Positions 1 through 64,000 of a DNA stretch of 64,000 nt are shown one piece after another (position 1 is the stretch's first letter; each line of letters starts with the position of its first letter). A model generated the notes under the pieces. That model was not told the DNA's origin. It ran no database searches and saw only the letters and a program-made list of their open reading frames with translations. Both the position numbers and the translations under genes were made by a program. Location of the stretch: the NCBI GenBank assembly GCA_025093555.1, contig JAIWNF010000003.1, forward strand, positions 248,001 to 312,000, given 5' to 3'. This DNA comes from Circinella umbellata (taxonomy: Eukaryota; Mucoromycota; Mucoromycetes; Mucorales; Lichtheimiaceae).

Positions 1-812
1 TCACTAAAGGCAACATTTTCAGTTAAAGATCATCCGTATGCGCGTAGTTCAAGAAAACGCTGTTTATTGTTTTATTGATTGTTATACGTATATTCTACTT
101 GGTTTTAGGGATACTCAATTGTTCTGTTGTGTTTTTGGTATTTGTAGAGTAGTAGTTGACTTACATTAATAATGACCGTACGTAACTGCAATAATAAATT
201 GCAACACCAGCTCTTTGCCATCCGAACTTCTTATCAGTTTCGCTGTTGTCGTTTACAACAAAAGGTATAATGTTGCCTAGCTACGTATATACTTAAATAA
301 ATTGTATATGTACGTGCACCACCTTCAAGTTAGGAAGAGAAAGGACCCCTTTTTTGTACGTAGTTATATAATCAATTCAAACATCACACCTCCTCCCTAG
401 CTACTGTTTGCATATCTTGCTGTTGGGTTAATTAAAATCTGTCAGATCGTTATGCCATGGTAACCAGTAATTAATTTTCTATCTTAGACTTTACATTACT
501 TTATATAAACATGTAAATTGTTATCAAGAGACGACAATATATTTTTAAAACGATAAAAGAAAAACAATTATTTATATTATTAATAATAAAATAAAAATAC
601 AGAAAGAAATTTTTCTAAGCAAAAACACATTATAATAAAATATTTGTTATAAAAAAATGCAATGCTCTTGGCCGCAACTTTTTCTTTAAAAAGCTACGTG
701 GACAGGTCCTACCACGTGGAGGTGGCATTGCGTCAGGACCCGACCTCCCCAGTGAATCACTGAATCATCGGCCCCCTTTACTATCCGAAGATAGTGAAGA
801 GTATAAATATAC

Positions 813-1178
813 TTACCTTTTATCGTTCGTGGTATCGTTCGTGGTATCGTTCGTCGCATCGTTCGTGATATCGTTCGTGGTATCGTTCGTGGTATCGTTC
901 GTGGTATCGTTCGTCGCATCGTTCGTGGTATCGTTCGTGGTATCGTTCGTGGTATCGTTCGTGGTATCGTTCGTCGCATCGTTCGTCGCATCGTTCGTCG
1001 CATCGTTCGTCGCATCGTTCGTGGTATCGTTCGTGGTATCGTTCGTGGTATCGTTCGTGGTATCGTTCGTGGTATCGTTCGTGGTATCGTTCGTCGCATC
1101 GTTCGTGATATCGTTCGTCGCATCGTTCGTGGTATCGTTCGTCGCATCGTTCGTGGTATCGTTCGTCGCGTCGTTCAT
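813..1178 (-). CDS. Possible (NDxT)n repeat protein, left arm
   Basis: From the ATG at 1178 the frame encodes Met, 29 Asn-Asp-X-Thr units, then Asn-Asp-Lys-Arg and a stop (121 aa). The end coincides with a strong splice donor (AAAAG then GTAAGTATA), so this may be an internal exon of a longer gene. The repeat would be highly acidic and rich in Asn-X-Thr sequons, but no signal peptide is visible. A coding role is not established; the block could be a non-coding repeat. The same unit is repeated in the right arm. Confidence 0.25.
   Translation of the reverse strand: MNDATNDTTNDATNDTTNDATNDITNDATNDTTNDTTNDTTNDTTNDTTNDTTNDATNDATNDATNDATNDTTNDTTNDTTNDTTNDATNDTTNDTTNDTTNDITNDATNDTTNDTTNDKR
828..1175 (-). 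repeat. 12-bp tandem array, 29 copies (left arm)
   Basis: Twenty-nine direct copies of a 12-bp unit that on the minus strand reads as codons for Asn-Asp-X-Thr, with X being Thr, Ala or Ile. Variation is almost confined to the X codon (acc, gcg, atc). Because 12 is a multiple of 3 the array stays open in several frames on both strands, so the long overlapping open frames here are not evidence of coding by themselves. Confidence 0.95.
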
Positions 1179-2103
1179 CGTCCTCGCGTGATTGCTGCGG
1201 CGCTTCGTTAAAAGAATAAACAATAAGAGTAAGAAATAAAGCCCGTCAAAAGTAATAGCATGTATAAAAAAAACAATAGATAGAGGGAGAAAATGTAGGG
1301 AAAAATAGATGCATGATCTATTGGAGGAGAGGAGAAAAAAAAGTAGTACTTACCGGGTTGGTTGTTGCTGGTGTAAAGAAAGAAGAAGAAAGAAAAAGAA
1401 AAAGAAAGACCCTTTTTATGCTTTTTTTTTTTAACCCGAAGTTATGGGAACATCCTTTAGCATGCATCAATGCCTTTGTATAGCTTACTTTTTCATATGA
1501 TGCAGGCGAGTAAAAACAAAGTGAAGAAGAAAAAAGGGAATAATAGTTTTAGCGATCTTGCCATGGTGACACACACACATGCTATGTTTTATTTTGCATA
1601 AAGATCCGGTTAAAAAACGTTTACCTCACATTATTTAGGAATCTAGACCTTTAGTCGCGCAGGACAATAAAATGAACTTGCGTTCTTTTTTTCTACTTTT
1701 AACTGAACATTGTTTTCAAATCTACTCCCCCACCCCCACCCCTCTTTTTTTTTTTTTGCACGACGCGTTTATCGTTTAAAAAATAAATAATGATACGTAT
1801 GCTGGCCCTCTGCGTAAGAAAACATAATGTACCTTTTCGTCTTTGATGTAGACTCATGAAGCAAGATCTTTTATATTGCTATAAAAAGAATATATTGTTA
1901 AAGTAACTCTGTTTCAAAATCGTTTGTATAGGTTGCTGGTGTATTGAATGAGACGCTACATGGTAAAAATAACGAGTACGTACGTACGTAAACTTATATT
2001 ATATTAGTATATATCTAATTTTACTTGAACTAGTATACTCTTATTATGAATAAAATCTAGGATTGGTATGTATGAATATCAAATTTTATAGTTGTATTAT
2101 GGA

Positions 2104-3767
2104 TGTTGCAAATAAGACTAATAAATGAGCTAATGAATAAAAAAAAACTCCCATACGCTCGTACTTTTATTTGGTTAAAATTGAAGGGTTAATTTATTAA
2201 AACAATGTCTAATTGAGCGTTTTTTTAAAAGCTCTAGTTGGCTAAACTTTTTTTTCTTTTTGCAACTGTCAAAGTTATCAGTAAAGATGAAAGTGATTGT
2301 TATTGAGGTAATGAAAATTTATGCAGCCTTTTTTCAAGGGTCTAAAAGGCACAAGATAAAAAAAATTACTCGATGACAATCTTTTTTACATGGTGGCCCG
2401 TGCGTACAGCTGTCTTATTGATGATTGAAAACTCTGTTCGCATTTTTTTGAACTTATCAAATTGGGATATTAATTATATTACCAAGCGAGTTTTTTTTAA
2501 CAAGTAATCCAATGCACAGTGTTCAATTTCTTTTAAGAATTATGATAATCAGAGCTATATATTATATAACATATCGATTATATATATTTAAATGATAAAA
2601 ATTCAATCGGTACATATATATAGCTCGTAGGCTTTAAAAACTAGTGTTGAGAAGATTGTGCGGTTAGCGTTGTCATGAAAACATTGCTCATAAAAGTTCA
2701 TTTATCTAAATGAGTTTTAACCCTAGCTTTCATAGTATTTTTGTTGCTTTCAATAATAATATGATCAGTACTAAAGATAGCTGATTACAAATGTATACAG
2801 CATAGCCGATCCCCGGTTTTTGCACTCCCCTCTTAAAATCGAAAAACTCGAATTCCACAACTTTTTTTACGGAAGTGTCACAAAACTCTTAGTAACCCTG
2901 CAACCCGCAAATTACATTTATTGGGGGAAATTTATAATGTATTCAATACTTTGATAAAAAAAAAGTAAATATTTATCCACATAGTAGTATAGAGTGAAGC
3001 GTTCAATGTGTGATTATACTTGGTATAAAATTATAAATAAAGAAGGAATAAAAATAAAGAAAAAATAATACACTATTTGTAGTTGTATTTGGACAATAAA
3101 AATGATATGAAGATAGATAGAAATTTGGGTTGTGGGAGTTCTTATATTCAGGAATGTTACGTCTGAATCCACAAAAGAGAAATCTTATAATGAGTTTGAG
3201 AGACTTTACGTATGCTCAAAGAAAACTACTTCCATTGGCAGGTCAATTATTAAGTTGTTAAAAGTCTACGTAAAAGATTTAAAAGGTATATACGTAAAGA
3301 TGAAACTGAAGAACTTTATTTGAAATGACTGTGGGATATTTATACGTACTACTACGTAGCAATGCCAGAAATGTGTCATTGTGTGATCCAATAAGATCAA
3401 GTAATAAGACAGCTTGTGACACTGTAATTATAATACTAATAATATCAATAATGATAATGTTGGTATAAATTTTTTTTTGACTTTTATACGTTACAATACA
3501 ATAGACCGGAGCCATCACCTATAAAGATTAAAACTGTGAGATATCCACTCCCACCATATTAAAAACACCGCGCGCGCTCCGCAACGTTTTTGAAAGAATT
3601 TCAAAATTGAAATAGCCGGGGGTCTACTGTGTATACAAGGTTCACGTCTTAAGAAGCATGCTAGCTATGGGAGAAAGTTCTGTTTGAAATTGTAAGTGTT
3701 TATGTACGTTACCATGAATGAATGACCAATTTTTCTTCATTTTAAGAGTCAAAGTCTTCAAAGTCTT
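2104..3767. other. Spacer of inverted repeat, with DNA-transposon-like ends
   Basis: Single-copy AT-rich spacer between the arms. GTATAC occurs at 2793-2798 and 3631-3636. Just inside are imperfect inverted ends: CAGCATAGCC..CCCCGG on the left, and CAGTAGACCCCCGGCTA on the reverse strand of the right. This is the general appearance of a Tc1/mariner/pogo-type non-autonomous element of about 840 bp. No transposase frame was seen. The short open frames inside (for example 3132-3323) look like chance. Confidence 0.4.
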
Positions 3768-4692
3768 TCCATAATACAACTATAAAATTTGATATTCATA
3801 CATACCAATCCAAGATTTTATTCATAATAAGAGTATACTAGTTCAAGTAAAATTAGATATATACTAATATAATATAAGTTTACGTACGTACGTACTCGTT
3901 ATTTTTACCATGTAGCGTCTCATTCAATACACCAGCAACCTATACAAACGATTTTGAAACAGAGTTACTTTAACAATATATTCTTTTTATAGCAATATAA
4001 AAGATCTTGCTTCATGAGTCTACATCAAAGACGAAAAGGTACATTATGTTTTCTTACGCAGAGGGCCAGCATACGTATCATTATTTATTTTTTAAACGAT
4101 AAACGCGTCGTGCAAAAAAAAAAAAAGAGGGGTGGGGGTGGGGGAGTAGATTTGAAAACAATGTTCAGTTAAAAGTAGAAAAAAAGAACGCAAGTTCATT
4201 TTATTGTCCTGCGCGACTAAAGGTCTAGATTCCTAAATAATGTGAGGTAAACGTTTTTTAACCGGATCTTTATGCAAAATAAAACATAGCATGTGTGTGT
4301 GTCACCATGGCAAGATCGCTAAAACTATTATTCCCTTTTTTCTTCTTCACTTTGTTTTTACTCGCCTGCATCATATGAAAAAGTAAGCTATACAAAGGCA
4401 TTGATGCATGCTAAAGGATGTTCCCATAACTTCGGGTTAAAAAAAAAAAGCATAAAAAGGGTCTTTCTTTTTCTTTTTCTTTCTTCTTCTTTCTTTACAC
4501 CAGCAACAACCAACCCGGTAAGTACTACTTTTTTTTCTCCTCTCCTCCAATAGATCATGCATCTATTTTTCCCTACATTTTCTCCCTCTATCTATTGTTT
4601 TTTTTATACATGCTATTACTTTTGACGGGCTTTATTTCTTACTCTTATTGTTTATTCTTTTAACGAAGCGCCGCAGCAATCACGCGAGGACG

Positions 4693-4902
4693 ATGAACGA
4701 CGCGACGAACGATACCACGAACGATGCGACGAACGATACCACGAACGATGCGACGAACGATATCACGAACGATACCACGAACGATACCACGAACGATGCG
4801 ACGAACGATACCACGAACGATACCACGAACGATACCACGAACGATATCACGAACGATGCGACGAACGATACCACGAACGATACCACGAACGATAAAAGGT
4901 AA
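4693..4902 (+). CDS. Possible (NDxT)n repeat protein, right arm
   Basis: Mirror copy of the left-arm frame: an ATG, 16 Asn-Asp-X-Thr units, Asn-Asp-Lys-Arg and a stop (69 aa). Upstream are a TATA-like motif and a pyrimidine-rich tract (4451-4500), and a canonical donor at about 4519. A CAG at 4675-4677 could act as acceptor just before the ATG. A second donor follows the array. The two copies would be transcribed outward in opposite directions from the spacer. Function unknown. Confidence 0.25.
   Translation: MNDATNDTTNDATNDTTNDATNDITNDTTNDTTNDATNDTTNDTTNDTTNDITNDATNDTTNDTTNDKR
4696..4887 (+). repeat. 12-bp tandem array, 16 copies (right arm)
   Basis: Sixteen copies of the same Asn-Asp-X-Thr unit as the left-arm array. 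The first six units and the last five units have the same X order as the left copy, so the 13-unit difference lies inside the array. This is the pattern expected from slippage or unequal exchange after the arms were formed. Confidence 0.95.
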
Positions 4903-5690
4903 GTATATTTATACTCTTCACTATCTTCGGATAGTAAAGGGGGCCGATGATTCAGTGATTCACTGGGGAGGTCGGGTCCTGACGCAATGCCACCTCCACG
5001 TGGTAGGACCTGTCCACGTAGCTTTTTAAAGAAAAAGTTGCGGCCAAGAGCATTGCATTTTTTTATAACAAATATTTTATTATAATGTGTTTTTGCTTAG
5101 AAAAATTTCTTTCTGTATTTTTATTTTATTATTAATAATATAAATAATTGTTTTTCTTTTATCGTTTTAAAAATATATTGTCGTCTCTTGATAACAATTT
5201 ACATGTTTATATAAAGTAATGTAAAGTCTAAGATAGAAAATTAATTACTGGTTACCATGGCATAACGATCTGACAGATTTTAATTAACCCAACAGCAAGA
5301 TATGCAAACAGTAGCTAGGGAGGAGGTGTGATGTTTGAATTGATTATATAACTACGTACAAAAAAGGGGTCCTTTCTCTTCCTAACTTGAAGGTGGTGCA
5401 CGTACATATACAATTTATTTAAGTATATACGTAGCTAGGTAACATTATACCTTTTGTTGTAAACGACAACAGCGAAACTGATAAGAAGTTCGGATGGCAA
5501 AGAGCTGGTGTTGCAATTTATTATTGCAGTTACGTACGGTCATTATTAATGTAAGTCAACTACTACTCTACAAATACCAAAAACACAACAGAACAATTGA
5601 GTATCCCTAAAACCAAGTAGAATATACGTATAACAATCAATAAAACAATAAACAGCGTTTTCTTGAACTACGCGCATACGGATGATCTTT

Positions 5691-6535
5691 TTAAAAAAAA
5701 CTGCAAAACCAGCACTGATACTTTTTCAGAAGCTTTTGCTGTGGCTCATCATTATTGGTATAAACATAAAAATGGCAACACACTTCCAATGAAAAGTAAT
5801 AAATCTTGGCTATAACAAAATAATCTCTAACGTAAGTATATCTTTTGATAAAAAAAAACATTATAAGGGCAAAATGCACTGACATTGGTATAAATTCAGC
5901 GTGCTTATGTTTCACAACATCAGGTAATTACTTTAAGATCCATCTACTGTTATCATCATATTTTCAACAAAAATATGACGTTACAATCAAACGTGGACTA
6001 TGTATATTAAACTGGCCATGTAAGAAAATAAAGTTCACTCATAAATGAGTTAGACCATCTATTAAGATTTTTGCTTCGTTTTATTAACTGAAAAGTCATT
6101 GCGTTGCATTTAATAAAAAGTCTTTGCAATCATGGTTGAAAATTCTTGTCATTTATAACTAAAAAAAACAATTCTTTTATAATTGGAATTTTTCCCTTTA
6201 TTGAAAAGAAAAATGTTCGGGTCACCACATCTCTTAATGTTCATGTACATTCCAAATTAATGTGAGAAAGTGAAGTGCCGTCTTAGATATTAAAAAACTG
6301 TCATGTATAAAATTTCTCAAAAAGAAAAAAAGGAAACCATTTCGCATATGCTGTAAGCAATACATCTATTATATATTATGTACACACTATGCATGATCGG
6401 GCAATTTCTTTCATTTTACAGTAGGATGTGAATCATTTTCCCAAAGTGTTTCAGATCCGTCATTGATATTGATCGCATGACAATGGGCTAATCCCTTTTT
6501 TTTTTTCGCTCCGATTAAACACACTTTCATCTTTT
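5691..6535. other. Intergenic, nothing recognised
   Basis: AT-rich sequence between the inverted repeat and the first gene. A T-rich tract at 6494-6504 lies just upstream of the ATG at 6536. No RNA gene or convincing coding frame was seen. Confidence 0.6.
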
Positions 6536-7452
6536 ATGCCGCCTCATACAAGACGACCCTTAGTTTGGATACCTGTTGTATTCGTAACTATTTTAGTTTT
6601 TCTTGTTGCTTATTTATTCACTACTACACACAACTCCATTGCTCTTCCCATTAATAATAAAAACAATTTCAAAATGACGGGTTCATCTTTTCAACTTATT
6701 CTTCGAGAAGGTATCACAGGTGGTTTTGCAGGTCCTACTGTCAAGTAAGTATATTTCATCGAAGTTGTAAGAAAAAAAAATGACGACGATAAGCTTATCA
6801 AACAAAAGCAAAAAGAATTTATTCGAAATAAAAGAAATGTTATATACTCACCATTTTGAATTACTTTTTTGAAATGGTAGAAAAGTGATTGAAATCAAAG
6901 GTGATAGTAATTCTGGAGCAACACTTCTTCATGCCAACTTGAAACCTGAAAGTAAAAAAGACTATGTAACTCAAACGGGTGCTGTGTCCACGTAAGTTTT
7001 TTATTTTTCTTCCTATCTTTCCTCAAAAAAAAAAAAAAAAATTACTTTCTTTCCACACAACTTATGTCATAATAATTTTACAGTGAACAAATTACAACTT
7101 TATTATCTGTTATCAAAGATCAATTACAAAATCTACCAACTGAAGAACCTGCTGGAAGTGAAGATATTTATGGGCTGGATACATCCATCTTATTTTTCGC
7201 TGATGGATTTCAATGGGGAAATGGTAAAAACAAACTCTTTTTATATTATTTTCTTTTCAAATAACTAAATCTTAATCATATTTGTATATCATATCAATAA
7301 ATGAATCAATCAATTTAGGTGGGCCTGAAGGATGTACTGGAGGTGAATCTTCACGACAAGCAACACCAGAACAAAAACAGATTTTTGCCTCACTTGTCGA
7401 ATTAATCAATAATTTTGGTACTCAATATGCTACTATTGCTGAAAATAACTGA
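6536..7452 (+). CDS. Membrane-anchored hypothetical protein
   Basis: Four exons (6536-6744, 6881-6991, 7084-7223, 7319-7452) join in phase to give 197 aa; all introns are GT..AG. An N-terminal hydrophobic segment (about residues 9-28) preceded by Arg/Pro suggests a signal anchor or uncleaved signal peptide. Then comes a soluble domain of about 165 residues that begins after Met47 and contains an acidic GSEDIYGLD stretch and a GWG-like FADGFQWGNGGPEGC segment. I do not recognise the family. Met47 could be an alternative start giving a soluble form. AATAAA-type signals follow at about 7508-7515. The even splice phases argue that this is a real gene. Confidence 0.75.
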
Positions 7453-7935
7453 TCGATGAATGAAAGACAACTTTTATTTTATGTATCTTTGTATTTTGAT
7501 CATTACAATAAATAAAGTATTAAACTTCAAGCCTCACTCTCGTTAATAGTATTGTTATTGTTGTTTTCTTCGTTTTTCGCTCATGTTGTAAGTCAGGTGT
7601 ATTGAGCGTGGGTGCCAAACTTTCAAATTTATTTATTGAGTTGCTCAACAAGAGCGAAGTCTTGATTATTGTATGCTAAACATATTTAATTATTTTGTTA
7701 CATCACAACTTACTGTCAAACGTACGTACATATAATCAATTTATTTTTTGACATTGCTAACATTACACGAACTTTTATACAGAATTATAATGCATAAATG
7801 CATTCATTATCATTACTTTAAAAAAATACTATCATGTCACTTTACTTTTCTCATACATCTTCACTTGAAAAACAATCACACATACATACATCATTTTTAT
7901 ATAAAACAGTCGAAACATACGGAAACCATGGGATA
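7453..7935. other. Intergenic
   Basis: Terminator region of the upstream gene (AATAAATAAA near 7509), then AT-rich sequence containing one ACGTACGT palindrome at about 7721. No gene was supported. Confidence 0.5.
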
Positions 7936-9230
7936 ACACAGTAAATGGGTGTCCCTGGAAGGTGTTCTTCTTATCCTCGGACTCTACTTAATCACCTGGG
8001 ATGCCCGTATACTCTGTCCAACGTTAGGAGTAGTAGGTTTTCTCACTTTTAGCAATCATACACTTTTTGTTTTTTTCTCGCTTCACTTAGACAGTCTTTC
8101 AAATAGTCACTCATCTTGTCATATATAAGTAAAAAAGGTACATTAATAACTTGGATTGGTCTTGCCAGTAAGTCGGCCCGACGAAGGATACATATTCAAA
8201 TGTTTCTACGTATACATAACAATGATTGCTGTTCCAGCAGGTTTAGATATTTTTTTTGCTGTCCGTTATATTACTTTAGAGCGAGTTACCGTTTATCTCA
8301 TCGGTGACAAGTCATAGATTTGATTTTTTAAATGTAAAAAGGAAGAATTCAGAAGAAGAAAGATATCATTAATTATTAAAACATACTACTATTTAAATAT
8401 ACATACATATATAGCTCTTGGAGATCCCGCTCTTGTACTGTACCTATGTTCCTAGAGAGAAAATAATGTTATTACTCAGGTTTGTTGGGAACTTCAATTT
8501 TGGTCCCAGAAATGATATTTATTTGTTTATGTTATTTATTTTTGTTTGTTCAATCAGCATTTAAATTAACTAAACGGTCGTCTCCTTGCGTTACGGACGT
8601 GTGGAATTATAAATATTGAAGAGAAGTGGGGAGTAGCTTTAACTGAAAAACCCCACTAAGGGGATTCAATCGACATAAATGTAGAATATGGCTCGTGCAC
8701 GCTTCCTTGGTATATTACCAATATTTATAGCGCAGCATTATATGCATTTATTTTAAACTGCATTTACTGAAATAGACATATTTATTGTTACCATTGATTT
8801 TTTTTGGGTACATACTGGGTACTTATAGGGCATCAAAGGAGTTTTGGGTCATAGACATCAAGCACCTTATCATTTGTCAACACTTGTCTATGTGATGCTA
8901 ACCATGACGATTGTGCTTTGCTTGATTTCACTGGGGTGTTACTAGTTTTATAGCAAAAAAAAATAGTAATAGCCTTGGAGGAGGACATGGTGATAATAAT
9001 AATCATAGAGACGAGGAATCAACACAGGTAACCATGACAACATGAGCAGTTGGAGGATTTTTATCTCGGTCATCGTATGCTGATGGTAGAAGAAATGGTT
9101 ATCATCGAAACGGATTTGATATTGAATTTGATAACGGAGGTAATAACCATGGTTTTGAAACGGTGATGGATTAGGCAATGGTCATCATCATCACGGTGGT
9201 GGAAGTACCATATATTTATTAAACCCCCTG
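7936..9230 (+). pseudogene. Probable relic of a multi-pass membrane protein gene
   Basis: Fragments of membrane-protein-like frames lie in order on the plus strand, separated by stops and shifts. First is a segment at about 7943-8050 encoding WVSLEGVLLILGLYLITW followed by VVGFLTF. Second is a hydrophobic stretch at about 8210-8310. Third is a segment at 8849-8945 encoding GHRHQAPYHLST and a hydrophobic helix ending LISLGCY. Last is a Gly/His/Asn-rich tail at about 8975-9200 with stops. The first segment resembles the TMEM198/DUF4203 type and the third resembles a cytochrome b561-like helix, but both are guesses. Nothing gives a continuous spliced frame, so I call it decayed. Confidence 0.3.
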
Positions 9231-10730
9231 CAGTTCCCAGCTTAATAAATTCACACTTTGTTATATTCATTTTTTTTTTTGAAAAACATGATATATACAA
9301 AAAAATAATAAATGTTTACTATTTTAGTATATAAATACGAAATATTATGTATACTTTTTATACATGAACATAAACCATATAAGCTGTTTTACCCTATGAT
9401 GGTATGTGCTATCTATTGAGCATCATAATTTGCTTTTCTAGATGTATGGGGCCATATCGTGGTAGGTAAAAACATCATCTCTCTGGGGGTTGCTTGAAGA
9501 TTGTTGGTTTTCGTGTTGGTCTCATTTTCAACCCAGAGTCCCTCCAAATCATAATTATATATATTAGAAGTCTTGATGGTAAATAATTTATATAAACCAC
9601 ATATATATATTTGCAATTATGATAGTTTCTTTTACGTACTAACTTTTCCAACGTACGTAACCATCTTCCATACTAGTATTGTACATATATATATAATATT
9701 CAGGTATCTTCATTTATACGTATTAAAATTCAGCATTATCATCCTGCTATAATATATTAGACTCTTTTGGTAATTGAGCAGCAAATTGTGTCCGAAGATA
9801 GGATTAGACCAGTTTTAATAATAAGCAAGATACGGCGTAGTTTGTCATCAGGGGTAGTCGAGACGTCATGTTATAAGTTATCCTGTCTGTAACAACACAT
9901 GTCGAAAATGTGATAAGTTTGCAAAAATGGATCAATATATAAAATTAATCAATACACGTTAAACACAAGTCCTAATTACCGCCCTCATAAATTTCAAAAA
10001 AATGAAGAAGCATATTGTTCAAAAGTACCAGTACCATTCTTATAAAAATCAATAACTTTTTATTCCTTTATTAGTATAATATATGTAAATGTGAAATTTC
10101 AAAGAATTATAATATAAGTATGAATACAAGCAAGAATATGAAGTGTATGTAAAAATGGATATTGTATGAAACGCAGTGAACAAGTTTGATAAAAAGTTTT
10201 TGTGAAATATGTATAGTATGTAATAACAATGTAGTAACGAATAGGATAAGAAAAATGTACAAGGGATAAAAGATTTAGTTGCTTTTTTACGTATCGTTTG
10301 CTGGAGAATTCATTTGAAAAAGATGATGATGATAATGCTGCAGTAGATGACAAAGATGATGATCCAGATAATGCTTTGTTGTAGTAAATGGGAGCTGGAA
10401 GCACAATGCGACGGCCGTTAGACTTTGCTAGGGGTACTGGTATGTTTGAAAACATTTCAGAGGTTTTTTTTTTCACCTTGACACATTGTGTGGTATGTTT
10501 CGTTGGCTATACGGAATTGGGTGGTCATATGACCATAAATATGGGCGGTTCAGCCGGGAAATAATAAATCTTTATTTTTTTCTATCCCTTTCACTCTTGC
10601 ACCTTTTCATTTTATTTTCGACAGATATATCCATAAAGGTACCTTTACCATGTATCAATCTTTGACACAATAACGATAGCTAATTCAAGCAAGGATGTCA
10701 TAAGAACAACATAACCATTTTTGCTAATTG
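9231..10730. other. Intergenic / decayed DNA
   Basis: AT-rich sequence. An open frame on the minus strand at 10099-10476 begins with plausible serine-rich protein sequence but its second half looks like translated AT-rich DNA. I do not call it a gene. No RNA gene was seen. Confidence 0.4.
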
Positions 10731-12670
10731 GAAATAATAATGCTGAGGTACGTACGTCTAACCCGGATCACAAACCCATCAGCACAGTCGACATCAATCA
10801 TGCAAACTTTTTCACCTGTTGCGTATCATTTAATAGTAATAAATAATTTGAGATTAGCACCTTTTCAAATATTTGCACATCCACCACACACTATGTCTTA
10901 ATATCTTACCATTGATACAATAGCCCGTAACACCTACATAATGAATCAAGTGAGGGGTCTTGTTTACAATATCCATTAACATGTCTTTCATAATATGAGA
11001 CGTCTTGTGATAACTATCTTGTAATTCTTTTGTTTGATCCGGTGTCCTTCCACATATTTCCATACACCCCAATTCAATACTTCCACCAACAAACACCGTG
11101 TTCATTTTTCGACTCATAGCTTTGCGCGTAATATTATCAACACCAGAAAGTTTCTTTTTTGTTGTTGTTTGCTGTAGCACTTGCATTGGTGGATTTTTCT
11201 TTTCTATTCAAATACTTAGTAACTTTGCTATACCACGATCGTTTGTAAAGTATTATAGTTGTTACTTACCCAATGGCCCAATATCAGTTGTATTGTGGAT
11301 CTTTTCCATCAATCCCCAAAGAAGGTATTGCTGGTCACTTTCAAGATAGGTTGATATGGTCATATTATTACTATTTTCAAGAAAAGCAATGATGTTTCAA
11401 TAATAGATGTCAACGACCACACCATCTTCTGGGTCATAATTCAAAAGATCCATACCGTTTTTTACACACCTTTCGACCAAAACCCACTCTGATTTTATTA
11501 TGTTTTCAACCCTACTTTTTGCACACCCTCGGTTTTTGCACTACTTCCGAGCCAAATTCCCAGCTGGGCAAAAAATGGGGCCCAGCTGTACTGGCAAGAT
11601 CATAAGCTTGACGTGCGGTTTTCTGCAATTATAAAAACAATAGTATATATCAATACAGAGATCCAGTATAATGAAGTGATCATTTCGTCCTATTCTTCTT
11701 ACCAATTCGTCCAGCTCTTTATTCGTGAAAACATCCTGCTACTTTTCATCATCGCTTTCTAGAATATGCGTATGACAAGGACTACAGAAAATAATAGCGA
11801 GAAAATCCAGCCATTTTTGTCGTTGAACACAACCAACAAATTAACCAATTAGCTATACTTACTGCTTGAAAACACATCCTTTGCCAAACTTTTCCATCCT
11901 GGACTCTCTACAGCTTCAACCTGATATTCTTTTTCGCTTGCCCTTAAACGTCCAGAATTTGGCGTTATCCAAGCTGATACAAATACGCTCGAATTCCTTT
12001 TTTTATCAAGATCAGTTATTTCAAGTTTTAAACTTGAAAGTTGTCGACGTGTAGGACTGGTTTTTTCTTTCAACAACCTTCCGGAAGATGGATTATTTAT
12101 CTGCGTTTTTTTATCTTTTTTTTTTCGGCCCGGATAACACGTATCAGGCAGAGAATTAATTGTCCCCAATTAGGAAATGCCGCTAGTAGCGAAACGAAAG
12201 GAAGATTATACTATTGTAAAATAATAAATATATTTTATATATGGATTGAAACTTATAATATTTGAAAAAATAATAACTAGCTATTTGTCATATGTACTGG
12301 ATATGTAATATTTGAAGTAATTGAATATTCTTGTCCGAGGCGCATTTTGCTCTGTCATTTTTGTTTCTACAATCGATTTTGCCACAAACATTATTGCATT
12401 TTGCTTTCTTGTTGTTCCCTTTACACTCAATGGTGTCACAAGTGGTACATGTCTTTTTTTTTTACTGATGAACTTGAGGAGATTATTATTGCTGCTGCTG
12501 CTGCTATAATGATTCTTGGAATCACTAACATCAGTAGAATTTTCATCTCCACACGCAATCATGAACTCTCCATTAGATAATGCTTATAGTCCAATAGTTT
12601 TCTCCCGGCATTAAGATTTTTGGCTCTTGTTTTTCTTTCGCTTCTTTTATTATTAAGGTTATTTTCCATT
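10731..12670 (-). pseudogene. Decayed multi-exon gene, unknown family
   Basis: Several exon-like blocks still join in phase. The block at 11275-11370 (..NTTDIGPL) joins 10908-11205 (EKKNPPMQ..CMEI..TGYCING), which joins 10731-10833 (EKVCMIDVDC..GFVIRVRR). Upstream blocks are at 11540-11640 (KTARQAYDLASTAGPHFLPSW), 11700-11830 (WLDFLAIIFC, with one in-frame TAG), 11849-12169 (lysine-rich), and a Cys-rich block near 12325-12450 with CxxC and CxxxC spacing. The Cys-rich frame is out of register with the frame before it, across a ten-A run at about 12454-12463, and the acceptor before the 11.8-kb block is missing. I infer a once-intact, intron-rich gene, possibly from a repeated family. Confidence 0.5.
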
Positions 12671-13161
12671 GTGGCACTATTGGTGCAGTCCATGACAGTA
12701 ATATTTCAAACCACGTCATGTTGAGCTGTGCGAGAGAAGGGAGAGGTAACAACTATTTCTTCTCTCTTATGCTTATGCTACCTGTTTAAATCTCGGCAAC
12801 ATGTCATAGTCAAAATTGATTGGCTAAATCCAAACGGCATAGTCTATTAGTTTTCACTTTAGCAGTGCCCAGTTTAACTTCCAATGCTGTACTAGTTTTT
12901 ACTTTCTCTCCTTTCTCTCCTTTCCCTCCCTCTCCATATAACAATGATAATAATAATAGCCTTGAGCCCCCTCCCCCCTATTCCACAATAACTCTTTTTT
13001 TTTTTGCTGACCCCTTTTTTTCTTATTTCTTTCCCACTTTTATCTCCTTCATTCCCATTTATTCATTCATTCTACTCACAATTTATTTTTCTTTCTTTTT
13101 CTTTTTTTCCTCTTTTTTTGACGACGGCAAAACAATAAAATAAATCTTGTTTTTATAAATA
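12671..13161. promoter_or_regulatory. Promoter/5' region of the G-beta gene
   Basis: Pyrimidine-rich DNA with many CTCC and poly-T tracts from about 12900 to 13110, typical of promoters in this window, directly upstream of the ATG at 13162. The open frame at 12820-13143 is a translation of this low-complexity DNA and is not called. Confidence 0.4.
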
Positions 13162-14667
13162 ATGAATGGTGATAGTGAAATTGCAGGGAAAATAGCAGCG
13201 GCGAGAAGAGAAGCTGAAGCACTAAAAGAACGTATTAAACAAAGAAAAGATGCTCTAGGTGATAGTACACGTATGTAATACAGATTTTTTTGATATTACA
13301 GATATATTGAGAGAGAGAGAAAGAGAGAGAGAGACATGCGTACATATACATTTTTATTTATACACGGTAATCAAATTATTAATAACATAAAAATAATAAA
13401 TAGTACAAGAAATGGCTAAAGAAGTTGACACATTGCCTCGTATTGTTATGAAAGCACGTAGAACTTTAAAAGGTCATTTAGCCAAAATATATGCTATGCA
13501 TTGGGCAACTGATAAAAAGCATCTTGTATCTGCTTCACAAGATGGTAAATTAATTGTATGGGATGCTTATTCTACTAATAAAGTTCATGCTATCCCATTA
13601 CGTTCTTCTTGGGTCATGACATGTGCTTATTCACCTTCAGGTAACTTTGTTGCTTGTGGTGGTTTGGATAATATTTGTTCAATTTATAATTTACGAACAC
13701 GTGATGGTCCTGTTCGACCAGCTCGCGAACTATCGGCCCATACAGGTAAAATGTTTTTTTTTGTTACGGAAGAAGATGAATGGCTACTAGGGATAAAGAA
13801 AGAAAAAAATGAAAGAAAAGAGAGTTAGTTGCTAAGCAATAAAAATTACCTTTTTAGGCTATTTAAGTTGTTGTCGGTTTATAAATGATCGTCAGATTCT
13901 TACGGCATCAGGAGATTGTACAATTTGTCTGTGGGATATTGACGCAGGCGTCAAGGTTGAAGAATTTGCAGATCATGCTGGTGATGTAATGAGGTATATA
14001 TATACATACGTATATGCAGTTTTTGTTTCGTTTTACCTTAATTAATAAATAAATAATATATATAAAATATGGCATCATTAAACTTCCCTAATTCTTGGGA
14101 ATATATATTTATAGTTTATCCCTTGGACCTAATCCAAATGTTTTTATTACTGGGGCTTGTGATACTACAGCCAAAGTATGGGATATTCGAACTAAGCGTT
14201 GTGTACAAACATTTGTGGGTCATGAATCCGATGTAAATGCTGTTCAATTTTTCCCGAATGGAGATGCCTTTGTCAGTGGTTCAGATGATGCTAGTTGTCG
14301 ACTTTTTGATTTACGTGCTGATACAGAGCTTTGTACTTATTCACATGAATCTATTTTATGTGGTATTACGTCTGTTGGGTTTTCTGTCTCAGGCCGTCTT
14401 TTATTTGGTGGTTATGATGATTATAATTGTTATGTTTGGGATACATTGAAAGGTGAACGTGTAGGTGCTTTATCTGCTCATGAAAATCGTGTTTCTTGTT
14501 TGGGTGTGGCTACAGATGGTATGGCTCTTTGTACCGGAAGTTGGGATTCTACTTTAAAGGTAAACTTATTTACGTATATTTATAGCTTTATCTTTTTCTA
14601 TCTCTCTTTACGTTTATATAACAATATTTTTTTATTATTTTCTCAAAAAAAATAGGTTTGGGCGTAA
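13162..14667 (+). CDS. Heterotrimeric G protein beta subunit
   Basis: Five exons (13162-13270, 13410-13745, 13858-13993, 14115-14559, 14656-14667) join to 345 aa, the usual fungal G-beta length. The N-terminus (residues about 5-32) is a charged amphipathic helix expected to form the coiled coil with G-gamma. Seven WD repeats follow, starting at [13 protein letters not shown], with clear WD-type ends such as KLIVWD, CICLWD, KVWDIR, RLFDLR, CYVWD. The protein ends LKVWA, the canonical end of the family, with the last four codons on a 12-nt terminal exon. The family acts with G-alpha and G-gamma at the plasma membrane in pheromone/nutrient signalling. Orthologues are yeast Ste4, Aspergillus SfaD and Mucorales Gpb proteins; which Gpb paralogue this is cannot be told here. 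Confidence 0.95.
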
Positions 14668-15936
14668 TTTTTATATGATGTTCAATCAAGCAACAAGAAT
14701 CGTTTATTTATTATACACTTTACCGTTAGTTTTATTATTATATCTTGTTATCATTCTTCCTTCTTTCATCCTCTTCCCCACTCATACTCGGTCTATTACA
14801 TACATCGAGTATAAATGCAACTATCAGCAACAATAGCACGAGTAATTGTAATTTTTTATTCTTTTTATTTTTTATGTACAAGTATAACTTAACATTTTAG
14901 TATTTTCTTTTTTTCTAAAAAGAAACTTTGATAAGCTATTTTTCTTTTCTGTTCTACTTCTCCTTACTTTTTTTTTTCAATTCATTTTAGTTAGCTTTCT
15001 GACATATAACACACACACACACACACACACATATTTATGCACTCATTATCATTCATTTAATATAATACTTATATCCATTCCCAAGTCATAATCTATCAAA
15101 TGATTAGTATTGATTTTTTTTATTTATCATTAAAAGAAATTACTACATTATAGTATATTAAAAGAAAAGAGGGAGAATAAAAACCATCTCCAAGTAAGAT
15201 CAACATATAAATACAGATTGTGTGTATAATTTTACGCACGTTTATTCGTCCATATATAATAATTTATTTTATAATCATCCGCAACAAAAGCGTGCGAGAA
15301 AGAAAAAGGGACTTTTCTATATGTAATATTGTGTGGAGAATTATACAAAACATCTTGATAATAATAAAACACTTCACTACAATCTGTTTTATATGACTGT
15401 TGCTATTATAAAGTAACATCTAATGTATAAAAATCCTCTGTTTCAGGGGGAGGGTAACAAAATTGTTAGTAAAAGAAGGATAAGGTTTGAAATGTGTTTA
15501 AAAACAAAATACGTATAGAAAGTGAGTTCATGGCTTTTTTGAACATCAAAAAGAACGCTTTATGGGAGAAAAGAAAGGAGGTGTGGAGAAAAAAAAATAG
15601 GAATGAAGGGTAGAGAGGGGGTGGGAGGAGAAGAGGAGTTGAATTATTGAATACATATAATGTACGTGAGTAATGATCTGAACTACATCCAAATAAAAAA
15701 CAGCAGGCTCCGCGCATGAAATATATATAAAAAAAAAGGTTAGTTTTCAGGTTCTGGAACGTAAAATGTTATTTTGTTACATACATAACAGACACCTCGC
15801 ATAAAATAATATTAAAAAAAATTATATATAAAGGTCAACTGGATAATTTGACGATAACTTTTTCTCTTTTCTTTTTTATATATTTTTACTAAAAAAAGAA
15901 TAACCTTCTTGATCTCTTTTTGAAACGAAAAAAAAC
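14668..15936. other. Intergenic with microsatellite
   Basis: Long AT-rich interval downstream of the G-beta gene. It contains an (AC)n microsatellite at about 15009-15031, and poly-T and TA-rich tracts. The minus-strand frame at 15466-15717 is a low-complexity shadow. A TATA-like TATATATAAAGG at about 15823-15834 precedes the next gene. Confidence 0.5.
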
Positions 15937-16392
15937 ATGCTTGCTACCCACTCACCATTATTCGCCACTGAAATTTATCCTCATTCTTCACCAGTTACTA
16001 TGACATCGAAGAATGATTTTGTTATCGACGATTTTTATTATACTTTACAATCAATACTTGACGAAGACCATCATACTCATCACCAACAAAAGCAACAGCA
16101 ACAGCAACAAAATGATACTATTGCTTATTCAATTGATAAATCTCCGGTGTGGCACAATCAAGGGGTTAATTGTACCACATCCATCAACGACGAGACTTGT
16201 ATTAACTCCTGTAATGACGACAAAAATAAGCAACTCTCCTGGAATAAGGGATTTGCAAACAGTGGAACCAAAATGAATTTATGGTCAACATCTAGTAACA
16301 ATAATAATGACATTAATACTATGATAACTAATTATAATGGCCGAAGGAGATCCAGTATTCAGTCATTATCAACTATTGAAGAAGAAGAATAG
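15937..16392 (+). CDS. Low-complexity hypothetical protein with PKA-type site
   Basis: Single-exon frame of 151 aa starting at the first ATG after a TATA-like motif (about 15825) and a T/C-rich tract. The protein is mostly disordered-looking: a His/Gln run (residues about 47-60), Asn/Ser-rich stretches, three Cys in the middle, and a C-terminal basic patch GRRRSSIQSLS followed by an acidic tail. RRRSS fits the protein kinase A consensus (inference). No domain is recognised. The stop lies about 150 bp from the stop of the convergent Prp4 gene. It may be a lineage-specific gene. Confidence 0.5.
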   Translation: MLATHSPLFATEIYPHSSPVTMTSKNDFVIDDFYYTLQSILDEDHHTHHQQKQQQQQQNDTIAYSIDKSPVWHNQGVNCTTSINDETCINSCNDDKNKQLSWNKGFANSGTKMNLWSTSSNNNNDINTMITNYNGRRRSSIQSLSTIEEEE

Positions 16393-16539
16393 TTTTTTTC
16401 TCTCTTTGATATATATATGTTTTATTCTCATCCTTCCTCTTACCATTATACCTAACCCATCGATTCATTTCATATCTTTTCAAAAAATCAATAAAAATAA
16501 AAAAAAGAAGAAAAAATCATCAATTTATTTATTCAATTT

Positions 16540-20057
<3,518 letters not shown>

Positions 20058-20579
20058 TTTTATATATATATATAAAAAAAAAGATATTGTGTTTTTTTTG
20101 TTTTGTTTAAAAAAATAGATGAGAAAACAATTGAATATTATATTATGTGCTTTTTTTTAATCTTCTTTGGGTTGTTATTTAAAGAAAAAAAACCTCTTTT
20201 TTTTTTTGTGATTCGAAAGAGAAATTGGATTTAGGGAAGCTTTTTTCTTTCTTTTTATTTTTATTTTTTTGTTCTTAAAAAAAAAACAAAAAACAAAAAT
20301 AAAAGAGTTGTAAAGACAAAAAGAACACAATCGAAAACTGCGAAACTCTTTTACCACCTCCTCAAAAAGTACTATGGCGGACTTTTTTTTAATAAAAGAA
20401 AGGGTTAATCTAATAAATCCCCATTGCCTAGTATTAAAACAAACTAAACCAAGATGATTTAAATAAAACATACAGACCGGTTACATGTATGATTTTAAAG
20501 TAATAATAAGTGTATATAGCATAGCTTAACCATGAAATGTTTTTTAAGGACAGAAAAAGTAACAGTGTGCTTGGTAATT
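20058..20579. promoter_or_regulatory. Region between Prp4 start and thaumatin-like gene 1
   Basis: Serves as the upstream region of Prp4 (which reads left from 20057) and the downstream region of the thaumatin-like gene (which ends at 20580). It is rich in A and T homopolymers. The minus-strand frame at 20175-20471 is low-complexity and is not called. Confidence 0.4.
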
Positions 20580-21227
20580 TCACTGCATAATTTTACAACC
20601 ATAAGTACTTTTAGCATCATCATAAGCATAACTATAAGCATCAGAACAACCTTCTTTGAATTTCATAGCATATTGACTAGCCTTACACTTGTTGGGATCA
20701 TTAAAATCACCAGTACAACAGTATTCATCTGTTTTAAACGCAGCACAGGCACTCATACAATTCCCCTTTTCAGTTTGTAATTCCTTGGGACAAGATGGAA
20801 GAGTAGAACAAGTAGGAGCACCACAGTCATATCCAGAACCAGCTTTCCCATCAGCTTTAATGCTTATAGGCAAATTAAAACCATCCACAAACGAAACATC
20901 ATAGAAATCATGGCCTTCATATCCTTTGAATAAGAACTCAGCAAGAGAGATAGCAGAACCATACTGATCACAATTGGATTCATCATGACGACAACCCCAA
21001 AAACGACCTGCCCAATTTCCATTGACCTTACAATCATTAGATGCACCAGCCGAAAGTTCTTGAGATGATTTTTCACCACCTGGACCATTAGTAAGTTTGT
21101 ATATATGAAGATCACTACTACAACTGTTTTTAATAGTAATAGTAACATCGCTAGAAGAAGAAGCAGGAGCAGCCAAAATAACGCCAGCGAAAGTCAGGAT
21201 GGAAAGAGTTTTGATAATGCTCAACAT
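20580..21227 (-). CDS. Thaumatin-like (PR-5 type) secreted protein 1, truncated C-terminus
   Basis: Intronless, 215 aa. A signal peptide (about residues 1-20, ending LAAPA) precedes a thaumatin fold with the family landmarks NWAGRFWGCR, SLAEF, DFYDVSFVDGFNLPI, CMSACAAF, YCCTG, and CSDAYSYAYDD near the C-terminus. It differs from the copy at 24297 at only about three residues up to STYGCK, then ends IMQ and a stop. The partner continues ATKYTLTFCP. The lost FCP Cys normally pairs with the N-terminal Cys in this family, so a disulphide is probably missing. A TATA-like CATATAAAAAAGGGG lies at 21276-21290 on the minus strand. Thaumatin-like proteins are secreted, with glucan-binding or antifungal roles in other organisms; the role here is unknown. 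Confidence 0.9.
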   Translation of the reverse strand: MLSIIKTLSILTFAGVILAAPASSSSDVTITIKNSCSSDLHIYKLTNGPGGEKSSQELSAGASNDCKVNGNWAGRFWGCRHDESNCDQYGSAISLAEFLFKGYEGHDFYDVSFVDGFNLPISIKADGKAGSGYDCGAPTCSTLPSCPKELQTEKGNCMSACAAFKTDEYCCTGDFNDPNKCKASQYAMKFKEGCSDAYSYAYDDAKSTYGCKIMQ

Positions 21228-21697
21228 GATTATTATAATTCAAAGGACTGAGCTACTAGATATAATGATACGTAAACCCCTTTTTTATATGATGATTATA
21301 TTTCGATAGCAACGTACCTGAACAACGCAGTGTTGAACGAATCATAAAAACAAAGACAGGTAGAAACTTACATCTCTCTCTCTCTCTTTTGGTTTTCTAA
21401 AATTCCATAATACAAATTGAGCTGTTTTACCTAAAAAAAATGAAAGAATTGCCTATTATCGGGTTGGTCTGAAGATGTATAACGAAATATGCTTGTTAAA
21501 AATTGAAACTTTCCATATAACAAAGATACAAGATAGGTTCAATTTTTTTGTAAACTAGTTTAATAACCTTTTATTATTTCAATAATATACTCTTAATGGT
21601 TACGTAAATGCTAGTTCAAATTACAGAGTGGAAAAGAAAGTAAATTACTTTTCTATGTAATTATGTTAAAAATAGCTACCATTTTCTATTTTAATTA
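21228..21697. other. Intergenic, thaumatin-like 1 promoter / OYE1 3' end
   Basis: Upstream of the thaumatin-like gene 1 (TATA-like element at 21276-21290 on the minus strand, followed by an AGGGG stress-element-like core) and downstream of the oxidoreductase that stops at 21698. A (TC)n tract lies at about 21372-21388. Confidence 0.4.
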
Positions 21698-23204
21698 TTA
21701 AGGAATACTTTTTTCTTGATTATTTTTATATGAAGCTGCGGCATCATTAACACCACGTAATGTACGCTTTGAACGGCCATATTGATTTGGCCATTGAACA
21801 TTGACACCCAAAACTTGAGCAGCTAATAAAACCCATGCACTATCACGTAAAAATTCGCGTGCAATTAAAACCAAATCGGCTTGCTTGTTTTGTAATAATT
21901 TTTCTGCATCTTCAGGTTCCGTAATTATACCTAATATTATTATGTAATAATTAAGTATCTAATCTTTCTCTTTGCTTCCTGTGTAATACGTATTTATAAT
22001 AAAAACAATGATAATTAAAAATAAAAAGGTTACTTACCAACTGAAGCTGTATCGATCCTTGCCTCCTTTTTGATAGTTTCAGAAAATGGAACTTGATATA
22101 ACGGTTTGGGATGGTAATTTATATTGGGAAGGTTACCACCTGAACTACAATCAATTAAATCTACTCCAATTTCCTTCAACTTTTTGGAATATTCGACAGC
22201 TTGCCAAACATCCCATCCATTTTCGTCGTGACCCATTATATCAGGGTTGCCATAATCGGTAGCGGACAAACGAACAAACAAAGGCTTATGATCTGGCCAA
22301 ACAGCGCGTACTGCTTTAGCAACTTCTAATGGAAATCGTAAACGGTTTTCAAGAGATCCACCATATTCATCTGTTCGTTTATTTGAATGACCTGATAAGA
22401 AATTGTGTAACAAATATCTATGCAACAAAAAAAAATACGTAATACTTTTAAAATGACATGGTTTTTTCAAAACTTCAGGGGTGTGTGTGTATTAAATATG
22501 AACTTTACCCATGTGCACTATGAATTTCCAAAATCTCAATGCCTGCTTTATCAGCTCTAACAGCAGCTTTTGCAAACTTTTGAACAATTTCAGAAATTTC
22601 ATTAACGGTAAGACCATGTGGATAAGGGTGATTTTCATCAAATCTTATACCTTCAGAAGGCCCACGAACATCTTTTGGCCAACCATTTTCATTTTCTGGA
22701 ACAATACTATAACCACCTTTACTCCATCCTGATCCCATATCTGCCTTTCTTCCTGCATGAGCAATTTGCATTGCTGGACAACTCCCTTGTGATTTAATAA
22801 AGTCTGCAATACGTTTAATAGGAGGGATATGATCATCATCCCAAATACCAGAATCATCAGGTGAAATACGGCCCTGAGGTTCAACAGCTGTAGCTTCAAT
22901 AATGACAAGACCAGCACCTTTTAATGCAAATGCTCCTAAATGAACCAAATGAAAATCATTTAAATAGCCATTTTCACAACTATACATGCCTAAATATTGA
23001 TTTGTAAGTTACGTAAGATAAAAAGTTTTTGTTGTTGTCGTTGTTTTTATTCAAGTGATACTTACACATAGGAGATACACCAATACGATTATGTAATTTA
23101 ACGGATTTATAAGTCACTGGTTTAAATAATAATGAATTATGATTTTCATCCAAGGCAGAGCCAGGAGGAATTTTGTTATTTTGACCTTCTTTTGGAACCT
23201 CCAT
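21698..23204 (-). CDS. NADH:flavin oxidoreductase, Old Yellow Enzyme family (copy 1)
   Basis: Four exons (23066-23204, 22509-22989, 22038-22417, 21698-21930) join to 410 aa. It is an FMN-dependent TIM barrel of the YqjM/NamA class. SPMCMYS carries the class-specific Cys and Tyr and is split by intron 1 inside the Cys codon. [11 protein letters not shown] carries the FMN/substrate His. [16 protein letters not shown], then [16 protein letters not shown], and a C-terminal [15 protein letters not shown] follow. The family reduces activated C=C bonds of enones and similar electrophiles with NAD(P)H, probably in the cytosol. About 1.1 kb upstream is the divergent thaumatin-like gene 2. It is a diverged paralogue of the gene at 25424, with the same first two intron positions. 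Confidence 0.93.
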
Positions 23205-24296
23205 TGCTCAGAAAAAAAGATTATTTACGTGAAGAAGAAAGGAAAAAAAAAAAGAGTGGAAAAAAGAGTCTTCTGATAAAAAATCATGCATCTACGTTAC
23301 AAAAATTCTTCACAAATGTCAGCAGACCCTGTGTTCAACCAGTTATTTTTTTTTTCACCATGTAAATAAAGTTTACTAGTAGTAGGCTTCTAATTATTTC
23401 GAGAAAGTAGTTTATAACATACGGATGTACTGAAAAAGTAAACTGGTTATGTTATACAATTTTTTTTATGTACAACCTATAAAGAGTTATAGTCTTGTGA
23501 CGGATGTGCGGTAAAAAAAAAAGAAAAGAAAAGAACCTGAATGCATTCATATTTTTTTGACAACGTCTTGCATGATATTCATCAACAAAATCATCATGGG
23601 TTATATAATATGTATATAAATGCAAGTAAACCCTTCCGCCTTTGCCATCAGATAATTTCTAAATCGAAAAATTCCATAAAAAGAAAAAATTTCTCGGCTT
23701 TCCCTTCAAAAATGAATTTATGGATTACTAAAATAACTTGTTAATAAGAAATATGATTTATTTATTATTATATTAAAACCAAGTAATATATTAAATAATT
23801 TTATAATATAGGTCTTGTGTTTACTTCTTGATGAATAAAAAGGAAAAGCAAAAGTGTGGAAAAAATTAGTATAACTTTTTTTCATAAGAAAGAAATAGAA
23901 AAAGCCTATATAATAACTTTTAAATAATATTACATTAGAGAATAGTGTATAAAAAAGCTATTTTTTCTATTTTATTTCTATTCGTACTAAAACGTTTTGT
24001 AAACAAATGAATAAAAAGTATTAAAGAGTAATAAACTCACGTATTTATAAATTTCAGTCAGAGCTGCATCAAGCATTATTAGATTTTCAGGAACATGTCC
24101 GTGGGGAACGGATATACTTTATATTACGCATCCCAAAGAGTGAAAGGGGGTAATAAAACATATAAAAAGACCATTTGAAAAGAAGAAAGAGGGGGCGGGG
24201 AGACTACATTAATCACATCATCTTTGGTCATCAATTTTCATTTCATTTCTTTTTCATTTAGTTTTTACGTACTCCTATCTCTTTCATATAATAATA
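23205..24296. promoter_or_regulatory. Divergent promoter region, OYE1 / thaumatin-like 2
   Basis: Intergenic DNA between two divergent genes. On the plus strand a TATA-like ACATATAAAAAGA lies at about 24158-24170. AGGGGG cores occur at about 24145 and 24190, resembling fungal stress-response elements (AGGGG). The element assignments are inferences from sequence only. Confidence 0.45.
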
Positions 24297-24965
24297 ATGT
24301 TGAGCATTATCAAAACTCTTTCCTTCCTGACTTTCGCTGGCGTGATCTTGGCTGCTCCTGCTTCTTCTTCTAGCGATGTTACTATTACTATTAGAAACAG
24401 TTGTAGTAGTGATCTTCATATATACAAACTTACTAATGGTCCAGGTGGTGAAAAATCATCTCAAGAACTTTCAGCTGGTGCATCTAATGACTGTAAGGTC
24501 AATGGAAATTGGGCAGGTCGTTTTTGGGGTTGCCGTCATGATGAATCCAACTGTGATCAGTATGGTTCTGCTGTCTCTCTTGCCGAGTTCTTATTCAAAG
24601 GATATGAAGGCCATGATTTCTATGATGTTTCATTTGTGGATGGTTTTAATTTGCCTATAAGCATTAAAGCTGATGGGAAGGCTGGTTCTGGATATGATTG
24701 TGGTGCTCCTACTTGTTCTACTCTTCCATCTTGTCCCAAGGAATTACAAACTGAAAAGGGAAATTGTATGAGTGCCTGTGCTGCGTTTAAAACAGATGAA
24801 TACTGTTGTACTGGTGATTTTAATGATCCCAACAAGTGTAAGGCTAGTCAATATGCCATGAAATTCAAAGAAGGTTGTTCTGATGCTTATAGTTATGCTT
24901 ATGATGATGCTAAAAGTACTTATGGTTGTAAGGCTACCAAATATACTCTTACTTTCTGCCCATAG
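24297..24965 (+). CDS. Thaumatin-like (PR-5 type) secreted protein 2
   Basis: Intronless, 222 aa, with an intact family C-terminus KYTLTFCP. A predicted signal peptide (about 1-20) is followed by about 15 Cys in the mature part. The conserved core blocks match copy 1: NWAGRFWGCR, FYDVSFVDGFNLPI, a Cys-rich domain with CMSACAAF and EYCCTGDF, then SYAYDDAKSTYGC. At DNA level the two genes are near-identical over about 630 bp and lie in inverted orientation 3.07 kb apart, which implies recent duplication or gene conversion. It is preceded by a TATA-like motif and AGGGGG cores. Secreted; a cell-wall or stress role is only an inference from the family. Confidence 0.93.
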   Translation: MLSIIKTLSFLTFAGVILAAPASSSSDVTITIRNSCSSDLHIYKLTNGPGGEKSSQELSAGASNDCKVNGNWAGRFWGCRHDESNCDQYGSAVSLAEFLFKGYEGHDFYDVSFVDGFNLPISIKADGKAGSGYDCGAPTCSTLPSCPKELQTEKGNCMSACAAFKTDEYCCTGDFNDPNKCKASQYAMKFKEGCSDAYSYAYDDAKSTYGCKATKYTLTFCP

Positions 24966-25423
24966 GTCTATTTTAATATATTTTCACAGCAAAAAGATGT
25001 GATGACTTTATAATTTATTTATACCCAACCCAACCCAGCCCATCCCTTTCCTTTTTCTTCATATTATATTTTTACGTACGTTAAAAAAAATTCATCATTA
25101 GCAGCTGGCTTGCTCTTCATGTTCAACATCAATTAAATATAACAACTTATTTTATATTTGTATTTATTCTATGATATTCTATATTTTTATAACAAGAGAA
25201 TTGAAAGAGATATTTAAATGTAATAATAAGGTGTGTGTGTGTTTTTATTATTATTAGTTATTAACAATAATAAGAAAAGAATGGTATTATATGGTGTTAT
25301 TTGATATTTTGAGTGGGGGTTCAATTTAAACAAGAAAAAAGAAAAAAAAAAACTTTGATCTAATAATTGTTCTTTTATATTTACAAGAGAAGAAATTATA
25401 GTATTCTTCTCTAGATTGATAAT
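24966..25423. other. Convergent 3' region of thaumatin-like 2 and OYE2
   Basis: Shared downstream region of two convergent genes. AT-rich, with an ACGTACGT palindrome at about 25075. No gene was seen. Confidence 0.5.
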
Positions 25424-26981
<1,558 letters not shown>

Positions 26982-27424
26982 AATAATTAATTATCCCTTT
27001 TGGTAATGAAAAGAAGATGTACAGAATAGTCGTCGCTGGTCGTAGAACGGTATTTATACTATTTTTTGTTTAAAAGTTACTCCGGTCAAACAGCTTTGTA
27101 TTATTAATCAGGGATTTACCCAGTTGATTATAAATCAGATCAGACTTTAAGAAACGCTGTCATGAAAAAAAAACGCTGTCATGAACTTTAAAACTAAATC
27201 GTCATGAAGCTATTCCAAAAGAAAAAGGAAAATCAAACAATCAGTAGTCCTGTATTACTTAGAAATTATATATTATACACATATATTATATTTATTTGTA
27301 GTTATTATGCAATATACAGTTGATTTATGATTAATAAAAAGAAAGAGAAAAAAAAAAGCAATAGACTAGTAACATTATATTATTATAAGATAGAGAGCAA
27401 ATATTAATAAGATAAGAAATTGAA
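26982..27424. other. Intergenic, OYE2 promoter / HAM1-like 3' end
   Basis: Upstream region of OYE2 and downstream region of the next minus-strand gene. A short direct repeat GAAACGCTGTCATGAA occurs twice near 27150-27185. No coding frame is supported. Confidence 0.45.
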
Positions 27425-27792
27425 TTATTGAGCTCTCTGTATGTTGGGTGCCATTTGACTAGTAGGATACTGTTGGGCACTATTTGTATCTTGATTACCA
27501 CTAAGATTATTTTGATAATTCTTGTTGCTAGGGAATCCACTAGTATTTTTCATGGCTTGGTTGCTTTGTGCCATACCTTGTTGATCTGTTGTCATGGGTG
27601 AACGTCCACCATCTTGTCCTCCAACAATGCTGACCGGGACAAGCCGATTATTTTTCTTTACATAAGTACGACCGTCTTTTCCAACGATAACAGAAACCAT
27701 TTTCTTATCGGTAGAAGCATTTTGATTCGTACCCATACCATACGATGAAGCTCCCATGTTGTTCCTACCAGTAGTAGCGGCTCCACCTGCCA

Positions 27793-27826
<34 letters not shown>

Positions 27827-30800
27827 TTGTTGTTGTTGTTGTTGTTGTCGCAACTGCTCCAATTCTCTCTGTTGTTCTTCAAAATATTCTTCTTCCCTAT
27901 TACGTCTCTCTCTTTCCTTCTCCATTCTTTTCTTTCGACTTTTGGTTTGTTTATCTTGAATACCAGACAACATACGCGATTGAATGGATCGATTCATAAT
28001 TGTAAAAAGTGCAACAAATAATCCAGGACGTTCTGGTCGTTCTACACGTTGTTGACGAAGTGCTCTATCAGCAGCAGTATTAGCGCTAACGTGTTGCTGT
28101 TGATGTTCTGATGCAAGTGTTTGAATCGAAGTGTCTTTGGTCAAGGCTTGCTTATATTGTTTGGTCATCTTACGAGTGAGCTTCGAATCAGCTTGACCAA
28201 TAGAATCAATAATCTTGGTTTCGATAGCCTTTTCAATCTGACGCTTCAAGACGGACATCATCAATGGTTTGATGGTCTTGTAAAGAATACTATTGTAAAA
28301 GTATAGGTATAATACTCGACAGATTAATCATTATTATATAACACAATATGGTATCTCATGAAGGTGCACAGACACAAATGGATTTTTGTTTTTTCTCTTT
28401 TACTTACTCATGGCGACTACCGTTAATTTTAACCTTAATCTTATCAATATGACATTTACATTGAGCAACACGGAAGGTGTGATTTGGATCATTGGAATTA
28501 CTAATAATTTTGGCGGTTGCTGAAACACCCTTTCTACCACCAAGCTATATAGTAATAATGATATCAGTATTAAATACGTATATTTTAAGTATTATAAAAT
28601 AAGGAGTTAGAGAATAAAATCTTGATTATTATTAGATGCTTACAACAACAGTAGCAACACCACGATCAGAAAGTTTAGGGAAACCAACTTTACGGTTAAA
28701 GTACCATACCACCTAATAATAATACATGGGTCATGTTTATTGATTAGCGTAAAAAAAATATCCCTGACAATAATGACGTAAAAAAATCAAATAAAATTAA
28801 GTATGAGAGAGGAATACCTATTACTCACATCTTTAATAGTCGTTCGAATATCAGTCATCATGAGAAGGATGGATTGTTGGTTAACATTTGTTATATTCGT
28901 ATGAGGACTGAATTGGAGAAAGTTACCCATCTATATATAGTCATAATATACAAGTTAAAAGACTATTATAAAACATAGATGTATTATTGTGTTTCTGTGG
29001 ATAACAGGGGATATGTATGTATACCTTTATTTCCAGATTACCGGGCAAAAGTGTATCTCCTGGTAAAACAACGTTGTCTACAGCAAGATCCACTTGATTA
29101 TCTGAATATTCGATTCTTGGAACTCGTAGAAATTGAATGAATTCCAAGAGAGTTGCAGGTAATACCATACGCATATCTGTCAACAATTGTGGTTTGAAAG
29201 CAACATTTCCACTTCTATATTATATATATATATATAAATAGATATTATTAGCATTTTAGAAAATAATATGATATTATAAATATATTTAGAGAAAGAGAGG
29301 GAGGTTACTTACGCATCAAGCCACAAGTCATTATGAATTTGCTTGACTCGCATTTCAATTTCACGCGCCATTGGATCTTCCTCCATGGCCCTGGTGTAAG
29401 CTTGGGCTTCATTCATCATAAAATCCATATGACCACGATAATTTTCGCGTGTCAATTCACGAATACGATTGACAAGGTACTTGCCATCTTCTGTTGATTG
29501 GTCATCGGCAGCATAATTAGGTTCTTTTAACAATCTTTGTATATAATTAACCGTTTGATCATAACATTGACGTAAAGTATTATCGTTTTTAACATCCTGA
29601 ACAATAGTATCGATACCACGAATCAATGGATCCAACGATCTTCCTTGCGCCCAATCCTCAATAATAGCTTTGATCTCAGCTTCAGCAGCTGACCAGTTGG
29701 GATCTGAACGATATTCTTGTGCAGTTTGGGCTACCATACCACCTGAGGACTCGGCAGCACCTCCAGCTCGCTGGCCCCATTTTTCGAAAAGCCAAAAGAT
29801 TGTATTGATAGCATCCTGATATTCTGAATTATCTTGAACTTCAGCAAGTACTGTCTTGAGGCGATCCACGATTTCATCTGTATTTTGTCGAGAAAACTTT
29901 TCACGAGTGTATTGTTTCGCACCTTGCTGTTGTTGTTGTAATTGACCACTTTGTTCGTTCATTGATTGTTTCCATTCATCTTTTTTTGATTGGAATTTGT
30001 TTTGAATATATTCAGTTGCTTGCTTTTGTTTTTGTCCAATATTGTTAGCCGCTTCATCAATATCTTCAGGAACATTATCAGATTGACCACTAGAACTTCC
30101 AAATGCAGCTCCTAGCTTTGATGATGATTTATCTTGACCCATTGACGAGTTTTGATTGTTCTTGTCCTGTAGTGCACCTTGGGCTTTTTCATTCATATTC
30201 TGAACTTGATTACTAAGCTTGCTCGACACATCCCCAAGTTTAGAAGTTGAGTCGTTAAATACTTCTTCAGCAATGGAAACAAGTTCATTTACTTGATCAC
30301 GGAAATGTCCATTGGTTACAATAAGCTTGCCTATCTTGAAAAGAGCATTGGCACCTATGTATTCACATTTTATTAGTAATAAATAGGAGGTAAATATATT
30401 ATCATGGGTTGTGTGTGGGTTGGGGGAAAAAAATTTTACCTTGTTTTGCTTCAGATTTCATTTGCTGTTGCGTACCACTTTGTGGTTGTGCATTCATATT
30501 CTGAAATCGTGCTGTAATTCATATATATATACATATGTGGGTTTAATATTTTTTTTTGTACTGATTATGTATCAGGCCCAATAAATGATGAATTTGTTAC
30601 ACCAGCAAAAGAAAAGTCATGCATCATGCAAATTTATATTACCTTGCTGTGTTTCCGATGGTTGTAAATTCAAATTATGCAGATGATAATGAAGCGACTG
30701 GAATAAATGATCTCCATTCTTAGTATATAGCATTTTTTGCAACGTTACTATAAGTGCTTGAAAGTCTGCTAATAGCTTTTGACCATCGGATGACATTAAA

Positions 30801-31197
30801 TTGCGTCGTTCATTAATGGCACGAATGTTTAACAAACGATCGAGCATTTCATTCAACTGATCGTTGTTTGGCATTTTACCTTCACGTAACGCATCAAATA
30901 AATCAACGAAATCAACTGCTTCAGGTGTTGGTTTCATTTCTTTATATATATTGAAAAAAAATAGAATGTCATTAGTTTAACTTGGTTTTATAAATATGTA
31001 TATAAGATTATGAAGATAGACAAATTCAGGAAAAACATACGTTGTTCTTTTTGTCTTTGTTGAGATTGTTTAATTTGCTGTCCTGGTGATAATGGTCTTG
31101 ATGAATTCATCGTCGGTTGCATTGAAGATGCTTGGTGTGTTGCATAATCTTGAGCATTTTGAACAGCTGCAGATTGATCTGCGATCATTTGTGCCAT
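27425..31197 (-). CDS. HAM1/DUF4449-type protein with BPI-like lipid-binding fold
   Basis: Nine exons (31041-31197, 30643-30939, 30440-30511, 29313-30354, 29025-29214, 28829-28930, 28644-28712, 28408-28544, 27425-28289) join in phase to 976 aa. The N-terminal half is helical: FVDLFDALREGKMPNNDQLN, then FKIGKLIVTNGHFRDQVNEL, a Gln/Ser-rich linker, and helical repeats around AINTIFWLFEKWG. The C-terminal half contains LPATLLEFIQFLRVPRIEY, NVVLPGDTLLPGNLEIK and KVGFPKLSDRGVATV. This matches my memory of the fungal HAM1 N- and C-terminal families (C-terminal DUF4449), thought to adopt a BPI/TULIP lipid-binding fold. The tail is a charged helix plus an 18-residue Gln run (27790-27850) and a disordered end. 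Exact function unknown. Confidence 0.85.
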
Positions 31198-31516
31198 TGA
31201 TTGATAACAATAAAAATGTGAAAATTATTCAAAGAGTAAGAAAATAAAAGTAGAATAAAAGTACAAAAGAAAGAAATGTTATTACAAGGGTTATCCGATC
31301 GATCATGCAACTTTTTTATATTGTAGAGACTTTTTCTTTTTTGTTTGGGGGTTATTTTTTTATTCAGGGGATGAACAAATTATGATACAAAAAAAAGTTT
31401 TGAAATGAAATGAAATGGGTTAAAAGAAAGTTGGGTTGAAATGTGGGTTCGAGGGGGAGGGGTATTGTATATGTTATTATTATTGTATTATATTATATTA
31501 TTAGATGGAATCATAT

Positions 31517-32935
31517 TTATGGATTATTATTCCTTACAAACATATCACATAAATGATCAATATCCTTTGTATATCCAGTCAGTAAATCCACAACTCGTAA
31601 GCCCCCAATTCTTTGTAATCCTGGTGTCAATGGAAAAAATTCAAGTTGTGTTTCTGTTGAACGATTTGCTGCCAATTCACCCAAATTCCTTGTACTCAAT
31701 CCGCTTAATAAAACAGACCCCATCTTAGTTTTGACAGCTGATAAAACCAATTTCATATGCTGTGATGAATGGTTTCGAATCCTTATACCCAATTGGAAAG
31801 GTGTTTCCAAAATTACATCCGCTGGTTCACCCTTCTTTAACCAAAATGGTTGAACTTCAACATCATCTAACAAGGGTGCTTTTCGTGTCAATTGTGACGT
31901 TTGTAATCGTCCAAGATCGCCCATTGATGATCGCCACACAATATCCAATTTTCCTAATGCATTAGTCGTACGAGCGATTCTGTCATTTTGTGGATCTTTA
32001 GGGGTCAACATATATAAATATTGTCGTACATCTTGTGGATGAATAAAATTATTGCCAAATACCAACTTATTCTTTTTTTGCTGCTCTTGATCATTATTCT
32101 CGTTATTGTTGTTGTCATCATCATTATCACTATTATTATGACTACTAATAATCCTATTCAAATCTTGAAAATCAAAGTGTTCTGATGGGTCAAATTTCAT
32201 ACGTTCAAGAAACATGGGACCAGCAGATACATTTTGAAGTTGTGCTTCAAGAAATACGCGTCCATCAATCATGTTATTGACTTTGGTCTTTACAGCTAAT
32301 GGATTAGATACTTGAAACTTGTAAAATTTACGGAAATGACGTCGCCGTCCATCATCTGTCAAGTACTGAACAGTACATACAAGTATATGAACTCCTAATT
32401 CCTTGATTTCATGGGCTACTGTCACTGAAATAGTTGTATCCAATTGTTCATATTTGGTTTCACTTAAGTTGAATCGTTGAGACGATGTTTGTAGTTCCAC
32501 TTTGACGTTCACTTGATGCGCACCAGTAGGGGGCGATTGTTGATAAGGGTTTTGCTGCTGCTGTTGTTGTTGATACTGGTCTCCTTCATTGTTAATGCTG
32601 ATCAATGTAGTAAATGTTTCACCGAGATAAATATTACCAAATGACGAAGGTAGTTTCAATAACTGACTTAAACCAAAGTCGCGAATGTGAAGTTCATTGG
32701 GGAGTTCAATAGGATGAGATGCAGTGAGATCGGAAATGTTGAGTGATTCTAAACCTTCAACGAGTGGTGGATAAGATGAAGATTCATAGTAAACAGGTGC
32801 GCTAGTTGCCATGAGAGGACGCGATAAACGCATGACTTTAAGTGATAGTAGATGAGGAGCTTGTCCGTCATCTTGACTTGAAGGCGATAAAGGAGTTTGA
32901 TGTGGTGGAGAGAGTTGTGAAACTTGTGCAGACAT
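31517..32935 (-). CDS. TRAPP complex subunit 13 (DUF974)
   Basis: Single exon, 472 aa, slightly longer than animal TRAPPC13. After a Ser/Pro/Gln-rich start come the family blocks HLLSLKVMRLSRPL, LPSSFGNIYLGETFTTLISI (immunoglobulin-like N-domain), EIKELGVHILVCTVQY, RRRHFRKFYKFQVSNPLAVKTK and QNVSAGPMFLERMKFD. Near the end is LDIVWRSSMGDLGRLQTSQL. A poly-Gln insert (about 122-129) and an Asn/Asp-rich insert (about 267-285) are local expansions. TRAPPC13 is a peripheral TRAPP component acting in membrane trafficking at the Golgi. Its stop is 320 bp from the start of the HAM1-like gene on the same strand. Confidence 0.9.
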   Translation of the reverse strand: MSAQVSQLSPPHQTPLSPSSQDDGQAPHLLSLKVMRLSRPLMATSAPVYYESSSYPPLVEGLESLNISDLTASHPIELPNELHIRDFGLSQLLKLPSSFGNIYLGETFTTLISINNEGDQYQQQQQQQNPYQQSPPTGAHQVNVKVELQTSSQRFNLSETKYEQLDTTISVTVAHEIKELGVHILVCTVQYLTDDGRRRHFRKFYKFQVSNPLAVKTKVNNMIDGRVFLEAQLQNVSAGPMFLERMKFDPSEHFDFQDLNRIISSHNNSDNDDDNNNNENNDQEQQKKNKLVFGNNFIHPQDVRQYLYMLTPKDPQNDRIARTTNALGKLDIVWRSSMGDLGRLQTSQLTRKAPLLDDVEVQPFWLKKGEPADVILETPFQLGIRIRNHSSQHMKLVLSAVKTKMGSVLLSGLSTRNLGELAANRSTETQLEFFPLTPGLQRIGGLRVVDLLTGYTKDIDHLCDMFVRNNNP

Positions 32936-34352
32936 ATGAAAGAGTAGATATAGAAAGGGGTAAAAAAAAATTGTGGTAGTTTGAACTGTCTGTTTTGTTA
33001 TATGTACAAGCTGAGATAATAAGTGTAATACACCTTATATAGCTATACGAAGTAGCTAAATTTTTATTACCAAAAAAAAGTTAATTGAGATATTATATAT
33101 CCCATAGAAATGCCATTAACACCACACATAAAAAATTTGTTCATATGTTTTTTAGACAGGTCTTCAAGATCCACTTTGCACCCAATTCTTATAATAGTTA
33201 CTGCAATTGCTCTTCCCTTTATTCATAGTACCCTGTAAATCAATAATATAAATGGTAAATATATTAAATAGAGATAATAATGGTACTATATTTAAAATAA
33301 GCAAATATATAAAAGCACAAAAAGAAAAGTACTTCAGGTAGAAAGAGATAATGATATATCATATTTAATACCTACAAGCCTTCTCAATCTCTTCACCCAT
33401 ACGTATGGAATTGCCATACACTTCCCATTCCTAGAATGAACGAATCAATCCCCCGAATTTTTCAGAAGCAGTGCAGGGCACGGAGAGGCCAGTTTTGAAG
33501 GCAAAGCAGCTAACATACTAACCGCTTCTATAGAAATCGTGCGAATAACTTGGAAAAAATGAACATACTATTGTTTATTGAAAATGTTAATTTAGATTAC
33601 ACATATTTGATTTCGATATAATAATGCTAGAACTTTTGTTTAAAACGTCTGCATTTTTTTTTTTGCTTGGCGGTATAACTGAGTGCTTTGGGTGGTCGGA
33701 TATAGGTAGCTTGTTGTTATTCGGTGTGTGCCCATAGTTGTCGTTAGAGCTGATGATGACAATAAAGATAATGATTGATCAGACGTCGAATACTTTGAAT
33801 GGATTGAATAAAATGAGAGTATACACACAGTACGTAGCATAGATGATATTATAACATAAAAATAAACACGATACTGTACGTATCATGTTGATGTCTTATC
33901 CACTTTGTATAAAGCTGGTGTCAGTTTGTATACTGATCTTCTTTCATTTATTATTTTAACTGTAACTGAAGATAGCTTACAGATTTAAAAAATTACAGCT
34001 TATGGCATTAACTTCAACACAGTAATGTTAAACAGAATACCGGCAGCATTCCGAAAAACGAAACTAGAATGTAGTATGTAGTCGTTTAATTTTCTTTTTC
34101 TTTATAAAAGCATTATATTAATAAAACTATTTTATCGACAAGTCCTTTTCGGTTATATACTCAACTCTCTGACCACGGCCTCAAACGTGGAGGTGGAGGG
34201 GAATGTCACGTTAAAATGGGAGCAATATAAAAACAAATTCAGCTAGCATGGGCGACAGCATTTGGACAAAGGTTGTTTTTAGGCGACGAAGCTTTCTGAG
34301 GTAGAGCTTTAGTTAATGGCTTTTTCATTTTGTCCCTCTTTATTTCTCGATC
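32936..34352. other. Long intergenic region
   Basis: No gene is supported. The frame at 33640-33840 is short and low-quality. A TATA-like AATATAAAAAC at about 34225 precedes the decayed gene starting at 34353. No tRNA or 5S-like sequence was recognised in the GC-richer patch at 33440-33540. Confidence 0.45.
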
Positions 34353-37300
34353 ATGAACTTTCACACTCTATTCTTTGAAAACGCGATCTTGCCATCAACC
34401 TTATCGAACAATTGGCGCAAAGAAGAAACTTCTACATGGAGCCTACTTAATTTTGACATGTATATAGTAGATAAAATTTCAGACATTACCAAAGACAAGG
34501 CGCACACTCTATTCATAAGCAAAACAGAAGAACTTGTTGAAATTCATTCAAGAAGCCATGAACTTGTGGCTCGAATAGAAAGCTTATATAAAGAATTTAA
34601 GGTATGTTATTCTTACATGATTGATTTCTTTTGTTAAAATACATCAGTGAAATAAAATTCGTTATCTTGAAGCTAACCTAGAAGTCTCCAAATAAAAACA
34701 GTACAGATAAAGGAGTCAATGAATTTTGAGCGAATCACAAGAATAGAGGTGCGTCCCACGCTATTGACTCAAGATTAATAGAAGCATGTGCCGTCACCGC
34801 TTAATATAAGGATATTTCGACCTAACGATAAGGTTTAGGGGTTTAAGACAGATGAAGCAGGGACATATCGTTGGTTTTCTATAGTGGTATCCGATATAGG
34901 TTTCAGCAAAAATATCGTTATATTGAGCGAGCAAATGATATATTTGAATTTATCTGGAACCGTCGTCGTTTCCAAAAAAGAAAAACTGCTTCGGCTTCCG
35001 CTTCTTCCCTATGACAATCCAACTTCGTTTTTGGTCCACTGTGAAAACCCAACTGATCATTTGCCATTTTGCATGACTTCATAAACAATAGACAGTTTTT
35101 GGCGCTTAGTAAGTGCTCACATTTTTTTTCTTATGAACCATCAGCATTAATTATATGGGATGATAATGGTTCTAATACAATTAAAACAAAAACAAAACAT
35201 ATTTAATAAAAAAAAAACTGCAAAGAAAAAAAAGAACCGCTATTATATTATAGCTTATTTACAGTACGAACAATATAGTGTTCTAGAGCTTTCTTCTTTT
35301 TGAAAAACATATAGTTACACTTGAGACCGAGTATATCTATGGATAGGATTTTACTCTATCACTATAGCTCAGATCAAAGATTCGTTATAGGGATAATTCG
35401 ATATAACGGCGCTCTTTTGGTCTCACGGGCCCTATCGTTATAGCGAACGGTGACGGTAATTGTATGTAATATTCAATAGTCATTCATAAAAGAAAAACAC
35501 GAAAGAAAAATAATACGTACTTACTTGAATATGATAGAGTAAATTACAAGATGCCGTAAAAGAAACGGTGCCGCAGCACAAAATAGTGGAAACAGAACTT
35601 CGACGACTGCAGCTGATAGTGAACTAGTATTATAACGGGATGTTTATTTATTCTTTTGTTGTCTATTGGGGCTGTTCGATGATCTAATAATAAATAAATA
35701 ACAATTGATAGGCTACTTCTAGTACAAGTAATAATAATCAAGTGGAAAAAGGGCATCATAATGATTTTAAATTTTCAATATAATTCAATTCACTCATCAC
35801 CTTTCTCTTTTGATTTGTTTAGCGTGCCGAGGACCATGGTGGTCTCTCTAGAAAAGCAGCAAAAAGGAGAAAGACCAATATGTGTAGATCTTGTAGCCAA
35901 AGTAGTAGCAAGTTGGGACGTGATAATTTTCAGGTAATTATGATTTTTGCAATACTTAATATATATACATACAAAAAATGTAATAATATCTGACCGAGAA
36001 TGAGTAATGCTATATTGACGGTGTCGATGTTTCAGGAATGTTAATGGAAATGCGGGATAAGATAATGAATCGGTTAGCAAATAATAAAACCTGTACTATT
36101 CAGGAACAACTGTAAGTTTATACACGATATGAACTATAATTGTGCTTTTATATCACACTTGAATGCATAATTTACATTGAGCTTAATTATGTGTAGAATC
36201 GCAAATTTTATCTTGGTCGAATAACCCATAATCAACTTATTGCAGACCTTGACATACCTGTACCGGTAGCATTGCCTTCATATACTGCTATGTGGTTAGA
36301 TAAAACATTACAAGCATGAAAAGTTGCAAAAGGATCTTTCGAAGTAAAAAAGGTCTGCTTTAGTCTTCTGAACAGGGCGAAGATTCAAGAGAACCGAGAG
36401 ATAATGAATTTAACGGACATAGTATATAGACTGTAAGTAGTTTTATATCTTCTATATTTTTACCACTGGTCTAATATTGAAACAAACATGTAGTACACCA
36501 CGTTCTCTAGCTTAGGAACAGCAACGTGTGGCTGAAGGCATGTTTATAAATAGTCATTTGGCAGATCTTGATGTAATTTTTGGTAATCGTGAGCTTTTGA
36601 CTTATGAATGGTAAATAGCAATTTTAATCGAATAATCAAACTCCAAAAATATATAATTAATATATTGGAGCATAGGACAAACAAGAGAATGGCGAGTGTA
36701 GGTTTTACATTAAGTATCAACGAAAATGAAGCAGAAAAAGAGAATCATACGCCCGAAGAACAACAATAACAAAAGAATATAATAGACGGCGGTTTCGTGG
36801 CTCCCGTCTCTGTTTCATCTGTATTGAAAAACAATGGCGATTCGCTTGATGTTTTGTTACAGTAGTTGAAGTGAAGGCACCTCGTCGGAACCTATGGAAT
36901 AGTGACTACGTATTTTAAAGTAGGCGAAGGAATGAAGCAGCATCATTTCATTGCTGGTCCTGTGGAGTGGTTCAATCACTCCACATGAGCGCATGGTTTC
37001 AGTGCTGTCGAGTATAGGTGTCGAAAATGCAAACGTTTCTAATTGTGAATGGAAACTCACAGGTTCCTTACCCAAGAAGGCCAAAGAAAATGTAAATATA
37101 TAATATTCTTTTTATTAGTTGATGATACGTTGCTCGATTGATTTGGGTGAGGATGATAAAGAAAGGAGGAAAAAGGTAAAGTTTTTAGAGTGGTAAAAGC
37201 AAAAAAGAAATTTTACTAACTGAATAACTAAACAAAAAGTTGGACATGTACTGCGTATATGATGCTTTTTTTTATGAATGCAAAAATCTACCTTTATGTT

Positions 37301-37380
37301 ATCAATATGGGTAGCCCCAAACAAAGAAAAAGTTTGTGACCTAAAAACAAATGCCGCTAAAGAAGTACAAACGTTCAAGG
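34353..37380 (+). pseudogene. Decayed multi-exon gene interrupted by a transposon-like element
   Basis: An intact-looking first exon (34353-34601, 83 codons, ending at donor GTATGT) encodes an acidic helical protein (LPSTLSNNWRKEE.., VDKISDITKDKAH.., IHSRSHELVARIESLYKEFK). Later blocks on the same strand are 35550-35620 (DAVKETVPQHKIVETELRRL), 35823-35934 (RKAAKRRKTNMCRSC), 36215-36433 (LIADLDIPVPVALPSYTAMW, with one in-frame TGA), 36515-36610 (MFINSHLADLDVIFGNRELL), 36670-36860 (one in-frame TAA) and 36880-37090 (frameshift; CEWKLTGSLPKKAKEN). The last block is 37296-37380 (IWVAPNKEKVCDLKTNAAKE). The acceptor of exon 2 appears mutated from CAGG to CAAG. Family unknown; probably once a nuclear or repeated-family gene. 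Confidence 0.55.
34787..35462. mobile_element. Pogo/Tc1-like non-autonomous DNA element
   Basis: A segment of about 675 bp with imperfect inverted ends. The left end begins CCGTCACCGCTTAATATAAG and the reverse strand of the right end begins CCGTCACCGTTCGCTATAAC, followed on both sides by GATA-, CTATAGTG- and ATCG-rich subterminal motifs. Ends of this style are usual for pogo/Tigger and other Tc1/mariner relatives. No transposase frame was seen and the TA duplication is not evident. It lies in the intron after the first exon of the decayed gene. Confidence 0.45.
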
Positions 37381-38479
37381 TAAATCTTTGATTGGTACTT
37401 TTTGTTATGGAAAATACTAAAGAAGATTAGATGTTTAAGCAATTATATTTATTGTTAAAAGTCTGTTCATAAATTTTGTAATCTATTATCGTAAATACAG
37501 CTGATTTGATCGAGCAAAGCGATTTGGGATTAACACAAATTTTCAGTGTTAGTTTAAAATTTATACTTATCAAGTGGAAGACGTACTGACCGGCGTCTTT
37601 GGGCATGTGGTTGCTTCCTTGCGGTACGGATGCGTCCACGCTCAGTTTTAACTTCTTTCATCATACCAATCAGGATTTGATTGATTGAATAGAAATACAC
37701 AACATTCGAGTAAACAACATAACAGCACTGTTACCATGGCAATAGGTATTGTCATGAAGCAAAAGATGGAGTTTTTTTTCTTTGCCCAAAAACACCAACA
37801 AGGATAATATAATTGGAATTTGAAATACTGTAATCAAAACCATATCCTCCGCACACCAATATCCTACAGCCCGCCTCGCCAGTTCTGCTTATCAAAATGA
37901 CCCACTAGAAGCTCGACATTTGATAGTCCAACTTCAATTAAGAAGGGCATTACGTATCTCTACACATTCATTCCATGTAGCTGAACAATCCTATCTATAA
38001 ATATTATTATTCCCAAATATATTGCCGTTGCATTAATATTCTTTGATGCGACAGAATGTTTTCTACTAGTAAAGCCGCTTTTATCAATACCTCTACCAAT
38101 AAATATATATTATTTTCTTACTTATTAGTAAAAAAATATTGCTGTGTCGTGTGGTGTTATTTGTGATATATAATGTTGTATCTATTTTATGGTGTCTGTT
38201 TTTAGAAGCAACATTAAGAACGTAGAATAAAGCTTTCCAATAAAGACTATTCTAGATAATATATGATATTCCTTAGTTTTTGATGATTCACTATAAAAAA
38301 AGATTATACTGTAACTAACTGTATATCTTTTTTAACACTCACAATTAATTCCCCATCTATGGTTATACATAAATACAGTAATAATAACTGCCATGCCTAT
38401 ATATATGAGCTTTATAAGTTTTCTTTCATATGCATTTTCTAAGTATTTATGTGAATAAAAAAAATAAGAAACGAATCCT
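37381..38479. other. Intergenic / decayed DNA
   Basis: A block at about 37500-37600 may be a further remnant of the upstream pseudogene. The rest is AT-rich without recognisable features. Confidence 0.35.
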
Positions 38480-38990
38480 ATGAAGAGGGTTTGTTATTGT
38501 CAAAGTCGTTGACATTAAATCTCGCTCTTTGCAACATACCAAAATTGTTCTTTTGGGTTGGGCTCAGGAAATTATTAAAGAAGATATGCACATCAATATC
38601 CATGATGTTCAATGTACTTAATATAGCTGTCTTTTTATATTCCTTATCAAGAACTCATTTACGGCCTTGTTTCTTACTATCGTAAATCAAATCCGGATTC
38701 TCTTGGCACCGGTTCACCCATCTCTCTGCAGCACGAAACATGTATACATATTTGCTTCGCAGTTGATGAAGCACCCATAAATATATCAATTTTCAAAGAA
38801 AAAAAATTGGCCTTATTCTCATTAGTATATCGAATATATGAAAGCTTTTCGGTTATTTTTCTCATATATAAGTCTTCATCTTTTTGCTCTTTTATATGAT
38901 CTAATTGCACTATATTGGCAGGAGTAGTAGTAGTAGTAGAAGATTCATTTTGCAAATATCTCGTGTTTGATGTGAGCAATTCAAGTGCTA
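38480..38990 (-). pseudogene. Unidentified, probably broken coding segment
   Basis: On the minus strand a frame at 38677-38990 encodes a protein-like sequence with VQLDHIKEQKDEDLYMRKI, GASSTAKQICIHVSCC and GEPVPRESG, ending at a stop at 38677. A second protein-like frame continues in another register at about 38480-38680 (DKEYKKTAILSTLNIMDID and FFNNFLSPTQKNNFGML), with one stop. The two are compatible with one gene split by a frameshift. I do not recognise the family. Confidence 0.25.
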
Positions 38991-39616
38991 AACAACATTA
39001 TAATCCGTAACTTTAGGTTTGCCATTTTCAACAATAGTGTTTCCCTGCCCATCTTTATAAAAAAAATTGTGTCATGATATAAGGTTCGATGCGTAGCTTT
39101 TGATATTTAATTTTTACTGGCTGTGACATTTGTTTTAGGAAACGCTGTTTGTCTTTTCTTTTATGGTGATACAGAAAAACGTAAAGCAGCCAGGACAACA
39201 AGTTTTCTTAACTTGCCTTTAGACACTATTGTACGCAATCAACCCCTGACTATCCTTTCCTATAATAACAAATAACTTTTATTATTATCATCATTGGTGT
39301 CACGCGCGTGGAGATATATACATTGTACTCAAATAAAAGAATCAGCTTATATATATGTGTGATCATATAAGAATATGATGGATACATGCATTCATTTATA
39401 GCGCATATCATCATTACAAACACTCCTTTTCTATTTTAGGTTCCCCACACAAACTCAAAACTTTTTTTTTTGTCGTGAGAAGACCTTTCTTTCTTTCTCT
39501 TCCTCTCCTCCTTATTCTGTATTTTTTTTCTTTACTTAGTTGTGTGCTCTTTCGTTTCTTTGTTCCGTTTCTTTGTTTCTTTTTTTTTTTTTACTCCTAC
39601 TTATATTTATTTCCAA
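38991..39616. promoter_or_regulatory. Intergenic, promoter of the acyl-CoA-binding gene
   Basis: AT-rich sequence ending in a long T/C-rich tract (39460-39600) immediately before the ATG at 39617, the arrangement seen before other genes here. Confidence 0.4.
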
Positions 39617-41664
39617 ATGACAATTCCTCTTCATTACTCCGAGAGATACGTCAACCAACGTTATAATAAAGCCCTGCAAATCGTTCAATACTTACCAGCC
39701 TCTTCGAGTTTTCAACCGACACGAGAAGAAAAACTAGAGGTTGGTTAATGATAAAAATAAATAAATGAAATGAAATGAAACAAGTTTTTGAATTCAATAT
39801 ATCTTTTTTTGTTACGCGACACTATTTTTCCAGCTTTATGCTTATTATAAGCAGGTTTCACATGGCGACATAAATACTCCAAGGCCAGGTTTATTTGATA
39901 TGGTTGGCAGAGCAAAATGGTAATATTGATATTAATATCTTTATTCTATATTTCTATTCATTTGCTCATTAAACTTCAAAAAAAAAAAATTGGATTGTTA
40001 ATGATACAGGGATGCTTGGAAGAAATTGGAAGGGATTAATCGTCTGGAAGCTCGGTATCAATATACTGAAACGTTGTTACGCTCAGCAACAGAGGTTTGT
40101 TATTGGTTATCGTAGTTATGCTATGTACTATATGTTAAGAGATACTTTCAAAAAGAGTATGATTAACATATCATTCTCTTTTGTTTGTTTTAGGCATATA
40201 AACGGAATGCTGGTCGGTCAACTGCAGAGCAAATCATACAAGCATTCGCTTTGATGCATCCTTCAGGTGATCATGATAGTGAAGGGGATGAAATTACAGA
40301 TGATGCTATTACTACACATGATGAAGATGAAGACGGTAAATTATTTTGTTTTTATTTTCTTGACGAGGTCAGGTAATCGAAGAGAGATAAGTGATGCCGG
40401 GCTCATTGTAAGATAAAAAAAACATATCTGTCTATCTAGATGGTAGCAGTATAGCATCAGCTGAAGCAGAAGAACAAGCTTATCTATATGAAGTACAGGC
40501 CAATGTTAATAATAATACTGCAACACCAAGACGACGGCTTGTATCCCCACGACAACAGCATCAGCGGTTATCATGGTATGAAAGAGCATCGTCAGCAGCA
40601 TCTTCCATGATAACTGCACCTACTGGGCAATCTAGAACAACTTCTCCTTCCAATGATCGACTTTTACCTCATATGATTCCACCACGCGAACGAGCTGCTA
40701 GACAACAGGCACAACGTAATAGTGCTAGCTATGATGAAGATAACTTGGATCCATGGGCACAACATCCGGCCGGAGGATTGCATCAACAACAGCGAGAGCA
40801 TAACTGTAATAGTAGTAGCGATGAAGACGATCATCCAATTAATAGTAGCAGTAAATTGAGTAGAGCTACATCACCACGATATCAACAACAACAACGATTA
40901 ATTAATCAACATCGGTCTGCCGCTGCTGCACAAGCACAAGTACAGACAACCATACAACCTTCACCTGTTTATAGCACCTCATCATCCGTCACAGCCACAC
41001 CTCGAAATCCGTCAACGCTTCAAAATGTGTATAATAGTAATAATAATATTCATAATAATAATTTTTCCTTTGGCACTACCAGTAACAGAGTAACACCGGA
41101 TTCGCAATATATGTCAGTAGTTACACTGGGTCCTGCCACCAAACGAGCGCTGGAATCGCTCCAAACAGAAGTCATAGCTTTGAATAGTCGGATTGATGAA
41201 ATACGGCGTGAATTAGTAATTCGTGACCAACGTGACTCAGTAACAGCAGCAGCAGCAAAAGTAGTAGAAGCTGCGGGTACAAAAAAGAAACGTATTTCAA
41301 GTGGATCGACATTGAGCAGTATTTTACCAAGACGAACAATCAGTAGTGAAGATAGTAGCAGCAGTAACGGAGATGATGATATATCAGATAGTTGGAAATG
41401 GGTCATTAAGGTGAGTTTTATCACATATATTCATACATCTCCTCTTTTTTGTCATTTTTTTCCCGAATAACAAAAGTCCATATACTAAATTGAAAAATTG
41501 ATAAGGCTGCTGCAAAACATGCCGCAGTCAATTTAATTACAGTGTTTGCGTTACTTCTGATTTTATATAAACGAGGAAGTCCCGTAGCCTATGTAATTAC
41601 TGGGCAAGCTTCCAAACTCTGGGAGAACGTAAAGAATCGTGTTTTATTTCAAACCGTAGTTTAA
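39617..41664 (+). CDS. Acyl-CoA-binding domain protein with C-terminal membrane anchor (ACBD5/Atg37-like)
   Basis: Six exons (39617-39739, 39834-39919, 40010-40094, 40194-40335, 40440-41410, 41506-41664) join in phase to 521 aa. Residues about 5-95 form an ACBP domain: [47 protein letters not shown], then a helix ending TEAYKR. A long disordered Ser/Gln/Asn-rich middle is followed by a coiled-coil helix ([27 protein letters not shown]) and a C-terminal hydrophobic segment ([16 protein letters not shown]). This layout matches peroxisomal tail-anchored ACBD4/5 and yeast Atg37, which bind long-chain acyl-CoA and act in pexophagy and organelle contacts. The donor of intron 1 (GTTGGT) is unusual but is required by the domain continuity. 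Confidence 0.9.
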
Positions 41665-41918
41665 CGACCTCTCTTTTGTTGTACATGTCAGATGCAAATA
41701 GTTTTTTTTAATAATAATAATATTAATAATAATAGTTAACTAATTAAAAATAATCAAGAAGAAAAAAGTAAATTAAGAGCACAATACAAGAAAGGAAAAG
41801 AAAGCTGATTGTATAATAGAACTTTTATGATGAAAAAAAAGAGAACAAATGATTTTTTTTGGTGGGATGCGTGATGATATGATGTGGTTTATATGTTTTT
41901 CTTGTTTTTGTTTTTTTC

Positions 41919-44900
41919 TTATCTTCTTGCAAAGTCAATAAGACATAAACCATAATGAATTTGTGATGATAATCGACCAAACTCATTCGATTGAATCTTC
42001 AAAGTTTCTTGAAGATTATCGTGAATACCATTATCAGGGTTAGCAACAATGATATCACCATGAATTGTCAAAAATGCATTTAACCATGCTTGTGCCATTT
42101 CAAAATTTTTGCGTGACTCCAACATTTGTAAGATGGCCTCTACATAATAATTCATGCAGCTGAGCTCGGAATCAACGGGCATAGTCCGAATTTCTACATC
42201 CATCGAGGAAGGGCTAAGTGTCTTGGCATATGTAGTAAAAGCAGTATCTATTATTATTATTATTGTTATTGTTTCAGTTGATAAATCAGTTAGTAAAAGC
42301 AGGTAACTAGATGATATTACTATTACTGCTACTGCTTTGAATGACATATTAAAAGTAACTTACAATTATTGTTTTCATGACCAGATCGAAGATGACGAGT
42401 AAACTCAGTTTCAACATCAAGTTGCGACATTTGGAGTCGTCTTGACGAATCATCATCAGAATTCTTAATTTTATCAGATAAGTCAAGTGTAGGTTTCGCA
42501 CCTCCAACAGTTGGAAGGAAGAATGGTGCTTTTTCAGGTTTCTTGGGTGCTTCTTTAGGCTTGTTACGTTGCTATAAAATTGATTTTCAAATTTTTATCA
42601 ATACTATCGCCCATTAAACCAATTCTCTTTTTTTATTCGTTTATCCATTACCTTAATTGTATCCAAATTTAAAAGGTTTTGCCATTTGGCTTTTGGTTCC
42701 AACGATAATGTAATCATTTCCTCTGTAAGTTGCTCCGCAGTATTCAAATCTTCACCTAATTGTGTTGGTGGTTCCAACTCTTCCTCTTCGTCATTACCAT
42801 CTATATACAAATGTAGTATATTAGTTTATAATCCTAATTACACGGGCTCCTCCTATTGTTCTATCTACTCTGATGTGAAAACAAAATAGAGTACATTACC
42901 TTGTTCGTCCATTCCAGCAAGAGATGGAAGTTCGAGCAGCTCAGCTACTTCATCATCTACTATACTATGTAATGAAATATTGGCAAATTGCGTACGGTTG
43001 GCCCTGTGAAACAAATTCAAAATATACCATTAGTTCATTAGATCAGTATTAATATTTTTTTACAACTTTTTTTTTAAAAGAAATTACTTACCATAAAAAG
43101 ATACCAACATTATCAACATGAGCTGTTGCTAAAAAGTCGCCTGTTGGAGAAAAAGTAAGACTAGATACTACATCTTCTACCTTAAAAATATCAACCATTG
43201 TACTTGAAGGAAGGTCCCAAGTACGAACAGTAGTATCAAGAGATGCAGAAACAATCCACCGACCATCAGGACTAAATGTCTAATAACAATACCGAAATAA
43301 CAGCCAAAACGAGAACAAAATTAGTCACTATGCGAATGAAAACAGAATATCCCATTGCAATAAGTTCTTATTGATTACACTTACAATATCTGTTATTCGG
43401 TTTCTATGACCCCAAAATTCTCTGATAATATTTCTAGTTTCCAAATCAATGACTCGAATACTTAGATCGTCACATGCAACAGCCAAAAGATTATTTTCTT
43501 GGTGAAATACAATTTTAACAATAGGTGAGTCTAATTCAACTGTATGCAAAACAACGCCTGCTTTGAAATCCCAAACCTAAAATATATAGTTTGAAGAAAA
43601 AGTTTACATTTATAAGATTAAAAAATATTCTTGCAAACAAATAAATATATAAACAAAATACAAACAAACCTTAATTTTACGATCTACCGATCCACTAATT
43701 AGATAACGATTGGCAATATCAGTTGCAAGGCCCGTAATTGCCTTTTTATGACCATCTGCACCAGAATACACTTTTCGGTGAAGACCTGATTGCAAATTAA
43801 ACATATCAATTTGTCCAGAAGCAGAGCCAATGAAACCGAAATTACCACATGCACTGATACATGCCACCTTATTTGCACTTTTATCTGAGCTAAGAAGTGC
43901 GTGATCTCCTATCGCCTTATTCTTAGTACGCCATGTGCGACCACCATTATCATTCATATGACATGTAATGACATTGGCCCACTCCTTGTCCTTTGCAGAA
44001 CCTATAATCGCATCATTATAATCATCATCACAAAAAAATAGTATCAGTATCTCCACCACATATATAAATAATCCGCATTTCGTAAACTAAGATGAAAAAA
44101 TGTACCAGACGCAAATTCAGTAATGATGGGCAGCTTGAGAGATTCTTCAGTAACGCCTCGAGATTTTGCCTTCTTGGCGATGTGGCCTTGGGAAAATTCA
44201 TAATTTTGTGCATCGCGAACAGTTGAAAACATACGTAATGCTCTATCACGACCAGCACTGAGAATGCGAGTTCCATCATTTCCATAGTATTGAATTTTGG
44301 TAGGTGGTGCAAAATGACCACTACGAGATTTAAGTGGCAATGGCACCGCATTATCTTGTTCAAAAATCCATTGCTGAAGAATAATAATATTAGAAGTAAT
44401 TATTCAGTATCCGCGAGCTCTATGTAATTTTTTTTTCTCTTAGACATGTATGACATGTATATAATTTACCTTGACAGCATTATCAGCACCAGCTGAAACT
44501 AATATAGGCTGGCTATTCAAAAAGGTAAGTGATGTAATCAACGCACTGTGCGCTCCCTTCATATTATGTACAAGTCTTCGGTTTGTAAGATCCCATAATG
44601 CAATATCACCGTGCATATTACCAGTTGCCATGACTTGTTGTTCATCTATATATATATATATATATATGCCATAATTAGCTCTTTACTATCTAGTCTACTT
44701 TACACCTCTTCCATATATATACTCATCTTTCTATGTTTATAATATATTGATTTTTTCTTACCTGTTCTAAATGAAATAGATGTGACTCGATCATCTTGAT
44801 GAACAGCATCAATTTTTTCGTCCACTTTTATATTATGCAAAATTACAGATCCGTTCAACAAACCAACTGCAACAACATCCACCACAGGTGACTGTTCAAG

Positions 44901-45833
44901 ACATGTCACTGCTGATCCAAATGATGGAAATTGATAAACCATCTTACTGACACGTACATTCCATATTTGCATTGTACCTTGAGTACTACCAATCAATAAT
45001 TTGTTGAGATACGTACTAGGATGGATCATTGTTGTTGCGGTGAATCCTTCTCCAAATTCAATTTCGGTATATAATTCTATGTTATATATATAAATTGTTG
45101 AGTTCATTCAATTCCAATATGGTGTTGTTGTAAACCTATACATCACTTGTCGTTTTCAAATAATTACCTCCAGATTTGATATTCCACATTCTCAATACAT
45201 TATCATCACACAAGCTTGCAATATATTGACCGAGAACAAGGATTTGCATAATTGAATAATTTCCTTCACCTTCAATACGAGCAAACTATATGGTATGGAT
45301 ATTAGATTAGTATATTGGTTAGTACGAGAGTCAAACTGTGTCTTATTCGACCGAAAAAAATGATTTCTTTATCTGTATTTACCTCTTTGCCTCGCTTATA
45401 AGTAGCAATTGTAGTACCATGAGCCACGAATGTCATGCCAGCTGCAGAAGTTAATGCTGTGATCGGTTCAGGTGTTCTAGGACTAACAAACAACAAGTTC
45501 ATTTTTGCCAACTAAAGTTACATAAATATAAATAAATATATATTTATAATTCAATTGAGTACAATAGTTCATTTCATTGATAACATTTGTTCCGCGATTT
45601 ATAGTTCACTTTCTTAATTTTTTGTCTTTGATCGGTGTAAAGCTTACATTGTAGGTTTGAAAGTTATGTCCAACACAAGTAGTCATAAAAAAATCTTGAC
45701 CTCGAGTTTCAATCACACATGGAACGTCATTAGTAATATAACCTAATGCACGGAATGGTTGAAATACTCGTGATCGTGTTGGATTGCGTGATTTGTTTTC
45801 AACACGGCGACGTTTTTCCTCAGGTGCAACCAT
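41919..45833 (-). CDS. UTP21: U3 snoRNP-associated WD-repeat protein Utp21/WDR36
   Basis: Thirteen exons (45648-45833, 45383-45511, 45168-45285, 44762-45076, 44470-44645, 44106-44373, 43670-44001, 43385-43576, 43092-43279, 42900-43003, 42652-42800, 42364-42571, 41919-42247) join in phase to 897 aa; the yeast protein is about 940. The start (RSRVFQPFRALGYITNDVP) and FMTTCVGHNFQTYN are the family N-terminus. Tandem beta-propellers follow, with WD units such as MQIWNV, IALWDL, GHRNRITDI and TVRTWDL. The C-terminal Utp21 domain runs from LLNLDTIKQR to LCLIDFARR. It belongs to the SSU processome in the nucleolus and is needed for 18S rRNA maturation. Confidence 0.95.
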
Positions 45834-46328
45834 TAAGGTACTATTATTATTGTTGTTGCTAGTGGTGGTGGTGAATGTAGAGCGAGATCGATCGTCAACT
45901 TTTTTTTTGACCTTTTAAAATTCAAAAATCAATGCACCAAAAAAGCCAAACAGTCACGGAATTCCCGCCGCTCACCCCTTTTGTCGGCTCTCAATATGAC
46001 AACTTCTCCCATTAATTTACATTTCTATGGATATTGGTAATGTAGCTGTAGATAGATATTTGTATGATATTACTTATCACAAGGTATTGATTTTTTTTCA
46101 TAGTACTCGATGCTTATTTAGTTAATTTACTAAGTGAATACTATCATACTGTAAGTGATTATATGCTAGCTTGTTCAACAATTGAAATAAAGCAAAAAGA
46201 GCGTTATCAGCGTAGAAAAATAGTTATACAGAAATTTTCTAAAAGATCAGAAAGCAGATAAAAGTTAAAATAGCATCGAGTCATTTATATTACTAACACT
46301 TTTATTTATTAAACTGTCATTAAGCCTT
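45834..46328. promoter_or_regulatory. UTP21 promoter / SEC21 3' region
   Basis: About 500 bp between tandem minus-strand genes. AT-rich, with a short GC-richer patch at 45955-45990. No element is assigned. Confidence 0.4.
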
Positions 46329-48252
46329 TTACGCAATAGCAGAAAGAACAATTTGGGATACATTAATATCATCGCTCCGTACAGATAGTTCGAATGCTAC
46401 GCCTGCTGCACTACTAAAAGTCATTCGGCATCGCGTCAATACTTTGCTTCCTCCCACAAATGTACCTGCAAGTAAGAGAATATGTGTAGCATTGTTCTTG
46501 GGTAATGCACTATCTTCCAGTGGTTCCATACCCAAAAGGCCAATAATCAAAGAGCATGCAGCTATATATAAAAATGAATGTATAATGTGCTTAACATGAA
46601 AAATTCCTATTCTTCTTTCTCTTGTTTTTTGTCGATATTACTATTACTATTATTACCCTTCAAGCTTGGTGCCTTATCTTTATCCAATTCAAATTGTTCA
46701 ATTGCTTCATTGTTTTCAAGCGGCTCCCATTCTTCTGAGAAGTTAGAAATGTATGTAGGACGGATATAGTCATTTGTGGACACTTCAATGTCTTCAACTT
46801 GATACTCATCATCATAGCCTTCAGGATCAGCTTCACCAGTAGTAGGATCACAATCCTTAACATCGAATGTAAGCGTATTTGTGAAACTTACTATAAAGTT
46901 GTTATATCAATTCCATCAAATTCAAATTCAAAAAACCACTATAATAACCACATCAAATCTTAACATATGAGATTTTATAAACCTACCAACTGGGAAATCT
47001 CCGTCATCTTCTCGTTCAAAGGCAACATAAATTACACCAGGCACATTGTATTCCAGCTTCTCTGCAGATAATTGCGCAACCTTGGTTAATCCACAGTCAT
47101 CAATTTCTGGTTGCATAACCATATCCACATTTTCCAATAATTGATCATTGAGGGTATTGGTACAGTTGAATTGGAAAACCAAATGTCGCCCGAACGTATG
47201 CTTAACACAATGGACCATATATTCTGTTTCACTTTCAGTTAGCTCGGTTGGTTTGGCGGAACTTTTGAACAATGTACCAAATGCTGAAAATTCGGGAACA
47301 GCAGCAAGTTGCTCAGCATAAGCAGCTTGTTGATCTAAAGTGGATACCTTGGAAGGTGTAGCAATTCCAGGAGTGGAAACAGGTCCTCTAACGGCTGGTG
47401 AGCCAGGGATTTGAGATGATGGTGTTTTGACCATGGGAATAGGTGTAATGTCTTGGGTTCGTACTCCTATTAATAGAAATTTTACCTGTTATTAGCATAC
47501 AAATAATGAAGAGCTCATTCGTTTTTCGTGGATACTTACTACGTCGTTCTTCATCTTCTTGAGCTTTGCTAATAATAGGAACGGATTCCAAGTTAAATTC
47601 TTGATCATTGCCAAGGGGATTGTTAATATATTCAGCCAACTGGCGTTCCAATGTCGGAAGTGCAAATGTAGCATCTAAGCATAATAAAAAAATAAATGTA
47701 TATAATCAATTCAATATATTTGAATACTGGTAATATAGTAGATTAAGAGCAAGCTATTACTATTATCATTATTACCATCTTGAACATACTGCTTGGAAAT
47801 GCTTTCATTATCCATAAGTGCTAAAGCAAGAGCGGCACGGTCTCGTACCTCATCATCAGTATCATCCAAGCATCTACCATAACAAGTTTAGCAGAAAAAA
47901 AATATATATTGTTAATATCCGTTACACTTATTCCTCACTAATATTTATGTATATATCTCTACCTTGTCAATAACACATGGATCGATCTTTTAACAGATGG
48001 GTCTTCCACATAAACGCCAAACTTAGTAAGAGCATTTACAGCAGCAGCACGAACAATGGAGTTTTCTAGAATGACACGATTATAAATATAACGAATATAC
48101 TTTGTTGGGGTCGCAGTCTTTGGACCTTCGACACCCAAAAGATGTAAAACGCGGACAGACAGCTTAGTAAATTCACAATCCTCGATAAATTCGCAAAGAT
48201 GAGAAAGTGCTAATAAAATTGATTATTTTTCTTGTTAATATCCAACCTTAAG

Positions 48253-48289
<37 letters not shown>

Positions 48290-50312
48290 AGCCATTTTCA
48301 ATCATGTTACCTGTATCCTTGCTATCCGAAATAAACTTGACCATGTCAAAAATAGCTTCCACAACAGTTTTTTTAAACTCATAACCACCCTCGTCACGTA
48401 AAACACCACTCAAAAAAGACAACATGACGGCTTGTTTGGTGGGGAATTTCAAACACAATGAACGTATAGCATCTACCACGATGACCTTAAATTCATCCGA
48501 TATTTCACTCATAAACCCACTGATTTGTTTCATAAGACGATCTACAGATGCTTCGTTGCCGGTTTTAAGCAAAGTTGTGATAGCAAATGTGGCGATACTA
48601 CGGTTTTGGTCGGTGATGAGATTTTCCATATCAAGATTGCAAGGCGAAACAGCAGCTGGTTTAGCCAAAGCAAGATTGCTTAAAATACGGATAGAAGCAA
48701 ATCGCAATGTTGGCTTAGGTGATGAAAGGAAAAGTTGCAATACTATTTGAACAAAAAAATAGAAATTGGTCAGTAATTATTGTCGCTATATAGATTATTA
48801 ATTTGCGTTCAAACATACCAGAAATTGCAGGATAAAGCTCTTTCGAAGATGCATCTGGCATGGCACAAATAGCGCGGGCGGCTTCAAGATTAACCATGTC
48901 ATCTTTATGTCGCAAATATCCTTCCAATAACTCGTAAATACGTTGTGTTGATCTATAATAATACGGCGAAAAATGTGAGCTTAATCCTTCAAATTACATA
49001 TATTCCAAACAAAATGATCCTTTTTCATTTACCCTGGATCTTCTTCCATAACTTTGCATGCATAACGAATTAATAAACAAACAGCTGCAGGGTTTTGAAG
49101 GGGACTACCGCCACCGCCACCAAACAATCCACCACGTGAAGAACCAGAAAAAGTTTGGACTAATTTGGTAATAGCCATACGATCATGTTGACGTATAAGG
49201 TACAAAAGACCTAGTGCATGATATTGTGTGCAATTGCTTGTTGAAATAATAGCCTGAGAGGGGTTTTGTTGTTGTCCAAAACTTGACATGTAACTAGATG
49301 CTACTGAGGAGAACCCTGATCCAGATGATTTTGCATTGGCAGCTTCTTGAACTTCATTTGCCCATCTGCGTACGATATCCTTGGCAACATTGAAAAGGTG
49401 ATACGATGATACAAGAGCAGCGGATGATACAGAAGGAGTTTTATCCACAATTGATGCTTTCAAAATACGTTCGATACCTTGGATCATGGATGGCTAATAG
49501 TAGAAAAGAAGACAAAAAATACATAAGTTTCATTATTGAAATAATATCAGTCGTGTAATCTACAAGTAGTCTTACGTCAGTAATAAGGCATAAAGCTCGA
49601 ATGGCATTAGCACGATAAATGGTTTCTTGTTTAGATTGTATATCCTTGATCAAAGACTGTGTAACCATAATAACATCTTCTGCTACTCCTGAAAGCTCTT
49701 TTATCACCAAATACATCATTTGTCTTAAAGATGTCTATTTATCAAAGAAAATGGATAGATCTGTGAGTTGCTGCTTGGCGATGATATTATAAATAAAGAG
49801 ATTACATACATCTTTGGATTGAAAAAGTTTGATCACATTAAAAAAGAGATCAGTTGCTTCCTTAACGTTAAAAGGTTCACCATGGTAAAGAAGGTAAATG
49901 ATTTTTGTCAGTAATACTCGACATTTTCGTGCATTAATAGGTGTATCATTGAAAGCGCGAGCTTCTTGTAGAACGGTCGTCTTGTCGATATGGTAAAACA
50001 GACCGAGGTCTATATAAAAGATAAAAGAAAATGAGACCATTCCCGCTTATTAGAAGTTGTACTTGCATAAAATGGTCAAGCACCCTCTCATTAGCTTTCA
50101 CATCTTTATGCAATCACAACAGTTTTCCTTTTTTCTTTTCTTTTCTAATGACTCTAAATATTTTAAGCAAATAGACCAATATTTTTTTCTCTTCCTTCTA
50201 CACCTGCGACGCGTCACATAACAGCTTTCTGAAAGAAAGAAAAAAAGGGTTTCGAATTGAAATTGAAAAATAATTTACCGCTGCTATCTTCGTCTCGTTT
50301 GGCGTAGCTCAT
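46329..50312 (-). CDS. SEC21: Coatomer subunit gamma (COPI, Sec21)
   Basis: Twelve exons (50279-50312, 49810-50009, 49576-49734, 49033-49493, 48819-48952, 48311-48742, 47963-48209, 47776-47873, 47540-47674, 46987-47466, 46657-46890, 46329-46561) join in phase to 948 aa (yeast 935). The adaptin-like helical solenoid starts at [21 protein letters not shown] and includes [12 protein letters not shown] and [12 protein letters not shown]. After a Pro/Ser linker comes the appendage domain, with [32 protein letters not shown] and the C-terminal block [28 protein letters not shown]. It is a core subunit of the COPI coat for Golgi-to-ER retrograde vesicles. The first exon is only 34 nt. A Gly/Ser insert (about 280-290) is local. 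Confidence 0.95.
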
Positions 50313-51249
50313 ATGTGTTTAATGTAGTTCACTCGTTAGTCACTATATCTGTTATGACGATGGCGATGATAAATGATACGAGATGATTTATAAGATTAAA
50401 TTTAATTAAAGTGTGGTGGTTGCTATTATTTTTTTTTGTTGGCCTTACTGCTGCTTTGGTTTTCGAGGAACCTTTAAAAAAGTAGGGCGGGAGTGGAAAC
50501 ACGACGTGGCATTTATGTAACGAATCCTAATACATTTCTCTTTTTGGATATAGCAATGAAGACCAGATCGAAGCTAGTTTTAAATTTTCTATTACTAACA
50601 GTTGTTCATTATACAGTCTTATTGACCTTTTTATTACTGCATAGATCCTACACTTATTTAATTCGTACTCAATTAGTTATCAACGATTGTCACAACGTGT
50701 ATTTGCCATAGGCATAACTATTATAATAACCATGACAACCAAACCTTAATATCCCTTCTGTAAAAATCAATGCTTCAAAATGTCTGTGGAGCTTTCTCCC
50801 GCCCCACAAAAAAAGAGGTAAGTCATGCAATAATCTATTAACTCAACAATAAACGATTATGTATCATTATATATACTAGATCGCTTATAGTGCCTTGTGA
50901 TTTTTTTTAGCTTATCCTTGTCAAACTCCAGATAGACTAGCAAACATTTATTACATCTGATATGCGCAAGTTACTCACACAATATATTTTTCTACTAAGA
51001 ATGATACTATCTGAACGCAATTCATTATAAAACTTACTGTGATAGCCATTTATCTTAAATTATTGTCTAGCCTAACATATTATGATAAAAATTATATGAT
51101 TTGTAGCAGATCTTGCCTGCGCACAATAACTAATTCAAAATAATTTTCTTTTGGCGGAATCATTATATTTTTTATTTACTTTTCGGTAACCTAAAATGCA
51201 CAAAACTGTTTTTGTTTTTATTTTCTAATATATTGTGAACAGCAGGAAA
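50313..51249. promoter_or_regulatory. Divergent promoter region, SEC21 / TCD gene
   Basis: Intergenic DNA between divergent genes. The 9-bp core GGGCGGGAG occurs at about 50484 and inverted at about 50797, each next to an A- or T-run. They could be regulatory GC boxes or ends of a small element. Open frames here are short and are not called. Confidence 0.35.
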
Positions 51250-53146
51250 ATGGCAAGCATTACAACCGCCGATCGCATTTCCGATTTTCTTCATAAGCAT
51301 GAGCACGTTGCCAAACTTACTTTAACGGCAGTAGCTGCATCAACATTAACAGCAACAACCATTCTTAGTTATCAAGCGGCACGACGACGATTTCAAGCAC
51401 GCGCTCTAGTACGTGACGCCAAGCGACGTCCAAGCAGCAAAAAACATTCACTTAATCAATCACCACTCAATGAGACATTAATCGATGAGCAACTCTCACA
51501 AACGATTGAATTTCTTGGAAAAGAACGAGCAGAAAAAATGCAAAATTCGTTTGTTATTATTGTTGGAGCAGGTGGTGTGGGATCATGGGCAGCTCTCATG
51601 TTACTTCGTGCTGGTGTCAAAAAAATTCGTATCATTGACTTCGATCAGGTGACACTAAGCAGTTTGAATCGACACGCTGTAGCAACATTAGATGATGTGG
51701 GAACACCTAAAGTAAAAGCTATCAAGAAACATTTTGAGAAAATCGCTCCGTTTGTACAAGTTGATAGTCAAATTGAATTGTTTACCAAGGATAATGCAGA
51801 TGAATTACTGTCAGGTAGAACTTTTCTTCACTTTTCATAGATTCATTTTGTTTTCAAATTCAGTTGATGGATGATTTTTTCATTAACTAAAGTAATGATA
51901 TACTAATAGGTTCACCGGATTATATTGTGGATGCTATTGATAACATTGATACCAAACTTGATTTGATCAAGTACTGTTATGACCGCAAGCTCAAGGTTAT
52001 TAGTTCTATGGGTGCTGGTGCTAAAGCTGATCCTTCTCGTGTACAGATAGCTGACATTAGTGAAACATTAGGTAAAACGTCAGAATGTACACACATAGCC
52101 ATCTAAATCGTGAGAGAATGTTTTGGTTGATTTAAAATGTTTCATTCTTATTAGAGGACCAATTGGCACGTGCCGTGCGAAAAAAGTTAAAGAAAATGAA
52201 TATTGAATCTGGTGTCCCTGTTGTTTATTCTGCTGAAAAACCGCATCATGTCAAATTACTTCCATTGGGTATTGTATTGGATATAATATTTAAAAAAACT
52301 ATTTGTGCGTGGAGGAAAAATGGGAAAAGTATTCAAGGATGACGAAGTTGGAAAACTAAAAATAAACCGATTTTTTCCCAAATGTTTATTTAAATAGAGG
52401 AAGAAAGAGTAAAAGAAGCTGATGATTTTGCAGCATTACCAGACTTTCGATCGCGGATATTACCAGTATTGGGAACTCTTCCCAGTATGTTTGGCATGGC
52501 CATTGCATCATTTGTGATATTAAAATTAGCAGAATATCCCAATTTTGAACCACTAACCATCAAATTACGTGATGGACTATATGCAAGAATCCATCGAGAC
52601 CTACTTGCAAGAGAATCCAATCAATATAAAAACAAGTAAGAATCAATTGGTTGCTATAGAGGACGAATTGATGGATGGATAATGGATAGAAAGAAAGGAC
52701 AGAAGGAGGTAAAAAGAGAGTAGGAGTGTTAAATTTAACACCAAAATTAGGAATTGTCCACTTGATCCGCGTGATGTCGGTTACATTTATGAAGAAATCT
52801 GGCAAGGAAGAAGCGTCTTATCGGGTCCAAGTGAACGCGTAGCACTGACACGATGGATCCGGGATAAGCCACTTTCATATATCAACACCGTTTGTATGAC
52901 AAAGGAGGAAGCAAAAGCACATGATAAGCTGCCTGTTGATGTGGATTTGAGACAACATTACGGTGATGGTAAGTAGTTTCTGAACATAACTGAGTACAGC
53001 TGAACAAGTACTTATCCATTTCTATCAATACAAATGTATACATATACTCATATCGCGTTATTTCTTCTATAGTTGTATATGATTTTATCTATAGTCGATT
53101 TGAAAGAGAGAAACAAATTCAAGGAGTCTGGGAGGATGTTTTTTAG
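51250..53146 (+). CDS. tRNA threonylcarbamoyladenosine dehydratase (TcdA/Tcd1-Tcd2 type)
   Basis: Six exons (51250-51814, 51910-52071, 52155-52268, 52398-52635, 52751-52968, 53073-53146) join in phase to 456 aa. An N-terminal hydrophobic segment (about 22-42) could anchor the protein; the yeast Tcd proteins are mitochondrial membrane-associated. The E1-like ThiF core shows VIIVGAGGVGSWAALMLLRAG (nucleotide binding), IRIIDFDQVTLSSLNRHAVAT, DDVGTPKVKAI, DYIVDAIDNIDTKLDLIKYC and VISSMGAGAKADPSRVQIADIS, with no E1 catalytic Cys context. The C-terminal LPVLGTLPSMFGMAIASF block is typical of the eukaryotic members. The family makes cyclic t6A at tRNA position 37 with ATP. The start is the first ATG in the exon. 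Confidence 0.93.
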
Positions 53147-53919
53147 ATAGTTTGACCAAATAATAACAATAATAATAAAAAAAATAGAAAAAGTATAATT
53201 GAGAAGAGTTATAGTAACGAATAGCATTGTTTGTATTTTGTACCACATTATAATTGAAAAAATACCAAAAAGAAACTTTTGAATGGCATGTCTTCTGCTG
53301 AAAATCACACAAAAATTTTATTGGTCTTGCAAAGATAAATGTGGGGTAAATCTAAATTTAGTTATGGTACATAAAATTTATTATAGAGACAATGTAGCAT
53401 TGTATATCATAGATCTGAAAACACCTTAGAATGATTCTCACATCCCATTATTATTATGCTACTAATAAAGGTTCCTCTATCATTTTATTTTTGACATATA
53501 GTTATCTATTTTGACGAAGAAACAAAAGTGATGCATAATATGCCAAAATATTTTTAATTTTGTGTATCCATTGCTGCATATAAATTTTAATTAGCGCGCT
53601 TTAACCAAGCCTGAGAATAAAATGACAAAAAAAATTCAACGCCTGTGAGCGCCCTAAGCAAGATAAAATCTGGTTTATATCTTGGTTTCAAGGAAGCTTT
53701 CTCGAGTTTCTGTTCCATACTATGTTTGGTGAAATGATACGTGCGTACAAAAGCGACTGGAGTGTATAAATACAGAGAGAAAAATTGAATTGAACTTCCC
53801 AAGACTCTTGTTGCTCTAGTTAAACGTGACCAAAATAAAAATAAAAAGAAAACAGTAACAACAATAATATTTAATAATAGCACATTAAGAACAATAGCAA
53901 AAAAAGTTTATCAACAGTA
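53147..53919. promoter_or_regulatory. TCD 3' region / MFS1 promoter
   Basis: AT-rich. A TATA-like GTGTATAAATACAG lies at about 53763-53774, roughly 150 bp before the MFS1 start. The overlapping minus-strand frames are shadows. Confidence 0.4.
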
Positions 53920-56339
53920 ATGTCAAAAATCCAGGAAGCTTTTGAAAAAGAAATTTATTATACCGAAGATGTACTACACCAGACTAGCTCAACATCCTCT
54001 ACTGAAGAAACTGATAGAAAAGGTGGAGATGTTGTCAACATCCAGAACAATGATGATACTACTACCAAATCATATGAGAATACTCCAGAAGAACGAGCGT
54101 ATGTACGAAAACTCAATAAATTTATATACCCACTCATTGGCATGATTATTTTTGTTCAGGTACGTATAATATAAATCACTATCATTGTAGTTATGTTATC
54201 ATACATAGTATATTGATATTACTGTTATATGTAATATAAATAAAAATAATTAATAATTATAATACCTTTTTTCAACTTTATACCTGTAATATTAGTTCTG
54301 TGATAAAGCTTCACTTAGTGTTGCCCCAGTATTGGGATTGAATAAAGATCTTGGTTTGAGTGGTACACAATTCTCGATTTTAGGGTCAATGTTTTATTTA
54401 GGTATATACTTTTCATATTTGAATTCGGGGTAATAGTATTGTTTATATGAGAATAATACAGTGATGAATAACAAACCATTTTTTATTGCGATATGGTAGG
54501 CCACCTAATTTATCAGGTATATATAAAGCTTATTATATTACATGCTTGTTATATTATTGTTGTGAAATACTGGTATTCATTGTGTATTATATTTGTCACT
54601 TACATTGCTATATTATTATCTTTCCGTAGATACCCAATCAATTTATTCTTCAACGTGTCCCACTAGCACGATATCTCGGAGTGTTATTAGTAATTTGGGG
54701 TATAGTCATGGGAGCTACTGGTGCTTGTCAAACATTCTCGCAAATGGCAGCTTGTCGTTTCCTTTTGGGTCTATTTGAGGCTGCTGCTATGCCCACTTTG
54801 TATTTAATTACTGCCACTTTATATCGTCGCACAGAACAGCCCATGCTGTTTGGATTTATTACACTTTGTAACGGTGTTGGTGCAGGTATATAAAATTAAC
54901 ATATATAGCAAACCACTTGACGTAAAAAAACGATAGCTAATAATTTTGTATAATATCAATTTTTTCGTTAAATTCAATAACATATACAGCTATTGGTTCA
55001 GGTATACCTATTTACTATTATATACTCTATATTAAACCATACGTAGTGTTCAAATAAAGGGATATTAAATGTCTTGTATACAATAACTCACTATTTTAAT
55101 AGCAATTGCATTTGGTTTTTCGCACTTGAATAATGCTCGCGGTATCGAGAATTGGCGATGGTAATAACGAACATGATATATCTGTGTCATCAGTATATAA
55201 ACTAATATTCTCTTTGTTTATATTAACACATAATCTATAATATATAACCTTTTATCTGATAGGAACCACATCTTCTTTGGATCACTCACTGTTTTGTTGG
55301 GTTTCTTTACATGGTTTTTCTTAGTAGATAGACCAGATCATCCATTATTGCGTTTAACTGAAACAGAACAGCTTATAGTCAAGGATCGCACTAAAGATAA
55401 TGCTGTAGTAACCAAGAAAGAGTTCAAATATGGTCAAATGTGGGAGGCATTGAAAGAGCTTCGCTTCTGGCTAATCATGCTGTCAGGCCTGACTGTCAGT
55501 TTACAAAACGGTGGCATGCTTGTTTTCAGTACAACCTTTGTCCTTGGTTTAGGTTTCAATGTACATATGTTTTATAATAATATATTTTAACTAATGATGT
55601 CTCAAAAACATCATACTTATGTACATTTGCGTTCTTTTGCTACTATTTATTTTATTAGGGTCAACAATCATTGTTGCTTCAAATTCCTTCAGGTATGGCA
55701 TCAGCTTTAGGTGTTTTTGTTGCTGTACTACTAGCTCACAAGACCAAACAAATAATCTGGAGTTCAATGTTTATGCTTTGCATTGGTATGATTGGACTTC
55801 TCATTCTTTGTGCCATCCCTGAAGGTGAAATCAAACTTTTGGGCTTTTATCTCAGCTGGGCTGGTACCGGATCTTATGCTCTTATTGTTACATTGATTGG
55901 TAATAATGTCAAGGGATACACAAAGAAGATCTTTTACAATAGTTGCATTATGGCAGCGTATACGGTGGGCAACTTTGTTGGGCCGCTCATGATGACTGAA
56001 CATGATGTAAGAAATCGTTCTTCACTTGGGAAGGGAAGGGCAAGGGACATAATGGAGAGCCTGTTCAATATAATATGAAAGATTTTTAAAGGACACGCAT
56101 CTTACCGTGGAATTTACTATTTATTTATTTATAATTATCTTATATAGGCTCCACGATATTTAGGTGGCGTAGGTGGTTTCTTGGCTGGTTTCTTTGTCGC
56201 TTTCTGTTGTCTTTTCATCGTTCGTATCTTAGGTGCACGAGTTAATAGTCATCGCTTAGAAAACAAATCTGACAAAGAAACTGACGTGTATCTTGATAAA
56301 ACAGATAAAGAAGATGATCAATTCATTTTCAGGTTGTAA
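53920..56339 (+). CDS. MFS transporter, allantoate/nicotinate (ACS) type, copy 1
   Basis: Nine exons (53920-54159, 54296-54401, 54500-54516, 54630-54885, 54990-55001, 55103-55160, 55263-55560, 55659-56006, 56148-56339) join in phase to 508 aa, including micro-exons of 17 and 12 nt. After a 65-residue hydrophilic N-terminus come about 12 hydrophobic segments. Family markers are DKASLSVAPVLGLNKDLGL, QFSILGSMFYLGHLIYQIP, ACRFLLGLFEAAAMPTLYLI, LYRRTEQP, the central loop after LLGFFTWFFLVDRPDHP, and NNVKGYTKKIFYN..AYTVGNFVGPLMM. This is the anion:cation symporter group that includes Dal5, Tna1, Vht1 and Fen2; substrates are organic anions or vitamins and the exact one is not readable. It is a paralogue of the gene at 60681. 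Confidence 0.92.
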
Positions 56340-59300
56340 AGTATTATTCAAAAAGAACACCTTTATATGCACATTTACTACTAATATATATATATTTTAT
56401 ACCTATAATTGTTTTTATGTTCTTACTATATAATACCTATATATACATCTTACTGTAATATTTTAGTTGTCCTTTCTATACAAATATGATATTTTGCGTA
56501 AAATAAAATTTTCTGTTATTATTATTTTCTGTTTGTTATTTATTGAACAAACAGTCGATTTATGTTTTATTACACATGTTATTGGAATAGAATAATATAC
56601 TGAATAATTAAGAGGAAATTGTTAAATATTGTGAGAACAGATAAATAGTATATTTGAAGTTTTGATTTAGTTCCATATTCAATGTATAAATGTCCATAGT
56701 AGAGCGTATACAATTTTTATTGCAGAATGCGCAGAATGGCGGACGGTTCTAATAATTAGAAGGGTACGTATGATATATTTTATTGTGTGAAATGTCTGGA
56801 GCGAGAATTAATATGTAAGTAATGTAAAGCACGTTACTCGTACGATGCAAAGTAATATTTTTTGTTGACAATATAATATATTGACTAGTAGCATCATATT
56901 ACGCTTGAAGATTACTATATGCGCCAGAAAAAAAGAGTTATAGTTATTATGACCATTATTTTTTTCTAGCTCAAATGATCATAGTAGGGATTATAATTCT
57001 TTTTTTTTTTCAGCACAAATGATCGACTTTATAACGCATATACGTAGCATTTTCCTTTAACCTGTATACGGTAGCATGAACAAAAACAATTTGTGTGTCA
57101 CATACATACCTGCTGTCTTATTTGGTAATTAGGGTACGGAGTACTGGAGCTGCTTCGATTCAAAATTTAACAATAGAACCTAGTAATTAATGATGCTCGA
57201 TTTTCCACTTGTTATTTACTGTTGTGTTACTATTGATGACAATAAAATACAGTTGATTTGACTGTACTAAAGAGAAAATAATTGTAAAAAAAGATTCAGC
57301 ACGCGCTTCTGCTACTTTGTTTTAATATATAATGCTGTCTCACAAATTTTGCAGCATATTGTTAACGTACATCATGATATCATGAACGTGGGAAGTTCTC
57401 TTCTTTATTCTCACACAAATTTTATCTACATGAACAACAGTTTAAGTTGGATAATTGTTTTCCTCGTGGCATCTTCTGTTTATTTTACTATAGCTGTTAC
57501 TGTTTATCCACTACATCCACAAAGTAAATTCTCGTCTACGTAGATGCCAATTTGGTTTTATAAAGTCCGGTAGTATACCAATAAAAAATAATGTTGCACC
57601 TGATGTATATACTACACTATAAGTATTGCATTGGTTTCGGTCGCGTTGAACCGAAAATAACGGTAATAATATCTATGAGTTATCTTATGTAGATTATTCT
57701 TATAGATTTTGATGCTATGCAAATAATTTTTTCATACAGATGAATATTGTTTGTATAATATATATATACATAATATTACTCGTCAATATCTCTCTTATAC
57801 AAGTATACAATGCATAAAATTTATGTTCGAATATAAAAGATAATCGTTGTCAATTTCATCATATATATATGCAGATTACATTCGTACACTGCATACTCTG
57901 TAATTAACAAATCAGACATAATTACTGGATTTACATCGTTTTACTTAATTAAATTTTCTAACTAAATAAAAAAAAGTAGTTACGCGGTGACAGTTACCCA
58001 TCACATTCTTTACATGAAACCTTCTTTTTTTTACCAATCGCGGTAGGACCGATGTGAAATACAATAACAAACAAGCATAGAATATGTGATCAGAGAAAAT
58101 TTCTTCAGGTGTGCGTACAGTAAAAAAACTTTACTTTGGATGAGGTGTAATTTTATGTTTACCCTCGTCTATTTTCAATTTTACTTGAAGTTAATATACA
58201 AAGATTTTTGCAAAGTCAAAATAATCAAGCTTAAACATGAAATTACACCTCATTCACAGTGGAAAAAAAAATATTACTGACCGAATTTTAACAATTGGTT
58301 TTCTCCATAGCAAAAATTTCCCATCACCAGGAATTTTTATGTTCGGTTTTGATTTATGGTTACACCAACAAAATGTCCGAGTGATTTAGTAAAACAATGA
58401 CCAACTTTGCAAAGATAACTTCTTCAACAGGGTGAAGAAAGTCATTATCATTCTAAAATCATAGTGCTGTTTAAGATCTCAGTTGAAAATATTATATTTT
58501 AATTCAAAAGAAAATACATAGAGTAATATGTAAATTCTTTTTTACGTAAATTGGATATACATATGTTATATACCAATCATCAACTAAAATAGAAGAACAG
58601 TAACAATTGATTTGTTATGTTACATGAGAACTTTAAGATTTGTAATTTCAAGAAGATACAGTTTGTTGTCACTTTACAATTAAACTTTTAAGTGAACCAC
58701 GCCAAACACCAGAAATAACCTTTGTTGATTGTCATAATAAACATATCATTTATTTATCTGAAGCTCTGTTTTTTTACCAACAGTATTTTTGAATATATAA
58801 AATCATGCGTGAAATATAGAATTATAATATATTGTATTAGTTTTCACACAACGCCACAATTCCTTTTAAAGGCAACGCTCTCAATCTATAAGTATTAACA
58901 GACCTGGATTACAGGAGGTTATTAAATGAAAATAAAAGTTTTAACCGTTATCACTCACGCAATTACACCACCACCAGGCAAATCACTATTGTGAGAGTCA
59001 TCAAACCTGTGGCCCTCAGATGACGATAAATGGAATACAGAATTTTCCACTTTTTTTTTCCCCATTTGCACTCAAGATCATTGTTTAAATATCCATATTA
59101 TTACTGCCTGCTTCGAAAAACACAATGACGAAAAATAAAATATAAGTATTATTTTTTGTATACGGTAGACAGCTAAAAAAAAATCGGGTTTTATGCATAC
59201 GTAGCCTATCTCTTGAGGGACAACAAATCAAGTTTGAATTTTTATATCGTTTCTTATCGTAATTACTATATAGATACGTACCGTCGGTGATGCCGGTGAA

Positions 59301-60680
59301 TGTAAAAATAATCAGTCTTTCTATAAACTGCAATCTTATAACTAACTACTTATTATGCTACCTATGAAAAAGTCGCTTTTTTTTTTCTTTTTGGCAAGCC
59401 AGTAGAGTTTAAACGGAAGCCATACTACGCTATGTTCCTATCTTTTGTGTTACGAAAAGATATAATCGGTGAGAGAAAGATGAAATTGAATTTTAATCAC
59501 CATACAGCAAGCCAGAGTATATACATTAAACCGTTTCTGTGATATAAGCGCATTTTTTTTTTTTTATTTTTTATTTTTGGTTTTATTTTCTTATTTTTCC
59601 AACTGTAAATAGGTTAAGTCCCAGATCCTGAAGTATTTTTTATAATAATAAAATAGGAAAGTCATGTCAAACTCTTTCTTATCCTCCTGTCAAAAAGAGT
59701 AACTATACAGCCCAGGAATAGTTAACTTTTGCTCTATATGATCTCTTATATATCTAAACATTTCTTCTTGCTCAAATCATTTCATCCACTAGCAGTTTTT
59801 GGTATATAGAGCTTTGAAACTTCTAAATTCACACACGATGTACTTACTAAAAATAGGGAGTACTCTATCGCACTCTTTATATCTCTTATATGCAGCTTTC
59901 ATTTTACTAAGCGTAACTACCAAAAGAGGTGTGCATCAAAAGACGGGATTGCTGTTGCGCATCAAAGGAAAAATGAGGTTTTTTAGATTCCACAATAAAT
60001 TGAACCCAAGATTTCTCACAATTAAAATGCCATTTGAAGAGGTGGTCAGGATAGAATTTGGTGTTGTGTTACCCAATGTAAAGGGAGTTTTTTACCCCAC
60101 TACAAACTACTTTTTTTCTCGCATGACACAAAAGTAGATTTTAATACTAACTAGAATAAATTACAGTTAAAAAAGAACTAATAGAACTGTTCAAAAAATA
60201 AATTGCACGGAAAAAAAATAACTGTCCAATTTAAGTTTGTTGATATGATGGTAAGATATAACAGTTACACTTGTTTATGAAAAGAAATCATAGAAAAGAG
60301 CTAAATTATACAAAACGATAAGAAATGATAAAAGTTATTATCAGAATCATTTTTGTCTTTATCAATTTCACTATTTCTTTTTCTATATACTTGTATTTGA
60401 ACAGTATATTTAAGGCAAGAGAGCCTGAGAAAGAACGAATAAAAGCAAGAGAATCAAACCTGATTTGACCAGAGTCATTTTAAGGTTCATCTTTTTTTTA
60501 AAAAACTATTGACCGATGCCAATTAAGGCACCGCATTTAATGCTAAACCGCTAAGCAGTTAAACCGAAAACTAAAAACTATATAAAGTACTGGACTCCTC
60601 TTCGTCATGTACATGTTGAACTACCACCCCATTTTTATTTTCTAGGCAGCTGCATTCCTATTTTGTTGCTTCAACACACG
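56340..60680. other. Long gene-poor interval between the MFS paralogues
   Basis: About 4.3 kb of AT-rich DNA. It contains the MITE-like element at 58118-58279 and many short chance frames (57349, 58086, 59085, 59799), most of which lack an ATG at the frame start or any domain. A TATAAA at 60581-60586 is positioned about 100 bp before the MFS2 start. Confidence 0.5.
58118..58279. mobile_element. 162-bp MITE-like inverted repeat
   Basis: Both ends read CAGTAA inward, and arms of about 45 bp pair imperfectly around a shared core ATGAGGTGTAATTT (58139-58160 and 58233-58253). No open frame is inside. This is consistent with a small non-autonomous Tc1/mariner-type element. A target duplication is not clear. 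Confidence 0.55.
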
Positions 60681-62811
60681 ATGGTTTCAGAAAAAGCAGT
60701 TTCAATTAAACAAGAAAAGGCGGAAGTCTACTCGGCAAATGAAGTCGAATATGCATTAGAAGAGGCAAAATCAAAAAAATTCGTTTATTCGCCAGAAGAA
60801 AAGAAGTTGGTAAAAAAAATTAATTGGACTGTCATGCCTCTTGTCTGTGGTATTCTTTTCGTTCAGGTAATAAGAGTGTCATTTTTATGGATACATTATT
60901 CTAGTATCATTATCAATTACTGTCCCGAGGAAACATTTTTAATAACATGTTAATCAATTTATTAGTTTATTGACAAATCCACGTTGAATTATGCAGGTTT
61001 GTAGAAGTATGGTAAACTATAGCTTATATATCGTTTTCTAATGTTTTTCTCTCCTTTCTTTTTCTTTATATATATATATATATATATAGCTGTAATGAAT
61101 CTTTATGAGGATACACATATTTCTCAAACTGAATTTTCATGGTTGGGTGCCATTTTCTATGTTGGATATTTAGGTAATTTTACTATCATAATTTATTTCA
61201 TCTTCATGTCACAAAATCGTCAAAGTAAATAGTACGTAAATAATTGGTTACTAATAATTTTTCACTATTCAACAAAAACATATACCTTGCTAATATCAAC
61301 CAGCTTTTCAAATTCCAAATCAATATTGTCTTCAACGCTTACCTATCTCGAAATATCTTGGCGCTATTCTTCTTATTTGGGGCGTATGTCTTGGTTTAAT
61401 GTCTCTTGGAAGAAACTTTCAAGAACTTGCAGGATTACGATTCCTTTTGGGCTTCTGGGAAGCCTCAACCTATCCTTGCATCTTTTTGCTTATCAGCACA
61501 TTATACCGCCGCCAAGAGCAGGTTATCTGGTTTTCCACAATGTTTATTAATAATGCCGCCGCTACAGCTTTTGGTGGTTTAATTGCGTACGGTATCCGTA
61601 GCATGCAAGGTCTTCACGGAATCAGCGCTTGGCAATGGTACGTATTCATGCTGTGTTTACAACATGTTTATTCTTCAACATGACTACAAATATTTTGATC
61701 AGAATATTAACTTTTACTTTTAACATTTTTATTATTATGATTTTATTAGGTGCAGTAAGTATTTTGAACGTTTTTTTTATAAAATATAGTTCTACTAGTA
61801 GTAGCTTCGACATATACATAGCATACATTATTGCTAACATTTATCCCTTGTAAAGTGATCATCTGGGGTGTAATAACCTTTTTGTTAGGTATTGCTTTCT
61901 TTTTCTTTTTAGCAGATCATCCAAAATCTCGCTGGTTCCATTTGACACCCGAAGAAGAGCTAATCGTAGAAGAGCGTCTACGAGATAACACCGTCGTTCA
62001 GAATCCAGTTATTAACATGGCTCATATCAAGGAAGGTTTGAGAGATCCAAGATTTTACTGCTACCTTGGTATCTCGTTTTTCTGTAACCTTCAAAATGGT
62101 TCTGTTACAATCTTCAGCTCTCAAATTATTTCCCAAATGGGCTTTAGTGTAAGTTGAAAAGCGCTAATATATGGATATCTATCGTATAACATTGAAAAAA
62201 ACAAACAGGCGCGAAAAAAAAAGCTAAATAAAAGCTGTAAACGTTTATTCCAATAGGATCTTAATTCCATTCTCTTAAATATTCCCTATGGTGTTTCTAT
62301 TGCAATTTTACTTGCTGGTGCAATGATGGCAAGTCGCCGTTGGGATGAAATTGGTTACGTTGGTGCAGCATGGGGTATGATTACATTCTTAGGTGCTTTG
62401 CTTCTTTGCGTCATTCCCGGTGGTGGTGGTAAGCTTTCCGGCTTGTATTTGTCTGCTAGTAGTCCAATTTATGTCATGTTGCAAACTTCAATCTCCAGCA
62501 ATGTCACAGGATATACAAAGAAAATTTTTTACACTGGTGGTAATTTGGCAGCCTACTGCGTAGGCAACTTTGTGGGTCCTTTAATGATGGTCGAATCCAC
62601 TGCTCCAAGATATATTGGACCGATGATTGGCTACATGGTTGCAGATATCTTGGCAGTTGTGCTTTTCTTATATGTACGCTGGTCGCTCAAGCGTGAAAAT
62701 GAACGTCGTGAAAAACTTAGAGAAGAAGGAAAAATTCCACCTTCTGATGCCGCAAGACAAGACATCGACCTGACTGATAAAGAAGACTTAAACTTTGTAT
62801 ATAAGCCTTAA
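60681..62811 (+). CDS. MFS transporter, allantoate/nicotinate (ACS) type, copy 2
   Basis: Seven exons (60681-60866, 60966-60996, 61090-61173, 61304-61637, 61751-61755, 61856-62148, 62257-62811) join in phase to 495 aa. The fifth is a 5-nt micro-exon (GTGCA). It restores ..ISAWQW-CM-IIWGVITFLLG, which aligns without gaps with WRWNHIFFGSLTVLLG of copy 1. Other blocks are FIDKSTLNYAAVMNLYEDTHIS, FQIPNQYCLQRLPISKYLG, GLRFLLGFWEASTYPCIFLL, LYRRQEQVIWFS, LADHPKSRWFHLTPEEE and GYTKKIFYTGGNLAAYCVGNFVGPLMM. It has a long hydrophilic C-terminal tail. Plasma-membrane symporter of organic anions or vitamins by family; substrate unknown. The start is the first ATG downstream of the TATAAA. Confidence 0.92.
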
Positions 62812-64000
62812 TAATAATTAAAGTATCTTCTATAAATTTATTTTATTGTACTGTTATATACCTCCCCTCCATTCACATACACCTTTACACAAACGCATAC
62901 ACGCACTTGTATATTAGCTTATTTTTTATTTATTTATTTATTTATTATACGTACACTGTGAAAAATAATAATAATAAGCACACATGTTGACCATGTAAAT
63001 TTATTTCTTGGCGCTATTAAGTATTTCATTTTTATTACTGTCGTCTTGCCCGACATTTTTTTTTTTTACATTTATCGTACGTACACTATGGTATATACTT
63101 CCACTACTCAAATCACATAATTGTGCTGTAGAAAATGAAAAAGACAATGATATAAAAAATTACCGCAAATGGTATATCTAATCAGTAATCGAGTGTAACG
63201 TGAAAAATCTTATTTGTAATTGAAACAGAGTAGCTTTTTTTTTCAAATAGTAATCATGAAATTAAAAAAAACACAAGTGGTAGAGCGACTTATTACTTTC
63301 GCAACTTTTTACTACGATTTTGATAAGCATATCAGTAAAATACATTCCACATTAGTTGTTATGAATAATGTGGCGAATTCAAACTAATCTCATATATTTG
63401 ACTGTAGGTAACACAAAAACAAAAATGTGATTTCTACCGTATCTATCTCAGTATTTACTGATAATTGTTACTCAATAGTTTTTTGGATGAAAATGCTACC
63501 TGAAAAGCTAACATGGCTAAAAAACAGTAACAAAAATATTATTCTTATCAATAAAAATATAAACCTACGTATTTACTGTTACATGTTGCTGAATAAAGAA
63601 TTCATTTACGAGCGTGTACGTCTGAAAAACCAAAAACCCTGATAGGTGGGTGCATTTGTATTACAATTTTTAGTTTTATATTACCTGATCGGCCAACGTC
63701 TTGCGTAACTACAGCTGATTGCATTCTCACGATTTAGTGTGAAGAAGCACGCCATAACATATATCTACTAATTTCCCCCTCTCTTTATTGTAATCAGTTA
63801 TAGATATTTTAGTGTTTTGAAATACGTAAGCGAGAAAAATGATACTTTTTGCTTGTTAAACCTTATTTTTCCATTTAAAGCTATAATACTTGTAGACCCA
63901 TCACGAGTGAAGGCAACTGTTGCCATACTGTATAAAGTAGTAATGTTTTCTTATTAAATGTTTTCCTGACATATCATAATAGTCATCGAAGTATTATGTT
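62812..64000. other. Intergenic, window end
   Basis: MFS2 terminator region (AATAATAATTAA after the stop), a (TTTA)n tract at about 62929-62946, and CGTACGTACA palindromic patches at 62948 and 63078. The frame at 63427-63642 is not supported. Confidence 0.5.

Follow-up and report, generated by a model that had tools for sequence, protein, structure and literature searches.

Palindromes whose arms correct one another are familiar chiefly from sex chromosomes, from plastids and from certain centromeres, the primate Y palindromes and the plastid inverted repeats being known cases of gene conversion. Foldback or long-TIR DNA transposons are also built on long inverted arms, which contain tandem arrays of variable length. 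In Candida tropicalis, centromeres consist of homogenised inverted repeats placed round a core (PMC7292649). HDV-like ribozymes, for their part, are carried by retroelements of the R2 and L1Tc/SIDER types (PMC4035085), and fungal variants with one additional C separating P2 from P3, typically a C-G pair at the cleavage site and a loop-E P4 have been reported, with 230 examples in 26 fungi and varied gene contexts (PMC5640933); section 7 of that account describes no palindromic repeat context.

Palindromes that undergo conversion have precedents, and so have HDV-like ribozymes in fungi; their combination in a dispersed, non-coding family appears to be new, since full-text literature searches covering few subscription papers listed no element of this kind in any title or abstract. 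The locus presented here shares with converting palindromes and with the C. tropicalis centromeres its long inverted arms, unique spacer, near-identity within the locus and exchange between arms; unlike them, it belongs to a dispersed, multi-locus and non-coding family whose arms diverge between loci, with two pairs on one contig and a ribozyme and a minisatellite in each arm. We consider it probable that this is an old, dispersed, non-coding family of palindromic repeats, in which conversion keeps the arms alike and each arm bears an outward-facing HDV-like ribozyme.

Layout of the locus and its dispersed relatives

The window is the whole 64-kb stretch of DNA that was analysed (contig JAIWNF010000003.1, hereafter C134, positions 248001-312000), and the genome searched comprises 50.8 Mb in 210 contigs. 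The palindrome lies at the beginning of the window, with the following parts (window positions, no strand assigned):

25 to 2103: left arm, compared with the right arm below
2104 to 3767: spacer, with relatives at other loci
2995 to 3503: separate dispersed repeat within the spacer, present at several tens of further genomic places
3768 to 5690: right arm, delimited by alignment to the left arm
5735 to 6354: outer flank on the right, with relatives in the right flank of locus C127a and in flanks at C1 and C136

Aligned globally, 25-2103 and the reverse complement of 3768-5690 match at 1,921 positions and show exactly two substitutions, at 275/5440 and 2059/3812; the sole gap, of 156 bases (13 x 12), falls within a 12-bp tandem array. 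An earlier note, made from the letters of the sequence, had described a near-perfect inverted repeat with these same two substitutions and had put every remaining difference in length down to the array, and both descriptions stand. Two kilobases at 99.9% identity exclude a chance origin. A weak match to SNORD97 inside the left arm (1470-1642, E 3.9) was taken as chance, and a tRNA/tmRNA scan found none. Elsewhere in the window, the gene at 31520-33034 (minus strand) has its best named match in Fennellomyces sp. T-0311 (79% identity), and most of the next ones come from other Mucorales, which places the host in this order; a protein in ENA is closer, at 93%.

Searching the arm against the rest of the genome, the check proposed in the earlier note, uncovered a dispersed family, which that note had not foreseen any more than the spacer inversion and the ribozymes described below. 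Counted as aligned pieces, there are at least 40 matches to the outer arm (25-820), at least 44 to the inner arm (1192-2103) and at least 61 to the spacer, many of the latter belonging to the separate repeat at about 2995-3503; both outer flanks of the window palindrome, left and right, also have relatives at other loci. We compared 20 stretches: the window's own two (L009, L010), four with other arm pairs and 14 whose copies are single, broken or partial. Five loci have paired arms that each bear a ribozyme, namely the window (C134), C127a (C127:441-448 kb, L011), C127b (C127:704-710 kb, L014), C164 (L012) and C10 (L013), which account for 10 of the 33 ribozyme copies found genome-wide. In the window, C164 and C127b, the arms end on the inner side at the position homologous to 2103/3768; C10 deviates from it by at most about 50 bases, and in C127a, for which preset limits bounded the alignment, the end coincides with it or nearly so. 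At two further loci the ribozyme arm is single and the outer flank is repeated in inverted orientation, at 99.9% over 2,705 bases in C156 (L025) and at 97% in C139. The copy at C156 seems to be recent, which suggests that inverted flank copies may also be formed anew.

Dispersed copies, long inverted arms and tandem arrays of variable length are also what one would expect of a non-autonomous, foldback-type family of long-TIR DNA transposons, in which the transposition cycle would keep the arms identical and the ribozyme would be a passenger; C164 and C127b, moreover, have their left outer end at the same place, just beyond the ribozyme. Several observations speak against the long-TIR element suggested in the earlier note: outer arm ends vary between loci where foldback elements have constant termini, C164 and C127b have flanks in common far beyond the arms, and most copies have a single arm. 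Neither a transposase nor a conserved coding frame was recognised when eight short frames of the flanks and array were tested against Pfam. A hit to MACPF_b-prism in one of the seven outer-flank frames (16.6 bits for a cut-off of 26, E 0.007) was taken as chance, and the one array frame gave nothing. Inspection of the arm junctions by eye established no target-site duplication; arm ends vary, and no full empty site was found. C129 was rejected as an empty site: its relative of the C164 left flank ends at the arm boundary, and the sequence beyond resembles none of the five loci compared. We hold the transposon reading to be unlikely.

Exchange between the arms and age of the palindrome

Within each locus, arm differences were counted without gaps, which mostly reflect array length. 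The two arms differ by 2/1,923 substitutions in the window (1 gap), 15/2,518 in C127a (8 gaps), 3/1,799 in C164 (3 gaps), 7/1,927 in C127b (12 gaps) and 109/3,163 in C10 (40 gaps). This amounts to 0.1-3.5% within a locus, compared with 3.7-13.1% between loci for the inner arm; one has to bear in mind that the inner arms of C127a differ by 1.3%, not far under the between-locus minimum of 3.7%. A maximum-likelihood tree was built from 19 inner arms, of which 10 belong to pairs and 9 are single; at each of the five loci the two arms come out as sisters, with support of 100/100 at four of them and 91/99 at C127a. The short outer arms of C164 and C127b (a 190-bp ribozyme stretch) do not discriminate. 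Active gene conversion, one of the options raised in the earlier note, is supported by this pattern of arms near-identical within loci and diverged between them.

The pair C164/C127b also supports this option. The two loci differ at 20/599 sites in the left flank, 52/1,608 in the right flank and 60/1,276 in the spacer; since they have both outer flanks in common, their palindrome predates the duplication that produced them. The flanks have diverged by 3.3%, so that about 60 differences would be expected per arm pair without exchange, yet only 3 and 7 are seen (0.2-0.4%): the arms have been homogenised by exchange.

The window and C127a make a second such pair, with differences at 79/506 sites in the left flank, 80/544 in the right flank and 169/1,185 in the spacer. 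Because both flanks and the spacer are common to the two loci at 14-16% substitution, the window palindrome is old, which does not support the very recent formation that the earlier note gave as one of its options. The C127a spacer aligns to that of the window only when inverted (1,185 sites, against 58 in the same orientation), and the flanks are collinear. Conversion, together with a crossover turning the spacer, fits both the likeness of the arms and this inversion, bearing in mind that the contrast in orientation is one between paralogous loci and that an assembler may choose the orientation of a spacer.

These figures also bear on whether the window holds a recent inverted duplication, or an assembly fold-back. 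Arms identical at 99.9% would be expected in either case, and the inverted outer-flank copy at C156 is a seemingly recent event of the former kind. However, the same arms, differing in sequence, recur at four other loci with spacers and flanks of their own, so that a fold-back appears unlikely, and the 14-16% substitution in the sequence held in common with C127a argues against recency. We leave this explanation only a very small probability.

A homogenised-inverted-repeat centromere is a reading that we find scarcely credible: the size is similar and the homogenised arms surround a core as in C. tropicalis (PMC7292649), but C127 carries two intact pairs some 260 kb from each other, where one per chromosome would be expected, and remnants are scattered across many contigs. 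Compared at the sequence level, the loci show a palindrome that already existed when related loci separated and whose arms swap sequence.

Outward-facing predicted ribozymes and their surroundings

The two arms mirror the following features, the left-arm copies being on the minus strand and the right-arm copies on the plus strand where a strand applies:

658 to 741, minus: predicted HDV-like ribozyme of the left arm, with predicted cleavage just 5' of G741 (RF02682 match, strict descriptor match, alignments)
4974 to 5057, plus: predicted HDV-like ribozyme, mirror copy in the right arm, with the presumed catalytic C at 5044 (descriptor match, alignment)
742 to 796, minus: conserved ribozyme leader with two hairpins, left arm, helices 93% and 87% paired (alignments)
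4919 to 4973, plus: ribozyme leader, right arm (alignments)
811 to 820, minus: 5' splice-site-like motif AAAG/GTAAGT, upstream of G741
4895 to 4904, plus: 5' splice-site-like motif, mirror of the left-arm one
821 to 1166, no strand: 12-bp minisatellite, 28.8 copies (TRF)
4705 to 4894, no strand: 12-bp minisatellite, 15.8 copies (TRF)

The predicted ribozymes thus face outward, one per arm, with G1 at 741 (minus) and 4974 (plus). A cmscan of 25-3800 matched RF02682 at 741-660 on the minus strand (E 0.13); the 24.7 bits of this match fall far short of the 44 set as gathering score for the covariance model, and Rfam at curated thresholds gave no match in the whole window. We aligned 25 copies from the compared loci and retained 21 for counting, leaving out two identical second arms as well as L021 and L027 (without the P2 3' strand). 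The aligned copies have a 7-bp P1 (GGGUCCU/AGGRCCU, with G1 opposite U), a P2 (GCAAUGC/GCAUUGC) followed by an extra C, a 3-bp P3 (ACC/GGU) with a 7-nt L3, a P4 of variable length and GGC-CAAGA ahead of the P2 3' strand; P1, P2, P3 and P4 follow in the order of a nested double pseudoknot. The extra C between P2 and P3 recalls the fungal variants, whereas the U facing G1 at the cleavage site departs from the C-G typical of them (PMC5640933).

In the helices, 95.6% of cells are paired, against 32-45% when the alignment is slid, and both the active-site C before the P2 3' strand (GGC-NRA) and the G at +1 are invariant in the 21 aligned copies. Covariation of the ribozyme and leader helices was not above shuffled controls, as the copies are too alike: two pairs show double changes, a number reached in 126 of 500 shuffles. 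A strict descriptor was composed after the fold was seen. Its matches in the 64-kb window are confined to the two mirrored sites, and those in 198.2 kb from other loci to 17 of the 23 family copies there; 768 kb of Markov sequence gave no match. The 6 remaining copies fail it, and those of L021, L027 and L030 look broken. A 24-nt core pattern occurs at 32 places with at most three mismatches (24 exact; 5, 1 and 2 with one, two and three mismatches, respectively), and its reversed control nowhere. The exact core is absent from IMG/VR contigs and from a collection of bacterial and archaeal genomes. All 4 RF02682 matches listed genome-wide (E 0.23-2.3) fall within the family, in a list for which 61 of 1,218 candidates were scored and from which the window's own copy is absent; in control genomes, 8 of 14 have an RF02682 match at E <= 10.

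Across 14 loci, the identity of the ribozyme core is 0.97-0.98, while the remainder of the outer arm reaches 0.85; the most conserved 57-column window of this arm begins at about 4962. Other stretches of the unit are conserved as well (0.90 at 4204-4253, against 0.91-0.92 at 4954-5053). The most constrained part of the outer arm thus has the layout of an HDV-like ribozyme, for which cleavage is predicted. In the 55-nt leader, GGAGGU is complementary to ACCUCC of P3/L3, as read from the alignment, and such pairing might delay folding of the ribozyme.

An HDV-like ribozyme inside a dispersed repeat brings to mind R2 and L1Tc/SIDER, and the copies could be remnants of a non-LTR retroelement, or of a non-autonomous derivative, with the ribozyme at its 5' end, a position known for such elements (PMC4035085, PMC3774820, PMC3414825). 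None of the 33 copies, though, starts at the cleavage site (G1, query position 66): 31 start at query positions 1-6, one at 24 and one at 80, and the ribozyme is internal to the palindrome. Besides, among the 150 reverse-transcriptase matches listed, out of 345 candidates, none is closer than 10 kb to a ribozyme, the nearest being 10.9 kb away, on C167. This origin seems very unlikely to us, and we keep to a family of converting palindromes.

Of 23 copies considered (L027 and L030 being left out), 20 have the splice-site-like motif AAAGGTRAGT upstream of the ribozyme and on its strand, and none has it on the opposite strand, for a background of 1 per 116.6 kb of strand (window positions 5701-64000). 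In the window, its GT lies 75 nt upstream of G1, and the minisatellite adjoins it on the upstream side. The repeated unit is a 12-mer in the window and eight other loci and a 17-mer (GTGAGTGTGTTTGAAAG) at the same place in six loci; neither is present in L020, L021, L027, L028 or the examined part of L030. In one C10 arm, the 17-mer appears as longer compound units. The 12-mer is open in all frames, but a conserved array protein is unlikely since six loci carry the unrelated 17-mer there. Copy numbers in the four 12-mer arm pairs are 28.8/15.8 (window), 15.8/29.8, 27.8/12.8 and 43.4/18.9, so that the array of one arm is roughly twice as long as that of the other, even though the arm sequence around it is homogenised.

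Possible working and significance of the family

The strand of the ribozyme and of the splice-site motif points to outward transcription. An RNA starting from the centre would pass the minisatellite and then the 5' splice site, and the ribozyme would cut it 75 nt beyond that site, freeing the upstream RNA; each outward transcript would thus combine a spliceable exon end with an intronic ribozyme that cuts it. On the DNA side, gene conversion between the arms would keep each pair near-identical, and a crossover between them would fit the one spacer inversion. Since one arm serves as the template for the other during conversion, the palindrome could also preserve a working ribozyme.

We find it likelier that the family is selfish and non-autonomous than that it serves its host. 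A bolder proposal, which we put forward tentatively and regard as rather improbable, is that of an RNA-processing palindromic element: head-to-head transcription units in which an intronic ribozyme, behind an often-repeated 5' splice site, would compete with splicing while the arms repair each other and thereby keep the ribozyme functional for long periods. It would then represent either an unrecognised selfish class, one that would need both the palindrome and the ribozyme, or a non-coding RNA family domesticated in Mucorales.

One and the same genome holds several palindromes that differ in age and have dated flanks, so that conversion and inversion become measurable, and the mirrored ribozymes bear on the role of HDV-like ribozymes in cellular genomes. 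The family offers a case where the architecture of the DNA may itself preserve a catalytic RNA.

Minisatellite arrays of the arms

In the arm pairs built on the 12-bp unit, namely the window's own locus (L010) and the loci L011, L012 and L014, the array copy number is unequal between the two arms, about two-fold in all four pairs. At the site occupied elsewhere by the 12-bp array, the family loci L013, L015, L016, L017, L022 and L026 carry a 17-bp array, which is unrelated to that of the other loci and whose units often show GAAAG followed by GTGAGT, a motif resembling a 5' splice site.

Predicted ribozyme copies and a further palindrome on contig C156

Six predicted ribozyme copies lie along contig C156, at 434, 647, 729, 789, 950 and 1055 kb; for five of them, no palindrome partner was detected. 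The same contig holds an additional palindrome at 429-439 kb (fetched stretch L025), whose arms, at L025 174-2878 and 7296-10000, are 99.9% identical over 2,705 bases and which apparently arose when the outer flank of the element itself was duplicated in inverted orientation.

Other duplicated sequences in the window and flanks

Two open frames lie in opposite orientation at 20593-21237 and 24287-24931 of the window, with 97.5% identity over 645 bases; by eye they look thaumatin-like. The outer flank of L019, another family locus, includes a 2-kb module, lying roughly 1.7-3.8 kb beyond the end of the arm, in which no coding frame was recognised and which has standalone copies at eight further places (91-94% identity). 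Also present in this flank is a repeat of about 0.5 kb found at 2995-3503 of the window; its termini are fairly constant across copies, the matches listed include several tens of genomic sites, and it is perhaps a solo LTR or a SINE.
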